Assembly (NCBI GenBank): GCA_009746045.1
Contig: RPFO01000015.1
Location: 1,264,529 to 1,328,528 of the forward strand
DNA length: 64,000 bases
Reading direction: 5' to 3'
Source of the DNA: Mesostigma viride
Lineage: Eukaryota > Streptophyta > Mesostigmatophyceae > Mesostigmatales > Mesostigmataceae
Of this stretch, positions 1 to 64,000 are shown in pieces (the first letter of the stretch is position 1; every line of letters begins with the position of its first letter). The position numbers and the translations under genes were made by a program. The notes beneath the pieces were generated by a model that saw only the letters and a list, made by a program, of their open reading frames with translations, made no database searches and was not told the origin of the DNA.

Positions 1-584
1 TTGTTCTAAGGACCTGGTCGTGGACGTTAACGAGAAGCGTCTCGAGCTAGCCAACACGATCAGAGACAGGGAGATTCGGTTCAACTAGAACGCGCTGTGG
101 AGAGTGTGACAGTAACATAGGCAAAGGTCGATCACAAGTCCAAGCAGGGCCTCTCCACTCATGTGACGCGGGAAGCGAAGCGGGAAGAGTACGTGCAATG
201 GTGACATTATGGGAACTGTATGATGGTTTTTTGTTACAATGACCAGTTGTGCAATTGCACTTATGCGCGGGAGAAATCGGGCATTTTTCGCTTGTTGCAT
301 GGGAACAATTTTCTTTGTTGCCTGCAATCTTTGGTGCATCGTGCAGGGAGGCGAGACGCAAGCTGAGGGAACGTGGGCCCAAGGTGCTAAAGAATTTCAC
401 AGTGCACATTTTCTGGAGGACGTCGCCATCTCACTCCTGGAGAACTAGGCATCATCGCAGCATTCCACTTTGCCGATGGGTGAAACGAACGTAAATCGTA
501 GAAGAAGGGCAACTAGAGCAGCACAAGCATGCCCACGTGTTGATGGACATTCAAGATACATCAGCCTGAGCATTTAAGACGACA
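1..584. other. No recognisable gene; repeat-like DNA
   Basis: Only short unsupported open frames. The missing DAW1 exons (WD40 blades) were looked for on the minus strand here and not found. The stretch may be the upstream part of the unrecognised coding repeat that follows. Confidence 0.4.
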
Positions 585-1622
585 TTGACAGCAGCCCTTG
601 GCTATAAGGAACCTATAGATGAAGCAGGAAAATATGACAAGGTGAGGCCGACGATTGTTGCCCGGCAGGTGAAGCCCCGTGACATGATCAACTATTCTGG
701 CATGATAGCACACCTGCTGAAGCCCAGTGACATGATCAACTATTCTGGCATGATAGCACACCTGCTGAAGCCCAGTGACATGATCAACTATTCTGGCATG
801 ATAGCACACCTGCTGAAGCCCAGTGACATGATCAACTATTCTGGCATGATAGCACACCTGCTGAAGCCCAGTGACATGATCAACTATTCTGGCATGATAG
901 CACACCTGCTGAAGCCCAGTGACATGATCAACTATTCTGGCATGATAGCACACCTGCTGAAGCCCAGTGACATGATCAACTATTCTGGCATGATAGCACA
1001 CCTGCTGAAGCCCAGTGACATGATCAACTATTCTGGCATGATAGCACACCTGCTGAAGCCAGAGAAGGAAACGGGATTCGAGATTATGTACGAGAATGGG
1101 ATTGCTGAAGAAAACAAGGAGGGCAGGATGGAATATTTGTTGCATCGATCTCCCACCCTCTAGGGCAGATTGTGTCTGAATGCCTATAACTTGCTAGAGC
1201 GGGCAGCAGTGTACTGGTTCAAGCATCACAACATCATTAGTTTGAGGCCCAGCCGCATCAAGACGCTTGCCCACATGTTTAAAACAGGGCGGTACTCACT
1301 AGATGCCAAGTTTCTGGTGGGCAGGGGCCTCGACTATCCGCGCACGCAAGCTGCCTTTGAGACTATGATGGTGGAACCCAGGCTCGGAGAGCATTCATTA
1401 TCTGCGATTGCGCGTGGCTTGGAAAGGGCACTATTCAATCCACGCGAACGCTACTTTGAATCAGATGAGCTAGACGCAGTTTTTCCAGACGCCCGGGCAG
1501 CTCGACGACAGGCACGCGCGACACGCGACACGGCCAAGGGAAATGCCCACTTCGACATAGATGCCATAATTGAAGAGGTACGCAAGCCACCCCATACGGA
1601 AGCAGAATTAACAGGCCATTAG
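585..1622 (+). CDS. Unrecognised repeated protein, copy 1 (one in-frame stop)
   Basis: I do not recognise this protein. One reading frame runs from 585 to 1622 and is broken only by TAG at 1161-1163. The first part holds eight perfect 16-residue repeats (unit like DMINYSGMIAHLLKPS), then GFEIMYENGIAEENKEGR. After the stop come a region with YWFKHHN, RIKTLAHMFKTG and GRGLDYPRTQAAFE, and a basic, Ala/Arg-rich tail. A second copy at about 29.9-30.5 kb carries the same blocks (FDILYEHCIDEEDKGK, YWFDHHARMS, GRGLDYPRAQSAFE) but only one unit of the tandem repeat and several frameshifts. Two diverged copies in 30 kb suggest a mobile or multicopy gene. No catalytic motif was identified and the true start is unclear. 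The frame may belong to a larger, intron-containing gene that starts to the left. Confidence 0.5.
679..1062 (+). repeat. 48-bp tandem repeat, 8 units
   Basis: Units start at 679, 727, 775, 823, 871, 919, 967 and 1015. They are identical apart from one base just before the first unit. The unit length is a multiple of three and has no stop in the sense frame or in one minus-strand frame, so both strands stay open through the array. It lies inside the coding frame of the unrecognised protein, and the second copy of that protein (30 kb) has a single unit. This is therefore a recent in-frame expansion. Confidence 0.95.
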
Positions 1623-1789
1623 CTGCTGGACAAGATCCTAAATGACCATGCTACGTGACCCCAGCCAACAGGCAGCCTACTCCAGCAGGGTAGACTAGAC
1701 ATAATGTGCTGGCCTCATGCAGGGCGTACACGTAACCGGTTGCCTCTTGCCAGCTGCTAGACGTAACAGGCCCGTGCAGGATAACGTAC

Positions 1790-3334
1790 CACATTCTTGT
1801 GGCCTTCCAACGTTTGAATCTCCTCCCCTGTGAAGGTGTTCCACACCTGTTGTGGGGGGAACATGTGTGGGCCAGAAAAGGCGGCGGGCCAGCATACCGA
1901 ATGAGCCAGGCGAGAGCCCAGTGCTGCAACAAGCCATGCCACCCAGTAGTAGAATGTCAAAAACCAGGCCACAGCAGGCGAGAAGTGCCACATTGGGATC
2001 GGGAACGACATGGTCACAGGCCACAGTGGTGCCCTGCTGCAGCGCAGATATAACACGGGCGTATAACAAGGGGCCAGCGGATCTAAAGGAAGACGCCTGC
2101 ACGACCAGATGAGGGTTTCCTACCTATGGTGAGAATGTGGTGTGGGCAACCAGGGGAAAAAGGTAAACCTTGTACAAATGCTTTATCTTGATGAATTATA
2201 AGGGCTTGTGTTTTGCAATATGGGGGTCACGCGGGTGGGTGGCAGGGGCAGGTTCCTGCATGACCGCACACAGGGATTCCCGCGGCCGGGGCAGCATAGT
2301 GCTAAGCTGTTGGTCTACACCCGGTATCTAGCCATCAAGACCAGCCACAGGGGCGCTGACCATAACCTTACCACAAAAAAACTCAACTCTGTCCAAATAC
2401 CAGCTGTGCGCCTGCTATTCCTGTAATTCGTGCAGTCAAGTCTCTGTGACCATAAGCGCCCATACAGCCTGGTCCAGAGCTTCGCATGACACAGCCAGTG
2501 CCATGGAAATGCCCAGCATTTTCCACATCCAGCAGCTGCCTCACTGGGACCGCAATGAGACCTTCCACAGCAGCTTCATGGCCGGATGGTGGAAGTTGCA
2601 GGGTACTATATGGCGGGCGCTCCTAGGTGCATGTCTGACAGGGACTGAGTCTGGTTATGTGTACAACCTCGCAGCAACCATCAACTGAACAGCAGCTGAC
2701 AAGCCTTTCTGCCGATCTCTTCCCCATCAGCATGGCCACCCACCTTGCAGGTGCGGTCGTAGCTGCCCGTGATGAAGCGGTCGCCCGACTTGTTGAATGC
2801 GCAGTTGGTCAGCGGCAGGATGTGCGCGCGCAGGACCTGGGGGTGACGCGCAAAGAGGGGATGACCCGTAAAAATAAGTCTTGCGTAACCAAAAAAAAAA
2901 AAAAAAACGGGGCAGGGTGTGAGCGCGCAGGACCTGGGGAAGAAGGGCAGCATTATAAGAATGGTAAATAAGCAACAGATGGGGGCTGCCCATGAAATAC
3001 ATCTAATAAGCTTTGTAACTCTGCAAAAGATGGTGCTGCCCTTTTGAAAAAGATGTGTGAATACGCAACCCATGGTGGCTACCCTTGAATATATTTCATA
3101 AGCTACTATTATGAAAATAATCAACAGATGGGGGCCATGTGGTGCCCCAGGGAGAATGTGCAGAAGGGAGGGCGTGGGGCGAGGAAGAAGAGGGGGGGGG
3201 GGGGAGGGCGGGCAGGCAGGCAGGAAGGAGGGATGAAGGGACGCGCGGGGGGGGTGGGGTGGGGTGTGAGAGAGACAGAGAGACAGAGAGACACACACAC
3301 ACAGAGGGAGAGGGAGAGAGAGAGAGAGGGGGGG

Positions 3335-3420
<86 letters not shown>

Positions 3421-5235
3421 TTAACAATGGCTGCATGCCCACCTCAAACAGCTTGTCTACAGAACAAGTTTTCCGCAATCGCACATGCCCGTGGCGCCCC
3501 GCCCACCTTATCCTCGTTAGCTAAACGCCCACCTTAAAGAGCGTGAAGTCGGTGTGGAAGTTGTTCTGCATCTTGTCGATCAGCTTGTAGATCATCTTGC
3601 GCAGCGCCGACCGCCGCGCCTCGGTGATCATCGGCTCCTGGCGCAGGATCTGGGTGAGTAGCACCTGAGGTCGCACCGGCAGGGGTGAGTGCCAAGAGGA
3701 AAAGGGATGAGTAATGAAAGGGTGCAAAGGGTGGGCAAGAGGACAAGGGGCCAAAGAGAGAGGGGCGGCGGTGAGTGTCAGTGGAGACCAACCAGCAGGA
3801 GATGGGGGCAGTAGGAGATGGGGCAGAACGGAGAACAGATAGCAGGAAACAAGAAAAGCAGGCCCACCCTTGTCGGCATTATGCATGGTGGCTATATTTG
3901 GAGCAGAAGCAGACACAAATGGGGGGCAGAAAAAAAGGTGGAAGTGGTGGTGATGGGTGGCGAGGCGGCCTTGCGGGAGAGCAACTGCCAGAAAAACGTG
4001 AATACTATCATTCTTTCACTCTAGGTTACGCATAACACACGTGAGGTGTCAGGAGCCTCCTGCAAGGTTTGGCTATGGTGATCCTAGTCCCCAGTATTGG
4101 GGCGGGTTGGAAGCAGCAGGCGAGGCTGCGCGAAGCTGGGGTAAACAGGTGAGGGTGGCATGACCAAACGGCACTCCCAGTCTGTTCTCATTGCCAAGCT
4201 CCGATGTGCATAACTGTGTGATATGGTTTTACCAGGAAAGGACCTGCTGCCAATATAGCATTTGAAAAGCAGGTTCCATCAATTTCAGTGAACATCTGAA
4301 TTCCTCACCTTCTTGTAGCAGGTAGGCACACAAGCTCAGCCCATCCAGTGGTGCACACGACACGATTGGGACATAGTTGGGCTGCACATCCATGTAAACC
4401 AAAAGGCAATAACTATCGGATCATTATCTCTTTGTGTCCTCCTATCATAGACAGCGCACACTATTGCACCCCACTCTTCCCACGCCTGTCTACCATGACA
4501 AGGCAATGCCACTCCTTACAAACAAGAACAAAAGTGGCATTGCCTTAGTCAGCGCGACTTCTATGGACCAAAAAGTAGTAACTAGGTGCACATGAGGATT
4601 GGCATGCACCAGGTGCAAACTGTTATAATACAAACTCATTCTAGTTTCAACAGAAATGCAGCACTAATAGGTTTTGCATTTTGCTCCTGGAGGTGGTATG
4701 CCTCAGTCGCAAATGGTGACAGCTATACATGGTAAATCCAGCGCACATGCCGGTCTAACTGCCAGCATCATGCTTCATTGGGACGGCACACGTGCAGGCA
4801 AAAAAGCAGCTGGCTTGGTTTGTTGCAGGCATCCCGCAGGCAAAGTGTTCCCCAAAGTGATGCCGCCTGCAACCCAGGCTAATTATCTGACCATAGTAAA
4901 CTTCCCCCACAGAGACACCAAGCAAACAGACAACGAGCATTGTTTCTGAGCTTATAGCCAAAATGACTGCGATGGAAAGGCGCAAATGCGCACATGGTAA
5001 AACATTTGAAGGGAGACAAAGCATATAGTGTTCGTTATGCTTGCCGATCAATGTTCCACGGTGGTGTAGGAATGCCCTGCATCTGACATGAAACAGCTAT
5101 ACAAAGTACCTCCACATCGGTGTCAGGGGCGAGGTTGAGCAAATCAACACTTTTTTGCTTGATCTGCTCATCTTGCTCGTACTCCAGAATAATGCCGGGA
5201 GGGTAGTATCGCAGCAAAAACTTTTTTAACTTCAT
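1790..5235 (-). CDS. DAW1: Dynein assembly factor DAW1/ODA16 (WDR69), 5' part
   Basis: The product is the IFT cargo adaptor that brings outer dynein arms into motile cilia. Four exons are readable on the minus strand: 5235-5110 (42 aa, starting [20 protein letters not shown]), 3664-3533 (44 aa, helical N-terminal region ending FHTDFTLFK), 2836-2744 (31 aa, [14 protein letters not shown]) and 1846-1790 (19 aa, [16 protein letters not shown]). All introns are GT-AG and phase 0. Exons 3 and 4 join to form the first WD40 blade. The order and sequence follow the family N-terminus closely, and the ATG at 5235 matches the family start. The full protein is about 410 residues; 136 are seen here. The remaining blades are not in 1-1789, so they lie off the left edge or the gene is broken. 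Introns are 0.7-1.4 kb and repeat-filled; intron 2 holds a long (CT)n array on the sense strand. Confidence 0.88.
3297..3417. repeat. (GA)n microsatellite in DAW1 intron 2
   Basis: Almost pure GA dinucleotides from about 3340 to 3417, preceded by impure G/A tracts. On the DAW1 sense strand this is a (CT)n polypyrimidine tract between exons 2 and 3. Long open frames through it (Arg-Glu or Leu-Ser repeats) are artefacts of dinucleotide composition. Confidence 0.95.
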
Positions 5236-6932
5236 GGCTGCGATCGTAGACCAATCGATGCTGAGCCCCTTCTGCCAGGGGAAACAGAAGGGCCGCAAAA
5301 GAACCCGTTGTACATGGAAACGGTGGTTCTCAGAGAGAAGGACAGGATGTACCCTTCGTGAAGTTTCAAACCTACACGAAGGCACATAATCTAGGCGCTG
5401 AATCTACTTCCAGCGGGCAATGGGTCTAAGTAGCAGAGATGCAAGTAGAGATGTGGGCGCTGGCAGTACATGAAAACTTGCTACGCACAACTACAAATCC
5501 TACCCATCACCCTATCCTACCGTTTCTTTGTCTATGCCTACATAATTATATCAACATCCGCCACTGCTACAGATGACTCCCAAACATGAGACATTTTTTT
5601 TTCCGTGCACTAGCAGCCAAGTGTGCCGTCGACATGTAACACCTATGCCAAATAACATACACCTTGCCGCATTAATTATTATTTGCTAAGGATGCACATT
5701 AAACCAACCTGTCGTTCTCAAAGGGTCAACTCCACCCCAGCTACTCCGAGGAACCACTCAAGGAGACCAACAAAAATTTGACTTTGTCAGGCATTTCTTG
5801 TATCTACTACGACGGTATGAGTTTTGATCACGCTTGCATCGTCATGCTGCTGAATGCCCCGCTACCAAAATAAAGCCCTGGTTCATGGCCCGTAACAAGC
5901 AACAGCTTACCCGGTTGGACCCTCGTTATGGCTGCCCAAGCTCAATGGGCATTATGGCAGGATCGTGCAGAAGGTTGGCATTCTTCTTTTGGCGCAGCGC
6001 CGCCTGATGTTCGGGGTTAGCTGTTGGATGGCTGAAATTCAAAGTTACTACAAGCACATGGTGTGTGTTACAAGTTACCACTTACCAGCCGAGACCTCTC
6101 GATCCATGAATCTTCCTCGACCATTCGCGACCGGGAAGATACCGCCAGATTCGTCGTAAAAAGGTGCGTCTAATAACGACAAGCCCAGCCCGCTCCAGCT
6201 TTTTCATGATCTACTGGGCCGTAATCAGGTATTCACCAGTATGCCTCATGGCGACATTACTCAGGTCCAATGGCTTCCCTGGTCTAATAACGCGCCCTAT
6301 TAGCCTTTCACCTGTCACCGCCACACGTGTGTGTGCCCACCTTCATTAGGATTCGCTGATACTCATTTCCCCTCTCACCTCTTTGGTACATAATTCAGGG
6401 CTAATAAAATATACCCATTTCCCCGAAAAGGTGCGTCTAACGAGCTCCCTCTTGCCCGCAACCTCTTAGGCTAGCCGCCATGCGGTCCATGTCGGTCACA
6501 GGTTGTCTTACGTGGGTACGTAAGCACCTGCAAACCACATTGTTCTCATGACGGCTAGCCCGGATTGCGGCCGGATTACGGGTAAAGTGCTGTTCGTGGG
6601 ACGGTACAAGCTATGGTCAGTGCCGCATACCCGGCAGGTGCTGGGTTTCCTGATTATGCAAATACCCCCCTACCGCAGGTGCGGACGACACACTTTAACC
6701 CCTGGTTACGGAATTACCATGCCGGCACTGGCGGTTTAGTGGAGGAACCACTAGCGCCTTCCCTGGCGATTCGACTTCGCCTAGAAACCCCCCTGAGATC
6801 CGCCGTCATTGCTAGACACGGCAAGGCAATGAGGCTTTACCCCATGGTCATCACCCATCAGCTCAGTTCCGGCACCCCACCAACACTCGACACTGACACT
6901 CTTCCTCGCTTGTGGTTTCTCTGCGTTTCTCC
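5236..6932. other. DAW1 upstream region and probable LINE 5' leader
   Basis: The part next to 5235 should hold the DAW1 promoter and 5' UTR; no convincing TATA box was picked out. From about 6150 the sequence is more G/C-rich and contains a direct repeat of AAAAGGTGCGTCTAA (6159-6173 and 6426-6440). It leads straight into LINE ORF1, so it is plausibly the LINE 5' UTR. No other gene is seen. Confidence 0.4.
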
Positions 6933-8600
6933 ATGGTTGACCCGCAGGCCCCGTACACTATGAGCCACAACGACCTGGTCCAGGGCAAGGTTCCCCCGTC
7001 GCCTGAACTGAAAGCTGCGCTTCAAGCGTCTACAGAGAAGATATTGGTCATCATCCTCCATGGCATGGATGCTTCGGTGTCTGACAGGAATGAGCTGAGG
7101 AAACTGATGGCCGATCGGGGCGGTATCATTGTGGGCGGGGTTAAATACCAACCCAATTTCCATGTGCGATTCCCATCCGCGGCAGATGCTGAGTCAGTTC
7201 TTAAAGCTTACGCCCACGGCAAGGGCAGCCCGTCCATCCTGGTGGGCCCCAAGGTCTTCCGGCTTCACAAGTACCAGCCCGAGTTCAGTGGTGCCGAATT
7301 CACCCTCACTCTGTCGCACTTACCGGCACAAACACGCGACATTGCGGTGATACCCATGCTTATCCGACCCTGGGGCACGCCGTCGAACCCGGCGCTCTAC
7401 GAGGAATCCGTCCAAGGCAAAGAATCACGGGCCGCAAAAGCAGAAATCAAGGTGAACTCCGCAGCCATGGGGTTCACACCCAACTTCGACCCGGCACGTG
7501 GGCTTACAGGAGACGGTCTAAACCTGATCTACGGCATGCCGGGCGGCTACTCGGAGGATAGGCCCCGCTGCATTCCGGACATAATCACGGTGCAAACTCA
7601 CGACAATACCGGCAAGATCGCCAGCAACCACAAGATCACCACGCAGATCGACATGGAGCGCCCGGTGTGCACCAGCTGCATGAGGAGCCGGGAACATGAG
7701 CCCAAGGAATGCCCGCACAGGTCCACGGCTAACAGGGCTAAGAAGGACCGCATGGCTCACGCCAACCTAGGCCCCACACCGCACCCAGATAATGCCAAGG
7801 ATCCCAACGGCAGCCGGAATATACATACAACCATGGGAGAGGATATCAACCGCTTCCTCTGGAACGGACTGGCCGACTGGAGGGTCTGTCACGACCTGGG
7901 TATGCCGGCGGGGGCAAGGATTGCCCTCAAGCTCCACCTTCTCATCACCCCAACCGGCGACGAGGACTCCATTTTCTGCCCGCTCAACGAGGCCAACGAA
8001 TCCTACCTGTACGGCTGGGAACCTCGTGGGTACAAAACAGAACGCCCACTCGACTTCTGGAACGACGCGCAGATGCACATTGACCGCCTGGCACTGAACC
8101 CACTGGTCACACTCAGCCCGGAAACCCCCACCCTGCACATGGCCTACGTTGAGAATGGGGGTCCCAGGCGGGGGATTGACCTAGTGAAGATCCTCCTCCC
8201 AGGCACATACCAGCCAGATGACACGGGCAAGCTACCGGAGGCGGCCGGGCGATGGCTACTAACGTCCAAGAAGCAACTTTTCGAGGGCAGCAGCACCCCC
8301 TGGCCACAGTACAGGCCTGTCAGCCGCAACTGGGACCAGCCCGCCGCGGACACCGAGCCACCGGGATCATCGCAGCACATTACCAACGCCGCCAACGGGG
8401 CAGAGCTCAGCCTACCGGAGGATCTTGAGGAGGGGGACGAGATCGGGGAACACATGGAAACGGAGGCGACGGGGCAAGGGACTAAGCGCGCCCGGCAGGC
8501 AGCCAACCGCGGCGACAACGGGATCACCCACAACACCGGCATGGACATACGTGGCGGCGCCGGACGCAACGGACGTGGCGGCCGCGCCAACCGTGACTAG
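6933..8600 (+). CDS. LINE ORF1 protein (gag-like, zinc knuckle)
   Basis: Intact 555-aa frame. The ATG at 6933 is the best start; the frame is open a few codons upstream. The protein probably binds the element RNA. Visible features: an N-terminal region with alternating hydrophobic pattern (about residues 30-130, RRM-like in character, not proven), a zinc-knuckle-like motif C246-x2-C249-x5-H255-x4-C260 (one residue longer than the usual CX2CX4HX4C), and a low-complexity C-terminus rich in Gly and Arg (GRNGRGGRANRD). It is followed after 27 bases by ATG and the first codons of an ORF2 endonuclease (MSQLTIVS), as expected for a two-ORF LINE. No stop or frameshift is seen, so this ORF1 is young, although its ORF2 is lost after a few codons. 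Confidence 0.72.
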   Translation: MVDPQAPYTMSHNDLVQGKVPPSPELKAALQASTEKILVIILHGMDASVSDRNELRKLMADRGGIIVGGVKYQPNFHVRFPSAADAESVLKAYAHGKGSPSILVGPKVFRLHKYQPEFSGAEFTLTLSHLPAQTRDIAVIPMLIRPWGTPSNPALYEESVQGKESRAAKAEIKVNSAAMGFTPNFDPARGLTGDGLNLIYGMPGGYSEDRPRCIPDIITVQTHDNTGKIASNHKITTQIDMERPVCTSCMRSREHEPKECPHRSTANRAKKDRMAHANLGPTPHPDNAKDPNGSRNIHTTMGEDINRFLWNGLADWRVCHDLGMPAGARIALKLHLLITPTGDEDSIFCPLNEANESYLYGWEPRGYKTERPLDFWNDAQMHIDRLALNPLVTLSPETPTLHMAYVENGGPRRGIDLVKILLPGTYQPDDTGKLPEAAGRWLLTSKKQLFEGSSTPWPQYRPVSRNWDQPAADTEPPGSSQHITNAANGAELSLPEDLEEGDEIGEHMETEATGQGTKRARQAANRGDNGITHNTGMDIRGGAGRNGRGGRANRD

Positions 8601-8627
8601 GTAAGACCTGCCTGATACGCCACTAAC

Positions 8628-8664
8628 ATGAGCCAACTCACCATAGTGTCCCAATGTCCAGGAA
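8628..8664 (+). pseudogene. Truncated start of LINE ORF2 (APE endonuclease)
   Basis: ATG at 8628 opens MSQLTIVS, the characteristic first strand of LINE apurinic endonucleases (compare TIVSWNVRGLN at 12226). The next codons are shifted by a small deletion, and the homology stops at a 24-bp palindrome beginning about 8664. The rest of ORF2 is not adjacent. Confidence 0.55.
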
Positions 8665-11600
8665 AAGGCCTCAATTGAGGCCTTTTTTATATTGGGTGTT
8701 GCATGCAGCCAAACAACTTTTTTCCAAATATGAGCATAGGCCATGCATTATTATGATTGTTTTGGGGTTGCCAGCACTTAACATCAGTCATATAGCCCCA
8801 ATACCTATTTAATTATGATTTGACAAAACAGGGTGTCGCTGCGGTGGCACCATAAACACAGCATGACCATAGATGCAAGCAGAAAAAAGGCGGTAGTACT
8901 CAGTTCCCTCTGCCTCTTAGGTGTCTTTTGGACCTTTCGAGGTTTCCCCACAACACGGTAAGCATGGCATGACATGGCATGCTCCCCCAAGGGACGCCTC
9001 ATACACAATTGCACGGCCGGGGCTGTCGCGCAGCACTGCAGGCAGCAACAGCCTGCCATGGGTATTGCACGTAACCATGAGGAATCCAAAGCCTCTATTA
9101 CAAACACGCACAAGGATCATGCATTATAATGATAGGTGTGACCTTCCAAGCGCTTAGCTTCACTCACATAGCCCCAATATCTACGTTGTTACGGTATATT
9201 ATGACAGGGGTTTGCTGCCGCGGCAGCAGATGAACAGCACATGGCAAGATATACAAGCATAACTGGACACCATTTGCACTGTCTTCTAGACCTCTAGCTT
9301 GATTTTAAGCTTTGCAAGGGTTGCCTGAGACATGGCCAGCATGGCAGGACCTGCCATGCTTCTTATGGAAACTGGAAAGCAAACACGTCTACACAGTGGG
9401 GGCCAGCCGCAGAGCACTGCACGAAGTAAGATAGCCTGCCTTACGTCACCTCGGCATTAGGCGCCGATAGGCAGCTAAAAACTGGCGATATCACAAGCAA
9501 ATCGATGCCATTCCCTTTCTACCACCAGGACGCACTTACCTTTCACACCCCTCACACCCGGGATCACTAAGCACGCATATGCGTTGGCGCTGAACGTGGC
9601 TGCATCAGAAAAGCTGTTCAAGCTCGGCGTTTTCAAGTTGTCCGGAAGCGATGCAGCCCGCTAATCTCAAAGAGACAATCTGGCCGGACAGACGCTCCAT
9701 GCGTCGTCCATTGACGTATGAAAGCGGCTGCAGCGGCCTCACCAGCGCTGTTCGCATACTTGCGCTCCCATATCTGGGGGCGCGCGCGCGTTTATTGTCC
9801 GCAACCCAGTTTTTCCTAGCTAAAAACACCCCTTCCTCTACCTATGGATTCACGACAAAAGGCTCGAATATAACCAGCGCCCCTTTAGTCACGGCTGCCC
9901 AAACATCCCCCCCCGCCGTTCCGCTAGTCTCCTTCCCACCATATCGAAGCATCGTCCTGCATGCTGGCAGGCGCACTATCAACGCCATCTACGCCCCATC
10001 TGAACTTCACTAACCTGGCATTCAGCACACAAATAACGACCCCACGAATTTATAAACCGACTTTTGACACATTTAGCGGTCGGGCTAGCTTCAAGGATAA
10101 TTTATCTGCCCAACGCGCTCCATACTGTCCATGTTCCCAAGAAAAGTCCTTATTTTAGGACCAGTTTGAATTAAAAAATATATGTGCAAAGATCAAATTT
10201 TGACCCTGGCATTTTTACCACTGACAGATAACACACTTTTTGAATTTTGGACAAAAACCTGGGTTCAAATAATTACATTTAGTGCCTGAATGGACCCTGG
10301 CCCATGGCAGGCCTCAAACCGCGAATTTGGTCAAAATGAGAATTTAGGACCAATAGGACCAATTAGTGTCAACGCATGACCATGCTATCCACACGGTCCC
10401 TTGAGCATCTTACAAGCGCTAGGGGACCCTATGAGGCCTTGGGATGGCGGGGCAGCGTATAACAAGGCCATACCCTGCTGTGGCTGCCTCTATATATACG
10501 CGTGCTTAACGGTGTCACAGATGGTGCAGGTAATGCAATATACGGTTGCATGGTTGCTGAGGTTGCCCGGCTTGAACATGGCCCACCCCTTGCGGTAAAC
10601 TTTCTCTAAGCATATGCCAAACCTTCTTTGACATCACGGACATGCTGGCCACCACCCAGCGATGAAAAAACATTGCATTTGCATTGCAACTAACACATGA
10701 ATGCAGCCAAATCAAGTTACAGAACAACGTTGTGCTAACATGCAACGCTTTGTGAGCGAATTCAGGGTGCATGTAACACGTAAACCATATTGTATATACT
10801 GTCTGAGAACACCCTGAACGACTGCAGGCCATAGGACCATGGTTTATAACTAACACATGAGTAAAACTGCTCTTACGCATGTGTGTTTTAGCTGCAGCGG
10901 ACGACGAAGATAGAGACGTAAAAAATTGTATGACGTAAACCAACTATGTGTGACAGTTATGTGCACAGAGAGCGTCCCCTCTTTTTAGGCATAGCTTACT
11001 GACTCAAAACACCACGACAGCGTTGCCAGTTACACTCATGATCTAGGACAACCCGGCACTTACCTGCTACTTACGTCGCCTCATTCCAGATGGTTGCAAA
11101 AAAGTCGCTGAAATCCGCAGCGAGGTCAGCTTTCCGAGAGCTGAGCGCACCAAAGCTGGCCAACCGGTTCGACAATGATATAAACCACGCTTGTGCTGCG
11201 TTCTAGGTCCAAGAAATACCGAAAGTGAAGACCTACAAGGTGCGCTCGCTGCCCAGCCTGAACGTCCCTAAAACATGGTCGACAATGGAAATCGGGCAAG
11301 AATATCACGGCCCAGGCGCTCCCATGTCAAATACTCCGTTTATAAACTCCAGACTAATTAATCAAAATCGTCCACAAAAATTTCCTGGCTTGATTCGCAC
11401 CACCATTGCTAATACACTCACATGTTTGTGCCAAAATCGACCCTCCGCGAGCAGGCGATCTGCGACCCATTTGTGTTGTGCCGCTGTGCTACAGCGCTAC
11501 ACATAAAAACTTGCGCAGAAAATTTCACAGCCTTTAAGCATAACTAACGACCTTTCGTTTTTGCTACTGGGCGCCCGAAACGATAAACGCACGTGAAAAC

Positions 11601-11691
11601 GCCGGCCACGATTGTCAGGTCGCCATATCCACCTCAGATCATTCCCGCACCCACTTTTTCGCTCCAAAATCGGTTATATTTTTGGTCGAGG

Positions 11692-11835
11692 TACCTACTT
11701 TCCCGCCATTATACCCGGTACCCGGGTACGGAATCCGGGTACCATGTGCCGGTACCACGGGTCGGGTACATCATGCCGGGTACGGTCCACATGGGGTACG
11801 GTCCATATAGTGACCCCCCCCCCCGGTACCTCGGT
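11692..11835. repeat. GGTAC-rich cluster
   Basis: Nine GGTAC motifs, many extended to CGGGTACGG or GGTACC, within about 145 bp, followed by a C-run. The pattern is far from random spacing, but I know of no function. Confidence 0.6.
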
Positions 11836-11846
11836 TATAGTAAATT

Positions 11847-11883
11847 GGTCCTTAATTTAGGACAAAGTCCTAAATTAAGGACC
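11847..11883. repeat. Perfect 17-bp inverted repeat (hairpin)
   Basis: Arms at 11847-11863 and 11867-11883 are perfectly complementary with a 3-nt loop (AAA). The arm begins GGTCCTTAATTTAGGAC. The related word TTAGGACC recurs near 10157, 10350 and 21190, so the hairpin may be part of a dispersed repeat. Confidence 0.9.
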
Positions 11884-12222
11884 GTGGGAGGCTTAACAAT
11901 ACTGCTCGAAATGATGCACGAACGTGGCCATACGGTCCATTTTACTCGAGGCCGCCATGGTCGTGCATTCGTGAAAATTCCTCGTCCCGTTGCACGAAAG
12001 TGGCCAAAATAGGTACTTTTCCACCTCACGTATTTTTCAGTAACCGTCGACCCCTGTCGACCCCAACGGGTCAGGACGCTCAGCACATGTACCAGATTCG
12101 CGCCACTGGGGCCGGACGACCCGTAGGACCGGTCCTTCCCGCCAAAATACCGTACTTTGTGAGATCTTGGTAAAAAAGGCCTCAATTGAGCCAAAAGGCC
12201 TCAATTGAGGCCTCTGGACACT

Positions 12223-13102
12223 GAGACAATAGTATCATGGAATGTACGCGGTCTCAATAGCTATAGTACGAACTGCTACTGGCATACCCAATACTACTCG
12301 TATCAAGCAATTATCTCTGCACCTCGCATCATTACTACAGGGCTACGGCGGCCCAGCCCATGAGATCTAGCTGGGCCTGCAAGAGCATGAAATTCAAGGC
12401 CCGGGGGTCACGGCCAACAAAGCAGTGAGAGCACTAGCTCCTAATAGTGAGAGTCGCTGGGCCTGGGCGCGAGGAACCCAGGGGGGCACAGCTTTGATTC
12501 AATACCGTAAAACGGCTTCCTCACACCTCACCTGCCACACTTGGTCCCAACCGGTAGATACGGCGGTGGCTCAATGGCAAGGCCGCTGGGTACGACAGCA
12601 CATCACCTGGGGTAGCAAGCAGGGGTACCTTCTCTCAATCTACGCCCCAACCGACCCGACTGAACAACATAATTTTTTCAAAGACATGTTTCAGATGATC
12701 CACGCCATTATTTCCCACGGCCTGGAGGTCATATTGATGGGTGATTTCAATCTAGACATGGCGGCGCACCCTCAATCACGTACAAACCCCTTTCACGAAC
12801 AGCTACTAGAGCTTAACCTACACGACCTACTGCGCTCCAGGGACAACGACCACACTTGGCTTGCAACACGCGACGGTCACCGCATCACACGCCGTCTAGA
12901 CAGAATCTATGCCACGCACGCTTGGGCGGACCTTGTATGTCATGCTAGGGTAGATCGCTCTATCACTTTTTCGGACCACTACCCTTGTATTATAACCTTA
13001 AGGCAAAAATATGTACATGAATGCATGCTAAATGGTTACAACATCCATCCAATTCAATCAGGCAAAACTGCCATAAAGAAACACTACAAGTCTTCTCAAT
13101 AA
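12223..13102 (+). pseudogene. LINE ORF2 endonuclease-domain fragment
   Basis: Remnant of the apurinic-type endonuclease that nicks the target for LINE integration. It opens with TIVSWNVRGLN at 12226, has a disrupted stretch to about 12425, then a clean frame with YLLSIYAPTDPTEQ, the catalytic block VILMGDFNLDM, and the C-terminal SDHYP motif near 12976. Homology ends about 13005, where the frame continues into unrelated sequence. No reverse transcriptase follows, so the copy is 3'-truncated. The start differs from the ORF2 start at 8628, so this is probably a separate LINE copy. Confidence 0.8.
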
Positions 13103-13446
13103 ATGCTTGCACGGGGCATGCACACACCGGAAAATGAGCACGATCGACTAAGAGAGAGGAATATTTCCATAAGAGGAGAGATAGACAGCGCATCTTTGCC
13201 TTCCCCTGCAAAGATAGGAAGCACGCCAAGGCGGTATAAGGCATCAATGCCTATACGCTGAAAGCATCAAGAACTTGCCACACATGGGCACAGTTGAGAA
13301 AGGCGTATGTCTCCCACTACACAGTGGCCGGGCCCACCCGTACTGCCGGGCATAATAACACTTAGGCGATATCAACGGCCATGGATGTTGTTGGCACGGA
13401 TGAGGCACCCCGTGCCTTCTTCTGAGCATCCACGTGCTTCAAAATC

Positions 13447-16400
13447 CTAGTCAGCTCCGCCATTTGCTCGTGAAGAGCGGTGGGCTCGTCCCATGATGAT
13501 CGAGCTGCGGGGGAGGGTGGATGCCGTCATGGAGACCTCTTCCCACACCAGCAGGAAACTAGACTCATTGAAGTCGACACAGACGACGACCGGGGTATTG
13601 ATGGCTTGCAGAAAGCCATGCTCCTGAACGGACTCCGCAGTGACCTTGCGAGTTTTGGTTGTGAACATGGACGCTGATGGCTCCCACGGCTGCAGCGAAA
13701 CGCGCCCGTCTGCTTGGATGTCTGTCACAGTGGCCGCCTGCAACCATGGGGAATTGGAGTTGCCCACCTTCACCACGAAAGAGAAGCCGTCCTTCACCGC
13801 AACCTCACGGATTACAAACACGCCAAGCTTTAGGTCCCCCGCCACGGGCGCCACCGGCTCAGCCTCCTTGCGCTTCTCTGCAGCTCTAGTGCCTTGGTTC
13901 CGTCTGGCTAGCTGGTATGCCAGCAGATCCACGAGCTGCCTTGCATGTACGGCCGCTGAATGACAAAGGAACAAGCGGTGCAAACCAACAAAGACATGAC
14001 AAGATAAGGGCACACTAGTGGTACAGTCTCTTCCGTGTGCAGTCCCTTGCCAGTTTTACCAGATGGCTATGTGACAAGTGCAAAATCCGATGAGAGAGGA
14101 AACGCAGTTTTCCAAGGAAAATGACCCCATATAATTGGCTAAATTATCCGTTCATCCCACAAGCGACTATCCACCCATTCACTAGGGTGGACTGTTCTAG
14201 TGGACAAATTGCAATTCCACTTTGAGAATACCGCAAATCTCCCTTTGCTGAGCGTATTATGCTATATGTCATGTTTACCATTGCAAATCAGCAATGACAT
14301 AACTGAACTTGGCTGAACAAATACATGAAGCAATGCCATAGATAACTTACCGTACAAGTTTTGTTTGTATAGCCGTGATTTGCCGTGCTTTAAACACGGT
14401 CACAAACGAAAGAACGCCAAACCATTATCAGCCTACGGTGTTGCCTAGGCCGAAGTGGGAATTCCTGTGAACCACGCATACAACCTGCATTGTGGCAAAA
14501 TGAAAAAGCAAGAGGCGCAGTGGCTACAATAATGACGCAGCAAGTATTTAAGTTAGTAGCTAACTAGGGCAACGAACATTTATAATGAGCCAATTTTGTA
14601 ACACTGATCAAATGCAAGCATGAGGATATGTTAGCAAGAAACAATGAGGCATGCTTTGGCGGATGATAAATCAGTAATTGATAGCATACAATGCCCAGTG
14701 ATACTCACCACTTGTCTCAGGAACGGCAGCCTCAGCGTATGCTGCGTCGTCTACCTGGTCATGCTCAGGGTTGGCATCCTCCTCATCCGGCCTTGGCTCA
14801 GTCAGGCTCGGAGCCGTCTGGGACAACCTCAAAGAGGCCAGTGGCTTGGCTCGGGAAGAGCTGTTGCGCATCATAGAGAGCTTGTGCCTCGGTGATGGTG
14901 CCCGGGGTAAAGGCATGCGATATGGTGGTCTTCGCCCAGCCCTCCACCCGTGCATCCTTGGCATCAGCAAACTCTTGGAGAACAACGTGGAGCCACTCGA
15001 GGAAGGGCCCCTTGAGCGCTGTCAGCGTGAGGTCCAGCTTTACATCTTCCACCGCCACCCCCTTCTGCATTTGCTCCGTGAAGAGCGACTGCACGTGCTC
15101 GCCTAGCTGCCAGCTTACGCAGCTTGGGCTTGATGATTCCGCCGCCATCCACGTCAGCCTTCTGGCACTTCCCCGTGCACCGTGGGGGGATGTACACGAG
15201 GGTAAGCCAGCCGTACCTCGCCTTCACTGCGTTGCGGAATGTGTCAAGCATCTGCGTGGGCCAGCAGTCAAGGATGACGATCGCCGGGTGGTATGACATC
15301 AAGCCCAGCCTGCTTTTCTCGTCAAGCAAATAGGGCACGATGATGCCCTCGATCAGCTGCATGTTGGTCTCGATGTTGGCCCAGTGATTTGGGCTGCAGG
15401 CGTACGTGAACTTCATCCCCGGATGCTCGCTCTGGAGGCGCTCCCGCAGCTCCCGGTTAGGCAGGCATGCCTCGGTCTTCCCTTGCCAGATGGTCTGGAA
15501 ACCCACCGTCGTGCTTGGCATTGCCTCGACCAGCACACCAGTCACCTGGCGCTTGTCGTCGAGGCCGACCAAAGGCACCTCCTGTGCCCCCCTCAGGGCG
15601 AACGTGGTGCCTTTTGTCGGCAAAATCTGGAGGCTGATGTGGTCGAATGCCACCACGAGGGTCTGGGGGATCTGCATGGATGGTGGCGCACAACCATGCG
15701 ATGCGGAGGACCATCAACCGAATCTGTGCCTCCCAATCCGCGGGCTCCGTGCGAGTTGACTTCCCCTTCCGTGTCACGTACCCGAGCGAAGCTAGAAACA
15801 CTAGCGTCCACCGCTCCGAGACCTCGAATGATCGGCTCACTAGCAACTCTGGTTGTGTCGCCATGATGATGGCCCGGAAAATGCTAGCCATGATTGTGGC
15901 CGACATGGGCAGGCCCAGCTTGGACTGCGCCTTCACGGCATCGTGCAGCTTCTCATGAACGCGAGCACCCATCTGCACCGCTGGCTCCCGGCCACTCCCT
16001 TCCTGCTTCTTCTTCCCCTCCTTCCACGCCTCCTGGACGACGCCACGCACGGATGAACATAAGAGGGCGGGGACGGGGGGGAGGCGGGCGGCGGCGAGAC
16101 CGAGCTTTGAAGCTCTTCCCTTCAATGCAAAAACCGTGGGGCAGAAATGCATGTAACATGCGTTTCCAAAACGTTTCCCGAATTGCCCTGCGGCTTTGCG
16201 AAAAGCTGCGCCGGTAAAGGTGCCGGGGACATGTTCCAAGGGTACTACCCGCCAATCCCACCACCCGTATTGGGCCATGGCGCCATGTGGGGGGGTGTCG
16301 TCGTTGGCGGCAGGGCGGCCAATATGAAGGCGGCGTGCCGCTCGGACATGTTCCTGAAAACGCGTCCAGGCATCCCGTTGCGTCGACGTATCTGGCCAAC

Positions 16401-16450
16401 GTAGATACGCTGTCAGAGGGTACCTGCGGTTGTAAATGGCATAAATGACG
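13447..16450 (-). pseudogene. Pogo/CENP-B-like DDE transposase, frameshifted
   Basis: A cut-and-paste transposase gene on the minus strand. From about 16050 to 15690 there is a CENP-B-type helix-turn-helix region (GLPMSATIMASIF, then SERWTLVFLASLGYVTRKGK). The catalytic domain follows in another frame: LVVAFDHISLQILPTKGTTF (first Asp), DKRQVTGVLVEAM, IWQGKTEACLP, NHWANIETN, AIVILDCWPTQM (second Asp) and CQKADVDGGGIIKPKLR (third Asp). Frame changes near 15685 (in a run of five C), 15110 and 14830 break it. After an acidic stretch, a GT-AG intron (14708-13956) joins in frame to a last exon, 13955-13447, whose about 170-residue product (HARQLVDLLAYQLARRN, ATVTDIQADGRVSLQPWEP) I do not recognise. 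N-terminal exons may lie at 19.8-21.05 kb, beyond an inserted retroelement. No terminal inverted repeats were found. Confidence 0.78.
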
Positions 16451-18230
16451 CGACGGGTGCTTTCGGGGTGTGGGCGAGTGGAGTTGCATGGTAAGCGACA
16501 AATGCGTGCGCTGTAAGCGCCGGAGGCGACGCAGAGTATGGTCATCCTTGCAGTGATGGTTGTGGCGCGTGTTGATGCGACAACGCGCCAGCCATGCATT
16601 CCTCTGACTGAGGAGAAACGATAGGGGAACTGCCTGGAAATAGCAGTGTACTTCCGGTAATCAATGCCACTTGATTGCCGTATTCTGTGGAGGGTAAGAG
16701 CATGCCAGAAAGTCATAAGGTGTTTCATGATGATTCAGATGCACTGAGAGCTAAGACATCAAACAGAACCAGAGCGGAGCATATTGAGGTAAGTCAATAT
16801 TCACTGCGTAACACCCGTTACGCGATAGCGGTGGTCCATGATGCATCTCCCCGGGGCAGGATGTGGCTAACAACACAGCTGAACGGACTCGGAACATGTG
16901 GATTCCCAGTGGGGGGGGCTTCCAATTGTCATACTTGACACCTCTTTCCTGTAACGAAAAGATTTCCCTTCTTCATGTTCCAGATGAGTCACCGTGTCCT
17001 GCCTTTGTGTTTTTTTGGCGTTTGTAAAGAGATATGGGAGGGTGAACAAAAGCAAAGGCTGATGTTGCCGTGTGGGGGGGCTGATCCTTGGTTAGTCTCT
17101 CAAGTGCCCACAGAAAAACACAAGAGTAGCACACACAGCGCGCAGCCCAGCCTAGCTCCCTCAGTAAGAGTAAAAGAAAAAGGACAAGAACAGCAAAACA
17201 AGAAAAAGAAAAAGAAAAAGAACAAAACACAGACACGTAGTGCAATGTGAGCGGAATGATGGAGGAAGGTGAGAGGGGGACATCGTATTGAATGTGTAGG
17301 CATTGAGGCAGCCGAAGCATTCCATCCCCGGGTACATTCGTGGCTTTCAAAAAAGCCACAACCTGCGTGGAAGAGGAAAATGCAGGAACGATGAGTATGA
17401 TCCTGAAAACGAGGTTGAGGAAACGCGGAGAGGAAGTGCCGGCCGCTGAAACGATTCCGATGGAACTATGGGTTTCGCCGACATGAGGCGGTGCAGCTGA
17501 CTATCTCTATGGTGTCGTGTGTGACCGGGAGTGCAGTTGCAATAATGTGTTTTGGATACCAACGCTCTTCGTCGAGAGGCAAGTGCTTTGGTGCTACGCA
17601 GAGAAACACGCAGGCGGCTACCTCGTCCGCCGTCACGTTGCATTTATTTCTCATTAACTTATCATCGTGCATTGGACTTGCTTAACATAGTCCGAGATTC
17701 CTCGGCGCGACGCTAGATGCCGTTCACAAGATTCCGACGCAGCAAAGATGCTGACGGCGCGGCGTCCACACTAGGATTTATGGTACTGAGTAGAACTACA
17801 CAGTACAACTCCGACTTCTTTTTCTTTGTGAGTCGGTACGGACAGGGATGTACTCAAGATGATCGGTACGGCCGCATCCCAGTCACCGACTTCACAATCC
17901 TAGTAGTGGCAAAGTCTTGTTGGGAAACAACACCAACAAGCATAGCGGTCGCATGAACATGGTATGCATGTGCAAGACACACATCATGATGGCAAGTCAT
18001 TTATTCATCGTACCACACTGGGGAAACCCGGAAACAGAGTATGCCGGCCACCGCCAAGCATCAACGGGTGAAAACCCAGACAAGAGCCCATTACATATAG
18101 TATGCAACTCTCCCGCAGAGAGAAGCATCAAGGCCATGGTCAATGCCAATTTTAAATAGGAAATTCAGAAAAGAGTGAGAACACACATCAGTCAGGGCAA
18201 GATGTAACCCTGAAATCAGACAGGGACAAT
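16451..18230. other. Gene-free stretch
   Basis: Short frames only. It contains a small (AAAAAG)n patch at 17175-17225. The part next to 18230 may be the 3' untranslated region or LTR of the retroelement fragment at 18231-19797, but no second LTR copy is available in the window to define it. Confidence 0.4.
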
Positions 18231-19797
18231 TTAAAGTGTCGCCTGAACTAGAGGAAGCTTGTCATACTGAGGCCTAGCCTTGGCATACAGCTTGGTCAAA
18301 GCATCTGAAATGTTATCATTGTCGCGAACATGGTACAGCGAAACAGCATCACTATATTCTTTGGCACGAAGGAAGTCGAGCTTGCGCGTGCGCGCATAAG
18401 GATCAGCCAAAAAGTCAATCAGCGACTGCGAATCCGTGAAGATGGTGGTATCAACCTGTGGAATGACACGGCAAAACTTCAAACACCACCGAAGAACCGC
18501 ACGGAAATACATCAACTCCTCAGCAGTCTCGCAGAAGGCACGAGCCTCTGCATTGTCACTACCCACATCATACACCCGCCGATGTAAGCGAGAAAACCAC
18601 GCAAAGGGTGAAGGGGAAGATTCAGGGACATGGACAGTGGCAGAATTACTCAAAAGCACCACAGCGGCACAGCGCCCACGGAGCTTAGAGATATTAGCAC
18701 TATCCAAACTGCTATCACAATACGCGGACAAGTGAATAGGCCGCTCATAGTCCACCCCATGTAAGACCAACCCAGGGGAGGCAGAAATGTACTTACACAT
18801 GACATTGCGGGAAAGAGAGCACATCAAGTCATCTGGCAACCGAGCAAGCACCGCCAAGTCAGGGGAAACGGTAGAGACCAGCCAGTTCAGCTTACCCCGC
18901 AGAGAACCACACTCAGCAGGCTGAATATACTGACTAGTAAGGGATGAAATCTGAGTGATGAGCTCCTGAACATAGTCCCCCGCTGCACGCAGCGTCATCA
19001 CATATCTGCCAGAGGCATCCTTGGTGAGCATAGTGTCGACGCCACAGATCTTGACATACTTGTCCAAGACGCGGCGAATGACCTTGCCGACCGGGAAGTG
19101 CTGAGCAACAGTGGCACAAAACCAGTCTAGCCACGGTGTGGGGCCCATGCAGTCCACATCATCGACATGAATGAACACAAAAACTGGCTGCCCCTCCCAT
19201 GAGCCAACAAACAGAGAGGGGTCCAGGTCATGATAGTACATGTGCATCACATCAAGCAAAAGACGCTCGAGGCAAAGGCGCCAAATCCGAGGACCTGTCA
19301 CAGTACCGTCAACACCCTTCAAGAGACGGAGAAACTTCTTGCCCATGATAGGCTGCCACAAGGGAGGACAGCGCACATACAAGCGGGTCGTGCCAGCCCA
19401 CGCATTCTCAGCGAGCTTGGGATCACCATTCAAAAAAGCTTTGCTGAAATCCATGAGGGCTGACTCATACGGAAGTCCCTTGTTGAGCTGGCCTAGGTAG
19501 AAGGACAGGACCATGCGCCAATTATCCTTGATCAACCCAGGTGCTGAGATGGCATTGTCCGGAAGATCACTAGTACCTGAAAATTCTAGGACCACCGGGC
19601 GAACAAAAGGCACCCTAGTTGTTGTGTCAGGCACCAACTTACGCTCCAAAGTCCACTTGTGGCGCAAAAGGCGAGCACCACTGGGCACTTCATCAACCGG
19701 TTCAACAGCACGGTATGCAAGCCACCTTTCACCTGACGCAATAATGGCCTTAGTCCACCCATCTAGCCCCTCCTCCGTTTGACACTCCACATCAGCA
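18231..19797 (-). pseudogene. Copia-lineage reverse transcriptase-RNase H fragment (E)
   Basis: Open frame of 519 codons on the minus strand covering reverse transcriptase and RNase H. RT blocks: MDFSKAFLNGDP (first catalytic Asp), GPRIWRLCLE, and FIHVDDVDCMG (paired Asp). RNase H blocks: LSAYCDSSLDSAN, DNAEARAFCETAEE, IFTDSQSLIDFL and DALTKLYAKARPQ at the C-terminus. It aligns along its length with the pol of element B (18231-19790 versus 44800-46331), so it belongs to the same lineage. It keeps a YVDD-like HVDD where B has HGDD. Integrase and gag are absent: homology starts just inside the RT domain at about 19797, directly against an unrelated exon-like frame. No in-frame stop is present, so the truncation may be recent. 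Confidence 0.82.
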
Positions 19798-21050
19798 TCA
19801 TCTCTTCAGCCAATACTGGATGTGGTTGGCTGTCAAACGACCAAAGGGAGTGTTGGGGAACTCCCTCTGGAAAAACTCGGCTGTGCGTGCATTAACCTGG
19901 CCGAGTTCCTTATGCTTGTGCATGACGAGGCTGATCTCCAAGGGGTCCCAGTTGTGCCTGGGGAAGCATAGTAATGGCAGAAAAAACACACCCATGCCCA
20001 AACATTCAAGTCAGAACTAATGTGTTGAACCAATGTCGATCAACGATTAGGCAGCATACTCTATGATTGATCACATGCGCAAAAATCAACATTCCACATG
20101 CCGCCCATGCATAAGCAGTGCCAAGTGGACAATATCACAATATTGACAACATTATTTCTAACATCAGCTTGATATCCGTTCAGTTGTCAGCCATCCAATG
20201 CCAATTAGACAACTGTCAGCACCCGTGCTCGATAAAATGAAGATGAAAAATGCAAAAATATCAAGCATGGCAGGCACAACAAGAGACAAACCTCTCTGCA
20301 GCTGCTGGCTCTCCATCCACATCCGGCAGGCCTACATGTGGCCGCTCAGTTTCGGGCGTCCAGTCGTCGTCTTCAAGCCACGCTGCCATGGCTGGATGCA
20401 GCTCTTGGTCTCCCGCGGTCTTGTGGGGACGATAAGCCGCAGCCCACCAGTTAGCCAACGGCCTGTCCAACCTTACCCGCAGAAGTGTCCCCCCCTGGAC
20501 GGCCTTGGCAGGAGGACGTCCGGGCCGTGGCTTGCACAGGATAGGGTATTTCGCAGTGGAACGCTCAGGCTTGAGAATTGTCGCCAGCATCCGCTCCCAC
20601 GTCCGCCGAGCGTAAAGCGACCGTCGGCGAGGCGACAGAAGCTGGGGGGCTGGCCGGTTAACGATGGGGTCTTGGTTCGAACCGGCTGCACTTCCCAACT
20701 TCCGGAAGCCGAGCGACAGCAAGGTGGTTTGCTTGCTTCCGCTCAGCCTCAGCTGGGCTGCGTGCATTGCTGTCGGCGTGGGTACAGGGCGAGGACTCCG
20801 GCTCAGCGGCGGCAACTTTGCCGCCCAGACCGGGTTTAAATCCCACGGTGCCAGGCGTGCCAGGAGGCGGGGATGATGGAGTCTCTGGTGATGAAGGTGG
20901 GGTCGGATGAGCACGCGGCGATGGCGATGAAGGTGGCGACCAATATGCGGGTTGCGGGGAAGGCTGCGCAAACGACGGGCTCGGCCCATGACTATGTTCG
21001 CCTGCACCTACGTCGTTGTCCATCATCAGTGATGCGCCACTCACGAGCAA
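19798..21050 (-). pseudogene. Two exon-like frames, possible transposase N-terminus
   Basis: Minus-strand coding-like pieces that I cannot assign firmly. The upstream piece (about 21050-20274) has a Pro/Ser-rich beginning, a frame change near 20740, then ARRTWERMLATILKPERS and a GRPPAK AT-hook-like motif. The second piece (about 19966-19798) encodes HNWDPLEISLVMHKHKELGQ followed by FFQREFP...LTANHIQYWLKR and a stop. That pattern resembles a small helix-turn-helix of the kind at transposase N-termini. Together with the pogo-like catalytic exons further along the same strand (16.4-13.4 kb), these could be one gene split by retroelement E. That link is inference from order, strand and domain logic only. 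Confidence 0.35.
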
Positions 21051-23855
21051 TAGGGATATTGCGTAAGACTCACGATCACGGGTGTTACGTCGCGTAACTT
21101 TTGTTGTTGTTACGGACGTAAATTAGGTCCTTTGTTGCCTCAGCCATTCCGGAGCAGTTCGCTGACTTTCCTAGGCTTACGTGTAGTTAGGACCTTTTGG
21201 CCGGTCGGTACCGGGCCTTGTGACGTGGCAAGTGTACAGTATGGTGGTTCGGTGCAGTCGCGCCGCGCTGCGTACTTTAGTAGTGGTCCTTTTATCCTGC
21301 GTGTGAACCTTGTGGACGTGCGTTGGTCCTGTAGGCGAGGGTCGATGTCGGCTCGAGCATACACGCCTGTCGGCGATCATTTATGCAGCAGTTGTCCTTC
21401 GTGAATGGCACCCGGCGTGTGTTAATGATGAATTAGCACATATTAGCTAGGGTCATGGCAGTGTAGGATTGTTTCCTTCATAGTACCCTGGTTTTATTCG
21501 GTATATGGCGTATTATAATGGAATGCATTGAGAAGCAGAGTCGTCGCGTCCTAGGTCTTATAGCCAATATAGCTCCTCACTCCTAGGTATGTGAATCCTC
21601 ACTAGTTTAGGTAAGGTTAGGCGAGGTGTTTGGGATAGAGTGGAGCCAGGGCGTAACAACTGGCTACTCTTCCAGCGTGTCCAGGGAGGCCATGACTGCA
21701 GCACTCGGCCGCTGGCAGGGGGGAGACATTCACTGCACATGTTGTAATAAGGTGAAGTTTGTGCCTCACCCCGCGCGTTCGGCCTGCGTCTCGTGGGTTT
21801 TTTCGAATTTCACGATATTTATGTTCCCCGCCTGTCCAAGGTATTTTCGAAGGTCTTATGAACTTTATATTGTATAATAGAATTATGTTTGTTTGTTTTC
21901 TCACAGGGTGACCACCCACAGCCCGCATGAGTTATAATTAATTAATTAAGGGGAGGGTCCCATAGAAATATATCAAAACTTACCCCCCCTAATAACTACA
22001 GAAATGCAACTGACAACCACTGAATGATGTTTGGGGACCATAAACATGATGTTTGGGCATGCATACCACCACTTGTTGGGGGTACTACCCCCAGCCATAC
22101 ACCGGCTATGAGCTAAAAATAGCAAAAAACGCTGTCCGGGGCACATCTTGCCCAGAACAGTGGGAGAACCAGTTGCATGAAAAAAGTAATACCCATATAA
22201 AAATATCATGGGACATGGTTTCTACCTAATTGGATCAACAAAATCAGCACATCCCTTTGAGTTATTAATTTTTGGGCCAAAAATACGCTTTTTTAGGCGG
22301 GGCGTCCCCATACACACTCATAACACATCCATTAGGCCTAAAAAGTAATAGTCAAATTCTGTCATGACCATAGAAGGCACTGTCAAAGTTTGGTGGCATT
22401 CTGAGCTCAGCTGTAGCAGTTATTAATTTTGGCAGTTGGCCACCTGTGCAGACGCTAAGGAAGGCATTAGTGAGTATTAAGGCACACTAACACTTCCTAT
22501 GCCATCCAAAAGGCTCCTGACCATGCCCAATTCGACCACAATGTACAAGGAGGTGGCTGGGCACGTCATGTGCCCTTGCCTTACCTCGACACGGGCAACA
22601 TGTTGCGTGTGTGCACAACAATGAGGCAGGTAGCTCTACATGCCTAGCCGACACTTCTAAAGCATATTTCAGGTTTATGGTGTGGGCATCATCCCAAAAC
22701 CAAGCTCAAACACACCCTAGAAAGCCATATCCACTAATTGCCCAACAAGGGTAACAACAGACAGTCCACAGAGAGAGCAGAATTATCATACATGCTGCTT
22801 GCCAAGGCTTCTTACCATGGTTACCTTGCCTTGCTAGCATATGAATTAGGGCTCTCCCATTTTAGTGGGAGAAAGGCCAACAAGACAACGATAACCCCTA
22901 CCTACGTGCAGTTCCACCCATGCAGTATGCCCCTCAGAAAAACCACTGCCACCTTTCTTTCCAGCGCAATTGTTTGCCAAGAAACAAACTCAAGCTTGTG
23001 AGCCTCTAACCACAATGAAGCCTCTGCTAAGAAAGGCCGCGTCAATATTCACACAAAACTGAGTGCTGTTAGCAATCTCCTTCCAAGAAACCACTCAGCA
23101 AATCCCTGACAACTTGACGATATGCCACGGTCACGCTTTGACACATCCCAGCCATGCAACGTACATAAAAACCACTGAAAGGTGCCAGGAATCTGGCGAT
23201 GCGCAGCACGGAATGGCATTATACCTGGCGCTAACTGCACGGAAAGAAGCCGAAAACTTGCGTTGATAACCCATAAAGGAAGCGAAACATTCATAGGGTC
23301 ACGTTGATCACACGATCGTACCATTACCGGAATTGTCCTTCGCCCAGCGGCGCAAGAAAGAACAACCTTCCATGGAATAATAAGACGCGCAGACTAATTT
23401 AGAGACCGCCAGCGGGCATTCTAATTTATTCCTCTCGACGAAAACATCAGATTGGACCCCCGTGGCGATGGTCATCAATAAAATCATCGACACTGCAAAA
23501 AATGCAAACTCCGCTACGAAGTAGTATCATTTACTCATCGTCTCTAAGATTCGCTCATTTTCTCTGCATTCCGCGTGCTATCTTTTTCTACTCTGCCTGA
23601 AAGCATGTCGCCATGGCCAGCTCCGGTAGGGGTGCGCGCCCCGTGCACCACTTTTTCACAGTACGGACGGGTACCACGAATTTTTCGGCGCCAAAATATT
23701 CGCGCCGGGACCGTCCCCATTATTCTTGTTTACTTGTTTGTTTAGTCTTGGTAAACCAACGCCATGGTTAATACAGCTTTCAGTCGTGTTTCAGTTGCAG
23801 TTAGATACCGTGATTAGAGTTAACAGACGTCAGCCTTCACGGTTTCCCGGTAAAA
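21051..23855. other. Gene-free stretch
   Basis: No frame longer than about 90 codons and no recognisable domain. A short hairpin (CTCCCA...TGGGAG) lies at 22855-22872. Codon-like structure is absent. The tRNA-Pro begins just to the right. Confidence 0.5.
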
Positions 23856-23861
23856 AAGTCT

Positions 23862-23973
23862 GGGGCGTTCTGGGAATCGAACCCAGGACCTCTCGCATAT
23901 TACTTACTGCGCGGAGTGCTGCAACCGGGTTATTACCCCCTAAGCGAGAATCATACCACTAGACCAAACGCCC
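23862..23973 (-). tRNA. tRNA-Pro(AGG) with a 40-nt intron
   Basis: Reads on the minus strand from 23973. The acceptor stem GGGCGTT/AACGCCC is a perfect 7 bp, with discriminator C at 23862. The D-arm region (TTTGGTCTAGTGGTATGAT) is like plant tRNA-Pro. The anticodon stem CTCGC/GCGAG has loop TTAGGGT with anticodon AGG. The T arm CTGGG-TTCGATT-CCCAG is perfect. A 40-nt intron (23937-23898) sits at the canonical position between tRNA positions 37 and 38; the mature length is 72 nt plus CCA. A T6 run directly downstream (minus strand, at 23852-23857) fits a Pol III terminator. Confidence 0.93.
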
Positions 23974-24227
23974 ACGCGTCTTGTGTGGGGTACATCCTGG
24001 AGGAATTTACTAATATATTATGACGTGGTTGTTCTCAGGGCATCTCACAACGAATCACACCGTATGGGGATGTTGTTGTTCTGGGAAAGGTGGGCGCTTA
24101 GGTTTACGCCGCCAAAATCTTGGCGTCGTAACTTAACGCGGGAACATAACCTTAAGAATCGTAACTTAACGCGGGAATGACTGTGGCTCCAGGGTGGCTC
24201 GGCCATTTTGCCAAAGCGCGCTCCAGT

Positions 24228-24459
24228 ACAGTACAGTCATTCACGCCTTAAGTGGGGTTGGCTTAAGTTGTGTTCACGCCTTAAGTTGGGTCGAATAGGA
24301 CTTCGGCATTCCGATTTCAAAGTAGTTCAGAAGAGTATGTTTTAGTATCTTGAGTTCTAATTAGTAGAATTTAGTAGAATCATTCACGCCTTAAGTTGGG
24401 TTCACGCCTGGGTTGACCCCTCAAAACCCTCGAACCCAACTTAAGGCGTGAAGGACTGT
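24228..24459. mobile_element. MITE-like element upstream of the COX7a-like gene
   Basis: Ends are near-perfect inverted repeats (ACAGTCATTCACGCCTTAAG on the left; its complement, with one mismatch, on the right). A possible 3-bp AGT duplication flanks it. Inside, 24381-24449 forms a second hairpin with 20-bp perfect arms (TTCACGCCTTAAGTTGGG-type). It ends about 180 bp before the ATG of the COX7a-like gene, so it sits in the promoter region. The word CGTAACTTAACGCGGGAA is also directly repeated just upstream (24124-24178). Confidence 0.65.
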
Positions 24460-24641
24460 AGTAGGCTGTCCAGCACGTGCGTCATACGGGCTACAGCACC
24501 CGCCCGCGCATGCTACGGCACCCACCCGCGCATGCTCAAGTCCCAAAACGTTCCCATAAACCTGCCATAGCAACATCCATAGCGCTACAGGCTCGTCGGG
24601 TTTGCTCCATCAACATTCTCGCTCGACTTTTTTCCGCCGCC

Positions 24642-27851
<3,210 letters not shown>

Positions 27852-28240
27852 CCACGCCCGGTGTCACGATGAAACACCTGGTGGCTGCCTCATCGCCACG
27901 TGCCCGGAAGGAGGAGAGGGCCGCGGCCTTCCCTGGTTGCGCACGTCTCTTGAGCGGCATCGCCGCAGGCCACGGTGGGCGGGTGTCACGGTTGGAGGCA
28001 TGACAGAGTACTTGTCTTGACAGAGGACGACTGATTACTTGACTTGACGAAGGCGCAGCACGATGGTCAAAATGCCTGATACTATCAACTGGTTGTCATC
28101 AACTGGCGAGCTCATGGCATTTGTGGAGCGCCTGGCTGTGTCAGAGGCAAAGATAGCATGGGGCTCTTGGTTGATCTCCATGTTCTGTATCTCCCGTGGG
28201 GAAATGCACGATGCTGGATACACCTGATGTCTAACTTCTG

Positions 28241-28440
28241 TCTAGTCGGGGTAAAATTGGCTCTTTTTGTCAAATTGTCAAATTGACGGAGGGCGGGGGC
28301 CGAGATTAATTAAGAGGTACCTTGAAATTAAATAAGAGGCATGACTCTATCGAGATATAGGTTCGGACGCGAATGTCTATTGGCGTGAATTTGTAGTATT
28401 GTACGACAACATGTCAAGGGTGACGGAACTGAGTACCTAT
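28241..28440 (+). repeat. Dispersed repeat R1, copy 1
   Basis: Core GAGATTAATTAAGAGGTACC, followed by TTGAAATTAAATAAGAGGCA and a TAGTATTGTACGACAAC block. Preceded by TCAAATTGTCAAATTG. Shared with 28935-29075 and 30767-30888. Confidence 0.85.
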
Positions 28441-28934
28441 AAGTCGCGGAAGTGTCCCGGAGACAAACGGAGACGTTTCAAGATCTATTGCGCATTCGAC
28501 CCTGATTAGACGGCTAAAATGCAGAGAAGAGGTTGACTGATAGTTCTGTACGATGGTGTTGGACGGAATTTCCGGTCAGCGTTGCGGACTTTGCATCTCA
28601 CGTTGTACATGGAAAAGAGCCATTGCGTGGCGCTGTGCTGTGGCGAACTTATTCTCCGCCGTCGGATTGCACCGTCGATGCTTGTCGATGAACCCAACGC
28701 AAGCCATGTACCAAAAGAAGTAGAAAATAGCGCGGCGGCACCTCGCGGCGAGTTTGGTAAGTTACAGAACTTGAAGCCCGGCGACTCCGCGTCAAGCAGT
28801 CCGCAGGTACCTAGTCCGTAGGTAAACCGCCGGCGTGAATGAAGTGACAATTTTGACAATTTGACAATTTGAGAACCGGCGACAACCTAGTCGTTGACAA
28901 TTTGCTATTTTTTTAGAATTTCACGTTTTCTCAG

Positions 28935-29075
28935 CGACGGGGGCTGAGATTAATTAAGAGGTACCTTGAAGTTAAATAAGCCGCATGCCTCCATCAAGAT
29001 ATATTGTTGGAGGTGAGTTTCTATTGGCGTAAATGTGTAGTATTGTACGACAACGTGTCAGGGGCGACGGAAAGT
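28935..29075 (+). repeat. Dispersed repeat R1, copy 2
   Basis: Same core and the same TAGTATTGTACGACAAC block as copy 1, with scattered substitutions. Confidence 0.85.
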
Positions 29076-29904
29076 ACTGAAGTCGTTGAAAATTTGGCGT
29101 CGTAGCTCGAGTTACGGTCCTAGGACGATTTGCTGTACGAGCAAGTATTTCAACTTTGCTTCGTAAGTCTACTAGAGTTAGTTCTATGTGCGTGTCCTTT
29201 GGTCGATCCAAAGGCGACAGCGAATGGCCGAATGCGCGTCGCGTCTTTCATAACAGCTGGATGATGGACGAAGGCAAGACGGAGCGAGAGCACAGCCACC
29301 ACAAGGAAAGCCACCGGCGGTGGCTGGCAGGTGCGGGAGTGCGGGGCAATGGCGACAGGGCCACAGAGGCATTCAGGGATTCTAACACGTCTTCAGTTCA
29401 CAAAGTTTCCCACAGTCCTGGTTGAATATATAAGCACAAATTCTGTCTAGCGGGTGAATCTGTCCGACGTGATGAAGAAGAGCGCGATGAAATGAAAGAA
29501 AGCTGAGGACAGTGTCAACCGTTAAACTCATAAGGATAGTGGTGGACTATGCAGGGAAGCCTATGCAAGGAACGCCAACGGTGGTCACGACATTGGTTTA
29601 TAATCTCAAACGCGACATTTGTTTATAATCTGCCATGTTTTAGGAATCTGCCACGTACTGTCCGTCATTTTCATCCAGAAATCTTTTTCAGCCGACGTAC
29701 CGTCTAATTAGAAGTTGGATCTTCTATGGTCTTGATTTCTTTGTTTCAGCGTCGCCTATGCATCTTGTGTGCAGGCAGAAGGCCATGCAAGGTGAGGTGG
29801 GCGTGGACGAGGCTCATACAAGATGAAGATGACGCGGTCGATGACCTAGGGAGGACTTTGTACCATTCTAGTCGGCAATTAGCAAGACACCGAGCGTTTA
29901 AACT

Positions 29905-30545
29905 AGAAGCGCCACAAGACCAAGTTTTCTGGCATGTTTGGGTATCCTGAAATCGGAAAATTAAGATGGGTTCGACATTTTGTATGAACATTGTATTGAC
30001 GAAGAAGATAAAGGAAAAAGTAGGAGATACATCGAGTATGTTCCATGAATCTCACACATTGTGTCTCAATGCGTACAACTTACGTATACTGGTTCGACCA
30101 TCATGCAAGGATGAGTCGCGAGCCAAACCTTATTAAGACGCTATCACATATGATGAAGACTGGCCACTTGTCTGCATGGTTGGCAAACCAAATACCTGCG
30201 TGGTTGGCAGGAGAGTGTACTATGGAAGGGGTCTGGACTATCCCCGTGCGCAATCTGCTTTTGAGATGATGGTAGCGCCAAAGTTGGGTGACCACTCACT
30301 GCATGTGATTGCACGTGCCATAGAGCCAGCGCTGTTATAGTCATGGACGCCATCCTCGATGTTGTGCGTCGGCCTCGCAACAATTACTTGGATGATGACT
30401 CCCTCATTGAGAAAGTGGTACACGACCGCAATAACAAGGAGCAGCAGCAACGCCCTATTCGGGTGGACAGCGATAGCGAGTCGCATGAGTCTGAACTGGA
30501 GCAGAAAACCCAGCACATGTGAATGCAGAAATGTGTGCCATGGGA
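29905..30545 (+). pseudogene. Unrecognised repeated protein, copy 2 (decayed)
   Basis: Shares with the 585-1622 frame, in the same order, one unit of the tandem repeat, LKSEN-stop-DGFDILYEH, EEDKGK, CLNAYN, YWFDHHARMS, IKTLSHMMKTG, and GRGLDYPRAQSAFEMMV with LGDHSLHVIARA. Several frame changes and stops break it. It confirms that the 48-bp array of copy 1 is an expansion of what is here a single unit. Confidence 0.6.
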
Positions 30546-31200
30546 TTATGTGATTTCATGAAGTCTATGTGAAAACAGATACGCATGTCTAGATATGGTG
30601 TGTTTTGATGAGACATACGGCTTCAGCATGAAAGCTTTACCTGGGTGACTTAAAATGGCTGTGTAACTTATTTTTTAATGAAAAACCACTTTTTTGATTT
30701 AATCCTAAAAACGAGAAACGAGAAAAATACGCCTCGAGCCAACAGTAGAAAATAAAGAATGGTTCTAGTCGACGTAAAATTGGTTCTTTTTGTCACATTG
30801 TCAAATTGTCAAATTGTCGGAGGGTGTGGGCCGAGATTAAATAAGAGGTACCTTGAAATTAAATAAGAGGCATGCCTCTATCAACATACTACCTCCGGGA
30901 CATTAAAACATCTACGAGGGTGGGCCATTAAAATATCTACATATTGGACACTGTGTGTGAGGCACAACCAGGGTAATTTATATGGGAATTTTTCAAAAAT
31001 ATGGGAATTTCACGGAATGCAATATACGAGAATGCTCATAACTTTTGATTCAGGTCATGAAATTACACCGGGTTGGTTGCAATAGAATCGATTCCTCAAG
31101 ACGAACACGTTGATATCATTTCCGGCAGCCATCGCCCCAGATTTCGCAAGCTATCAGAAAACTCGGCCCAGGCGGAGTTCGTCTTTTCCAGATCCGAGCT
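30546..31200. other. Gene-free stretch before LINE ORF1
   Basis: Contains the truncated third R1 repeat and, from about 30900, sequence that may be the 5' leader of the LINE whose ORF1 starts at 31201. Confidence 0.4.
30767..30888 (+). repeat. Dispersed repeat R1, copy 3 (truncated)
   Basis: Starts with the same TCTAGTCG..GTAAAATTGG leader as copy 1. Homology stops abruptly after CATGCCTCTATCAACATA. Confidence 0.8.
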
Positions 31201-32543
31201 ATGGCGGAATCACAGCCAGCAGCCTCCCATCCTCACGCAGATGGGGAGGAAACCGCGCCCACCACCATTTCGCAGCTGCTCGCAGATGCGGAAACCTTAG
31301 CGACGCAGCCACCGGCTGACGAGGCGGCCATTAACGCCCCCTCCAAGCGGCATTGCACCGGACCAGCGGACGAGATGGTCAGACAGATCCCTCCGCCATC
31401 GGCTGCATTTTCCAGCGAGGTAATCCGTGAGGAAGCCCCCCTGGACGACGCTATCGACGACGCTGCCTTTAACCCAGCGTCTTTCATGCCCACGGAGGTT
31501 GTATCCGAGCACGAGTTTTTCTCGCTTACCGCCGAGCAGGCGCAGGCCATCCTGCGCTACATGGCAGACCACGCCATCACGCTCTTCGCTCCCAGGCCAG
31601 GCGGCACCATCCGACGCGGTGGACGACATTGCCGACATGGATGAGCCACAGCTTCGGCTTTCTGTATTCTTGAGCCACGCGCAGGCCCCAAGCCTCCGGG
31701 CACTCATTGCCGCTTACCAAGAAGCCGAGCACGGCCCCGCCAACACTCCTAGTGCTTCCCCGGAAGCAGACCTGCAACAGCTCAACAAGAAAGTCGCGGA
31801 CATGGCCGCCCAGCTAGGCGACCTGTCAACTGCTATGCGCCAGGACACCGCCGAGCTACGCACCAGCATGGCTGAGGTGAAGGCAGCCCTGGCCACCTCG
31901 CCCCAGCCGGCCGCCCAATCGCCTCCCAGCTATGGAACCATGGTGAAGCAGGCGGACATCGCTAACATGATGGCGGACGCTGCACGGAGGGGGGCAGCGG
32001 CCCACAAGACCGCAGTTGAGGACGAACAACGATCACGCAGTATTGTGGTACGTTATTTCGAGGTCGCGGGTCCCCAGGAAACGGACCTCATGCTTGCACA
32101 ACGCCTGCACCGGAACCTCATCGTGGGCCAGATTCATTTGGGCAACGACCGCATCCGCATTGAGTCGGCAGCATGGAGGCGATGGATGGCAGGCCAACCT
32201 GGCCCCATCCGGGTGACCTTCACGAGTGTGGCCAGCAAGGTGAAAGTCCTGCAGGCCCGCAAGCTCCTGGGCGGGCGAGGCGCGCCCAGCATTGACGATC
32301 TACTCTCCCCAGCCCAGCTCGTCATCAAGAACGGCTTGCTGGGCAGCGAGGCAGCGGTCCAGGCCAGGCGCGAAAAAAATTCGCACCTACGTCCGCCTTG
32401 TTAACGACATCCCCGTTCTTTTAATCGACGGGAGGCGCACGGACGTGCCAGCTCCTAACAAGCGGCACAAGTCACGCTCCATGCCAGCCCCAGCTGCATC
32501 GTCGTCGTCAACGCACGTCCCCGGCATGGAGGGCGCCCGGTAA
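31201..32543 (+). pseudogene. LINE-2 ORF1 (coiled coil, nucleic-acid binding), two frameshifts
   Basis: ATG at 31201. The first frame (to about 31620) is acidic and Ala-rich. After one frame change the protein continues through a clear heptad region (LQQLNKKVADMAAQLGDLST, then AMRQDTAELRTSMAEVKAAL), a coiled coil, and an RRM-like part (RSIVVRYFEVAGPQET, IRVTFTSVASKVKVLQARKL). A second frame change in a 7-A run near 32370 leads to IRTYVRLVNDIPVLLIDG and a Ser/Pro-rich basic tail ending at 32543. The layout of coiled coil, RNA-binding domain and basic tail is that of LINE ORF1 chaperone proteins. ORF2 starts 79 bases later. Confidence 0.75.
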
Positions 32544-32621
32544 GGGCACACCCTCGCGGCCTCGCGGTACAATAGGCTTTGGGTACAGCCTTTATTAATA
32601 TACAAGCCCCTTTCCATCCCC

Positions 32622-32842
32622 ATGTCGCACCGTGCGAGCATGATTAGGATGCAAGGTCGCCAGGCACACCACGGTCAACCCTCCCGCCAAGTTACCGGCC
32701 TCACTCGCCTCCTGGCCATGGCCCGCCTTGAGCGGGATGAGGCTCAGTCAACACGCCAGCGACCCCAGCCAGGACGGAGAGGACGCATATCCGCCCTGAA
32801 AGAAAGACTCCATGCGTTGACAAGCAATCGCCACCCTCCTCC
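32622..32842 (+). pseudogene. LINE-2 ORF2, N-terminal part (split by a 19.5-kb insertion)
   Basis: Begins MSHRASMIRMQGRQ, is basic, and runs into a His/Pro stretch at the insertion point. The last two bases of this part (32841-32842) plus the first base after the right target duplication (52378) complete a Pro codon, and the frame then continues without a break into the endonuclease domain at 52379. The reading frame therefore confirms the insertion borders. Confidence 0.75.
32838..32842. repeat. Target-site duplication (left) of the composite insertion
   Basis: CCTCC; the same five bases occur at 52373-52377 immediately outside the other end. Five bases is usual for copia integrase. Confidence 0.8.
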
Positions 32843-33548
32843 AGTTAACGTTCTTAGCACACACGCAATGTGAAGGATATGGTTGCAATGCAGCAATGTG
32901 TGAATATGGTTGGAAACGGAGCTTTGTTAAAATTGGATAATGTTACAGCGCTCACACACTTGAGGCTTGTACACGCGTTTGCCAAGTCAAGGCACAACAC
33001 GTGAGGCGGGCTCGCAAGAGATGCCCAATTGGCACTAGCCCTATTGTTTATATACTTGTGCACTGTGCTTGCTAGTCCTGAGCAGCCTAGGAGGCCTGCT
33101 CAGTAATAACACCCCCGGTACAGTATTCACTACCTGTACAGCGCCCAGCTCCTATACAGTAGGTCTGCCATACAGGCACAGTGACCACAGAGCACAGTCC
33201 ACAGTGACTATTGCATCTGCACCTAGAAGTCCAGGACTAAGCCTGCGGTACCAACAGACCACAGGTTAAGGTTCCTATTTCCTGCGTACGACGTATTAAT
33301 CCAATACCGTCGTAGGTACAGCACCTAATTCCTGTCAGCCCAGGAATTACTGTCGACCCCATATGTCGTCGGCAAATATTCACGTCCGCCTTAGAAGAAC
33401 AGCCGGCTCGCGCTCGCGCGCGACCGGGAAGTCGGAACGCCATAACTTTCTTGATACTTGTCGGAATGAACTCGTTCCGGTGCCGCTGGAATCGCAGAGA
33501 TATGCCGAATCAGGATCACGCAAGCACCCAGCTCTCAGCTTTTAGACA
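32843..33548 (-). mobile_element. LTR of copia-lineage element A (minus strand)
   Basis: Minus-strand copy of the LTR seen in element B. Its 3' (U5) end touches the LINE at 32843 (AGTTAACGTTC on the plus strand). It contains the TATATAA promoter box (minus strand, about 33050). Compared with the 3' LTR of B it lacks about 747 bp (46352-47098). It carries an intact empty site for the CACTA-like element that interrupts B's LTR (GCCTGTATGGCAGACC, near 33172). Confidence 0.85.
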
Positions 33549-33564
33549 GACACTAGGAACTCAG

Positions 33565-33905
33565 ATCTGAGATTTTTCTCAGTTTTTCTCAGTTTTCTCA
33601 GTTTTCTCAGGAAGGCTGCCTGAGATTTCCTGAGATTTCCTGAGATGTCCTGAGATTTCCTGAGATTTCCTGAGATCAACTGAGAAAAATCTCAGTTTTC
33701 TCAGGAAAACTGAGAAAATCACCTGAGAAAACTGAGAAAACTGAGAAAAAACTGAGATCAGCCTGAGAAAGTCGCCTGGCCTGAGATTTTTTTTTCTCAG
33801 GAACGAAATTTCTCAGGCGCCCGGTTTTTTCTCAGGTTGCTGCCTGAGAAAATCTGAGACTGAGAATATCTGGGAAACTTAAGGCCTGAGAAAAACTGAG
33901 AAACC
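33565..33905. repeat. Left subterminal CTGAG array of CACTA-1
   Basis: Dense CTGAGATTTC and CTGAGAAAA units in both orientations, spaced about 8-12 bp. This matches the array at the other end (38858-39178) and the two arrays of CACTA-2. Confidence 0.9.
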
Positions 33906-34065
33906 TCATGCACACAGAGAAATCGCATTCATACCACGCAACCAGAAATCACTTTGATTACAAATTATAATAATTTCTTGTGCAGTTGGAGTACAGCTCT
34001 TCAAGTTTAATAAGAACATCAATTTCAGTCACTAGACGAGTTGCTACAATCTGCTTCAGCGTAGC

Positions 34066-34440
34066 TCACTTTTCCATACGCCCTTGCACTTCTCCTCGTT
34101 GGTGCAAGGTCGCCCCGGCTAGGTTCAGCCACATTCTTGTGCTGCCTACCCCCTCTCCCCCTCTGCCCACGATTCCCCCGCGTAGGTTCAGCCGCATACT
34201 CGCGGCCATCGCCACCACGGGCAGAATCAGCAGCATTTTCTGCTGCAGGCTGCCTCCTTCCTCTCCCCCTCCGTCCACGCTTCCCCGTGCAGGTTCAGAC
34301 GCATTGTAGCTGCATGGGTCATCACTGTCGCTGCTAGGTGGAGCCACATCCTCTTGGCTACCATTATCACTGCCGCTGCAGATGGAGGAATCAGTTTCTG
34401 CTGCAGGCTGCTTACCCCTCCTCTTCCTTGGTGCAGGCAT
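34066..34440 (-). CDS. Unrecognised Ser/Asp-rich basic frame inside CACTA-1
   Basis: 124 codons starting MPAPRKRRGKQPAAETDSS, with an NLS-like basic cluster and then an acidic serine stretch (SDNGSQEDVAPPSSDSDD). The underlying DNA is internally repetitive. It could be a remnant of a transposon-encoded DNA-binding protein or just a repeat-derived frame; no domain is recognised. Confidence 0.25.
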   Translation of the reverse strand: MPAPRKRRGKQPAAETDSSICSGSDNGSQEDVAPPSSDSDDPCSYNASEPARGSVDGGGEEGGSLQQKMLLILPVVAMAASMRLNLRGGIVGRGGEGVGSTRMWLNLAGATLHQRGEVQGRMEK

Positions 34441-34889
34441 GCCATCCTCGCTGCCACACTAGGAACGGAGTGTTGACAAACTTTGACAATTGTTTGTCAA
34501 GAATTGTCAAATAGTTCTAGTGTGACCCGCTGGCTTCACACAGCCAAAAAAAAAAAAAATTAATCAATTTTTGGCGGTAGAGAGACCATGGAGGGACTGC
34601 CCGCTGCCCGCTGTAGACGCATACTGTAGTTCGTAGAAGCGTACTCCTTCGCTGCACTCCGGAGAGGAATCGTGACGGACTGACGGTCTCCTTCGCTGCC
34701 CTCCAGAGAGGAGGCCGCTAAAGCGGCCGCTCGCTTCGCTCGCTGGGAGCTTTGCGCGGATTGGTTGGCAGTTCTTCCGTGCGCTTGGCGCGGATTGGTG
34801 GTCAGTCAGTCCGCCCCTTCTGGATTGGCCGCGTACTCGGTGATGCCCTGAATAGTGTCGGATTACCTTACATTGCCAAATTAGTAATA

Positions 34890-35230
34890 TAGATTCTTGA
34901 CATATCAACTGACATGACCTTGACAAACCTTGACAGAACTTGACAAAAGCTTGACATGATAACATCAAAGGCTTGACAAACCTTGACAGAATGTTGAAAG
35001 GTTGACAAAACCTTGACAATCTTTGAAATATCAACATATCAACACGGAAAAAAATGTCAATACACTGACAAACCAAGGTGATGTGTCAAGAAATGTCAAG
35101 ACGTTAACAAACGAAGGCCAAAAAAATTGTTAACATGACAAAATGTCCACAAATGTTAACATGACAAACGTCAACATGACAACCAAAGGCGTAGCAAACT
35201 GACAAATCAACACCACGCACAGGTAAACTT
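34890..35230. repeat. TTGACA-rich cluster
   Basis: Many TTGACA/TGACAAA words, mostly in one orientation, with intervals of about 8-20 bp. A related patch is at 34470-34510. It resembles a second type of short-motif array within CACTA-1. Confidence 0.7.
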
Positions 35231-35863
35231 ATTTCATTAAAATCAACAAGTTCAAAAGACCACCTAAACCAAGTCATCATCATCATCATCATCATCAAAA
35301 TCAACATGGCTGCTACCTTGCTGCCTGAATTGCGGTTTTCTGCATTACATTAGCATGACAAACTGTACTGACAAAACACATGAAGGAGAAGTGCACTCAA
35401 TCACAGTCCGAGGGTGGCGGGCAAGATGCACAGCCACAAGCATCTTACAAATGCAGTATAACATCCGCGTAGGGCTGTCCCAGCGATCATTGCTGAAATT
35501 AATGGACGACTTTCTAGAAATTTACCGCAGGAGACTGTCCAGTGCTACAGCGATGTGATGAGGGCTCAGAGCCTACAAAATCTGTGTCCGCAGGTGCCCT
35601 CCCCGCCATGCTGGGCTGGCCGATGTGTGCGCCATGGTTGTGTTAGGTAGATTGCCTGCATGCAAGGGAAACATGCGTTATCCAGCAAAGCAGCAAAGGG
35701 AACACACAACGATCTTAAGTGAGATGAATACCCGACGCCTTGACGCGCCAACAACGTTGCATTACCTAAATCAGTTGTGTGTAATGAGACGGCGTGAGAG
35801 CACAGCAGTCGCGTGGCTGTTTGTGAGTGATGGCTTGATTTTTGGACCGAGAAAGTGAGATAG

Positions 35864-35972
<109 letters not shown>

Positions 35973-36183
35973 CCTGGTATTCTCACCTAAACTGTCCCTA
36001 TGTACCTCACAAGATGTAGGGAACTGCGAAACCACAGGAATACCTAGAGAAGAGCGCTTCCTGGCTCACGAAAAACTCGCCGATTGAGTGCTTGACGTTC
36101 ACGTTTGATAATGCTGAACTGCGTTATCAAATCATCTGCGTTATCAAATCATCATCTGGCAGAGTCACGTCACTTGGTTGGTG

Positions 36184-36216
36184 CCGGGCCCGCTACAAAA
36201 AACGTAGCGGGCCCGG
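36184..36216. repeat. GC-rich 13-bp hairpin
   Basis: Perfect arms CCGGGCCCGCTAC and GTAGCGGGCCCGG around a 7-nt A-rich loop, inside CACTA-1. Confidence 0.9.
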
Positions 36217-37239
36217 TGATGTCGCTATTACACCACCCGACTTTACATCGAGTCACTGTGAATGATACATATATGGCTGCCTACAGCACCGCGCATGGTG
36301 TCCAAGTAAAATTATGGCGCTGCCAAGGCAGCGTACCTGCCGTTATCGCCTTGGTCTTTGTCACGGTGGCGTTCTCCAATTCACGTGCAACGTCCACTTC
36401 CTGTGCCAGCTCTGGCGCGGCGCGTGCCCTTCGGGCTGAATTTCAAATTTCCGCGTGCAGTCCGTTGGAGAGGGGCGCTGCGTCCGGAGTCCGGACTTTG
36501 GGAATTCGGAGGCTGCTGGTCGCACAAAAGATCGTTGTTGGCTGTTGAGTGATGTCCGACTGGCACGATGGAGAGGGCTCCATCACATTGGCGACCTCAC
36601 CAGTGGCCCACATGAACCGACGAGACCTGCATCTCGAGCTTGTCGGCCCTCACGCTGCAGCTGTCGCCATGCGAGATGCCCTGAGACTCTCGGCATGATT
36701 TTTCCCGTGCAATATCACGCCCTCGATTCGCAGCAAGGCCCGTCTGCTCCAATATGGCCGACTGCGGGCTGTGCCGTAACAGGAAATGTCCGGGTGATGG
36801 CAGGCAGTGCCTACCCATCCCACCGCACGCACCGCGTCAAGCAATATTTCCACTTCCGCTGCTGCTGGGCACCGGGCTACTGCCTACATTTCTTAAATCG
36901 CTCCATCGCCTCCTCCATGGTGCCTCGCTCCCTGCGGCCCCTCCGCCACGCCGGATATCCATGGCAATCAAGCCTACCGGCTACCACCATACCGGCCACG
37001 AGCCCTTGCTGCACCAAACGAAGTGTGCGGCCCCGAATTAAGTGAAGTACACGGCAGGACTGGGAACCACCTGAAATTACATCGGGGTCTCCAGTGGACT
37101 TGGCGTCACATCTTGCTAACGTTGTCACTGTCGGCAGTTGTCAGTTGCTGTTGGTTGTTGCATGCTGAGGGTTGCAGATGTTCTAGGAACAGCTGGTCCA
37201 ATGTTGCTATGCATGCAGTTACTCTTGCCATTACGTGTG

Positions 37240-38375
37240 TCCGTGTGCCTCCAACCATCCCGCCACAATGCCAGCACCCTCCACCCCGCTAACTCCCACT
37301 CGCCCCACTCCCCTGCCTGTTCCATACCCGCCCCACCCACAAATATACGTCACAGACATCCACATGCCGTTATCCATCCCCACCTGACTACGGACTACTC
37401 TCGCCCCCACGCTGAGGTCCCCCACAACACCGTAACACCGCCCTCCTCCCCCAAACCATCCGATGACCCACCCGACCATCCACCTTGAGTCCCCCCAAAC
37501 CAACCTATCTGACTACCACCCTTCCGCATTACATACACCACCTTCCACACCAACATAACAAACCACCTACTAAACAAACCTACCGCCCCACAACGAGGTT
37601 CCCCTACACCACTGCACCCCGCCCACCCCGCCCCCCGCTGCCCCAACATACGATGACTCCACCCCACCATCCACGTGAAGCATAACCATCCACCCCGGCC
37701 TCCGGGGCAACCAATCAGCTGTCCACTCAACCATAACTGACACTGCTGCACCGACCACCGGCAAGCACGCCTACGTACCATACCCAAGCCACCCACGCAA
37801 CCCAAGCATCCCCAACCCTCACACGAACCTGTGACCTACGCACGAGCTACCTACAACTGCGACTCACAACTACTACATAATCAACCCATAACAATGTCCC
37901 CCATGACCCCCGCCAAAGGGGGGGGGTCCCCCCAATAGTCCGACACACACACACACACACTCTACAATACCCAGGACCACGAGTACCCACCCAATTCACC
38001 TCCCACAACGGTATCACCCACGAGTCCAGTGCCCCACCCATGTCCACAGCGACACCCCGGAGACTTCACCACGCCCACCGACTGCACGCACGCACACCTA
38101 GCTGCACACTCCCACGCACCTACCCTCGCACGCACGCATGCACGCAGCCATCAACCCACCCACCAAGGCACGCCTGCACAAACGCGCACATGCACAAGTG
38201 CACGCACACGCACACATAGCTGCACACTCTCACGCACCCACTCACGCACGCACGCCTGCACACAGCCATCAACCCACCCGCCAAGGCACGCCTGCACAAA
38301 CGCACTCATGCACAACTGCATGCACTCGCCCACGCACGCACACCTAGCTGCACGCAGTCACGCAATGCATGGCAG
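37240..38375. repeat. C/A-rich low-complexity and imperfect tandem repeats
   Basis: Strongly strand-biased C+A composition from 37240 to about 38030. Then imperfect ~120-bp tandem units based on CACGCACGCA and CCATCAACCCACCC (38080-38360). Frames in this stretch are composition artefacts. Confidence 0.75.
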
Positions 38376-38857
38376 CATGCCCGCCTTCTATATCATTCTT
38401 GGAATATCATGTTGCATATGGCATTATTATCATGTTTGTAAATTTAACTCCTTGCTTTCTGTATGCTTTCTTTCTTTGGGGGATGACTTGATGCAGATCG
38501 TGGAGCATACAAGCTCGACGAGAAGACGTACACATCAATATTGAGTGAAACCACCGTTGCTGGGCTCTGGCATGCCAGCTGTTATATGGCCATGAGCCAT
38601 CAGCTAGCAATCCAGAAATAGGATGAGAGCAGTTTTGAGTCGATGTTTTATATTTTGATGGTATTGAAATGATGAGTCACAGAATGCCACAATGAAACAT
38701 AAGTTCATTACTATCAAACAGCGTGATGCCATGAATGCCACGCCTAATACCACAAGATGTGCTAATAACGTATTTAATTCATTAATGAATTGTTGGATTT
38801 ATTGCATGATGGTGTTATGCTTGTTAGAATACACATTTAATTCTGGCAATGGCATGC

Positions 38858-39178
38858 CTGAGAAAATGCCCTGAGATTTTAAGCGCCTGAGAAAATGCCC
38901 TGAGATTTTCAGCCTGAGAAAAAAAAATCTCAGTGTCCACGTAAAATCTCAGTTTCCACTTAGCCCTGAGATTTCCTGAGATTTCCTGAGAAAAAGCCAA
39001 TTTTCTCAGGCCAATCTCAGGAAATCTCAGGTCACTTTCTCAGGAAATCTCAGGAAATCTCAGGAAAATCTCAGGAAATCTCAGGAAATCTCAGGACATC
39101 TCAGGAAATCTCAGGAAATCTCAGTTTTTTTCTCAGGAAATCTCAGGAAATCTCAGGAAATCTCAGTTTTCTCAGTAG
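38858..39178. repeat. Right subterminal CTGAG array of CACTA-1
   Basis: Mostly CTCAGGAAAT units with some inverted CTGAG units. Mirror image of the left array. Confidence 0.9.
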
Positions 39179-39191
39179 CGAGTTCCTAGTG

Positions 39192-39463
39192 GATAGACCG
39201 ACTTGACAGTCAGCATTCATGAGCTTCCTCAGTACATTGTACTGGGCTGGGGCCTTGTGTGGCAGCTTTGTCAATGCATCAGCAGGGTTCTCCTCGCCAG
39301 GGATATGCTTCAAGTCAACCAAACTGGCCAACTCCTTCAGCAACAAATAATCCAGGTCCCGGCTTCTGGCCAGCTGCTGTAATCACCGTCTGGATGCCGA
39401 CCAACCCGTGAAGCTCCTGCTCGAGGTCGTCGATGCTCCGGTGCTCCGGAATGACGATGGTTT
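39192..39463 (-). pseudogene. Element A internal remnant: upstream-ORF piece fused to pol end
   Basis: On the minus strand, 39463-39375 matches part of the upstream ORF of B (40735-40826). It is joined through a short shared GCAG to the last about 60 codons of pol (LKHIPGEENPADALTKLPHK, matching 46150-46331). Everything between is deleted. At 39463 the minus-strand remnant switches, within a 2-base overlap, to the plus-strand LTR of element B. This is a large internal deletion typical of template switching during reverse transcription. Confidence 0.85.
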
Positions 39464-40449
39464 GGGAATGTCTGACATTGTCTCTGATGGAGAGATGTCT
39501 ATCTGGGGTTTTCATCTCAGTCTGAGGTTTCCCCAGATCTGTGGTTTGTGGGCGGGGTTCGATTCCCTGGTGCCGTCTTAAGGCGGAGTTTCACGGACTG
39601 GCTGACCCATCCACCATGCTGGTGAGGTGGCGACAGGTCCCCTGATTTTCCACGGTTGGAACGAGTATGGGAGCTTGTGTTTTGCATGTGCTTCGCGTAG
39701 ATGTTGTGTCTGGTTCGATAAGGGGCAGCAGACCGGCGCCGACTCCCGTCTGGGGGTCAGCAATGTTTTCTGATGAGCTGTTGTGGGTGATCTGTGGGGT
39801 TTCGCCTAAGGTCCTGAAGGTTGTACATACTTCTCAAGTTCTTAGCTGAACACCTATGGGCTGCCACAGTTGGCCAACCTCTTGTACATGGGTAACACAA
39901 CGAGCCTCCCGTGAAGGGATAGGGACTCATTGTAATTTGTTTGTGCTCCTGAGCCAGTATGGGTGCTATGTACATATAATAAGGAATCCAAGCTGACTGT
40001 CATGCCCAGCGGGTTGTGACTTGTAGTCGAGGGAGGATATCCAGTACCCATTGTGTGTGTTTGTATGTAGACTTGTGTGAGCTGCTACAGCTCAAGAAAA
40101 GAAAGGATTGGAGTTAGCGCCAAGCGCATTGGCGTGATCCTGATTCGGCATATCTCTGCGATTCCAGCGGCACCGGAACGAGTTCATTCCGACAAGTATC
40201 AAGAAAGTTATGGCGTTCCGACTTCCCGGTCGCGCGCGAGCGCGAGCCGGCTGTTCTTTCTGCCAATTGGGCATCTCTTGCGAGCCCGCCTCACGTGTTG
40301 TGCCTTGACTTGGCAAACGCGTGTACAAGCCTCAAGTGTGTGAGCGCTGTAACATTATCCAATTTTAACAAAGCTCCTTTTCCAACCATATTCACACATT
40401 GCTGCATTGCAACCATATCCTTCACATTGCGTGTGTAAGAACGTTAACT
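39463..40449 (+). mobile_element. 5' LTR of element B (5'-truncated, promoter segment missing)
   Basis: Matches the 3' LTR of B from 46434 on. It begins at the inversion junction, so the first about 100 bp of the LTR are missing. It also lacks about 360 bp, between GCCGGCTGTTCTT and GCCAATTGGGC, that contain the TATATAA box in the other copies. It ends at GTTAACT (40449), followed by CAAATTACAACC, a possible primer-binding site also seen in element C. Confidence 0.85.
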
Positions 40450-40542
40450 CAAATTACAACCAGTCTCAGCGGAACGGCCAGGAGGGTCGTTGCCGGTTGC
40501 GGTGTGCAGCGTTGACGACGCGAGGAGCTCGTCCGGTGGTGA

Positions 40543-40917
40543 ATGGTGCAGGAGGAACAACGGCAGCAGGATTTCCGGTTTCGGCAGTCTGCTGTGGGTT
40601 CGATTTCTCCTGAATTGCGTCGTGTCGTTCGGGATCTATCTTTATTGCTTGCAGATCGTCCGCCTGTAAATCGCAGCTTCGTGCAATTCGTCGACGACCA
40701 GGTCGAAGATTGGGAGCGAATTCTGCGACACGTACAAACCATCGTCATTCCGGAGCACCGGAGCATCGACGACCTTGAGCAGGAGCTTCACGGGTTGGTC
40801 GGCATCCAGACGGTGATTACTGCAGTAGCAGAGCGAGTGCGGACGGAGTTGGCGCAAGGCGAGGCGAGGTTGCGGAGGCAGCTGGCGCAGGGCGACACGA
40901 GTTTGTACCGACAGTAG
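40543..40917 (+). CDS. Element B upstream ORF (ORF0), before gag
   Basis: 124-aa frame with ATG at 40543, ending at TAG; the frame then stays open for another 22 codons. It contains RPPVNRSFVQFVDDQVEDWE, which aligns with RPPVSNDLHQFVDDLTQDLE at 60981-61040 in element C. The rest is predicted helical (ELAQGEARLRRQLAQGD). An ORF at this position is not part of the usual copia layout. Function unknown; it may be an extra N-terminal gag-like or accessory protein. A further acidic frame (41143-41460, SDSDDDSDKENQD) lies between it and gag. Confidence 0.55.
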   Translation: MVQEEQRQQDFRFRQSAVGSISPELRRVVRDLSLLLADRPPVNRSFVQFVDDQVEDWERILRHVQTIVIPEHRSIDDLEQELHGLVGIQTVITAVAERVRTELAQGEARLRRQLAQGDTSLYRQ

Positions 40918-41142
40918 CGGGCGCGGGAGTACCACGTGCTTTCGCAGGCGGCATCGGCGACGAGGGTGTTGCAGCGGGCCAGTTAGGCGTGAACGACGCG
41001 GAGCGGAGCATACAGGCGGCTTGCAGAGGTCGGGGCGACAGCGGAAGCCATCGCCGGAGGACAGCGCGCGACAAGAGTCGGCAGGTTTCCAGAGCGAGTA
41101 AGAGTTCCTTTTCAGGAGCTGCCCCCGCCCCTTCGCGTTCGT

Positions 41143-41460
41143 GTGACGCGTTGGGAGGAGTTTGCACCTCTTGGGTACGATAGTGACCTTGAGGTAGGAG
41201 CAGGGGGTGTCGCTGGGCTAGGCGACGAGACACTTGGCGACCACGAGGTGCCAACGTACAATCCGCGAGGTGCCAACGACGGGTTGTCACCTGTCTACTT
41301 TACCAACGGTGACGATTCAGTCATCGCGGGCCGACAGCGGGTCGACGACGGCGCAGCAGGTAGCAGGGTACCAGAGCTGATTGTGGTGAGCGACAGCGAC
41401 GACGACAGCGACAAGGAGAACCAGGACGCGCCTGGGGCCAGCCGTGGTGGTCTTGCCTGA
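41143..41460 (+). CDS. Element B acidic frame between ORF0 and gag
   Basis: About 105 codons, with TRWEEFAPLGYDSDLEVG at the start and an acidic end (PELIVVSDSDDDSDKENQD). There is no close counterpart at the nucleotide level in C. It could be the displaced C-terminus of ORF0 after frame loss. No domain is recognised. Confidence 0.35.
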   Translation: MTRWEEFAPLGYDSDLEVGAGGVAGLGDETLGDHEVPTYNPRGANDGLSPVYFTNGDDSVIAGRQRVDDGAAGSRVPELIVVSDSDDDSDKENQDAPGASRGGLA

Positions 41461-41562
41461 GTGGTAACACTTGGCACTTTCCTTTCTTGTTCAGTAGCTT
41501 ATATTGCTTTAATTGCTGCTTGGCCACTTGGCTGGCTGTAGCAGATCTGAACAGAGGCCATC

Positions 41563-42740
41563 ATGGATGATGGAGCTATCAACCAACAAGCGGGCTTTAT
41601 GGGCTTCGCGCGGCGCGGCGCTGGGATGGATGTACGAGATGGACGCGGTGGACGCGATGGACGCGGGGACGGCCAGGCGCTGGGAGACCAGGCTGAAGTG
41701 CCAGATAATCAGAGCCAAGGATCGCAGGGCGGCCAGAACGCGCCAGCCGCAGATCAAGCGGCGCCTAAGCGACCAACGTTGCTGAGGGGTACGCGGTGCT
41801 AGGCCAGTTTCAGTCCATCAAGGACAATTGGCAGCCCCGGGATGCTGAGAGGATGTTAGAGGACATGAACTTGTACACGGAGATATACACCGGTGACAAG
41901 CTTCGCATCCTGGCGTCTAGTGCCTACATAAGGCAGTCGGCGAGGCGGCTGTTCAAGTTTGTTCGGGAGCGACACGCGGCGGGGGACACCTGGGCGGCGT
42001 TTATGACGCGACTCAGGTCGTTCCTGAGTGACAAGAGGACCATAGATGGGTCCCACCTGAAGCAAGAATACCTGGACTACAAGCCCATCAAGGGGCAGCT
42101 AGTGGTCCACGCCTTTGAAGACTTCGTCAAGCTGAGGGAGGACGCCATGGCCAAGGGCTTCTTCGTCGCAGATCGGATGGCCATGGGCGACTTTCTCAAG
42201 TCGCTGCAGCTGGATCCGGTCACCATGGATAATGTGACCATCCACATGCGACAGGTCCATGGCTGGGCAGCCATGACGGACCAGTTGTATGAGTGTTTCA
42301 GCGGCAAGTACGTGGGTGGTAAGCGCCCTCGTCAGGGTGATGAGGAGGCCACTGAACCCACGGTTAAGTCCATGAGGGGATCGGGCCACGGGGGCCCAGC
42401 GCCCTCGAGAGGGCCTGAGACCTCTTCAAGGGGTCGAGGAAGGTCCAGGAGGGGGCGTGACAGAAGGGCTGGACGGGGGACCCCGCCGAAGTCGGGACAT
42501 CCACAGTCCCAGTTTGACTTCAAGAGGGTGGGTGGTCCTCCCAAGGCTGGGCCCAGCAGTGGGACCTCACGGGACATCAGTCAGGTGGAATGTTATTTCT
42601 GCCAGGGGAAGGGTCACTTCAGGAATGAGTGTCCCTCGTACCTGAGGCAGGAAGGTCAGAGCAAGCCAGCTCAGGGTGGCAGCAAGGACAAGGCTGGTCC
42701 ATCCCAGGACAAGGGCAAGGGCAAGGCTGCTGATCATTGA
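41563..42740 (+). pseudogene. Element B gag (one frameshift)
   Basis: Capsid/nucleocapsid protein. The ATG at 41563 is in the same context as in element C. The Gly/Arg/Asp-rich N-terminus (to about 41790) is shifted by one base relative to the body, which continues GQFQSIKDNWQPRDAERM and matches C gag along its length (FLSDKRTIDGSHLKQEYLDY; FSGKYVGGK). The zinc knuckle CYFCQGKGHFRNECPSY (CX2CX4HX4C) is near 42593-42640, followed by a Lys/Gly-rich tail. It ends at TGA 42738-42740, in frame with pol. The frameshift near 41785-41795 (GGGGT run) probably inactivates this copy. Confidence 0.85.
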
Positions 42741-42791
42741 CTTGAGCCTGCACACATCCCTGAACCCTGGAGGGTGCCCCCAGGGGTGTGT
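42738..42791 (+). promoter_or_regulatory. Gag-pol readthrough site of element B
   Basis: Single UGA between gag and pol in the same frame. Eleven bases later an 11-bp stem can form: ACACATCCCTG (42752-42762) with CAGGGGTGTGT (42781-42791), one G-U pair, 18-nt loop. There is no other frame change to reach pol, so translational readthrough is the simplest route. Confidence 0.6.
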
Positions 42792-45700
42792 AATGAAGCT
42801 GCTAGTGACAGCAGTGAGGGGCAGCCCCATGCTCTAGTGAAAGAGCCTATTGGACACGATGGGGCAAGCTTGGTTACCACAGAGAGTATGCCAGCTGTAG
42901 CTGCAGTGGTTACTCGCCAACGTGCCCGCCATGGCGGTGCTGAGCCTGAGGTAGGACCTGGTGATGTGGACCCAGGTGGATCTCAGAAGCATTCTGACCG
43001 TGCAGGACTGGCACAGGATGGTCAGGATGAGGATAGGGCTGGAGACAGTCTGACAGGCACGACCCTGGTGCCTCCTGTACATAAGGGATCTGTACATACC
43101 TTGAGTGCTAATAATGACAATAAAAGGTTTTCTCTCTTGTATGACATTGCCTCAAGGTTGCATACCATGTTTGGCCATGCAGCTCAGTCTTTGCAAGTTG
43201 CTAGACGGCTGGGAGGAAGTGAGTTGTACTCCATCTGCCAACAGGTTGCTCAAGCTTGCAAGTGCAGGCTAGTTGCTAGAAAGCCCAAGCAGTCTCATGC
43301 CAGGACTCCTATTTTGCAGCCAGGCCATGTGCAGGTAGATATTCAGAGAATCAGGGGTTTGAAGCTGCTGGTGGCAGTGGACAGATATACCAAGTACAAG
43401 ACCCTAGAGATCCTGCCTGACATGGAGAAGCCTACATTGATTGCTGCTCTGAAGTTGACAAGGAGCAGGTACCCTGGGTTGGAGTTGTTGCAGTGTGACA
43501 TTCAGTTTGAGTGCTGTGAGAACCTGCCAGAGTTTCCAGAGTTGCTGATTACACCCAGGGAGAGCCACGGCCAGCAAGGGGTGGTGGAGAGAGCCATCCA
43601 AGAGATCAAGACTGTGCTGCTGGTGGAGAGGATTCCAAGGACGTCATCTGCCATTGTGACATCTGCATGGCTACGTTCTGTGGAGGACAGGCTGAACCTG
43701 AGGACTCCCATGTTCTTTGGTGACATTGCCATCAATCCTCTTATGCTGCATACCAGGATGCTGCCAGCTGATGCTGAGCAGGCATGGAAGGAGAAGCTAG
43801 AGGCCAAGTTCCTCAAGCTGAGGCAGAAAGACAAGGGCTGGAGTGTCCTAGAACCTAACGTTGGACAACAGGTTGTTGTGTGGAAGGAACCAAGCTTTCC
43901 AGGGAAACGTGGCAGCTGGCATGATGGGGTGGTGACCCGAGTAGAAGCCGCTGGCCATAAGTGCTGGGTGGCCATTGATGGCTCCCAAGCAGTGCACCGT
44001 CTGTCCTGGTCAAAGATCCGTCCCCGGGGAGGTAATCAAGGAGACCTCTTCCAGGTGCCCGCTGGTGTACAAGGCGGGGGTGACGTGGAGCTTCCTGATC
44101 AGGGTGCTACAGCTGTATCGAGCCCTCAGGGTGACCCTGGCCCGGCCCCTGGGGTACCTTCACATACGGTGGTTGGGCAAGCAGGCGGACAGGCTGCACC
44201 TCCGGAACGGCCCGACACCAGGCCTAGGGGTGTGCGTCTATCAGATATTGTACAGGCTTTGCAAAGAGCCAAGAAGGAGCCTAAGGTGTCCAAGCTTGTC
44301 CAGTTGGATGAACCTGAGGTAGCTGCCATGGAGATAGATACCAATGCACAGGTTTCTGTCATGGGACCTCAGCATACAGGAGAACTGCTGGTCGGAGAAC
44401 CAAGTTGCCCCTGGGTGTCTGATTTCAGTGGTAGGACGCATCTAAGGGTGTTGGGAGAGGTTACTGCCCCTGTCATGGGTGTGGATGTGACCTTCCTTGT
44501 CCTAGAGGACTATGATGGCCCTGTGATTTTGGGTCAGAATTTTCTGGGCAATCCTGGGATTTCTATCAGAGCTACAGCTCTGAGAAGAGATGGCTGGGGG
44601 ATGATTCCCCTAGAAAATTTCAGGACAACATTTCCAGTCAGGTGCAGGGCCAAGCCGGTCAAGGGTGTAAAATGGGATGAAGGGGAGGTGCCCCCAGCGG
44701 CCAGTTTGGTGATTCCAGCTGTGTTGCACCCCAGCAGTATTGGCATAACTCACAGGAGCCTTGCTGCACACTCTCCTTTGACATATGACCAGCTGGTCCA
44801 AGAGATGAGCTCGCCTACTTTGTTTGAGGCTTGGAAGCTCGCCTTCTCCAAGGCATTGGAGGAGTGGTTGCAGTTTGAGTGTGCTGCACCAACAGACAGA
44901 CGTCCCCCAGCATCAAGGAAGCTTGCTTTGAGATTTGTGCTGAAGAGGAAGGTTGTGGATGAGGTATCAGTGCCCCATGTCAGGCCTGTCCTGAATGAGT
45001 ATCACGGCACGGGGAGTCTGCCAGGAGAGGAGCTATACACGCCAGGGATGCTACACGACACATGGAGAATTTTGCTATGTCTCTACGTGGGGTTGCTGAA
45101 CAGGGGAGCAGCTATGTCATCAGTGCTGCTGGACTTCAAGAGGGCATTTTTAAAATCTGATCCAGAAGTGGCCAGGAGGGTGTGGAAGCAGGATGAGCCT
45201 TACTGTGTTGAGGTGCCTGCCATCTGGAAGCTGGAGCTGCATCAACAATTCCTGGTTATTCTGAAGGGCCTGGAAGGACTCAGGTCGAGCCCAATCATCT
45301 GGAGACTCACGCTGCAGGAAGCTCTGATCAGTGAGTGTGGCTTGAGAGTGTCTTCAGTTGATCCCTGTTTGCTGCTGGCCCAATGGGAGGGTCTGCCAGT
45401 GTATGCTAGTTTGCATGGAGATGATCTGCATTTGCTAGCCCCCACGACCTGGCTGAAGAAGTTTATTCCTGTCATCAGTGGCAAGTTTTCACTGGGCAAG
45501 GAGCTGTGGCAGGAGCCCAACAAGCCTGTAGTGTTCTGTGGAATGCAGGCTACCCTGTTCAGGAGGGACGGGGAGTGGAGTATCAGGCTTCAGGCTGGAG
45601 GAGATTATAAACAGACCATTGTGAAGGCCTTGCCAGAGAAGATCACCCAGGCTGCAGGACCTGAGTTGAGAGGCATGTGGGCCTGGTTTGCCAGCATCTG

Positions 45701-46331
45701 TGGTCCGTCTTTGATGGTCCATAGCAGAATGCCTGATGAGGTGCTTGAGGATGAGAAGCCTCGAGTCATAGCCCGGTTGGTGGAGAGTACCCCTGATCTG
45801 ATTTTGTCTGGGATTGACTTTGCCCAGCCTATCACCTTGGAGATCTTTGTTGACAGTTCCATGGATGCTCGCCAGGTTACCAAGGTCAGGGGGAGATCTG
45901 CTGCTCTGTTTGCTTTTTATCAGAGCAGGGCAAGTTTGTTCAGCTGGTACAGCAGACTGCAGAAGAGGGTCTGTATCAGTTCAGATGTGGCAGAATGCAG
46001 GGCCATATGCGAGGGGATCCAGTCCAGCCTGTACATAAAGGAGTTAATGCTGGAGCTGGCTTCAGTTACCCCTTGGACCTTGCAGATGGAGACGTTGTTG
46101 CTAACAGACAGCATGGGTATGGTCCAGTTTGTTCACAAGCAGCTGGCCAGGAGCCGGGACCTGGATTATTTGTTGCTGAAGGAGTTGGCCAGTTTGGTTG
46201 ACTTGAAGCATATCCCTGGCGAGGAGAACCCTGCTGATGCATTGACAAAGCTGCCACACAAGGCCCCAGCCCAGTACAATGTACTGAGGAAGCTCATGAA
46301 TGCTGACTGTCAAGTCGGTCTATCTGTCTAA
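42741..46331 (+). CDS. Element B pol: integrase-protease-RT-RNase H
   Basis: 1196 codons open in the gag frame after the gag UGA. Integrase (about 43160-44040): LHTMFGHA (weak zinc finger), VQVDIQ (43331), LQCDIQFE (43490), QQGVVERA (43574) giving D,D,E, and a C-terminal SH3-like part (QVVVWKEPSFPGKRGSW to HRLSWSKIRP). Aspartic protease follows (44331-44600): MEIDTNAQVSVMG, VTFLVLEDYDGPVILGQNFL. RT (44800-45600): LLDFKRAFLKSDP, SPIIWRLTLQ, SLHGDDLHLL (HGDD replaces YVDD). RNase H (45830-46300): IFVDSSMDA, DVAECRAICEG, LLTDSMGMVQF, ENPADALTKL. Known copia elements place protease before integrase; here it sits between integrase and RT. The frame is intact. Relatives: fragment E and element C. 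Confidence 0.9.
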   Translation, partial: LEPAHIPEPWRVPPGVCNEAASDSSEGQPHALVKEPIGHDGASLVTTESMPAVAAVVTRQRARHGGAEPEVGPGDVDPGGSQKHSDRAGLAQDGQDEDRAGDSLTGTTLVPPVHKGSVHTLSANNDNKRFSLLYDIASRLHTMFGHAAQSLQVARRLGGSELYSICQQVAQACKCRLVARKPKQSHARTPILQPGHVQVDIQRIRGLKLLVAVDRYTKYKTLEILPDMEKPTLIAALKLTRSRYPGLELLQCDIQFECCENLPEFPELLITPRESHGQQGVVERAIQEIKTVLLVERIPRTSSAIVTSAWLRSVEDRLNLRTPMFFGDIAINPLMLHTRMLPADAEQAWKEKLEAKFLKLRQKDKGWSVLEPNVGQQVVVWKEPSFPGKRGSWHDGVVTRVEAAGHKCWVAIDGSQAVHRLSWSKIRPRGGNQGDLFQVPAGVQGGGDVELPDQGATAVSSPQGDPGPAPGVPSHTVVGQAGGQAAPPERPDTRPRGVRLSDIVQALQRAKKEPKVSKLVQLDEPEVAAMEIDTNAQVSVMGPQHTGELLVGEPSCPWVSDFSGRTHLRVLGEVTAPVMGVDVTFLVLEDYDGPVILGQNFLGNPGISIRATALRRDGWGMIPLENFRTTFPVRCRAKPVKGVKWDEGEVPPAASLVIPAVLHPSSIGITHRSLAAHSPLTYDQLVQEMSSPTLFEAWKLAFSKALEEWLQFECAAPTDRRPPASRKLALRFVLKRKVVDEVSVPHVRPVLNEYHGTGSLPGEELYTPGMLHDTWRILLCLYVGLLNRGAAMSSVLLDFKRAFLKSDPEVARRVWKQDEPYCVEVPAIWKLELHQQFLVILKGLEGLRSSPIIWRLTLQEALISECGLRVSSVDPCLLLAQWEGLPVYASLHGDDLHLLAPTTWLKKFIPVISGKFSLGKELWQEPNKPVVFCGMQATLFRRDGEWSIRLQAGGDYKQTIVKALPEKITQAAGPELRGMWAWFASICGPSLMVHSRMPDEVLEDEKPRVIARLVESTPDLILSGIDFAQPITLEIFVDSSMDARQVTKVRGRSAALFAFYQSRASLFSWYSRLQKRVCISSDVAECRAICEGIQSSLYIKELMLELASVTPWTLQMETLLLTDSMGMVQFVHKQLARSRDLDYLLLKELASLVDLKHIPGEENPADALTKLPHKAPAQYNVLRKLMNADCQVGLSV

Positions 46332-47451
46332 AAGCTGAGAGCTGGGTGCTTAAGTCTCTGGATATCAGGCTGGGAGCTTGATTGTACATAATCCTGAGCA
46401 CACCTTGAGGGGTGAGACATGTCTCTGGTGTGGGAATGTCTGACATTGTCTCTGATGGAGAGATGTCTATCTGGGGTTTTCATCTCAGTCTGAGGTTTCC
46501 CCAGATCTGTGGTTTGTGGGCGGGGTTCGATTCCCTGGTGCCGTCTTAAGGCGGAGTTTCACGGACTGGCTGACCCATCCACCATGCTGGTGAGGTGGCG
46601 ACAGGTCCCCTGATTTTCCACGGTTGGAACGAGTATGGGAGCTTGTGTTTTGCATGTGCTTCGCGTAGATGTTGTGTCTGGTTCGATAAGGGGCAGCAGA
46701 CCGGCGCCGACTCCCGTCTGGGGGTCAGCAATGTTTTCTGATGAGCTGTTGTGGGTGATCTGTGGGGTTTCGCCTAAGGTCCTGAAGGTTGTACATACTT
46801 CTCAAGTTCTTAGCTGAACACCTATGGGCTGCCACAGTTGGCCAACCTCTTGTACATGGGTAACACAACGAGCCTCCCGTGAAGGGATAGGGACTCATTG
46901 TAATTTGTTTGTGCTCCTGAGCCAGTATGGGTGCTATGTACATATAATAAGGAATCCAAGCTGACTGTCATGCCCAGCGGGTTGTGACTTGTAGTCGGGG
47001 AGGATATCCAGTACCCATTGTGTGTGTTTGTATGTAGACTTGTGTGAGCTGCTACAGCTCAAGAAAAGAAAGGATTGGAGTTAACGCCAAGCGCATTGGC
47101 GTGATCCTGATTCGGCATATCTCTGCGATTCCAGCGGCACCGGAACGAGTTCATTCCGACAAGTATCAAGAAAGTTATGGCGTTCCGACTTCCCGGTCGC
47201 GCGCGAGCGCGAGCCGGCTGTTCTTCTAAGGCGGACGTGAATATTTGCCGACGACATATGGGGTCGACAGTAATTCCTGGGCTGACAGGAATTAGGTGCT
47301 GTACCTACGACGGTATTGGATTAATACGTCGTACGCAGGAAATAGGAACCTTAACCTGTGGTCTGTTGGTACCGCAGGCTTAGTCCTGGACTTCTAGGTG
47401 CAGATGCAATAGTCACTGTGGACTGTGCTCTCTGGTCACTGTGCCTGTATG
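46332..47451 (+). mobile_element. 3' LTR of element B, first part
   Basis: Follows the pol stop. It contains the 747-bp segment absent from the LTR of A, and matches the 5' LTR of B (39463 onward) almost base for base. Interrupted at 47451 by CACTA-2; the LTR resumes at 52047 after the TG duplication. Confidence 0.85.
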
Positions 47452-47477
47452 CACTAGGAAGTCGGAAAAAATTCGTC

Positions 47478-47790
47478 CTGAGATATCTTGAGATTTTTCT
47501 GAGTTTTTTTGAGATTTACCTACACAAATCTTGAGAAATCCTGAGAAATCCTGAGAAATCCTGAGAAAATCCTGAGAAATCCTGAGATAAATCTTGAATT
47601 TTCCTGAGATTGCCCTGATTTTTCCTGATTTTTTTTGGCTTCACAAAATCTGGTAAGTGCACACCTCGGGTCCTGAGATTTCTGGTGAAAAACTCAGGTC
47701 TTGAGATTTTGACTTTGTAGTGAAAATCTCAGGACAAAATCTCAGGACAATCTCAGGAAAATCTCAGGACAAAAAAACGAGTAGAATCTC
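47478..47790. repeat. Left subterminal CTGAG array of CACTA-2
   Basis: CTGAGAAATC and inverted CTCAGGACAA units, looser than in CACTA-1, with several decayed units (TTGAGA). Confidence 0.85.
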
Positions 47791-48389
47791 AAGAAAATCA
47801 AGAACATGCACAGGCGAATTCTCCAGCCATTCTGGGACAAAAAAATGGTGTTATCAGGGACCGTCAGAAATACAACAATGCAAGATGATTACAACAGGGG
47901 CATGACTCACAATCAGTGCATTTATTACATTGATAAATATTATTTAAAAAATCTTTTATTCATAGGCAAAAAATAAATCACAACAAAAAGAGGATTGTTT
48001 CTTCATCGTTTGGCAGATCTTGTAGATCATTTGGTTCTTCATATACTCTGCCAAACTGTGCTTCGTTGCACATTTACCTGCACGCATAAACCAGGAAGGG
48101 GGAAAAACAGCATTAAACAGGACCATGATTAGAAACGCTGGGCTGCAGCATGTGCACATGTACACCTAACTAGACCAAAGGCATAGCAAACAACATCATG
48201 CTCGGCATAAAAAAAGATACTTCTGACTGGTACAAAACATTGAAAGGGTGACCCAAGTGAAAGCCTAGCACCGCCATTATTGAGATGTGCAAGACCAAGA
48301 AACCACGACATTGCATATGACCGATGCATTGAAAAAGGGAAAACACGTTTATTAACTGTGACGCTCCAGGATAACTAGACTAAATTTCT

Positions 48390-48985
48390 TCAGGGCAAGG
48401 GACTAATTGAATTCAGCAAGCAAGCGTACATGCGTGCAAGGACGAGAGTGGCTAAATAAGGAAGCAAGGGCCTAACAAAGGAAGCAAGGGACTTATTAGA
48501 TTCAGCAAGCAAGCAATTGCAAGCATGCAAGGAAGAGGGGCTAACAAAGGAAGCAAGGGCCTCACAAAGGAATCAGGGGACTGATTCCATTCAGCAAGTG
48601 GTCAAGCATGCAGGGAAGGAACGGCCTAACCAAGTAGGCAAGGTCATATCAAAGGAAGCAAGGCATTAATTAAATTCAGCAAGCATGCGAGGAAGAGTGG
48701 CTTACAAAGGAAGCATGGGACTAAGAAAGGAAGCAAGGGACTAATTACATTCAGGAAGCACGCATGCAAGGAAGCAAGGGAATAAAGCAAGGAACTAATC
48801 AAATTCAGCAAGCGGCTAAACAACCAAGCAAGGGCCTAATAAAGGAAGAAAGCAACCACGCAAAGAAGCAAGCAAGCACGCAAAGACGGAAACAAGCATG
48901 CAAGGAAGCAAGGGGTTTATCGAACTCAGCAAGCAAGCATGCAAGGAAGCAAGGAGCAAGTGAGGGACCAAGGGACTAATCAACT
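48390..48985. repeat. Degenerate minisatellite
   Basis: Irregular units built from GGAAGCAAGGGACTAATT, AAATTCAGCAAGCAAGC and GCATGCAAGGAAG. The period is variable (about 50-60 bp). It lies in CACTA-2. Confidence 0.85.
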
Positions 48986-50837
48986 TTATGACACTTACCA
49001 CGCAGAAGGGACAACCTCATGACCGCGGAGAAGATAACATTCCGTCCCTCCTGTTGCGATTGCAAAGGGGAGAAAGAATAGTAGTGATGTAAGGAATGAA
49101 TTCCAGTGCAAAATTAGGAAAATACCTTCAATAACAAAGCTAGTAAGTAGGCAAGGTAATTAAAAAGTAGGTAGCAAACTGATGACAACATGCACATACT
49201 CACGCATGGACCAACCAAGTTAGTATCTAATCTACTATGTGGCTTATGAGGAAGCACCATGAAACATTTGACCTTACTGGCTTCATCAGAACACGTCTAG
49301 ATGCTTTTCCTTTGCAAAGATAGTCGCAATTGACGCTTGGGGCTTGCATGGGATTCAGGTCTGCATGGACGTGCTTTGACAACAAACGGGCATGTACGCA
49401 CAAAAATGCCCAAGGACGGTACTTCATGATGGTCATCTTCATGAAATTGACCACGCATGTAAGAGGACAAGAAATCAAGTATTCAGAGTTCATGCTATAC
49501 TAAGAAACCAGCTTTTGCTCAGAATGCCGCTTTTGCGGTCTATGGGCCTTCCAATGCAACCTGCCAAGCAATTCTCATAAGTATCCTTGCTCAGCTACGC
49601 AGTTGCTCATTTTCCCGGCTCCATTCCTCTTCGATCACAGCCTGTCCATGACGGCCTTGTAGGTTTTGGATAGCTCCAGAATCTCGCTCTGTTTATTCTC
49701 CGTTACTTATGTCACTCACCTGTCGTCGCTACTAGAACCGCTTCTAGTGCGGTTCTCGCTGCCACCCCTGCTGCCACACCTGCAGCGCTTGTTATTCGGT
49801 GGTTGCATTCATTGGTTACGTATGGAAATCGGTTGCCCCATCGCTCGAGCTAGCGTGTATGTGCCCTCACTGCCCGCTAGCCCCAGCACTGACTTGACTG
49901 CGAACAACGGCTACTGTAGGGCTACGTCAAACGCGTTTTTTTGAATTTGCGCAAAAAAAAAGATTGCGACTAGGTCACATCCGTAGCCAGCGGCAGGCGG
50001 AATGTCTCGAGTGATTCCAGCCAAGCGATCTTCCGTATTGTCATGACATCTTACCTTTCCACTGGTTACTACTCGTCTCAAAGCCTTTTAGAACGGTCGG
50101 AGCCGCAAACTGCCGATAAATTTACAGGTACAGTAACTAGTATTCACCAATGAAAGCCACAGGCATATAAAAAACCGCCGTCCTGCCAGACCCTAGAAAA
50201 CGCTTGGTCCTGCCTTTGCCGGACAACCATTGGAGCAGGTTATAAAGTGCGACAACGATTTCTGATTGTTGGCTGACAGACTGACAGCCGACAATTATTA
50301 ACGCAAAGTCACTAAAGCAACTAGGCAGTGAGAACATTCTACAAAAGAGCTCTTAGTTCGGGCTTTATAGAAGTAGTACCTGCCTGTTAAAAATTGGAAC
50401 AAGGATACGGTTCCGGCATCCGTTTATTCCGAAGCCGGTACGGGCAAGGCTAGGGAACCGGCGTGGGAATAAACTGAACTGAACATAACTGAAATAAAGG
50501 CCGTTATGGTGCCGTGAAATAGCCGCATGACGACAGTGCCGTTCCAAACTTTCAACTTCGCGCCCTACCTCTCTTAACCGTTACCTGGTAGACCGTTGGT
50601 CCAACGAGCGAAAAATTTAGAAAGGTTGCGATAAGGCAACGCGACCTTGCACTTAGCCGCACCCATGAACGCCTTCAGCAGCCATGTTAGGCAACACAAC
50701 CCTGCACCTAGCCGCACCATTCCATAAACGCCTTCATCAGCCATGTTAGGCCGGAATAGACACGGCATTTCCACTTTGGGTCTCGCACTAGTCAAGTCAC
50801 TTGCTCAGATAGTATATCACTAGCTCTGACCCGCCTT

Positions 50838-51225
50838 CAAGCGGTTTGGTAGTGCAGCGGCTGTGTGTGGTTCTACCAAACGACTTTCAGACATATGTGC
50901 CTACTCCATGGCCCCATCGGGGCAAGTAGCGGGGGCGCTTGCAGAATGTAAGTGATGCAGGCCTATACCGAACCCCGTCTTTGCCGCCATGAACCATGAC
51001 TTCGGACGGAGCTGCGATGACGTAAAGATGGTTGAAGGTCGCGGGTTGCTGTTCTGTAGTTGCCCCAATGCTGTTCTGTAGTGCTCCGATTGATGTGAGC
51101 TGATAGCGGCCTCTTCAATACCTTGAGTTTTGCACGTGCTCACGTGGGGCCATGGAGTAGGCACATATTTCTCAAAGTCGTTTGGTAGAACCACACACAG
51201 CCGCTGCACTACCAAACCGCTCGCG
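50838..51225. mobile_element. Inverted-repeat (MITE-like) element within CACTA-2
   Basis: The left arm (about 50838-50913) and right arm (about 51149-51225) are reverse complements over about 76 bp with about three mismatches; outer ends AGCGGTTTGGTAGTGCAGCG. The loop is about 235 bp. No clear flanking duplication. Confidence 0.75.
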
Positions 51226-51769
51226 TGGCAAGAGCCGCACTGCTGGCAAGTCCATGGCAGCGGCTAGTGCCAGCGCATCGAGCCCTGATGACATAGCTAG
51301 TGTTTCGTCGTTCAGCAGCAACGGTGAGGCATGCATTCCCTCACAATGGAGAAGTGAGAGGCAGCGTGCTGTAGTAAATTATGCGGACAACTCTGACAGT
51401 GCTGCATACACTGATGAGGAGTGGCTTTGATTATATTTCTGGCAATGATGCCTGTAATGTAACTTGTTGTGTGCTTGTCGCACTGCATTATCAAGGAGAC
51501 AACCAGCGCAGGCCAGAAATCGGGAGAATCCGGACCATGCATTATATTTATTTATTTCCAATGAACATGTGTGTCAACTGCATCATTTCTGCATCCACAT
51601 ATAATGCATAAGTGTCCTGTCTTCATGCACTTGAGAGTTCTCAAGTGTCATGCTCAGTGTCCTGATTTTCCTGATTTTTTGTGCCATGCTAAGTGTCCTG
51701 ATTTTCCTGATTTTTTCTGATTCAGCGGGTTTTCTCAAGATCTTGAGATTTTTTGTGTTGTTCCGACAT

Positions 51770-52035
51770 TTTTCTCAGGATCTCAGGATTTTCTCAGGAT
51801 TCTCAGTGTTTCTCAGTGTGTGGCGAGACGCATCTCAGGCACTTCTCAGGATTCTCAGGAGAAAGTCCTGATATAATCTCAGGATTCCTGAGAAAAATCT
51901 CAGAAAAAACTCAGGATTCTCAGGATTTCTTGAGAAAAAAATCAGGAAATCTCAGGAAATCCTGAGAAAATCTCAGGAATCCTGAGAAAAATCTCAGAAA
52001 AAACTCAGGACCTGAGAAAAATCTCAGAACCCGAC
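51770..52035. repeat. Right subterminal CTGAG array of CACTA-2
   Basis: CTCAGGATTCTCAGGA and CTGAGAAAAATCTCAG units in both orientations up to the terminal repeat. Confidence 0.88.
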
Positions 52036-52044
52036 TTCCTAGTG

Positions 52045-52372
52045 TGGCAGACCTACTGTATAGGAGCTGGGCGCTGTACAGGTAGTGAATACTGTACCGG
52101 GGGTGTTATTACTGAGCAGGCCTCCTAGGCTGCTCAGGACTAGCAAGCACAGTGCACAAGTATATAAACAATAGGGCTAGTGCCAATTGGGCATCTCTTG
52201 CGAGCCCGCCTCACGTGTTGTGCCTTGACTTGGCAAACGCGTGTACAAGCCTCAAGTGTGTGAGCGCTGTAACATTATCCAATTTTAACAAAGCTCCGTT
52301 TCCAACCATATTCACACATTGCTGCATTGCAACCATATCCTTCACATTGCGTGTGTGCTAAGAACGTTAACT
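52045..52372 (+). mobile_element. 3' LTR of element B, second part
   Basis: Continues the LTR after CACTA-2. Contains the TATATAAA promoter box at about 52161 and ends GTTAACT at the LINE junction. Reverse complement of 32843-33170 in element A. Confidence 0.88.
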
Positions 52373-52377
52373 CCTCC
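52373..52377. repeat. Target-site duplication (right) of the composite insertion
   Basis: CCTCC, matching 32838-32842. Confidence 0.8.
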
Positions 52378-53975
52378 CCCCCCACCCCCTCCAGTCCTCC
52401 AGATGCCCCCACCCCCACCTCCAGCCCTACCGTTCTCCACCCCCACCTCCACCCCCACCCCCCCGCTAATAGGGCAACGGCCCATTCTTGGTATTGCTAT
52501 CTATGTGCGCACCCTCCCTGCAGATCCTTCTACCAGCAGCGGCACCCCAGCACGTCAACGCGTCGACGAGCTGATCGCCTTGTGTGCCGACAGCAAGATC
52601 GCCGTCCCCGGGGTCCAGCAGGAGCATCGGCGCACCGTCGACCCTCAGCAAGGGGTCAACGGTCTTCTGGTCGACGACCTCCACGCAGGCTGGCGGTTCC
52701 ATTATGGTGGAGGCGACGCGCCGGGTCAAGGTGGTGTGGGCCTCCTGTGCTCACCGGCAGCATCAGCTCACCTCCAGTCCATCGTGTTGAGGACCCCGCG
52801 TGTGCTAGTGGCCACTTTTTCGGCCACTGAGGGCCATTCTCACCATGCACACGCTTACCGTTATCGTGGGATATGCACAACATGCGGGTCAGTTCAGGCA
52901 GAACGTGCGGCCTTCTTCCGCGCCCTCAAGGAGGAGGAGGCCAGCATCCCAGCTCGGCACTTCCTGGTTATGCTGCTTGACGCCAACGCCACGCTGCCAG
53001 TTGGCACTGGAGGCGCTCAGTACTCCCCCTCCAACACGACAGCCATTGGTAACACGGCTCTCTTTGCGGATCTGTTGGCAGAATCTGCGCTGGTTGCATG
53101 CAAGGTGCTCAGGATTGTACTGAAGGATGCTGACAAGATGTCAGCAGAGGAGCAGGCCGCTATGACGCACCGGGACGACTTCCTGGCAGTCTTCGACGCC
53201 AGGGCCGGGCAGTCGCCAGCAGTCACACGCCATTCCGCCCCCGGTTGACTTTTCAGTGATCCTCCGCGGTATCGCTGCCAAGTACCGTCTGGCTGCCTGC
53301 ACCCTCCCCTCCTTGCCTCCTCCACGCCGACAGCTTGCTGTCCACCGCCACGCACCAACAGTGGTTGCCGCTAGGCAGATGCTCCGCCGCAACAGGGACC
53401 CGACCGCCAAGCCTAGGCTGCAAGCGGCTCTGCGGGTCGCCTACGAGCAGGCCGAGAAAACCGACGCTCAGCAGATGGTCAAGGACCTGCGCACCTGCCA
53501 GCAGCGCCTCGGGCACCCGGACGGCCTCGGCCGGCCCCACCGCCACGATGTTCCCGGCGCACCGGCCAAGCGGCTTCGTACCTGGGCCGCGGCCACTGCC
53601 GAGGTCTTGGGGACAGCTGCGCCGCCCCCGCCCCTGCTACCAGCCGCCGCCGCCCGCCCGGCCGCCCTGGCCGGCGGCACAGCCGAGCCCCCGGCCCCGC
53701 CCAGGTCAGCGGCGGACTACCTAGTCCCCCCGCTGATCAGCCCGCTTGGCGACCCGTCAGACATGCCTCCTTTCATGCACCTCCCGCGAGGTCACGGAGT
53801 CGATCCGGCCAGCGCCTGCGTTACGATGCCACCTGGCACCGGCTCGGACGAGATTCCGGCCGCGGTCGTGAAACTTGCAGCCGAGTTCGAGGACTGTCAA
53901 AATACTAGGAGCTGGGTAGCAATAGTCTCCACAATTCACCAAGCCTTGTGCACAGGTATTGGAGGAAACTTTTGA
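52378..53975 (+). pseudogene. LINE-2 ORF2 continued: endonuclease and start of RT
   Basis: Resumes the frame from 32842 with a Pro-rich linker, then the endonuclease: IYVRTLPADPSTSSGT, DELIALCADSKIAVPGVQQE (first catalytic block), GVGLLCS, and HFLVMLLDANATLPVG in place of GDFNA. A short frameshifted patch lies near 52840-52900 (LTVIVGYAQ), and a frame change near 53235. The second frame continues with LRRNRDPTAKPRLQAAL, a long basic/Pro-rich linker, and GTGSDEIPAAVVKLAAEF, which marks the beginning of the RT domain. It ends soon after; the catalytic RT is missing. LINEs are usually 5'-truncated, so this 3' loss suggests a later deletion or rearrangement near 53960. Confidence 0.75.
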
Positions 53976-55190
53976 TCGTTCACCCAGACAAGCTACACAA
54001 GCATGTTCGGCTAACTAATGGAGACGAATTTGAATATGTTAATCCGTTTGTTCATTGCCAGTTCATCTTAACCCATAGTCTGCTGACCCATTTTTGGCAC
54101 TTTAATACCCCTGAAAATGAAAAAAATCATAACTCACAGGCCACAACTCCAAATACCCCCAACCAAGATGCTAGGAGTATCTACACTTCAAGGGCTTCAG
54201 AATATGCAATAATGCCTTGGCTTTATTATCATCAAAGCATTTCGATGATAGCTCCAGTCAAAGCTGGCCAAAAGACGATCTTTTTTCCCCAAGGAAAAGT
54301 CTACCCCCCCCCAACTTCCCAGGGAGGGCAGGGAATCTCAATATTAACATTGGACAACTTAGTTGGATAGTCCAATGGTGGTTTCCTTGGGTCAGACCAC
54401 CCGGATAACCCATTACCCCTATATAACGTGCTCATACATGTGTGTGGTTACGCGCGCGTAAACAGCTATCTATGACATGCAGCACAATAATGCATTATAA
54501 CAAGCTATCAAAGGCTGCCAAAAGTGCTGGAATACAAACACGTTGCCTACCTGCACTGACGGAGTGGTATACTCCAAAGAAATGCCCAAAACTGGGCACT
54601 TTCAGGGCTAATACCACTCTTTACAACAGGCATGGAACTTGCTGAAATATGCATGGATAAAATCGTCATTTATAATGCATGGGATACGTATTCCGCTGCA
54701 AACAACACACAAATACATTGTCGTACCTGGCTCGTTCATGCCCTACCCGGATTCCGCTGGCCGGGACCCTCATATCTCACACATACTGATGATCTACAGG
54801 CAAAGGCCGCCATAGCCGCATACTTCATGATCCGCCATGGCTACCAGGTCGATGTTCCGTGGAAAGATGGCCACTAAACTAGTCCGCATTCTCAGCAAAC
54901 GCTGCAGCTGACGTCCCTTACCCAAACTGGATGCCAAGGCTGGCGCAGATTGCCCGGCCATGAGGAGAAAATCGACCTATTATAAGCCATGACTCATCTG
55001 GAGCTGACGACCAGGAAAGTTATATTTTCCTACCTGTATTTTCCTAACCCTATAAATCTGGCGGTGCCTGACCTACGAAAATCATGCATCGTCATTCTGA
55101 GCAACATTCTGAACCGTTTCAAGCCGTGAGACGCAAAAATTTTGTGACAGCGGCACGTTGGCAGCCATATCTCATTACGCGCGCGCGAGC
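53976..55190. other. Gene-free stretch
   Basis: Sequence of unknown origin between the broken LINE and element D. No frame with recognisable domains. Confidence 0.45.
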
Positions 55191-55195
55191 GTAAA

Positions 55196-56061
55196 TGTTT
55201 GGATTGGGAGAGGAGACTAATGGGTTTTACACAATGCCTTGTGCTTGGCCTTGCTACCCACACACCTTGCAGGTGCTGAAAGAAAGAGAGGTTGAAGACA
55301 ATTTACGTGGAAGAATAAATGGTTTTATTAGAATATAATAGTTGGAGAAGAGCTTGAATGGAGGTTGAATGGAGGTTGAATGGAGGTTGAATGGAGGTTG
55401 AATGGAGGTACCTGCCCTTAGGGGGCAGTTTCCTTTTATACCTTTTAGGCTAGGAAGGATGACATCAGCAATGACATCATCACAGAAGCTTGTAGAAACA
55501 TCCTAGCATATTCCTAGCATATTCCCAGCATATTCTCAGTATATTCCAGGAATATTCCTGGCATATTCTTAGAACATTCCTAGAACATTCTAGACATGAT
55601 CCAATGAGCTGGCATAATAGCTAGATGCCAAGTGTCTACATAATCTATAATAATGTGCCACCATATAATAATGTGCCACATAACATAATTAATAAAGTGA
55701 CACATCTCTTCTCCTTGGAGTGACAAGTGTCATGCAATGAGTCTACCCACTTGTCATCATGTAAGTCATAACATGTGTCATCATGAGCTTCCAACACTTG
55801 TCAGCTCATGGACCAAACACTTGTCCACTAGGCCATAGCACCACTTGTCAATCAAATACGTGATGCTACTAGGCTGACTCAGGTTACAAGTCATCCATGT
55901 CCAAGAATAGGACTATGGCACATGAATATTGATCAGCTCATTGAGCCCAATTCATCTAGCTTATCATAGCTATCAAATTCCCAGTCCATATGGAATAAAT
56001 CCAACAAGAAATAAATCAGGCTGGGATATATTGTGGCCAGGTGGATATAATATCCCTAACA
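55196..56061 (-). repeat. 3' LTR of element D
   Basis: Direct repeat of 58961-59790. It carries one extra TTGAATGGAGG-type unit (five versus four near 55355-55410) and an extra ATAATGTGCCAC stretch near 55650. Confidence 0.95.
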
Positions 56062-56069
56062 CCCCCCTT

Positions 56070-57206
56070 AGCCACATGGGCACAAAGCAAAAGATGACTG
56101 GGTAGGTGGAATCTCAACACCCCCCTTAACCACATGCTCGTAGCATGCCGTCCAGTTGCTACCATGGTGCAACTGAAAATGAAGATGCCGTCCACGTGAA
56201 ACGCTTGAAGCTCCAACATGCGGTCATGAGCCGCACTACCGCCACTGATCCCCCCCGGCAACGCGAATGAGTGTCCAACCATAGCAGCGACGCACTAGCT
56301 GCCCATCCTGGATGGCTGATACCCAACCCTTAGTTGGAAAAAGTGCTCTAGATGCTACATTCCCCCCTCACTCAAAGCGGCTGCCCATGGACACAATAGG
56401 GGCACACGGTCCCACACATATAATACGGCAACACATGCCAACAAAGAAGGTCCCTATGAGCTAACCCAAACGGTATAGAGGTAGGGTAACGGCAACAACA
56501 CGTGCTGTACACACACGGAGCAACATAACATACGCCATCTCACAAAATAAATGACACCAACATCACGTTTTACGCCAAATAAACGGGGTGAGCAAACAAA
56601 CATGGCAACAAATGCCGCACAAACAAGGTACAATACAACCTTCAACACAAAACACAGTGGCCATAAAACAGATAAACGCGCTTCATAGCAAAGAAAACAG
56701 GACGTGCAAAACATTACCGCCACAAAGGCGAACACAGGTAACGATTTCTTCGTCACGATTTACAAATCAGTGCCCGAGAGTAAACATTACGTCCGACATT
56801 ACAGGCTATGCCGAAATGCACAGCCGAATTCGACACAAAGGACGTAAGCATTTGCATACAAGCAATGCTCTCAGCACAAAACAAAATAACACACGCGTCA
56901 CAGGCACTTTAACTTACGAAAACAAGTCGTAGACGACGATACAACGGCGCTTCACTACGCCGCAGACCAGTGCCACAAATAGCGTGCAAAAACTCTGGAT
57001 ATACACTCCAGGTACGTAGAAAACGTCTCGTGGGAACAATACCAAAATACGTGGGCCATTGCCACTGAACTCATGGCAAAATAAACACATAATTGCTGGA
57101 AGAACACAAAGAAAGAACCAGAAAACGCACGCTTACGGCGCCTCACAATTTCCAGCAAACACGACACAAAAGTCGACATACAAGTTCATTTCCCACAGAC
57201 AAAACA
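56070..57206. other. Element D non-coding interior
   Basis: Between the ORF stop and the polypurine tract. A+C-rich on the plus strand, with no coding features. It stands where integrase-RT would be in a full element. Confidence 0.6.
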
Positions 57207-58874
57207 TTAGGGCAACCTTGAGAAGTGGGGTCTGTGCATCCTGGGCGACAATTTCCAAGGGTCGTTGCAGCTAGCGCAGTTGCAAATGCCATAGCCTGGC
57301 CGAACACCGTAAACTGACCGACGTGATACCTTGGCAGCATTTTGCACCTGAGTTGACCGTTGGTGCTTGACAGCACTGTGGCTGACAGGTCGCTGTCCAC
57401 GTCGTTGTCGGCTTGCTCGAGGCCTCGCGCCAGCACCGGACTTGGCAGTCCAGGACTTAGAAAAATTTGGCAGCTTGGTCGATTTCGCCCTTGGGTCACG
57501 AATTTGTTCCCCCTCAGTTAGGCTGGCAGCGTTCGAGCGCCGCGCCTTTGGTCTGGTCGCCGGACTTGGGTTACTAGCACCAGTATCACCTGGTATGCTG
57601 GCGGCGACAACGCGCTCCGCCTGCACTGGGCTGTTCTGGACCGCGGTTTCTGGAAGTACTTCAGCGTCTGACACGGACTTCTCCATTGCGCTGGAAACTT
57701 CTCGAATTGGCGTGAACTTCCACTGGGCCGGCGCAGAGTATATAAAGCCACGCAGTGTGCGAGTAATGCCCAGTAGGCCGCCCCCGATCCCGCATACACG
57801 GGCAAGCATGGCCAGTATGACCGTTAGGCCCACGGCCAGCCACTCCGCCGCGTGTCCCGAGGCACGTGAGATGCTGCGCTCGCTGCTCGCCATTTTCTGC
57901 CCTTGACAGGCAGCGTCGACGTCCTTGAAGCTCGTCGCCGAAGATTTCAGCTCTGGGATGGCGTCCATCGCTGCGTCCGCACCGCGCGCGGGCAAAAAGT
58001 AGGTGTTGTTCCTCGTCACGATGCTGCAGGGCCTGCTGTTCAGCACAGCAACCTGCTTGGCGAGGTCGACGTTGTGGCCATCCTTGACGAGCTGGCCGAC
58101 AGATAAAAATCGGGTGCTCAGCTTTGGAACGAGCAGCGCGTTTTGGAGGTGCACGTCTGCCTCCTGGCCCGGCAGCTTCAGCTTGACAGTCCCAATGGCT
58201 GTCGCCTTCAGTTTGCCGCCTGAGCCGGCGATTTCCCTGTTGTGAGGGTGCAGGCACACGAAATCCGACGGGCATGGCGTCATGTGACAGCTCGCTGCAG
58301 AATCCAGCACCCAGCTGGTCGGTGCTTTCTTTTCATACTGCGTGAGTGCAGCAGCATCCGACGGCGATGGCGACTCGGCGATGGTGGCGAAGACGAAGCC
58401 GGACCGCTCCGCAGCCTCCTCGGTGATACGCGCCTCGCTGGCACCTGGTGAGTGCTCCTTTCTCGCTTGGTTCCGTCGCGTTGCCTTGTTCTTGCGTTCT
58501 TGCTTCAGCTCCGGATGCTTCTCCCAGCACTGGGTGTCCACGTGCCCGGCCTTCTTGCAGTAATTGCACCGCCTCTTTCCTCCACTTTTCTTCGTAGTAG
58601 TGTGGAAAACCTGGCCGTTAGGGGAGCCCTCCTTCTTTGCTTGAGCAGAACGCCTTCCGTGCAGTAGCTCCTCCGCCTCCAGCAGCGCAGTCTTGACCTC
58701 CTTTAGCGAATCCTCCTCTCCAGTTAGGACCTTGACCAGGTCACAATAGGCCGATGCTAAGGCCTTCAACACAGCCTTGATTTCTTCCCATTTCCTCAGA
58801 GACCGCCCATCAAACGTTGTGATGGACTTGCTTGTTGCCCGGAATTGCTTGTAGCACGCTTCCTTGGTAGCCAT
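57207..58874 (-). CDS. Element D gag-protease with foreign C-terminal segment
   Basis: 555 codons; ATG at 58874, about 75 bases after the PBS. Residues 1-75 are the C-terminal part of a copia gag (LKALASAYCDLVKVLTGEED, ALLEAEELLHGRR); most of the capsid domain is deleted. Zinc knuckle C103-x2-C106-x4-H111-x4-C116. The protease active site SWVLDSAASCHMTP (Asp191; DSAA where DSGA is usual) lies in the classical copia position after the zinc knuckle, with LLVPKLSTRFLSVGQLVKDG following. From about residue 330 it is not retroviral: a hydrophobic segment (about 344-370, VGLTVILAMLARVCGIGGG) fits a membrane span, then about 170 residues rich in Ser, Arg and Lys, ending CNCASCNDPWKL. This may be captured host sequence or a scrambled remnant. 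Confidence 0.85.
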   Translation of the reverse strand: MATKEACYKQFRATSKSITTFDGRSLRKWEEIKAVLKALASAYCDLVKVLTGEEDSLKEVKTALLEAEELLHGRRSAQAKKEGSPNGQVFHTTTKKSGGKRRCNYCKKAGHVDTQCWEKHPELKQERKNKATRRNQARKEHSPGASEARITEEAAERSGFVFATIAESPSPSDAAALTQYEKKAPTSWVLDSAASCHMTPCPSDFVCLHPHNREIAGSGGKLKATAIGTVKLKLPGQEADVHLQNALLVPKLSTRFLSVGQLVKDGHNVDLAKQVAVLNSRPCSIVTRNNTYFLPARGADAAMDAIPELKSSATSFKDVDAACQGQKMASSERSISRASGHAAEWLAVGLTVILAMLARVCGIGGGLLGITRTLRGFIYSAPAQWKFTPIREVSSAMEKSVSDAEVLPETAVQNSPVQAERVVAASIPGDTGASNPSPATRPKARRSNAASLTEGEQIRDPRAKSTKLPNFSKSWTAKSGAGARPRASRQRRGQRPVSHSAVKHQRSTQVQNAAKVSRRSVYGVRPGYGICNCASCNDPWKLSPRMHRPHFSRLP

Positions 58875-58960
58875 GGTGTCTTCAGTCGCCAATGGAACTG
58901 GTGGATGTCTCTGGGTTCACAGTGGTCTTCTTGTTCCTCAGTAACAAACCTCCGATACCA

Positions 58961-59790
58961 TGTTTGGATTGGTAGAGGAGACTAATGGGTTTTACACAAT
59001 GCCTTGTGCTTGGCCTTGCTACCCACACACCTTGCAGGTGCTGAAAGAAAGAGAGGTTGAAGACAATTTACGTGGAAGAATAAATGGTTTTATTAGAATA
59101 TAATAGTTGGAGAAGAGCTTGAATGGAGGTTGAATGGAAGTTGAATGGAGGTTGAATGGAGGTACCTGCCCTTAGGGGGCAGTTTCCTTTTATACCTTTT
59201 AGGCTAGGAAGGATGACATCAGCAATGACATCATCACAGAAGCTTGTAGAAACATCCTAGCATATTCCTAGCATATTCCCAGCATATTCTCAGTATATTC
59301 CAGGAATATTCCTGGCATATTCTTAGAACATTCCTAGAACATTCTAGACATGATCCAATGAGCTGGCATAATAGCTAGATGCCAAGTGTCTACATAATAA
59401 TGTGCCACATAACATAATTAATAAAGTGACACATCTCTTCTCCTTGGAGTGACAAGTGTCATGCAATGAGTCTACCCACTTGTCATCATGTAAGTCATAA
59501 CATGTGTCATCATGAGCTTCCAACACTTGTCAGCTCATGGACCAAACACTTGTCCACTAGGCCATAGCACCACTTGTCAATCAAATACGTGATGCTACTA
59601 GGCTGACTCAGGTTACAAGTCATCCATGTCCAAGAATAGGACTATGGCACATGAATATTGATCAGCTCATTGAGCCCAATTCATCTAGCTTATCATAGCT
59701 ATCAAATTCCCAGTCCATATGGAATAAATCCAACAAGAAATAAATCAGGCTGGGATATATTGTGGCCAGGTGGATATAATATCCCTAACA
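58961..59790 (-). repeat. 5' LTR of element D
   Basis: Promoter-bearing LTR for the minus-strand element. TATA box TATAAAA (minus) at about 59188-59195. Confidence 0.95.
59262..59352 (-). promoter_or_regulatory. GAA/TTC array upstream of the TATA box in D's LTR
   Basis: On the minus strand GAATGTTC occurs twice and GAATATTC once, plus several GGAATATGCTA units. They lie about 70-150 bp upstream of the TATA box. The nGAAnnTTCn units resemble heat-shock elements. Spacing between inverted units is 3 rather than the ideal 2, so the match is imperfect. The same array is in the 3' LTR (55495-55597). Confidence 0.45.
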
Positions 59791-59795
59791 GTAAA

Positions 59796-60743
59796 TTCCC
59801 CGCCAAAGTCACGAGATACATTCTCAAGGCACGTTGTAATTACCAGGCTATGGCGAATATTACCCCCAAACCTATGCATCACCTTCGTCCCTAAGTGTTC
59901 CCGGACCCGCCGGACCACTGACATCCGTCACAGGTGGCGCGGCGCCGTGAAATTCGACCGTTAGTCAAACTACCTGACAGGTCGGGTAGTTTACGGACTA
60001 TGGGTTAAGGAGTAGCGGCCATGTGTTAGCCAGCCACCATATCTTGCTTGAGGCTTAGGTAAAGGTAAGAATTGCAACTGAGTCAGCCGACTTTGTGCAA
60101 GGAACACACTTACAAGAGTTAATATTGCCTGGCAAGCAATATTATTCTACTAAGCTACTTGGCTTGTAGAGATTCTACTTCCGGTTACTACAATCCAGAA
60201 ACGGGTTCATTCTGATGAGTATTGCTCGAGATATGAGCAAGATACTGTTCTACTACATTCTACTTGGATTCGGTGATTCTACGGTGGTTCTTCAAGTGAC
60301 GCGTGGCATACGGCGTCTTGTCACAGTGTACGATAGGACATTTAGTCTCCGACACTGCGGTCTATTCAATGCTATTGATTAGACGTAACAAATAGTGACA
60401 GGACTTGTGCGACAGGACACTGATGTGACTATTTATGGATAACGAGTCGAGATCTGCTGGTCCAGAGTGAAGGACAGCAATATTGTGAGATGATCTGTCC
60501 TATCAGTCATCTGGATGTGACTGCGTCACAATTAGTATATAACGAGCAGGACGCTGCCACTTGGTAGCACCACTTTCCCTGCACCTGTGTCCTCGCACCT
60601 TCGGCGACGGTTCTCACGTGCCTCGTGCGTTCTGTGCTGGTAACCATAACCAGCAACGTAAACCTATTGATTAATATAACTACTTCCTCTGTAGATATTA
60701 ATCAGTGCAGGCTGAACCACAGTTCAGCCACAGTTTCATTAAC
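59796..60743 (+). mobile_element. Flank of D and 5' LTR of element C
   Basis: After the GTAAA duplication there is about 200 bp of unassigned sequence, then the probable 5' LTR of element C. Its start cannot be fixed without the second LTR. It holds a block related to B's LTR (GGGTTCATTCTGATGAGTAT near 60206 versus GAGTTCATTCCGACAAGTAT), a TATATAA box at 60536-60542, and ends CATTAACT, followed by CGAATTACAAGC as in B. Confidence 0.6.
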
Positions 60744-60851
60744 TCGAATTACAAGCGAGTTCGTAATCTACTGATTACGGCATTGATTTCTGGTGTCGGC
60801 AATTTTTACGGTGTTTTTCCATTATATGGGAAACACGCGTGAATATCGTGA

Positions 60852-61388
60852 GCCATCTCCCGAGCGTGCGTCGGCTCATCGTCTTCAGGCTTTAATTTCA
60901 ACGTTCAACGTACGGCGTCAACTGCTGCGCTGCATTCGCGTGCTGTTCAACCTTCGCTGTCTCAAGCGCTCGTCAGCCGGCCGCCAGTTTCTAACGATCT
61001 GCATCAGTTCGTCGACGACCTTACTCAAGATTTGGAAATCCTGTCGGAAAATTCCCATATTTTCCGAAGGCTTGCAGCGTCGGGATCAGACGAGCAAGCT
61101 CAAGTAATTTCGGCGCTTCGCACCTACGGCTTGGGTGTTCTGGCGTTGGCGACAGCGTGGTCTGGAATTTCGGCGACTCTTCCGACTGTCGCAGTTCCGG
61201 TTAGCAACAACGGGTGGGCGTCGTCAGTCAACGGTATCATAAACGTCGCTGCTTCGATTCAGCGGCAATCAAACGCTGAGGAGCCAGGTGAAAACAGCGA
61301 GGGGCTTCCTGATTTATATCCGAGTATTGTGCAGCAGATTTTGGATAACGTATTGCAGTTTCCGCGCGACGATATGCGGCTGGATTAA
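60852..61388 (+). CDS. Element C upstream ORF (ORF0), before gag
   Basis: Open frame containing SRPPVSNDLHQFVDDLTQDL, aligned with ORF0 of B, then RLAASGSDEQAQVISALRTY, a hydrophobic GVLALATAWSGI segment, and LYPSIVQQILDNVLQFPRDD at the end. No ATG lies before 61032 in this frame. An ATG at 60826 opens another frame (MGNTREYREPSPERASA) that may be the true N-terminus before a frame change. Function unknown. Its conservation in two diverged elements argues that it is a real gene of this lineage. Confidence 0.55.
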   Translation, partial: AISRACVGSSSSGFNFNVQRTASTAALHSRAVQPSLSQALVSRPPVSNDLHQFVDDLTQDLEILSENSHIFRRLAASGSDEQAQVISALRTYGLGVLALATAWSGISATLPTVAVPVSNNGWASSVNGIINVAASIQRQSNAEEPGENSEGLPDLYPSIVQQILDNVLQFPRDDMRLD

Positions 61389-61539
61389 ATTTTCTGTTAT
61401 AATTAACAGAGAATTAATTCAGGAAAATTTTTTTTCGTGGTTCCAGAGCTTAAGGGATTAATTTATTAATTCCCCAGCAGTATTCTTTCTTCAGCATCGG
61501 CATCGGCATCGACAGTTGTCATCGGCATTCGCAGCGACC

Positions 61540-62589
61540 ATGCAGGGTTTGGAAGACGGCGAGATACGCGGCGAACAAATGCTGCGGGGTCAGAATTTTA
61601 ATCAGAATTTTAATCGCCCAGCAGCAGCAGAGCAGCCCCGCAGAGCCAAGGCCCAGGAGGGCTTTGCTATTCTTAACCAGCTTCCCAGTCTCAAGGAGCA
61701 CTGGACTGTTAAGGATAAGGATATTACCATTAGGCACCTTAAGGGATATAAGGGCTTATATAATGGTAACAATCCTCTGCAGGTGCTGTGTATGTCACAG
61801 TACCTTCTTAAGTGTCCCAAGAGGGTGCAGAAGTATGTAAATGACAAGTTTGAGGATGGAGATTCCTGGGAGGTTTTTATAGCTGAGTTTGAGGTGTTCC
61901 TAGATGATAAGAGGGCTAGTGATGGCTCCTTTTGGAAGAAGGAGTACATTGATTTCAAGGCTGAGGGTCTGATTCTGCAGGCATTTGAGGATTTTCAGGA
62001 GCTCAGGCACAATTGTGCTGGCAAGGGGTATGTAGTGTCAGATGAGATTGCCATGGATGATTTCCTAGGTAGCCTGGGATTGGATGAGGTCACCTTGGAT
62101 AACCTGCAGGTGCACATGCGTACATGCACCACCTGGGCTGCTATGGTGGCCAAGATCAAGGATTATTTCAGGGGCAAGTATGTGGGAGGCAAGAAGGAGG
62201 CAGACAAGGCCAGGGAGAAGCAGAAGGAGAAGGATAAGGTGGATATGGCAGCTGCAGCAGGGGGCAGTGTTCCCAAGGTCAAGGGCAACCAATGGGGGGG
62301 GCAGCCCTCCAACGGTTATGGTCCACCAAGGTCAGGGCCTTCCAAGCGGGGGGGCTTCCAGGCCAAGGGCTTCAGTGGCTTCAAGCGTCGTGGAGGTCCT
62401 TCCCAGGAGCAGCCAGCGGCTCAGCGTCCCAGATTTGATTTCAACAGGGTGGGGTCCCAGCGGGGACCACCTGGGGTGGGGACACCTCGTATCACATGTT
62501 ATTTCTGTCACCAGCAGGGCCACATCCGTAAGGACTGCCCTAGCTGGCGTAAGCAAAGGGGCCAAGGTGGGTATAACAACCCAACCTGA
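61540..62589 (+). CDS. Element C gag
   Basis: Intact 349-aa capsid/nucleocapsid protein; ATG at 61540, shortly after the CATCGGCATCGGCATCG leader. It aligns with B gag: GFAILNQLPSLKEHW, EVFLDDKRASDGSFWKKEYI, FEDFQELRHNCAGKGY, FRGKYVGGKK. A Lys/Glu-rich then Gly/Arg-rich linker leads to the zinc knuckle CYFCHQQGHIRKDCPSW (CX2CX4HX4C) near the C-terminus. It ends at TGA 62587-62589, in frame with pol. No damage is seen, so this copy may be functional in the part shown. Confidence 0.88.
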   Translation: MQGLEDGEIRGEQMLRGQNFNQNFNRPAAAEQPRRAKAQEGFAILNQLPSLKEHWTVKDKDITIRHLKGYKGLYNGNNPLQVLCMSQYLLKCPKRVQKYVNDKFEDGDSWEVFIAEFEVFLDDKRASDGSFWKKEYIDFKAEGLILQAFEDFQELRHNCAGKGYVVSDEIAMDDFLGSLGLDEVTLDNLQVHMRTCTTWAAMVAKIKDYFRGKYVGGKKEADKAREKQKEKDKVDMAAAAGGSVPKVKGNQWGGQPSNGYGPPRSGPSKRGGFQAKGFSGFKRRGGPSQEQPAAQRPRFDFNRVGSQRGPPGVGTPRITCYFCHQQGHIRKDCPSWRKQRGQGGYNNPT

Positions 62590-62633
62590 CGGGCTCAGCC
62601 TTCCCTGGGCTTGCTAGGGTCCGCCAGGGAGGG
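62587..62633 (+). promoter_or_regulatory. Gag-pol readthrough site of element C (UGA CGG plus stem-loop)
   Basis: UGA followed by CGG, one of the known leaky stop contexts. Nine bases after the stop, CCTTCCCTGG (62599-62608) can pair with CCAGGGAGGG (62624-62633), 10 bp including one G-U, 15-nt loop. Pol is open in the same frame directly after the stop. Confidence 0.65.
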
Positions 62634-64000
62634 GGCTAAGAGTGACCCCCCCATTACTCTGGATGAAGTTGATTTGCTCCCTGCACAGGTTGAGAGTCTC
62701 CCACTTAAGGTTGAGAGTCCCCCTGCACAGGTTGAGGGTGCATCCATGGAGGAAGAACACAATGGGGTAGTGACTGGGTCTTCCCACGTCACCATGGTGA
62801 AAGCAGTTACCACAAGGCAACAACGTTCCCACATGGCTCTTGGAGGTAGTTTGCGTACTCCTTCAATGTTGGAGCGTGGAAGTCCTGCCTTAGGGCAGGA
62901 AGCTCCTCTAGAGGAGGAGGGTGAGGCTGATGGCCTGAATGATGCAATGGGGAGCATGGTTGTAAGTGAGCGTGCTGTTCCCAGCACCTCACCTGTATTT
63001 AATAAAATGTCTCTTGTGTCAAACATTGCATTGAGATTGCATCACATGTTTGGTCATGCTGCCCAGGCACTCCAGTTTGCAAGGAGGCTGGGAGGGACAT
63101 CTTTGTTTAATGCAGTAAAACAGGTTGCTGAGGCTTGTTCCTGTAGGCTGGTTGCTCCCAAGCCTAAGAAGTCTCATGTCAGACAACCTGTGTTGCAGCC
63201 TGGATATGTACAATGTGATATCCAAGAAATCAGGAAACTGATTTTGTTGGTTGGTGTTGATAGATATACCAAGTACAAGGTGCTGGAGCTGTTGCAAGAC
63301 AAGTCTAAGCCATGTTTGGTGGCTGGGCTCCAGGCTATCAGATCCAGAATGAAACCAGTGATCCAGCTGCAGTGTGATTTAGAATTTGAGTGCTGCATGG
63401 GGAATGAAGACCTCCCTGAGTTATTTATTGTACACAGGGAGTCCCATGGCAGTCAAGGCGTGGTGGAGAGGACAATCAGAGAACTCAAGACTATTCTGCT
63501 GACGGAGAAGAAGATTCCAAGATTGGTTCCAGCTATTATCAAGACGGCCTGGTTAAGGTCAGTTGAGGACAGATTGAATGTCAGGGCATCCATGTATGTT
63601 GGAGAGGTCCCTGTGACTCCATTATCATTGCATCTTCGGGAGCTCCCTACTGAGGTTGAGCAAGCCTGGAAAGATAGCCTTATGTTCAAGTTTGCCAAGT
63701 TGAGGCAGAAAGACAAGGGCTGGAGTGTTCTGAAACCTGTTGTTGGCCAGAGGGTAATTGTGTGGAAAGAGCCCAAGCTTGCAGGCAAGCGTGGTAGCTG
63801 GCACCCTGGAGTAGTGACCAGGGTGGAACTAGCTGGGCACAAGTGCTGGGTGAAGATGGAGGATCCTCCCCAGAATGTGCACCGTCTGTCGTGGTCATAT
63901 GTACGTCTAAGGGGTGCTGAAGCAGAGGCAGTAGCTCCTGATGTGACAACCTTGCCAGTTGGTCATGACGTCATCCCTGATCATCACGTTCAAGCTGGAA
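62590..64000 (+). CDS. Element C pol, integrase part (continues past the window edge)
   Basis: Open frame in register with gag from 62590 to the right edge, at least 470 codons. A Glu/Pro-rich linker comes first (with repeats of VESPPAQVE type), then integrase: LRLHHMFGHAAQALQFARRL (weak zinc finger), VQCDIQEIRKL (about 63210), LQCDLEFECC (63368) and SQGVVERTIRELKT (63452) for the D,D,E triad. The SH3-like C-terminal part follows (RVIVWKEPKLAGKRGSW, VHRLSWSYVRL). No protease motif occurs between gag and integrase, in agreement with the unusual order in B. Protease, RT and RNase H should follow beyond 64000. No stop or frameshift is seen. Confidence 0.85.

Follow-up and report, generated by a model that had tools for sequence, protein, structure and literature searches.

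The order of domains in pol serves as a defining character of the LTR-retrotransposon superfamilies, and is protease (PR), integrase (INT), reverse transcriptase (RT) and RNase H (RH) in Ty1/copia elements and PR-RT-RH-INT in Ty3/gypsy elements. The Gmr1-like elements of Goodwin and Poulter (2002) are reportedly gypsy-like with the copia order PR-INT-RT-RH and offer a precedent for an altered pol order; the protease stays first there, unlike in the elements described below. The pol of Tca2, an element of Candida albicans, has the ordinary copia order. According to a passage of PMC2194720, a UGA stop separates gag and pol of Tca2, as is the case for three of the families described below (B, C and F).

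The window, meaning the whole stretch of 64,000 nucleotides of Mesostigma viride DNA analyzed here, contains a retrotransposon, element B, whose pol is one open frame of 1196 aa (42741-46331). An integrase, a retropepsin-like domain, an RT and an RNase H follow each other in this single frame:

42741..46331, plus strand: element B pol, in the same frame as gag; stop at 46329-46331
43149..44030, plus strand: integrase, with HHCC, D200 D253 E283 and a GKRG..W C-terminal part
44316..44624, plus strand: retropepsin-like protease domain, with DTNA at 44337-44348 and VILGQNFL at 44523-44546
44838..45740, plus strand: reverse transcriptase, DD at 45420-45425; RVT_2 type in 5/6 relatives, below cut-off
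45828..46280, plus strand: RNase H, catalytic residues placed by alignment

The integrase D,D,E residues (aa 200/253/283) start at 43338, 43497 and 43587 and are preceded by an HHCC zinc site. The protease strings are IDTNAQVSVM at 44334 and VILGQNFL at 44523, and this motif pair with its spacing occurred in 0/20,000 shuffles of the B pol protein. Motif reading together with alignment placed the catalytic D of RT at 45132, HGDD at 45414 and the D, E, D of RNase H at 45852, 45993 and 46107. An earlier note, made from the letters of the window, had placed all four domains at these positions, and the observation was confirmed.

Pfam searches of B pol at E up to 10 returned a weak Agenet match at the integrase C-terminus (E 0.077) and no rve, protease or RVT_2 domain. 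No relative turned up in PHROGs and PDB searches with B pol (P0001), in viral contigs (three queries) or in a genome contigs collection (one query). Divergence in this lineage seems too great for profile searches from a single sequence. The profile-HMM check proposed in the earlier note thus came out negative for the B copy itself, Agenet apart, and positive on relatives at scores below the cut-offs: rve matched two of the six pols (P0002, E 0.15; F, E 0.18), and RVT_2 matched five, all but B, with E 1.6e-4 to 0.076 and every score below the 31.6-bit cut-off. A five-family integrase profile gave four PDB matches, to retroviral integrases (E 0.13 and 0.57) and coatomer subunits (E 0.46 and 1.2); the RT profile gave no PDB match.

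The whole-pol alignment of six families, namely B, C (L033), D (L040), E (L041), F (L043) and P0002, showed the order integrase, protease segment, RT and RNase H in 6/6, at identities down to about 31%. P0002 (ENA; 1214 aa) is 62% identical to B, and the best of its 38 scored matches in this genome reached 63-64%. All six have an HHCC and D,D,E integrase followed by a low-conservation linker, the protease segment, RT and RNase H, and where the sequence was read from DNA (five families), 52 residues separate D from D and 29-31 separate D from E. The claim that in element C the integrase comes straight after gag with no protease before it held, and the full copy (L033) has the protease between integrase and RT. 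As a check for a second protease upstream of integrase, families B to F were scanned in their gag and pol frames (in B and F part of gag only), and the motif pair was found nowhere outside the integrase-RT interval; lone weak strings without the second motif were DTWA (B gag), DSLT (B gag-INT linker), DTAA (D gag) and DSG (D INT-PR linker). Relatives with the standard order were likewise absent from the six families. The order shared in 6/6 families therefore supports the suggestion of a separate lineage whose pol is rearranged.

Further D- or E-like copies had the protease segment in at least one frame in six of seven cases. L044 and L047 form a distinct subfamily with DTQA, which is also found in L049 (D-like) and L050 (E-like); L045 has DPQA, the frame of L046 is broken inside the segment, and no protease motifs were seen in L048.

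The active-site motif of the protease segment is DTNA in B, C and P0002, DTNS in F and DTQA in D and E, with Asp and Thr invariant across the six families aligned, and D-[ST]-G does not occur in any protease segment of the families scanned. The earlier placement of a protease between integrase and RT was right in position, and the motif there is DTNA, not DTG or DSG. Pfam matches of the segment were sub-threshold and nearest to gag-asp_proteas (in relatives), and the PDB profile search gave weak matches with ASPRV1 at the top and Ddi1 also matched. A predicted model of modest confidence (mean pLDDT 50.6) gave only retropepsins, all weak, among the 50 Foldseek matches listed. An earlier three-sequence AlphaFold model (pLDDT 37.8) was left out of the fold search, and a three-sequence protease profile matched only PerR in PDB (E 1.4). 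Retropepsins make up most or all of the rows from the profile search, Foldseek and VIA-align 2, weak piece by piece, and the evidence on a protease fold at 44.3-44.6 kb is consistent with a retropepsin-like domain between integrase and RT.

Two arrangements join gag to pol. In B, C and F, pol follows a single in-frame UGA, in the contexts UGA CUU (B, 42738-42740), UGA CGG (C, 62587-62589 of the window) and UGA CUA (F, 1755-1757 in L043), and no unusual RNA fold was found 3' of the UGA in B or C. In D and E, gag ends in AAAC plus stop and overlaps pol in the -1 frame, by 37 nt in D (1970-2006 in L040) and 40 nt in E (2061-2100 in L041), and no classical frameshift heptamer was found in either overlap. 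In a passage of PMC11166343, UGA CUA and UGA CGG count among the typical leaky contexts, with less leakage assigned to the remaining UGA CNN. Some ribosomes may get past the end of gag, by reading through UGA in B, C and F and by a -1 shift within the short overlap in D and E, so that Gag would be made alone and Gag-Pol by this fraction. Located immediately N-terminal to RT, the retropepsin-like domain would dimerise in the particle and cleave the polyprotein, freeing the integrase from between Gag and PR. The RNA would be copied by RT and RNase H, and integrase would insert the LTR DNA, duplicating 5 bp of the target. Our preferred reading, with a probability of roughly 0.85, is that these are LTR retrotransposons of a deep gag-INT-PR-RT-RH lineage that were active recently and work in this manner. 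We lean, by a little over even odds, toward a deep and still-active lineage apart from copia and gypsy that combines INT-PR-RT-RH with a catalytic Asp-Thr-Asn/Gln retropepsin and whose members changed between reading through UGA and shifting to the -1 frame.

The elements resemble Ty1/copia in having the integrase ahead of RT and RNase H, a probable RVT_2-type RT (below cut-off), a zinc-knuckle gag and a 5-bp target duplication, the last from one B copy read at both ends. They differ from it in the protease after integrase, the lack of DSG/DTG and of a Pol_BBD match, the LTR ends AGTTAAC...GTTAACT and a long RT branch from copia of the same genome. Pol_BBD matched 0/6 pols at E up to 10, where filters drop most matches above 0.1, and all three canonical copia controls at 1.9e-9 or better. 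These controls, chosen from 150 RVT_2 matches in the genome, carry Pol_BBD, rve and RVT_2 in the ordinary order. A midpoint-rooted tree of ten RT sequences put the three copia elements on one side, and the six families with a Prorocentrum lima transcript (RT only) on the other, of a branch with 100/100 support; branch lengths to either side of the root were 1.7 and 2.5 changes per column. That transcript (P0005) is 86% identical over 277 aa to the family F protein P0004, which may reflect contamination or horizontal transfer.

To Ty3/gypsy the likeness is a protease directly upstream of RT, with its profile nearest to gag-asp_proteas, and INT-PR-RT-RH is a circular permutation of PR-RT-RH-INT; unlike in gypsy, the integrase comes before the protease, N-terminal in 6/6 families, and the sole RT profile matched is RVT_2. 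On the RT tree and the copia controls, the lineage appears copia-like in RT type and integrase position, yet departs from copia in order and protease and from gypsy in order. The label 'copia lineage' in the earlier note has sub-threshold RVT_2 matches (5/6 pols) and the integrase before RT in its favor; the order and the lack of Pol_BBD are unlike copia. A copia-like element lacking its own protease may have gained one from a gypsy-like or cellular source, rather than having its copia protease moved. The segment matches gag-asp_proteas, ASPRV1 and Ddi1 and not Pol_BBD, which detects the copia proteases of the same genome, and the permutation of the gypsy order points the same way; the domain matches are too weak for placement, however, and the RT match is RVT_2. 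We hold such a gain to be a serious possibility that falls somewhat short of an even chance. It concerns origin only and is compatible with a recently active gag-INT-PR-RT-RH lineage.

Since Asp-Thr-Asn/Gln-Ala/Ser replaces Asp-Thr-Gly, we infer catalysis rather than read it from the motif, and the same replacement of Gly by Asn or Gln raises the alternative of a retropepsin fold without protease activity, in a structural or binding role, with a host or trans-acting protease cleaving the polyprotein. The DTNA/DTNS/DTQA motifs and the DPQA of one E copy fit this alternative, but the invariance of Asp and Thr in six families argues against it, no further candidate protease turned up in the element, and the B-C comparison puts selection on the segment at about the strength of that on integrase. 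The pN/pS values were 0.92 and 0.74 for the linkers, 0.38 for integrase, 0.35 for the protease core, 0.29 for RT and 0.21 for RNase H, so that the segment is conserved like integrase and its flanking linkers are not. An inactive fold is on balance unlikely. It is very improbable that the segment is a conserved non-protease domain whose likeness to retropepsins arose by chance: every match is weak, but profile, fold and motif evidence agree on fold family and register, and shuffling did not reproduce the motif pair.

Returning to the preferred lineage, protease identity tracks integrase and RT identity over 15 family pairs; because of this congruence and the B-C selection pattern, the protease has probably travelled with its neighboring domains since the common ancestor of the families, which argues against a recent chimera. 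Intact relatives with the same order were found, and the reading of element B as a single chimera or assembly artefact, for which the damaged 5' LTR and the inverted internal pieces upstream of the window copy could be cited, was rejected as having next to no likelihood, given an identical order in six families and 39/39 scored B places and a divergence congruent across domains.

The nuclear genome (439.9 Mb, 2243 contigs) holds many near-identical copies of permuted-order elements with the unusual protease-like active site. B pol occurs in at least 39 places, 39/39 scored being 100% identical and without a stop; these counts are lower bounds biased to intact copies, because only the best candidates were scored. 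Family C gave at least 95 matches, at least 18 of them identical to the 470-aa query along its full length (17 in a 1198-aa frame), families D and E together at least 83 (25 in a 1233-aa frame for D, nine in a 1194-aa frame for E) and family F at least 101 (ten in a 1190-aa frame), with shortened and stop-containing copies also among the matches listed for C, D/E and F. Of two Mesvir1 proteins, P0004 (family F) matched the genome at 100% over 414 aa, and P0006 is 98% identical to the family D fragment of the window. The near-identity of copies suggests recent activity. Among 30 B copies (L001-L030) with near-identical pol, L018, L029 and part of L026 have unrelated upstream sequence. The gag open frame of these copies varies in length and is below 391 aa in 22/30, which may reflect assembly errors or real defects.

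A description of this lineage was not found in the open-licence full texts searched. The excerpted text of the Mesostigma viride genome paper does not give the pol order and places the species at the base of streptophytes (PMC6947507), so the lineage bears on early plant retroelement diversity. One large plant survey reports removing every element whose domains came in an unexpected order, as a likely misprediction (PMC6317226). A numerous and conserved lineage with a third order means that pol order is not fixed and that surveys can miss such lineages, and it provides a natural test of the need for protease placement and for the Gly of the DTG triad.

The window copies are completed by LTRs, gags and a further fragment:

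40112..40449, plus strand: element B 5' LTR, internally deleted; ends CGTTAACT at 40442-40449, start by homology to 47079
41796..42740, plus strand: element B gag open frame; CCHC zinc knuckle at 42588-42638, stop UGA at 42738-42740 then CUU
47079..47451, plus strand: element B 3' LTR, first part; starts AGTTAACG
52046..52372, plus strand: element B 3' LTR, second part, after a 4.6-kb insertion; ends CGTTAACT
60117..60744, plus strand: element C 5' LTR, AGTTAAT...ATTAACT, assigned by motif only
61540..62589, plus strand: element C gag; stop UGA then CGG
62590..64000, plus strand: element C pol, running off the window end; integrase-protease-RT-RNase H in the full copy elsewhere (L033)
18231..19790, minus strand: family D RT-RNase H fragment, 5'-truncated; permuted order in the full family D copy (L040)

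The earlier part of gag in the window copy of B lies in a different frame from 41796..42740. Flanks were fetched for four B copies, and in one of them (L037 with L022) both ends could be read clearly: an LTR of 693 bp, inverted ends AGTTAACG and GTTAACT, and TCTAC on either side. LTRs, a target duplication (one B copy), a DDE integrase, RT and RNase H were all found, as in LTR retrotransposons; no primer-binding site was identified by eye.

The 4.6-kb insertion in the B 3' LTR (47452-52045) has inverted ends CACTAGGAAGTCGG / CCGACTTCCTAGTG, together with what appears to be an 8-bp duplication, and looks like a DNA transposon. Inverted pieces of pol end and leader at 39192-39464 adjoin the B 5' LTR and are possibly an autointegration product. 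An ordinary copia gag and Pol_BBD protease (E 8.1e-14), the latter in its usual place after a zinc-knuckle-like motif, lie at 57207-58892 on the minus strand. A 48-bp tandem repeat of about eight units, open on both strands, occupies 670-1060.
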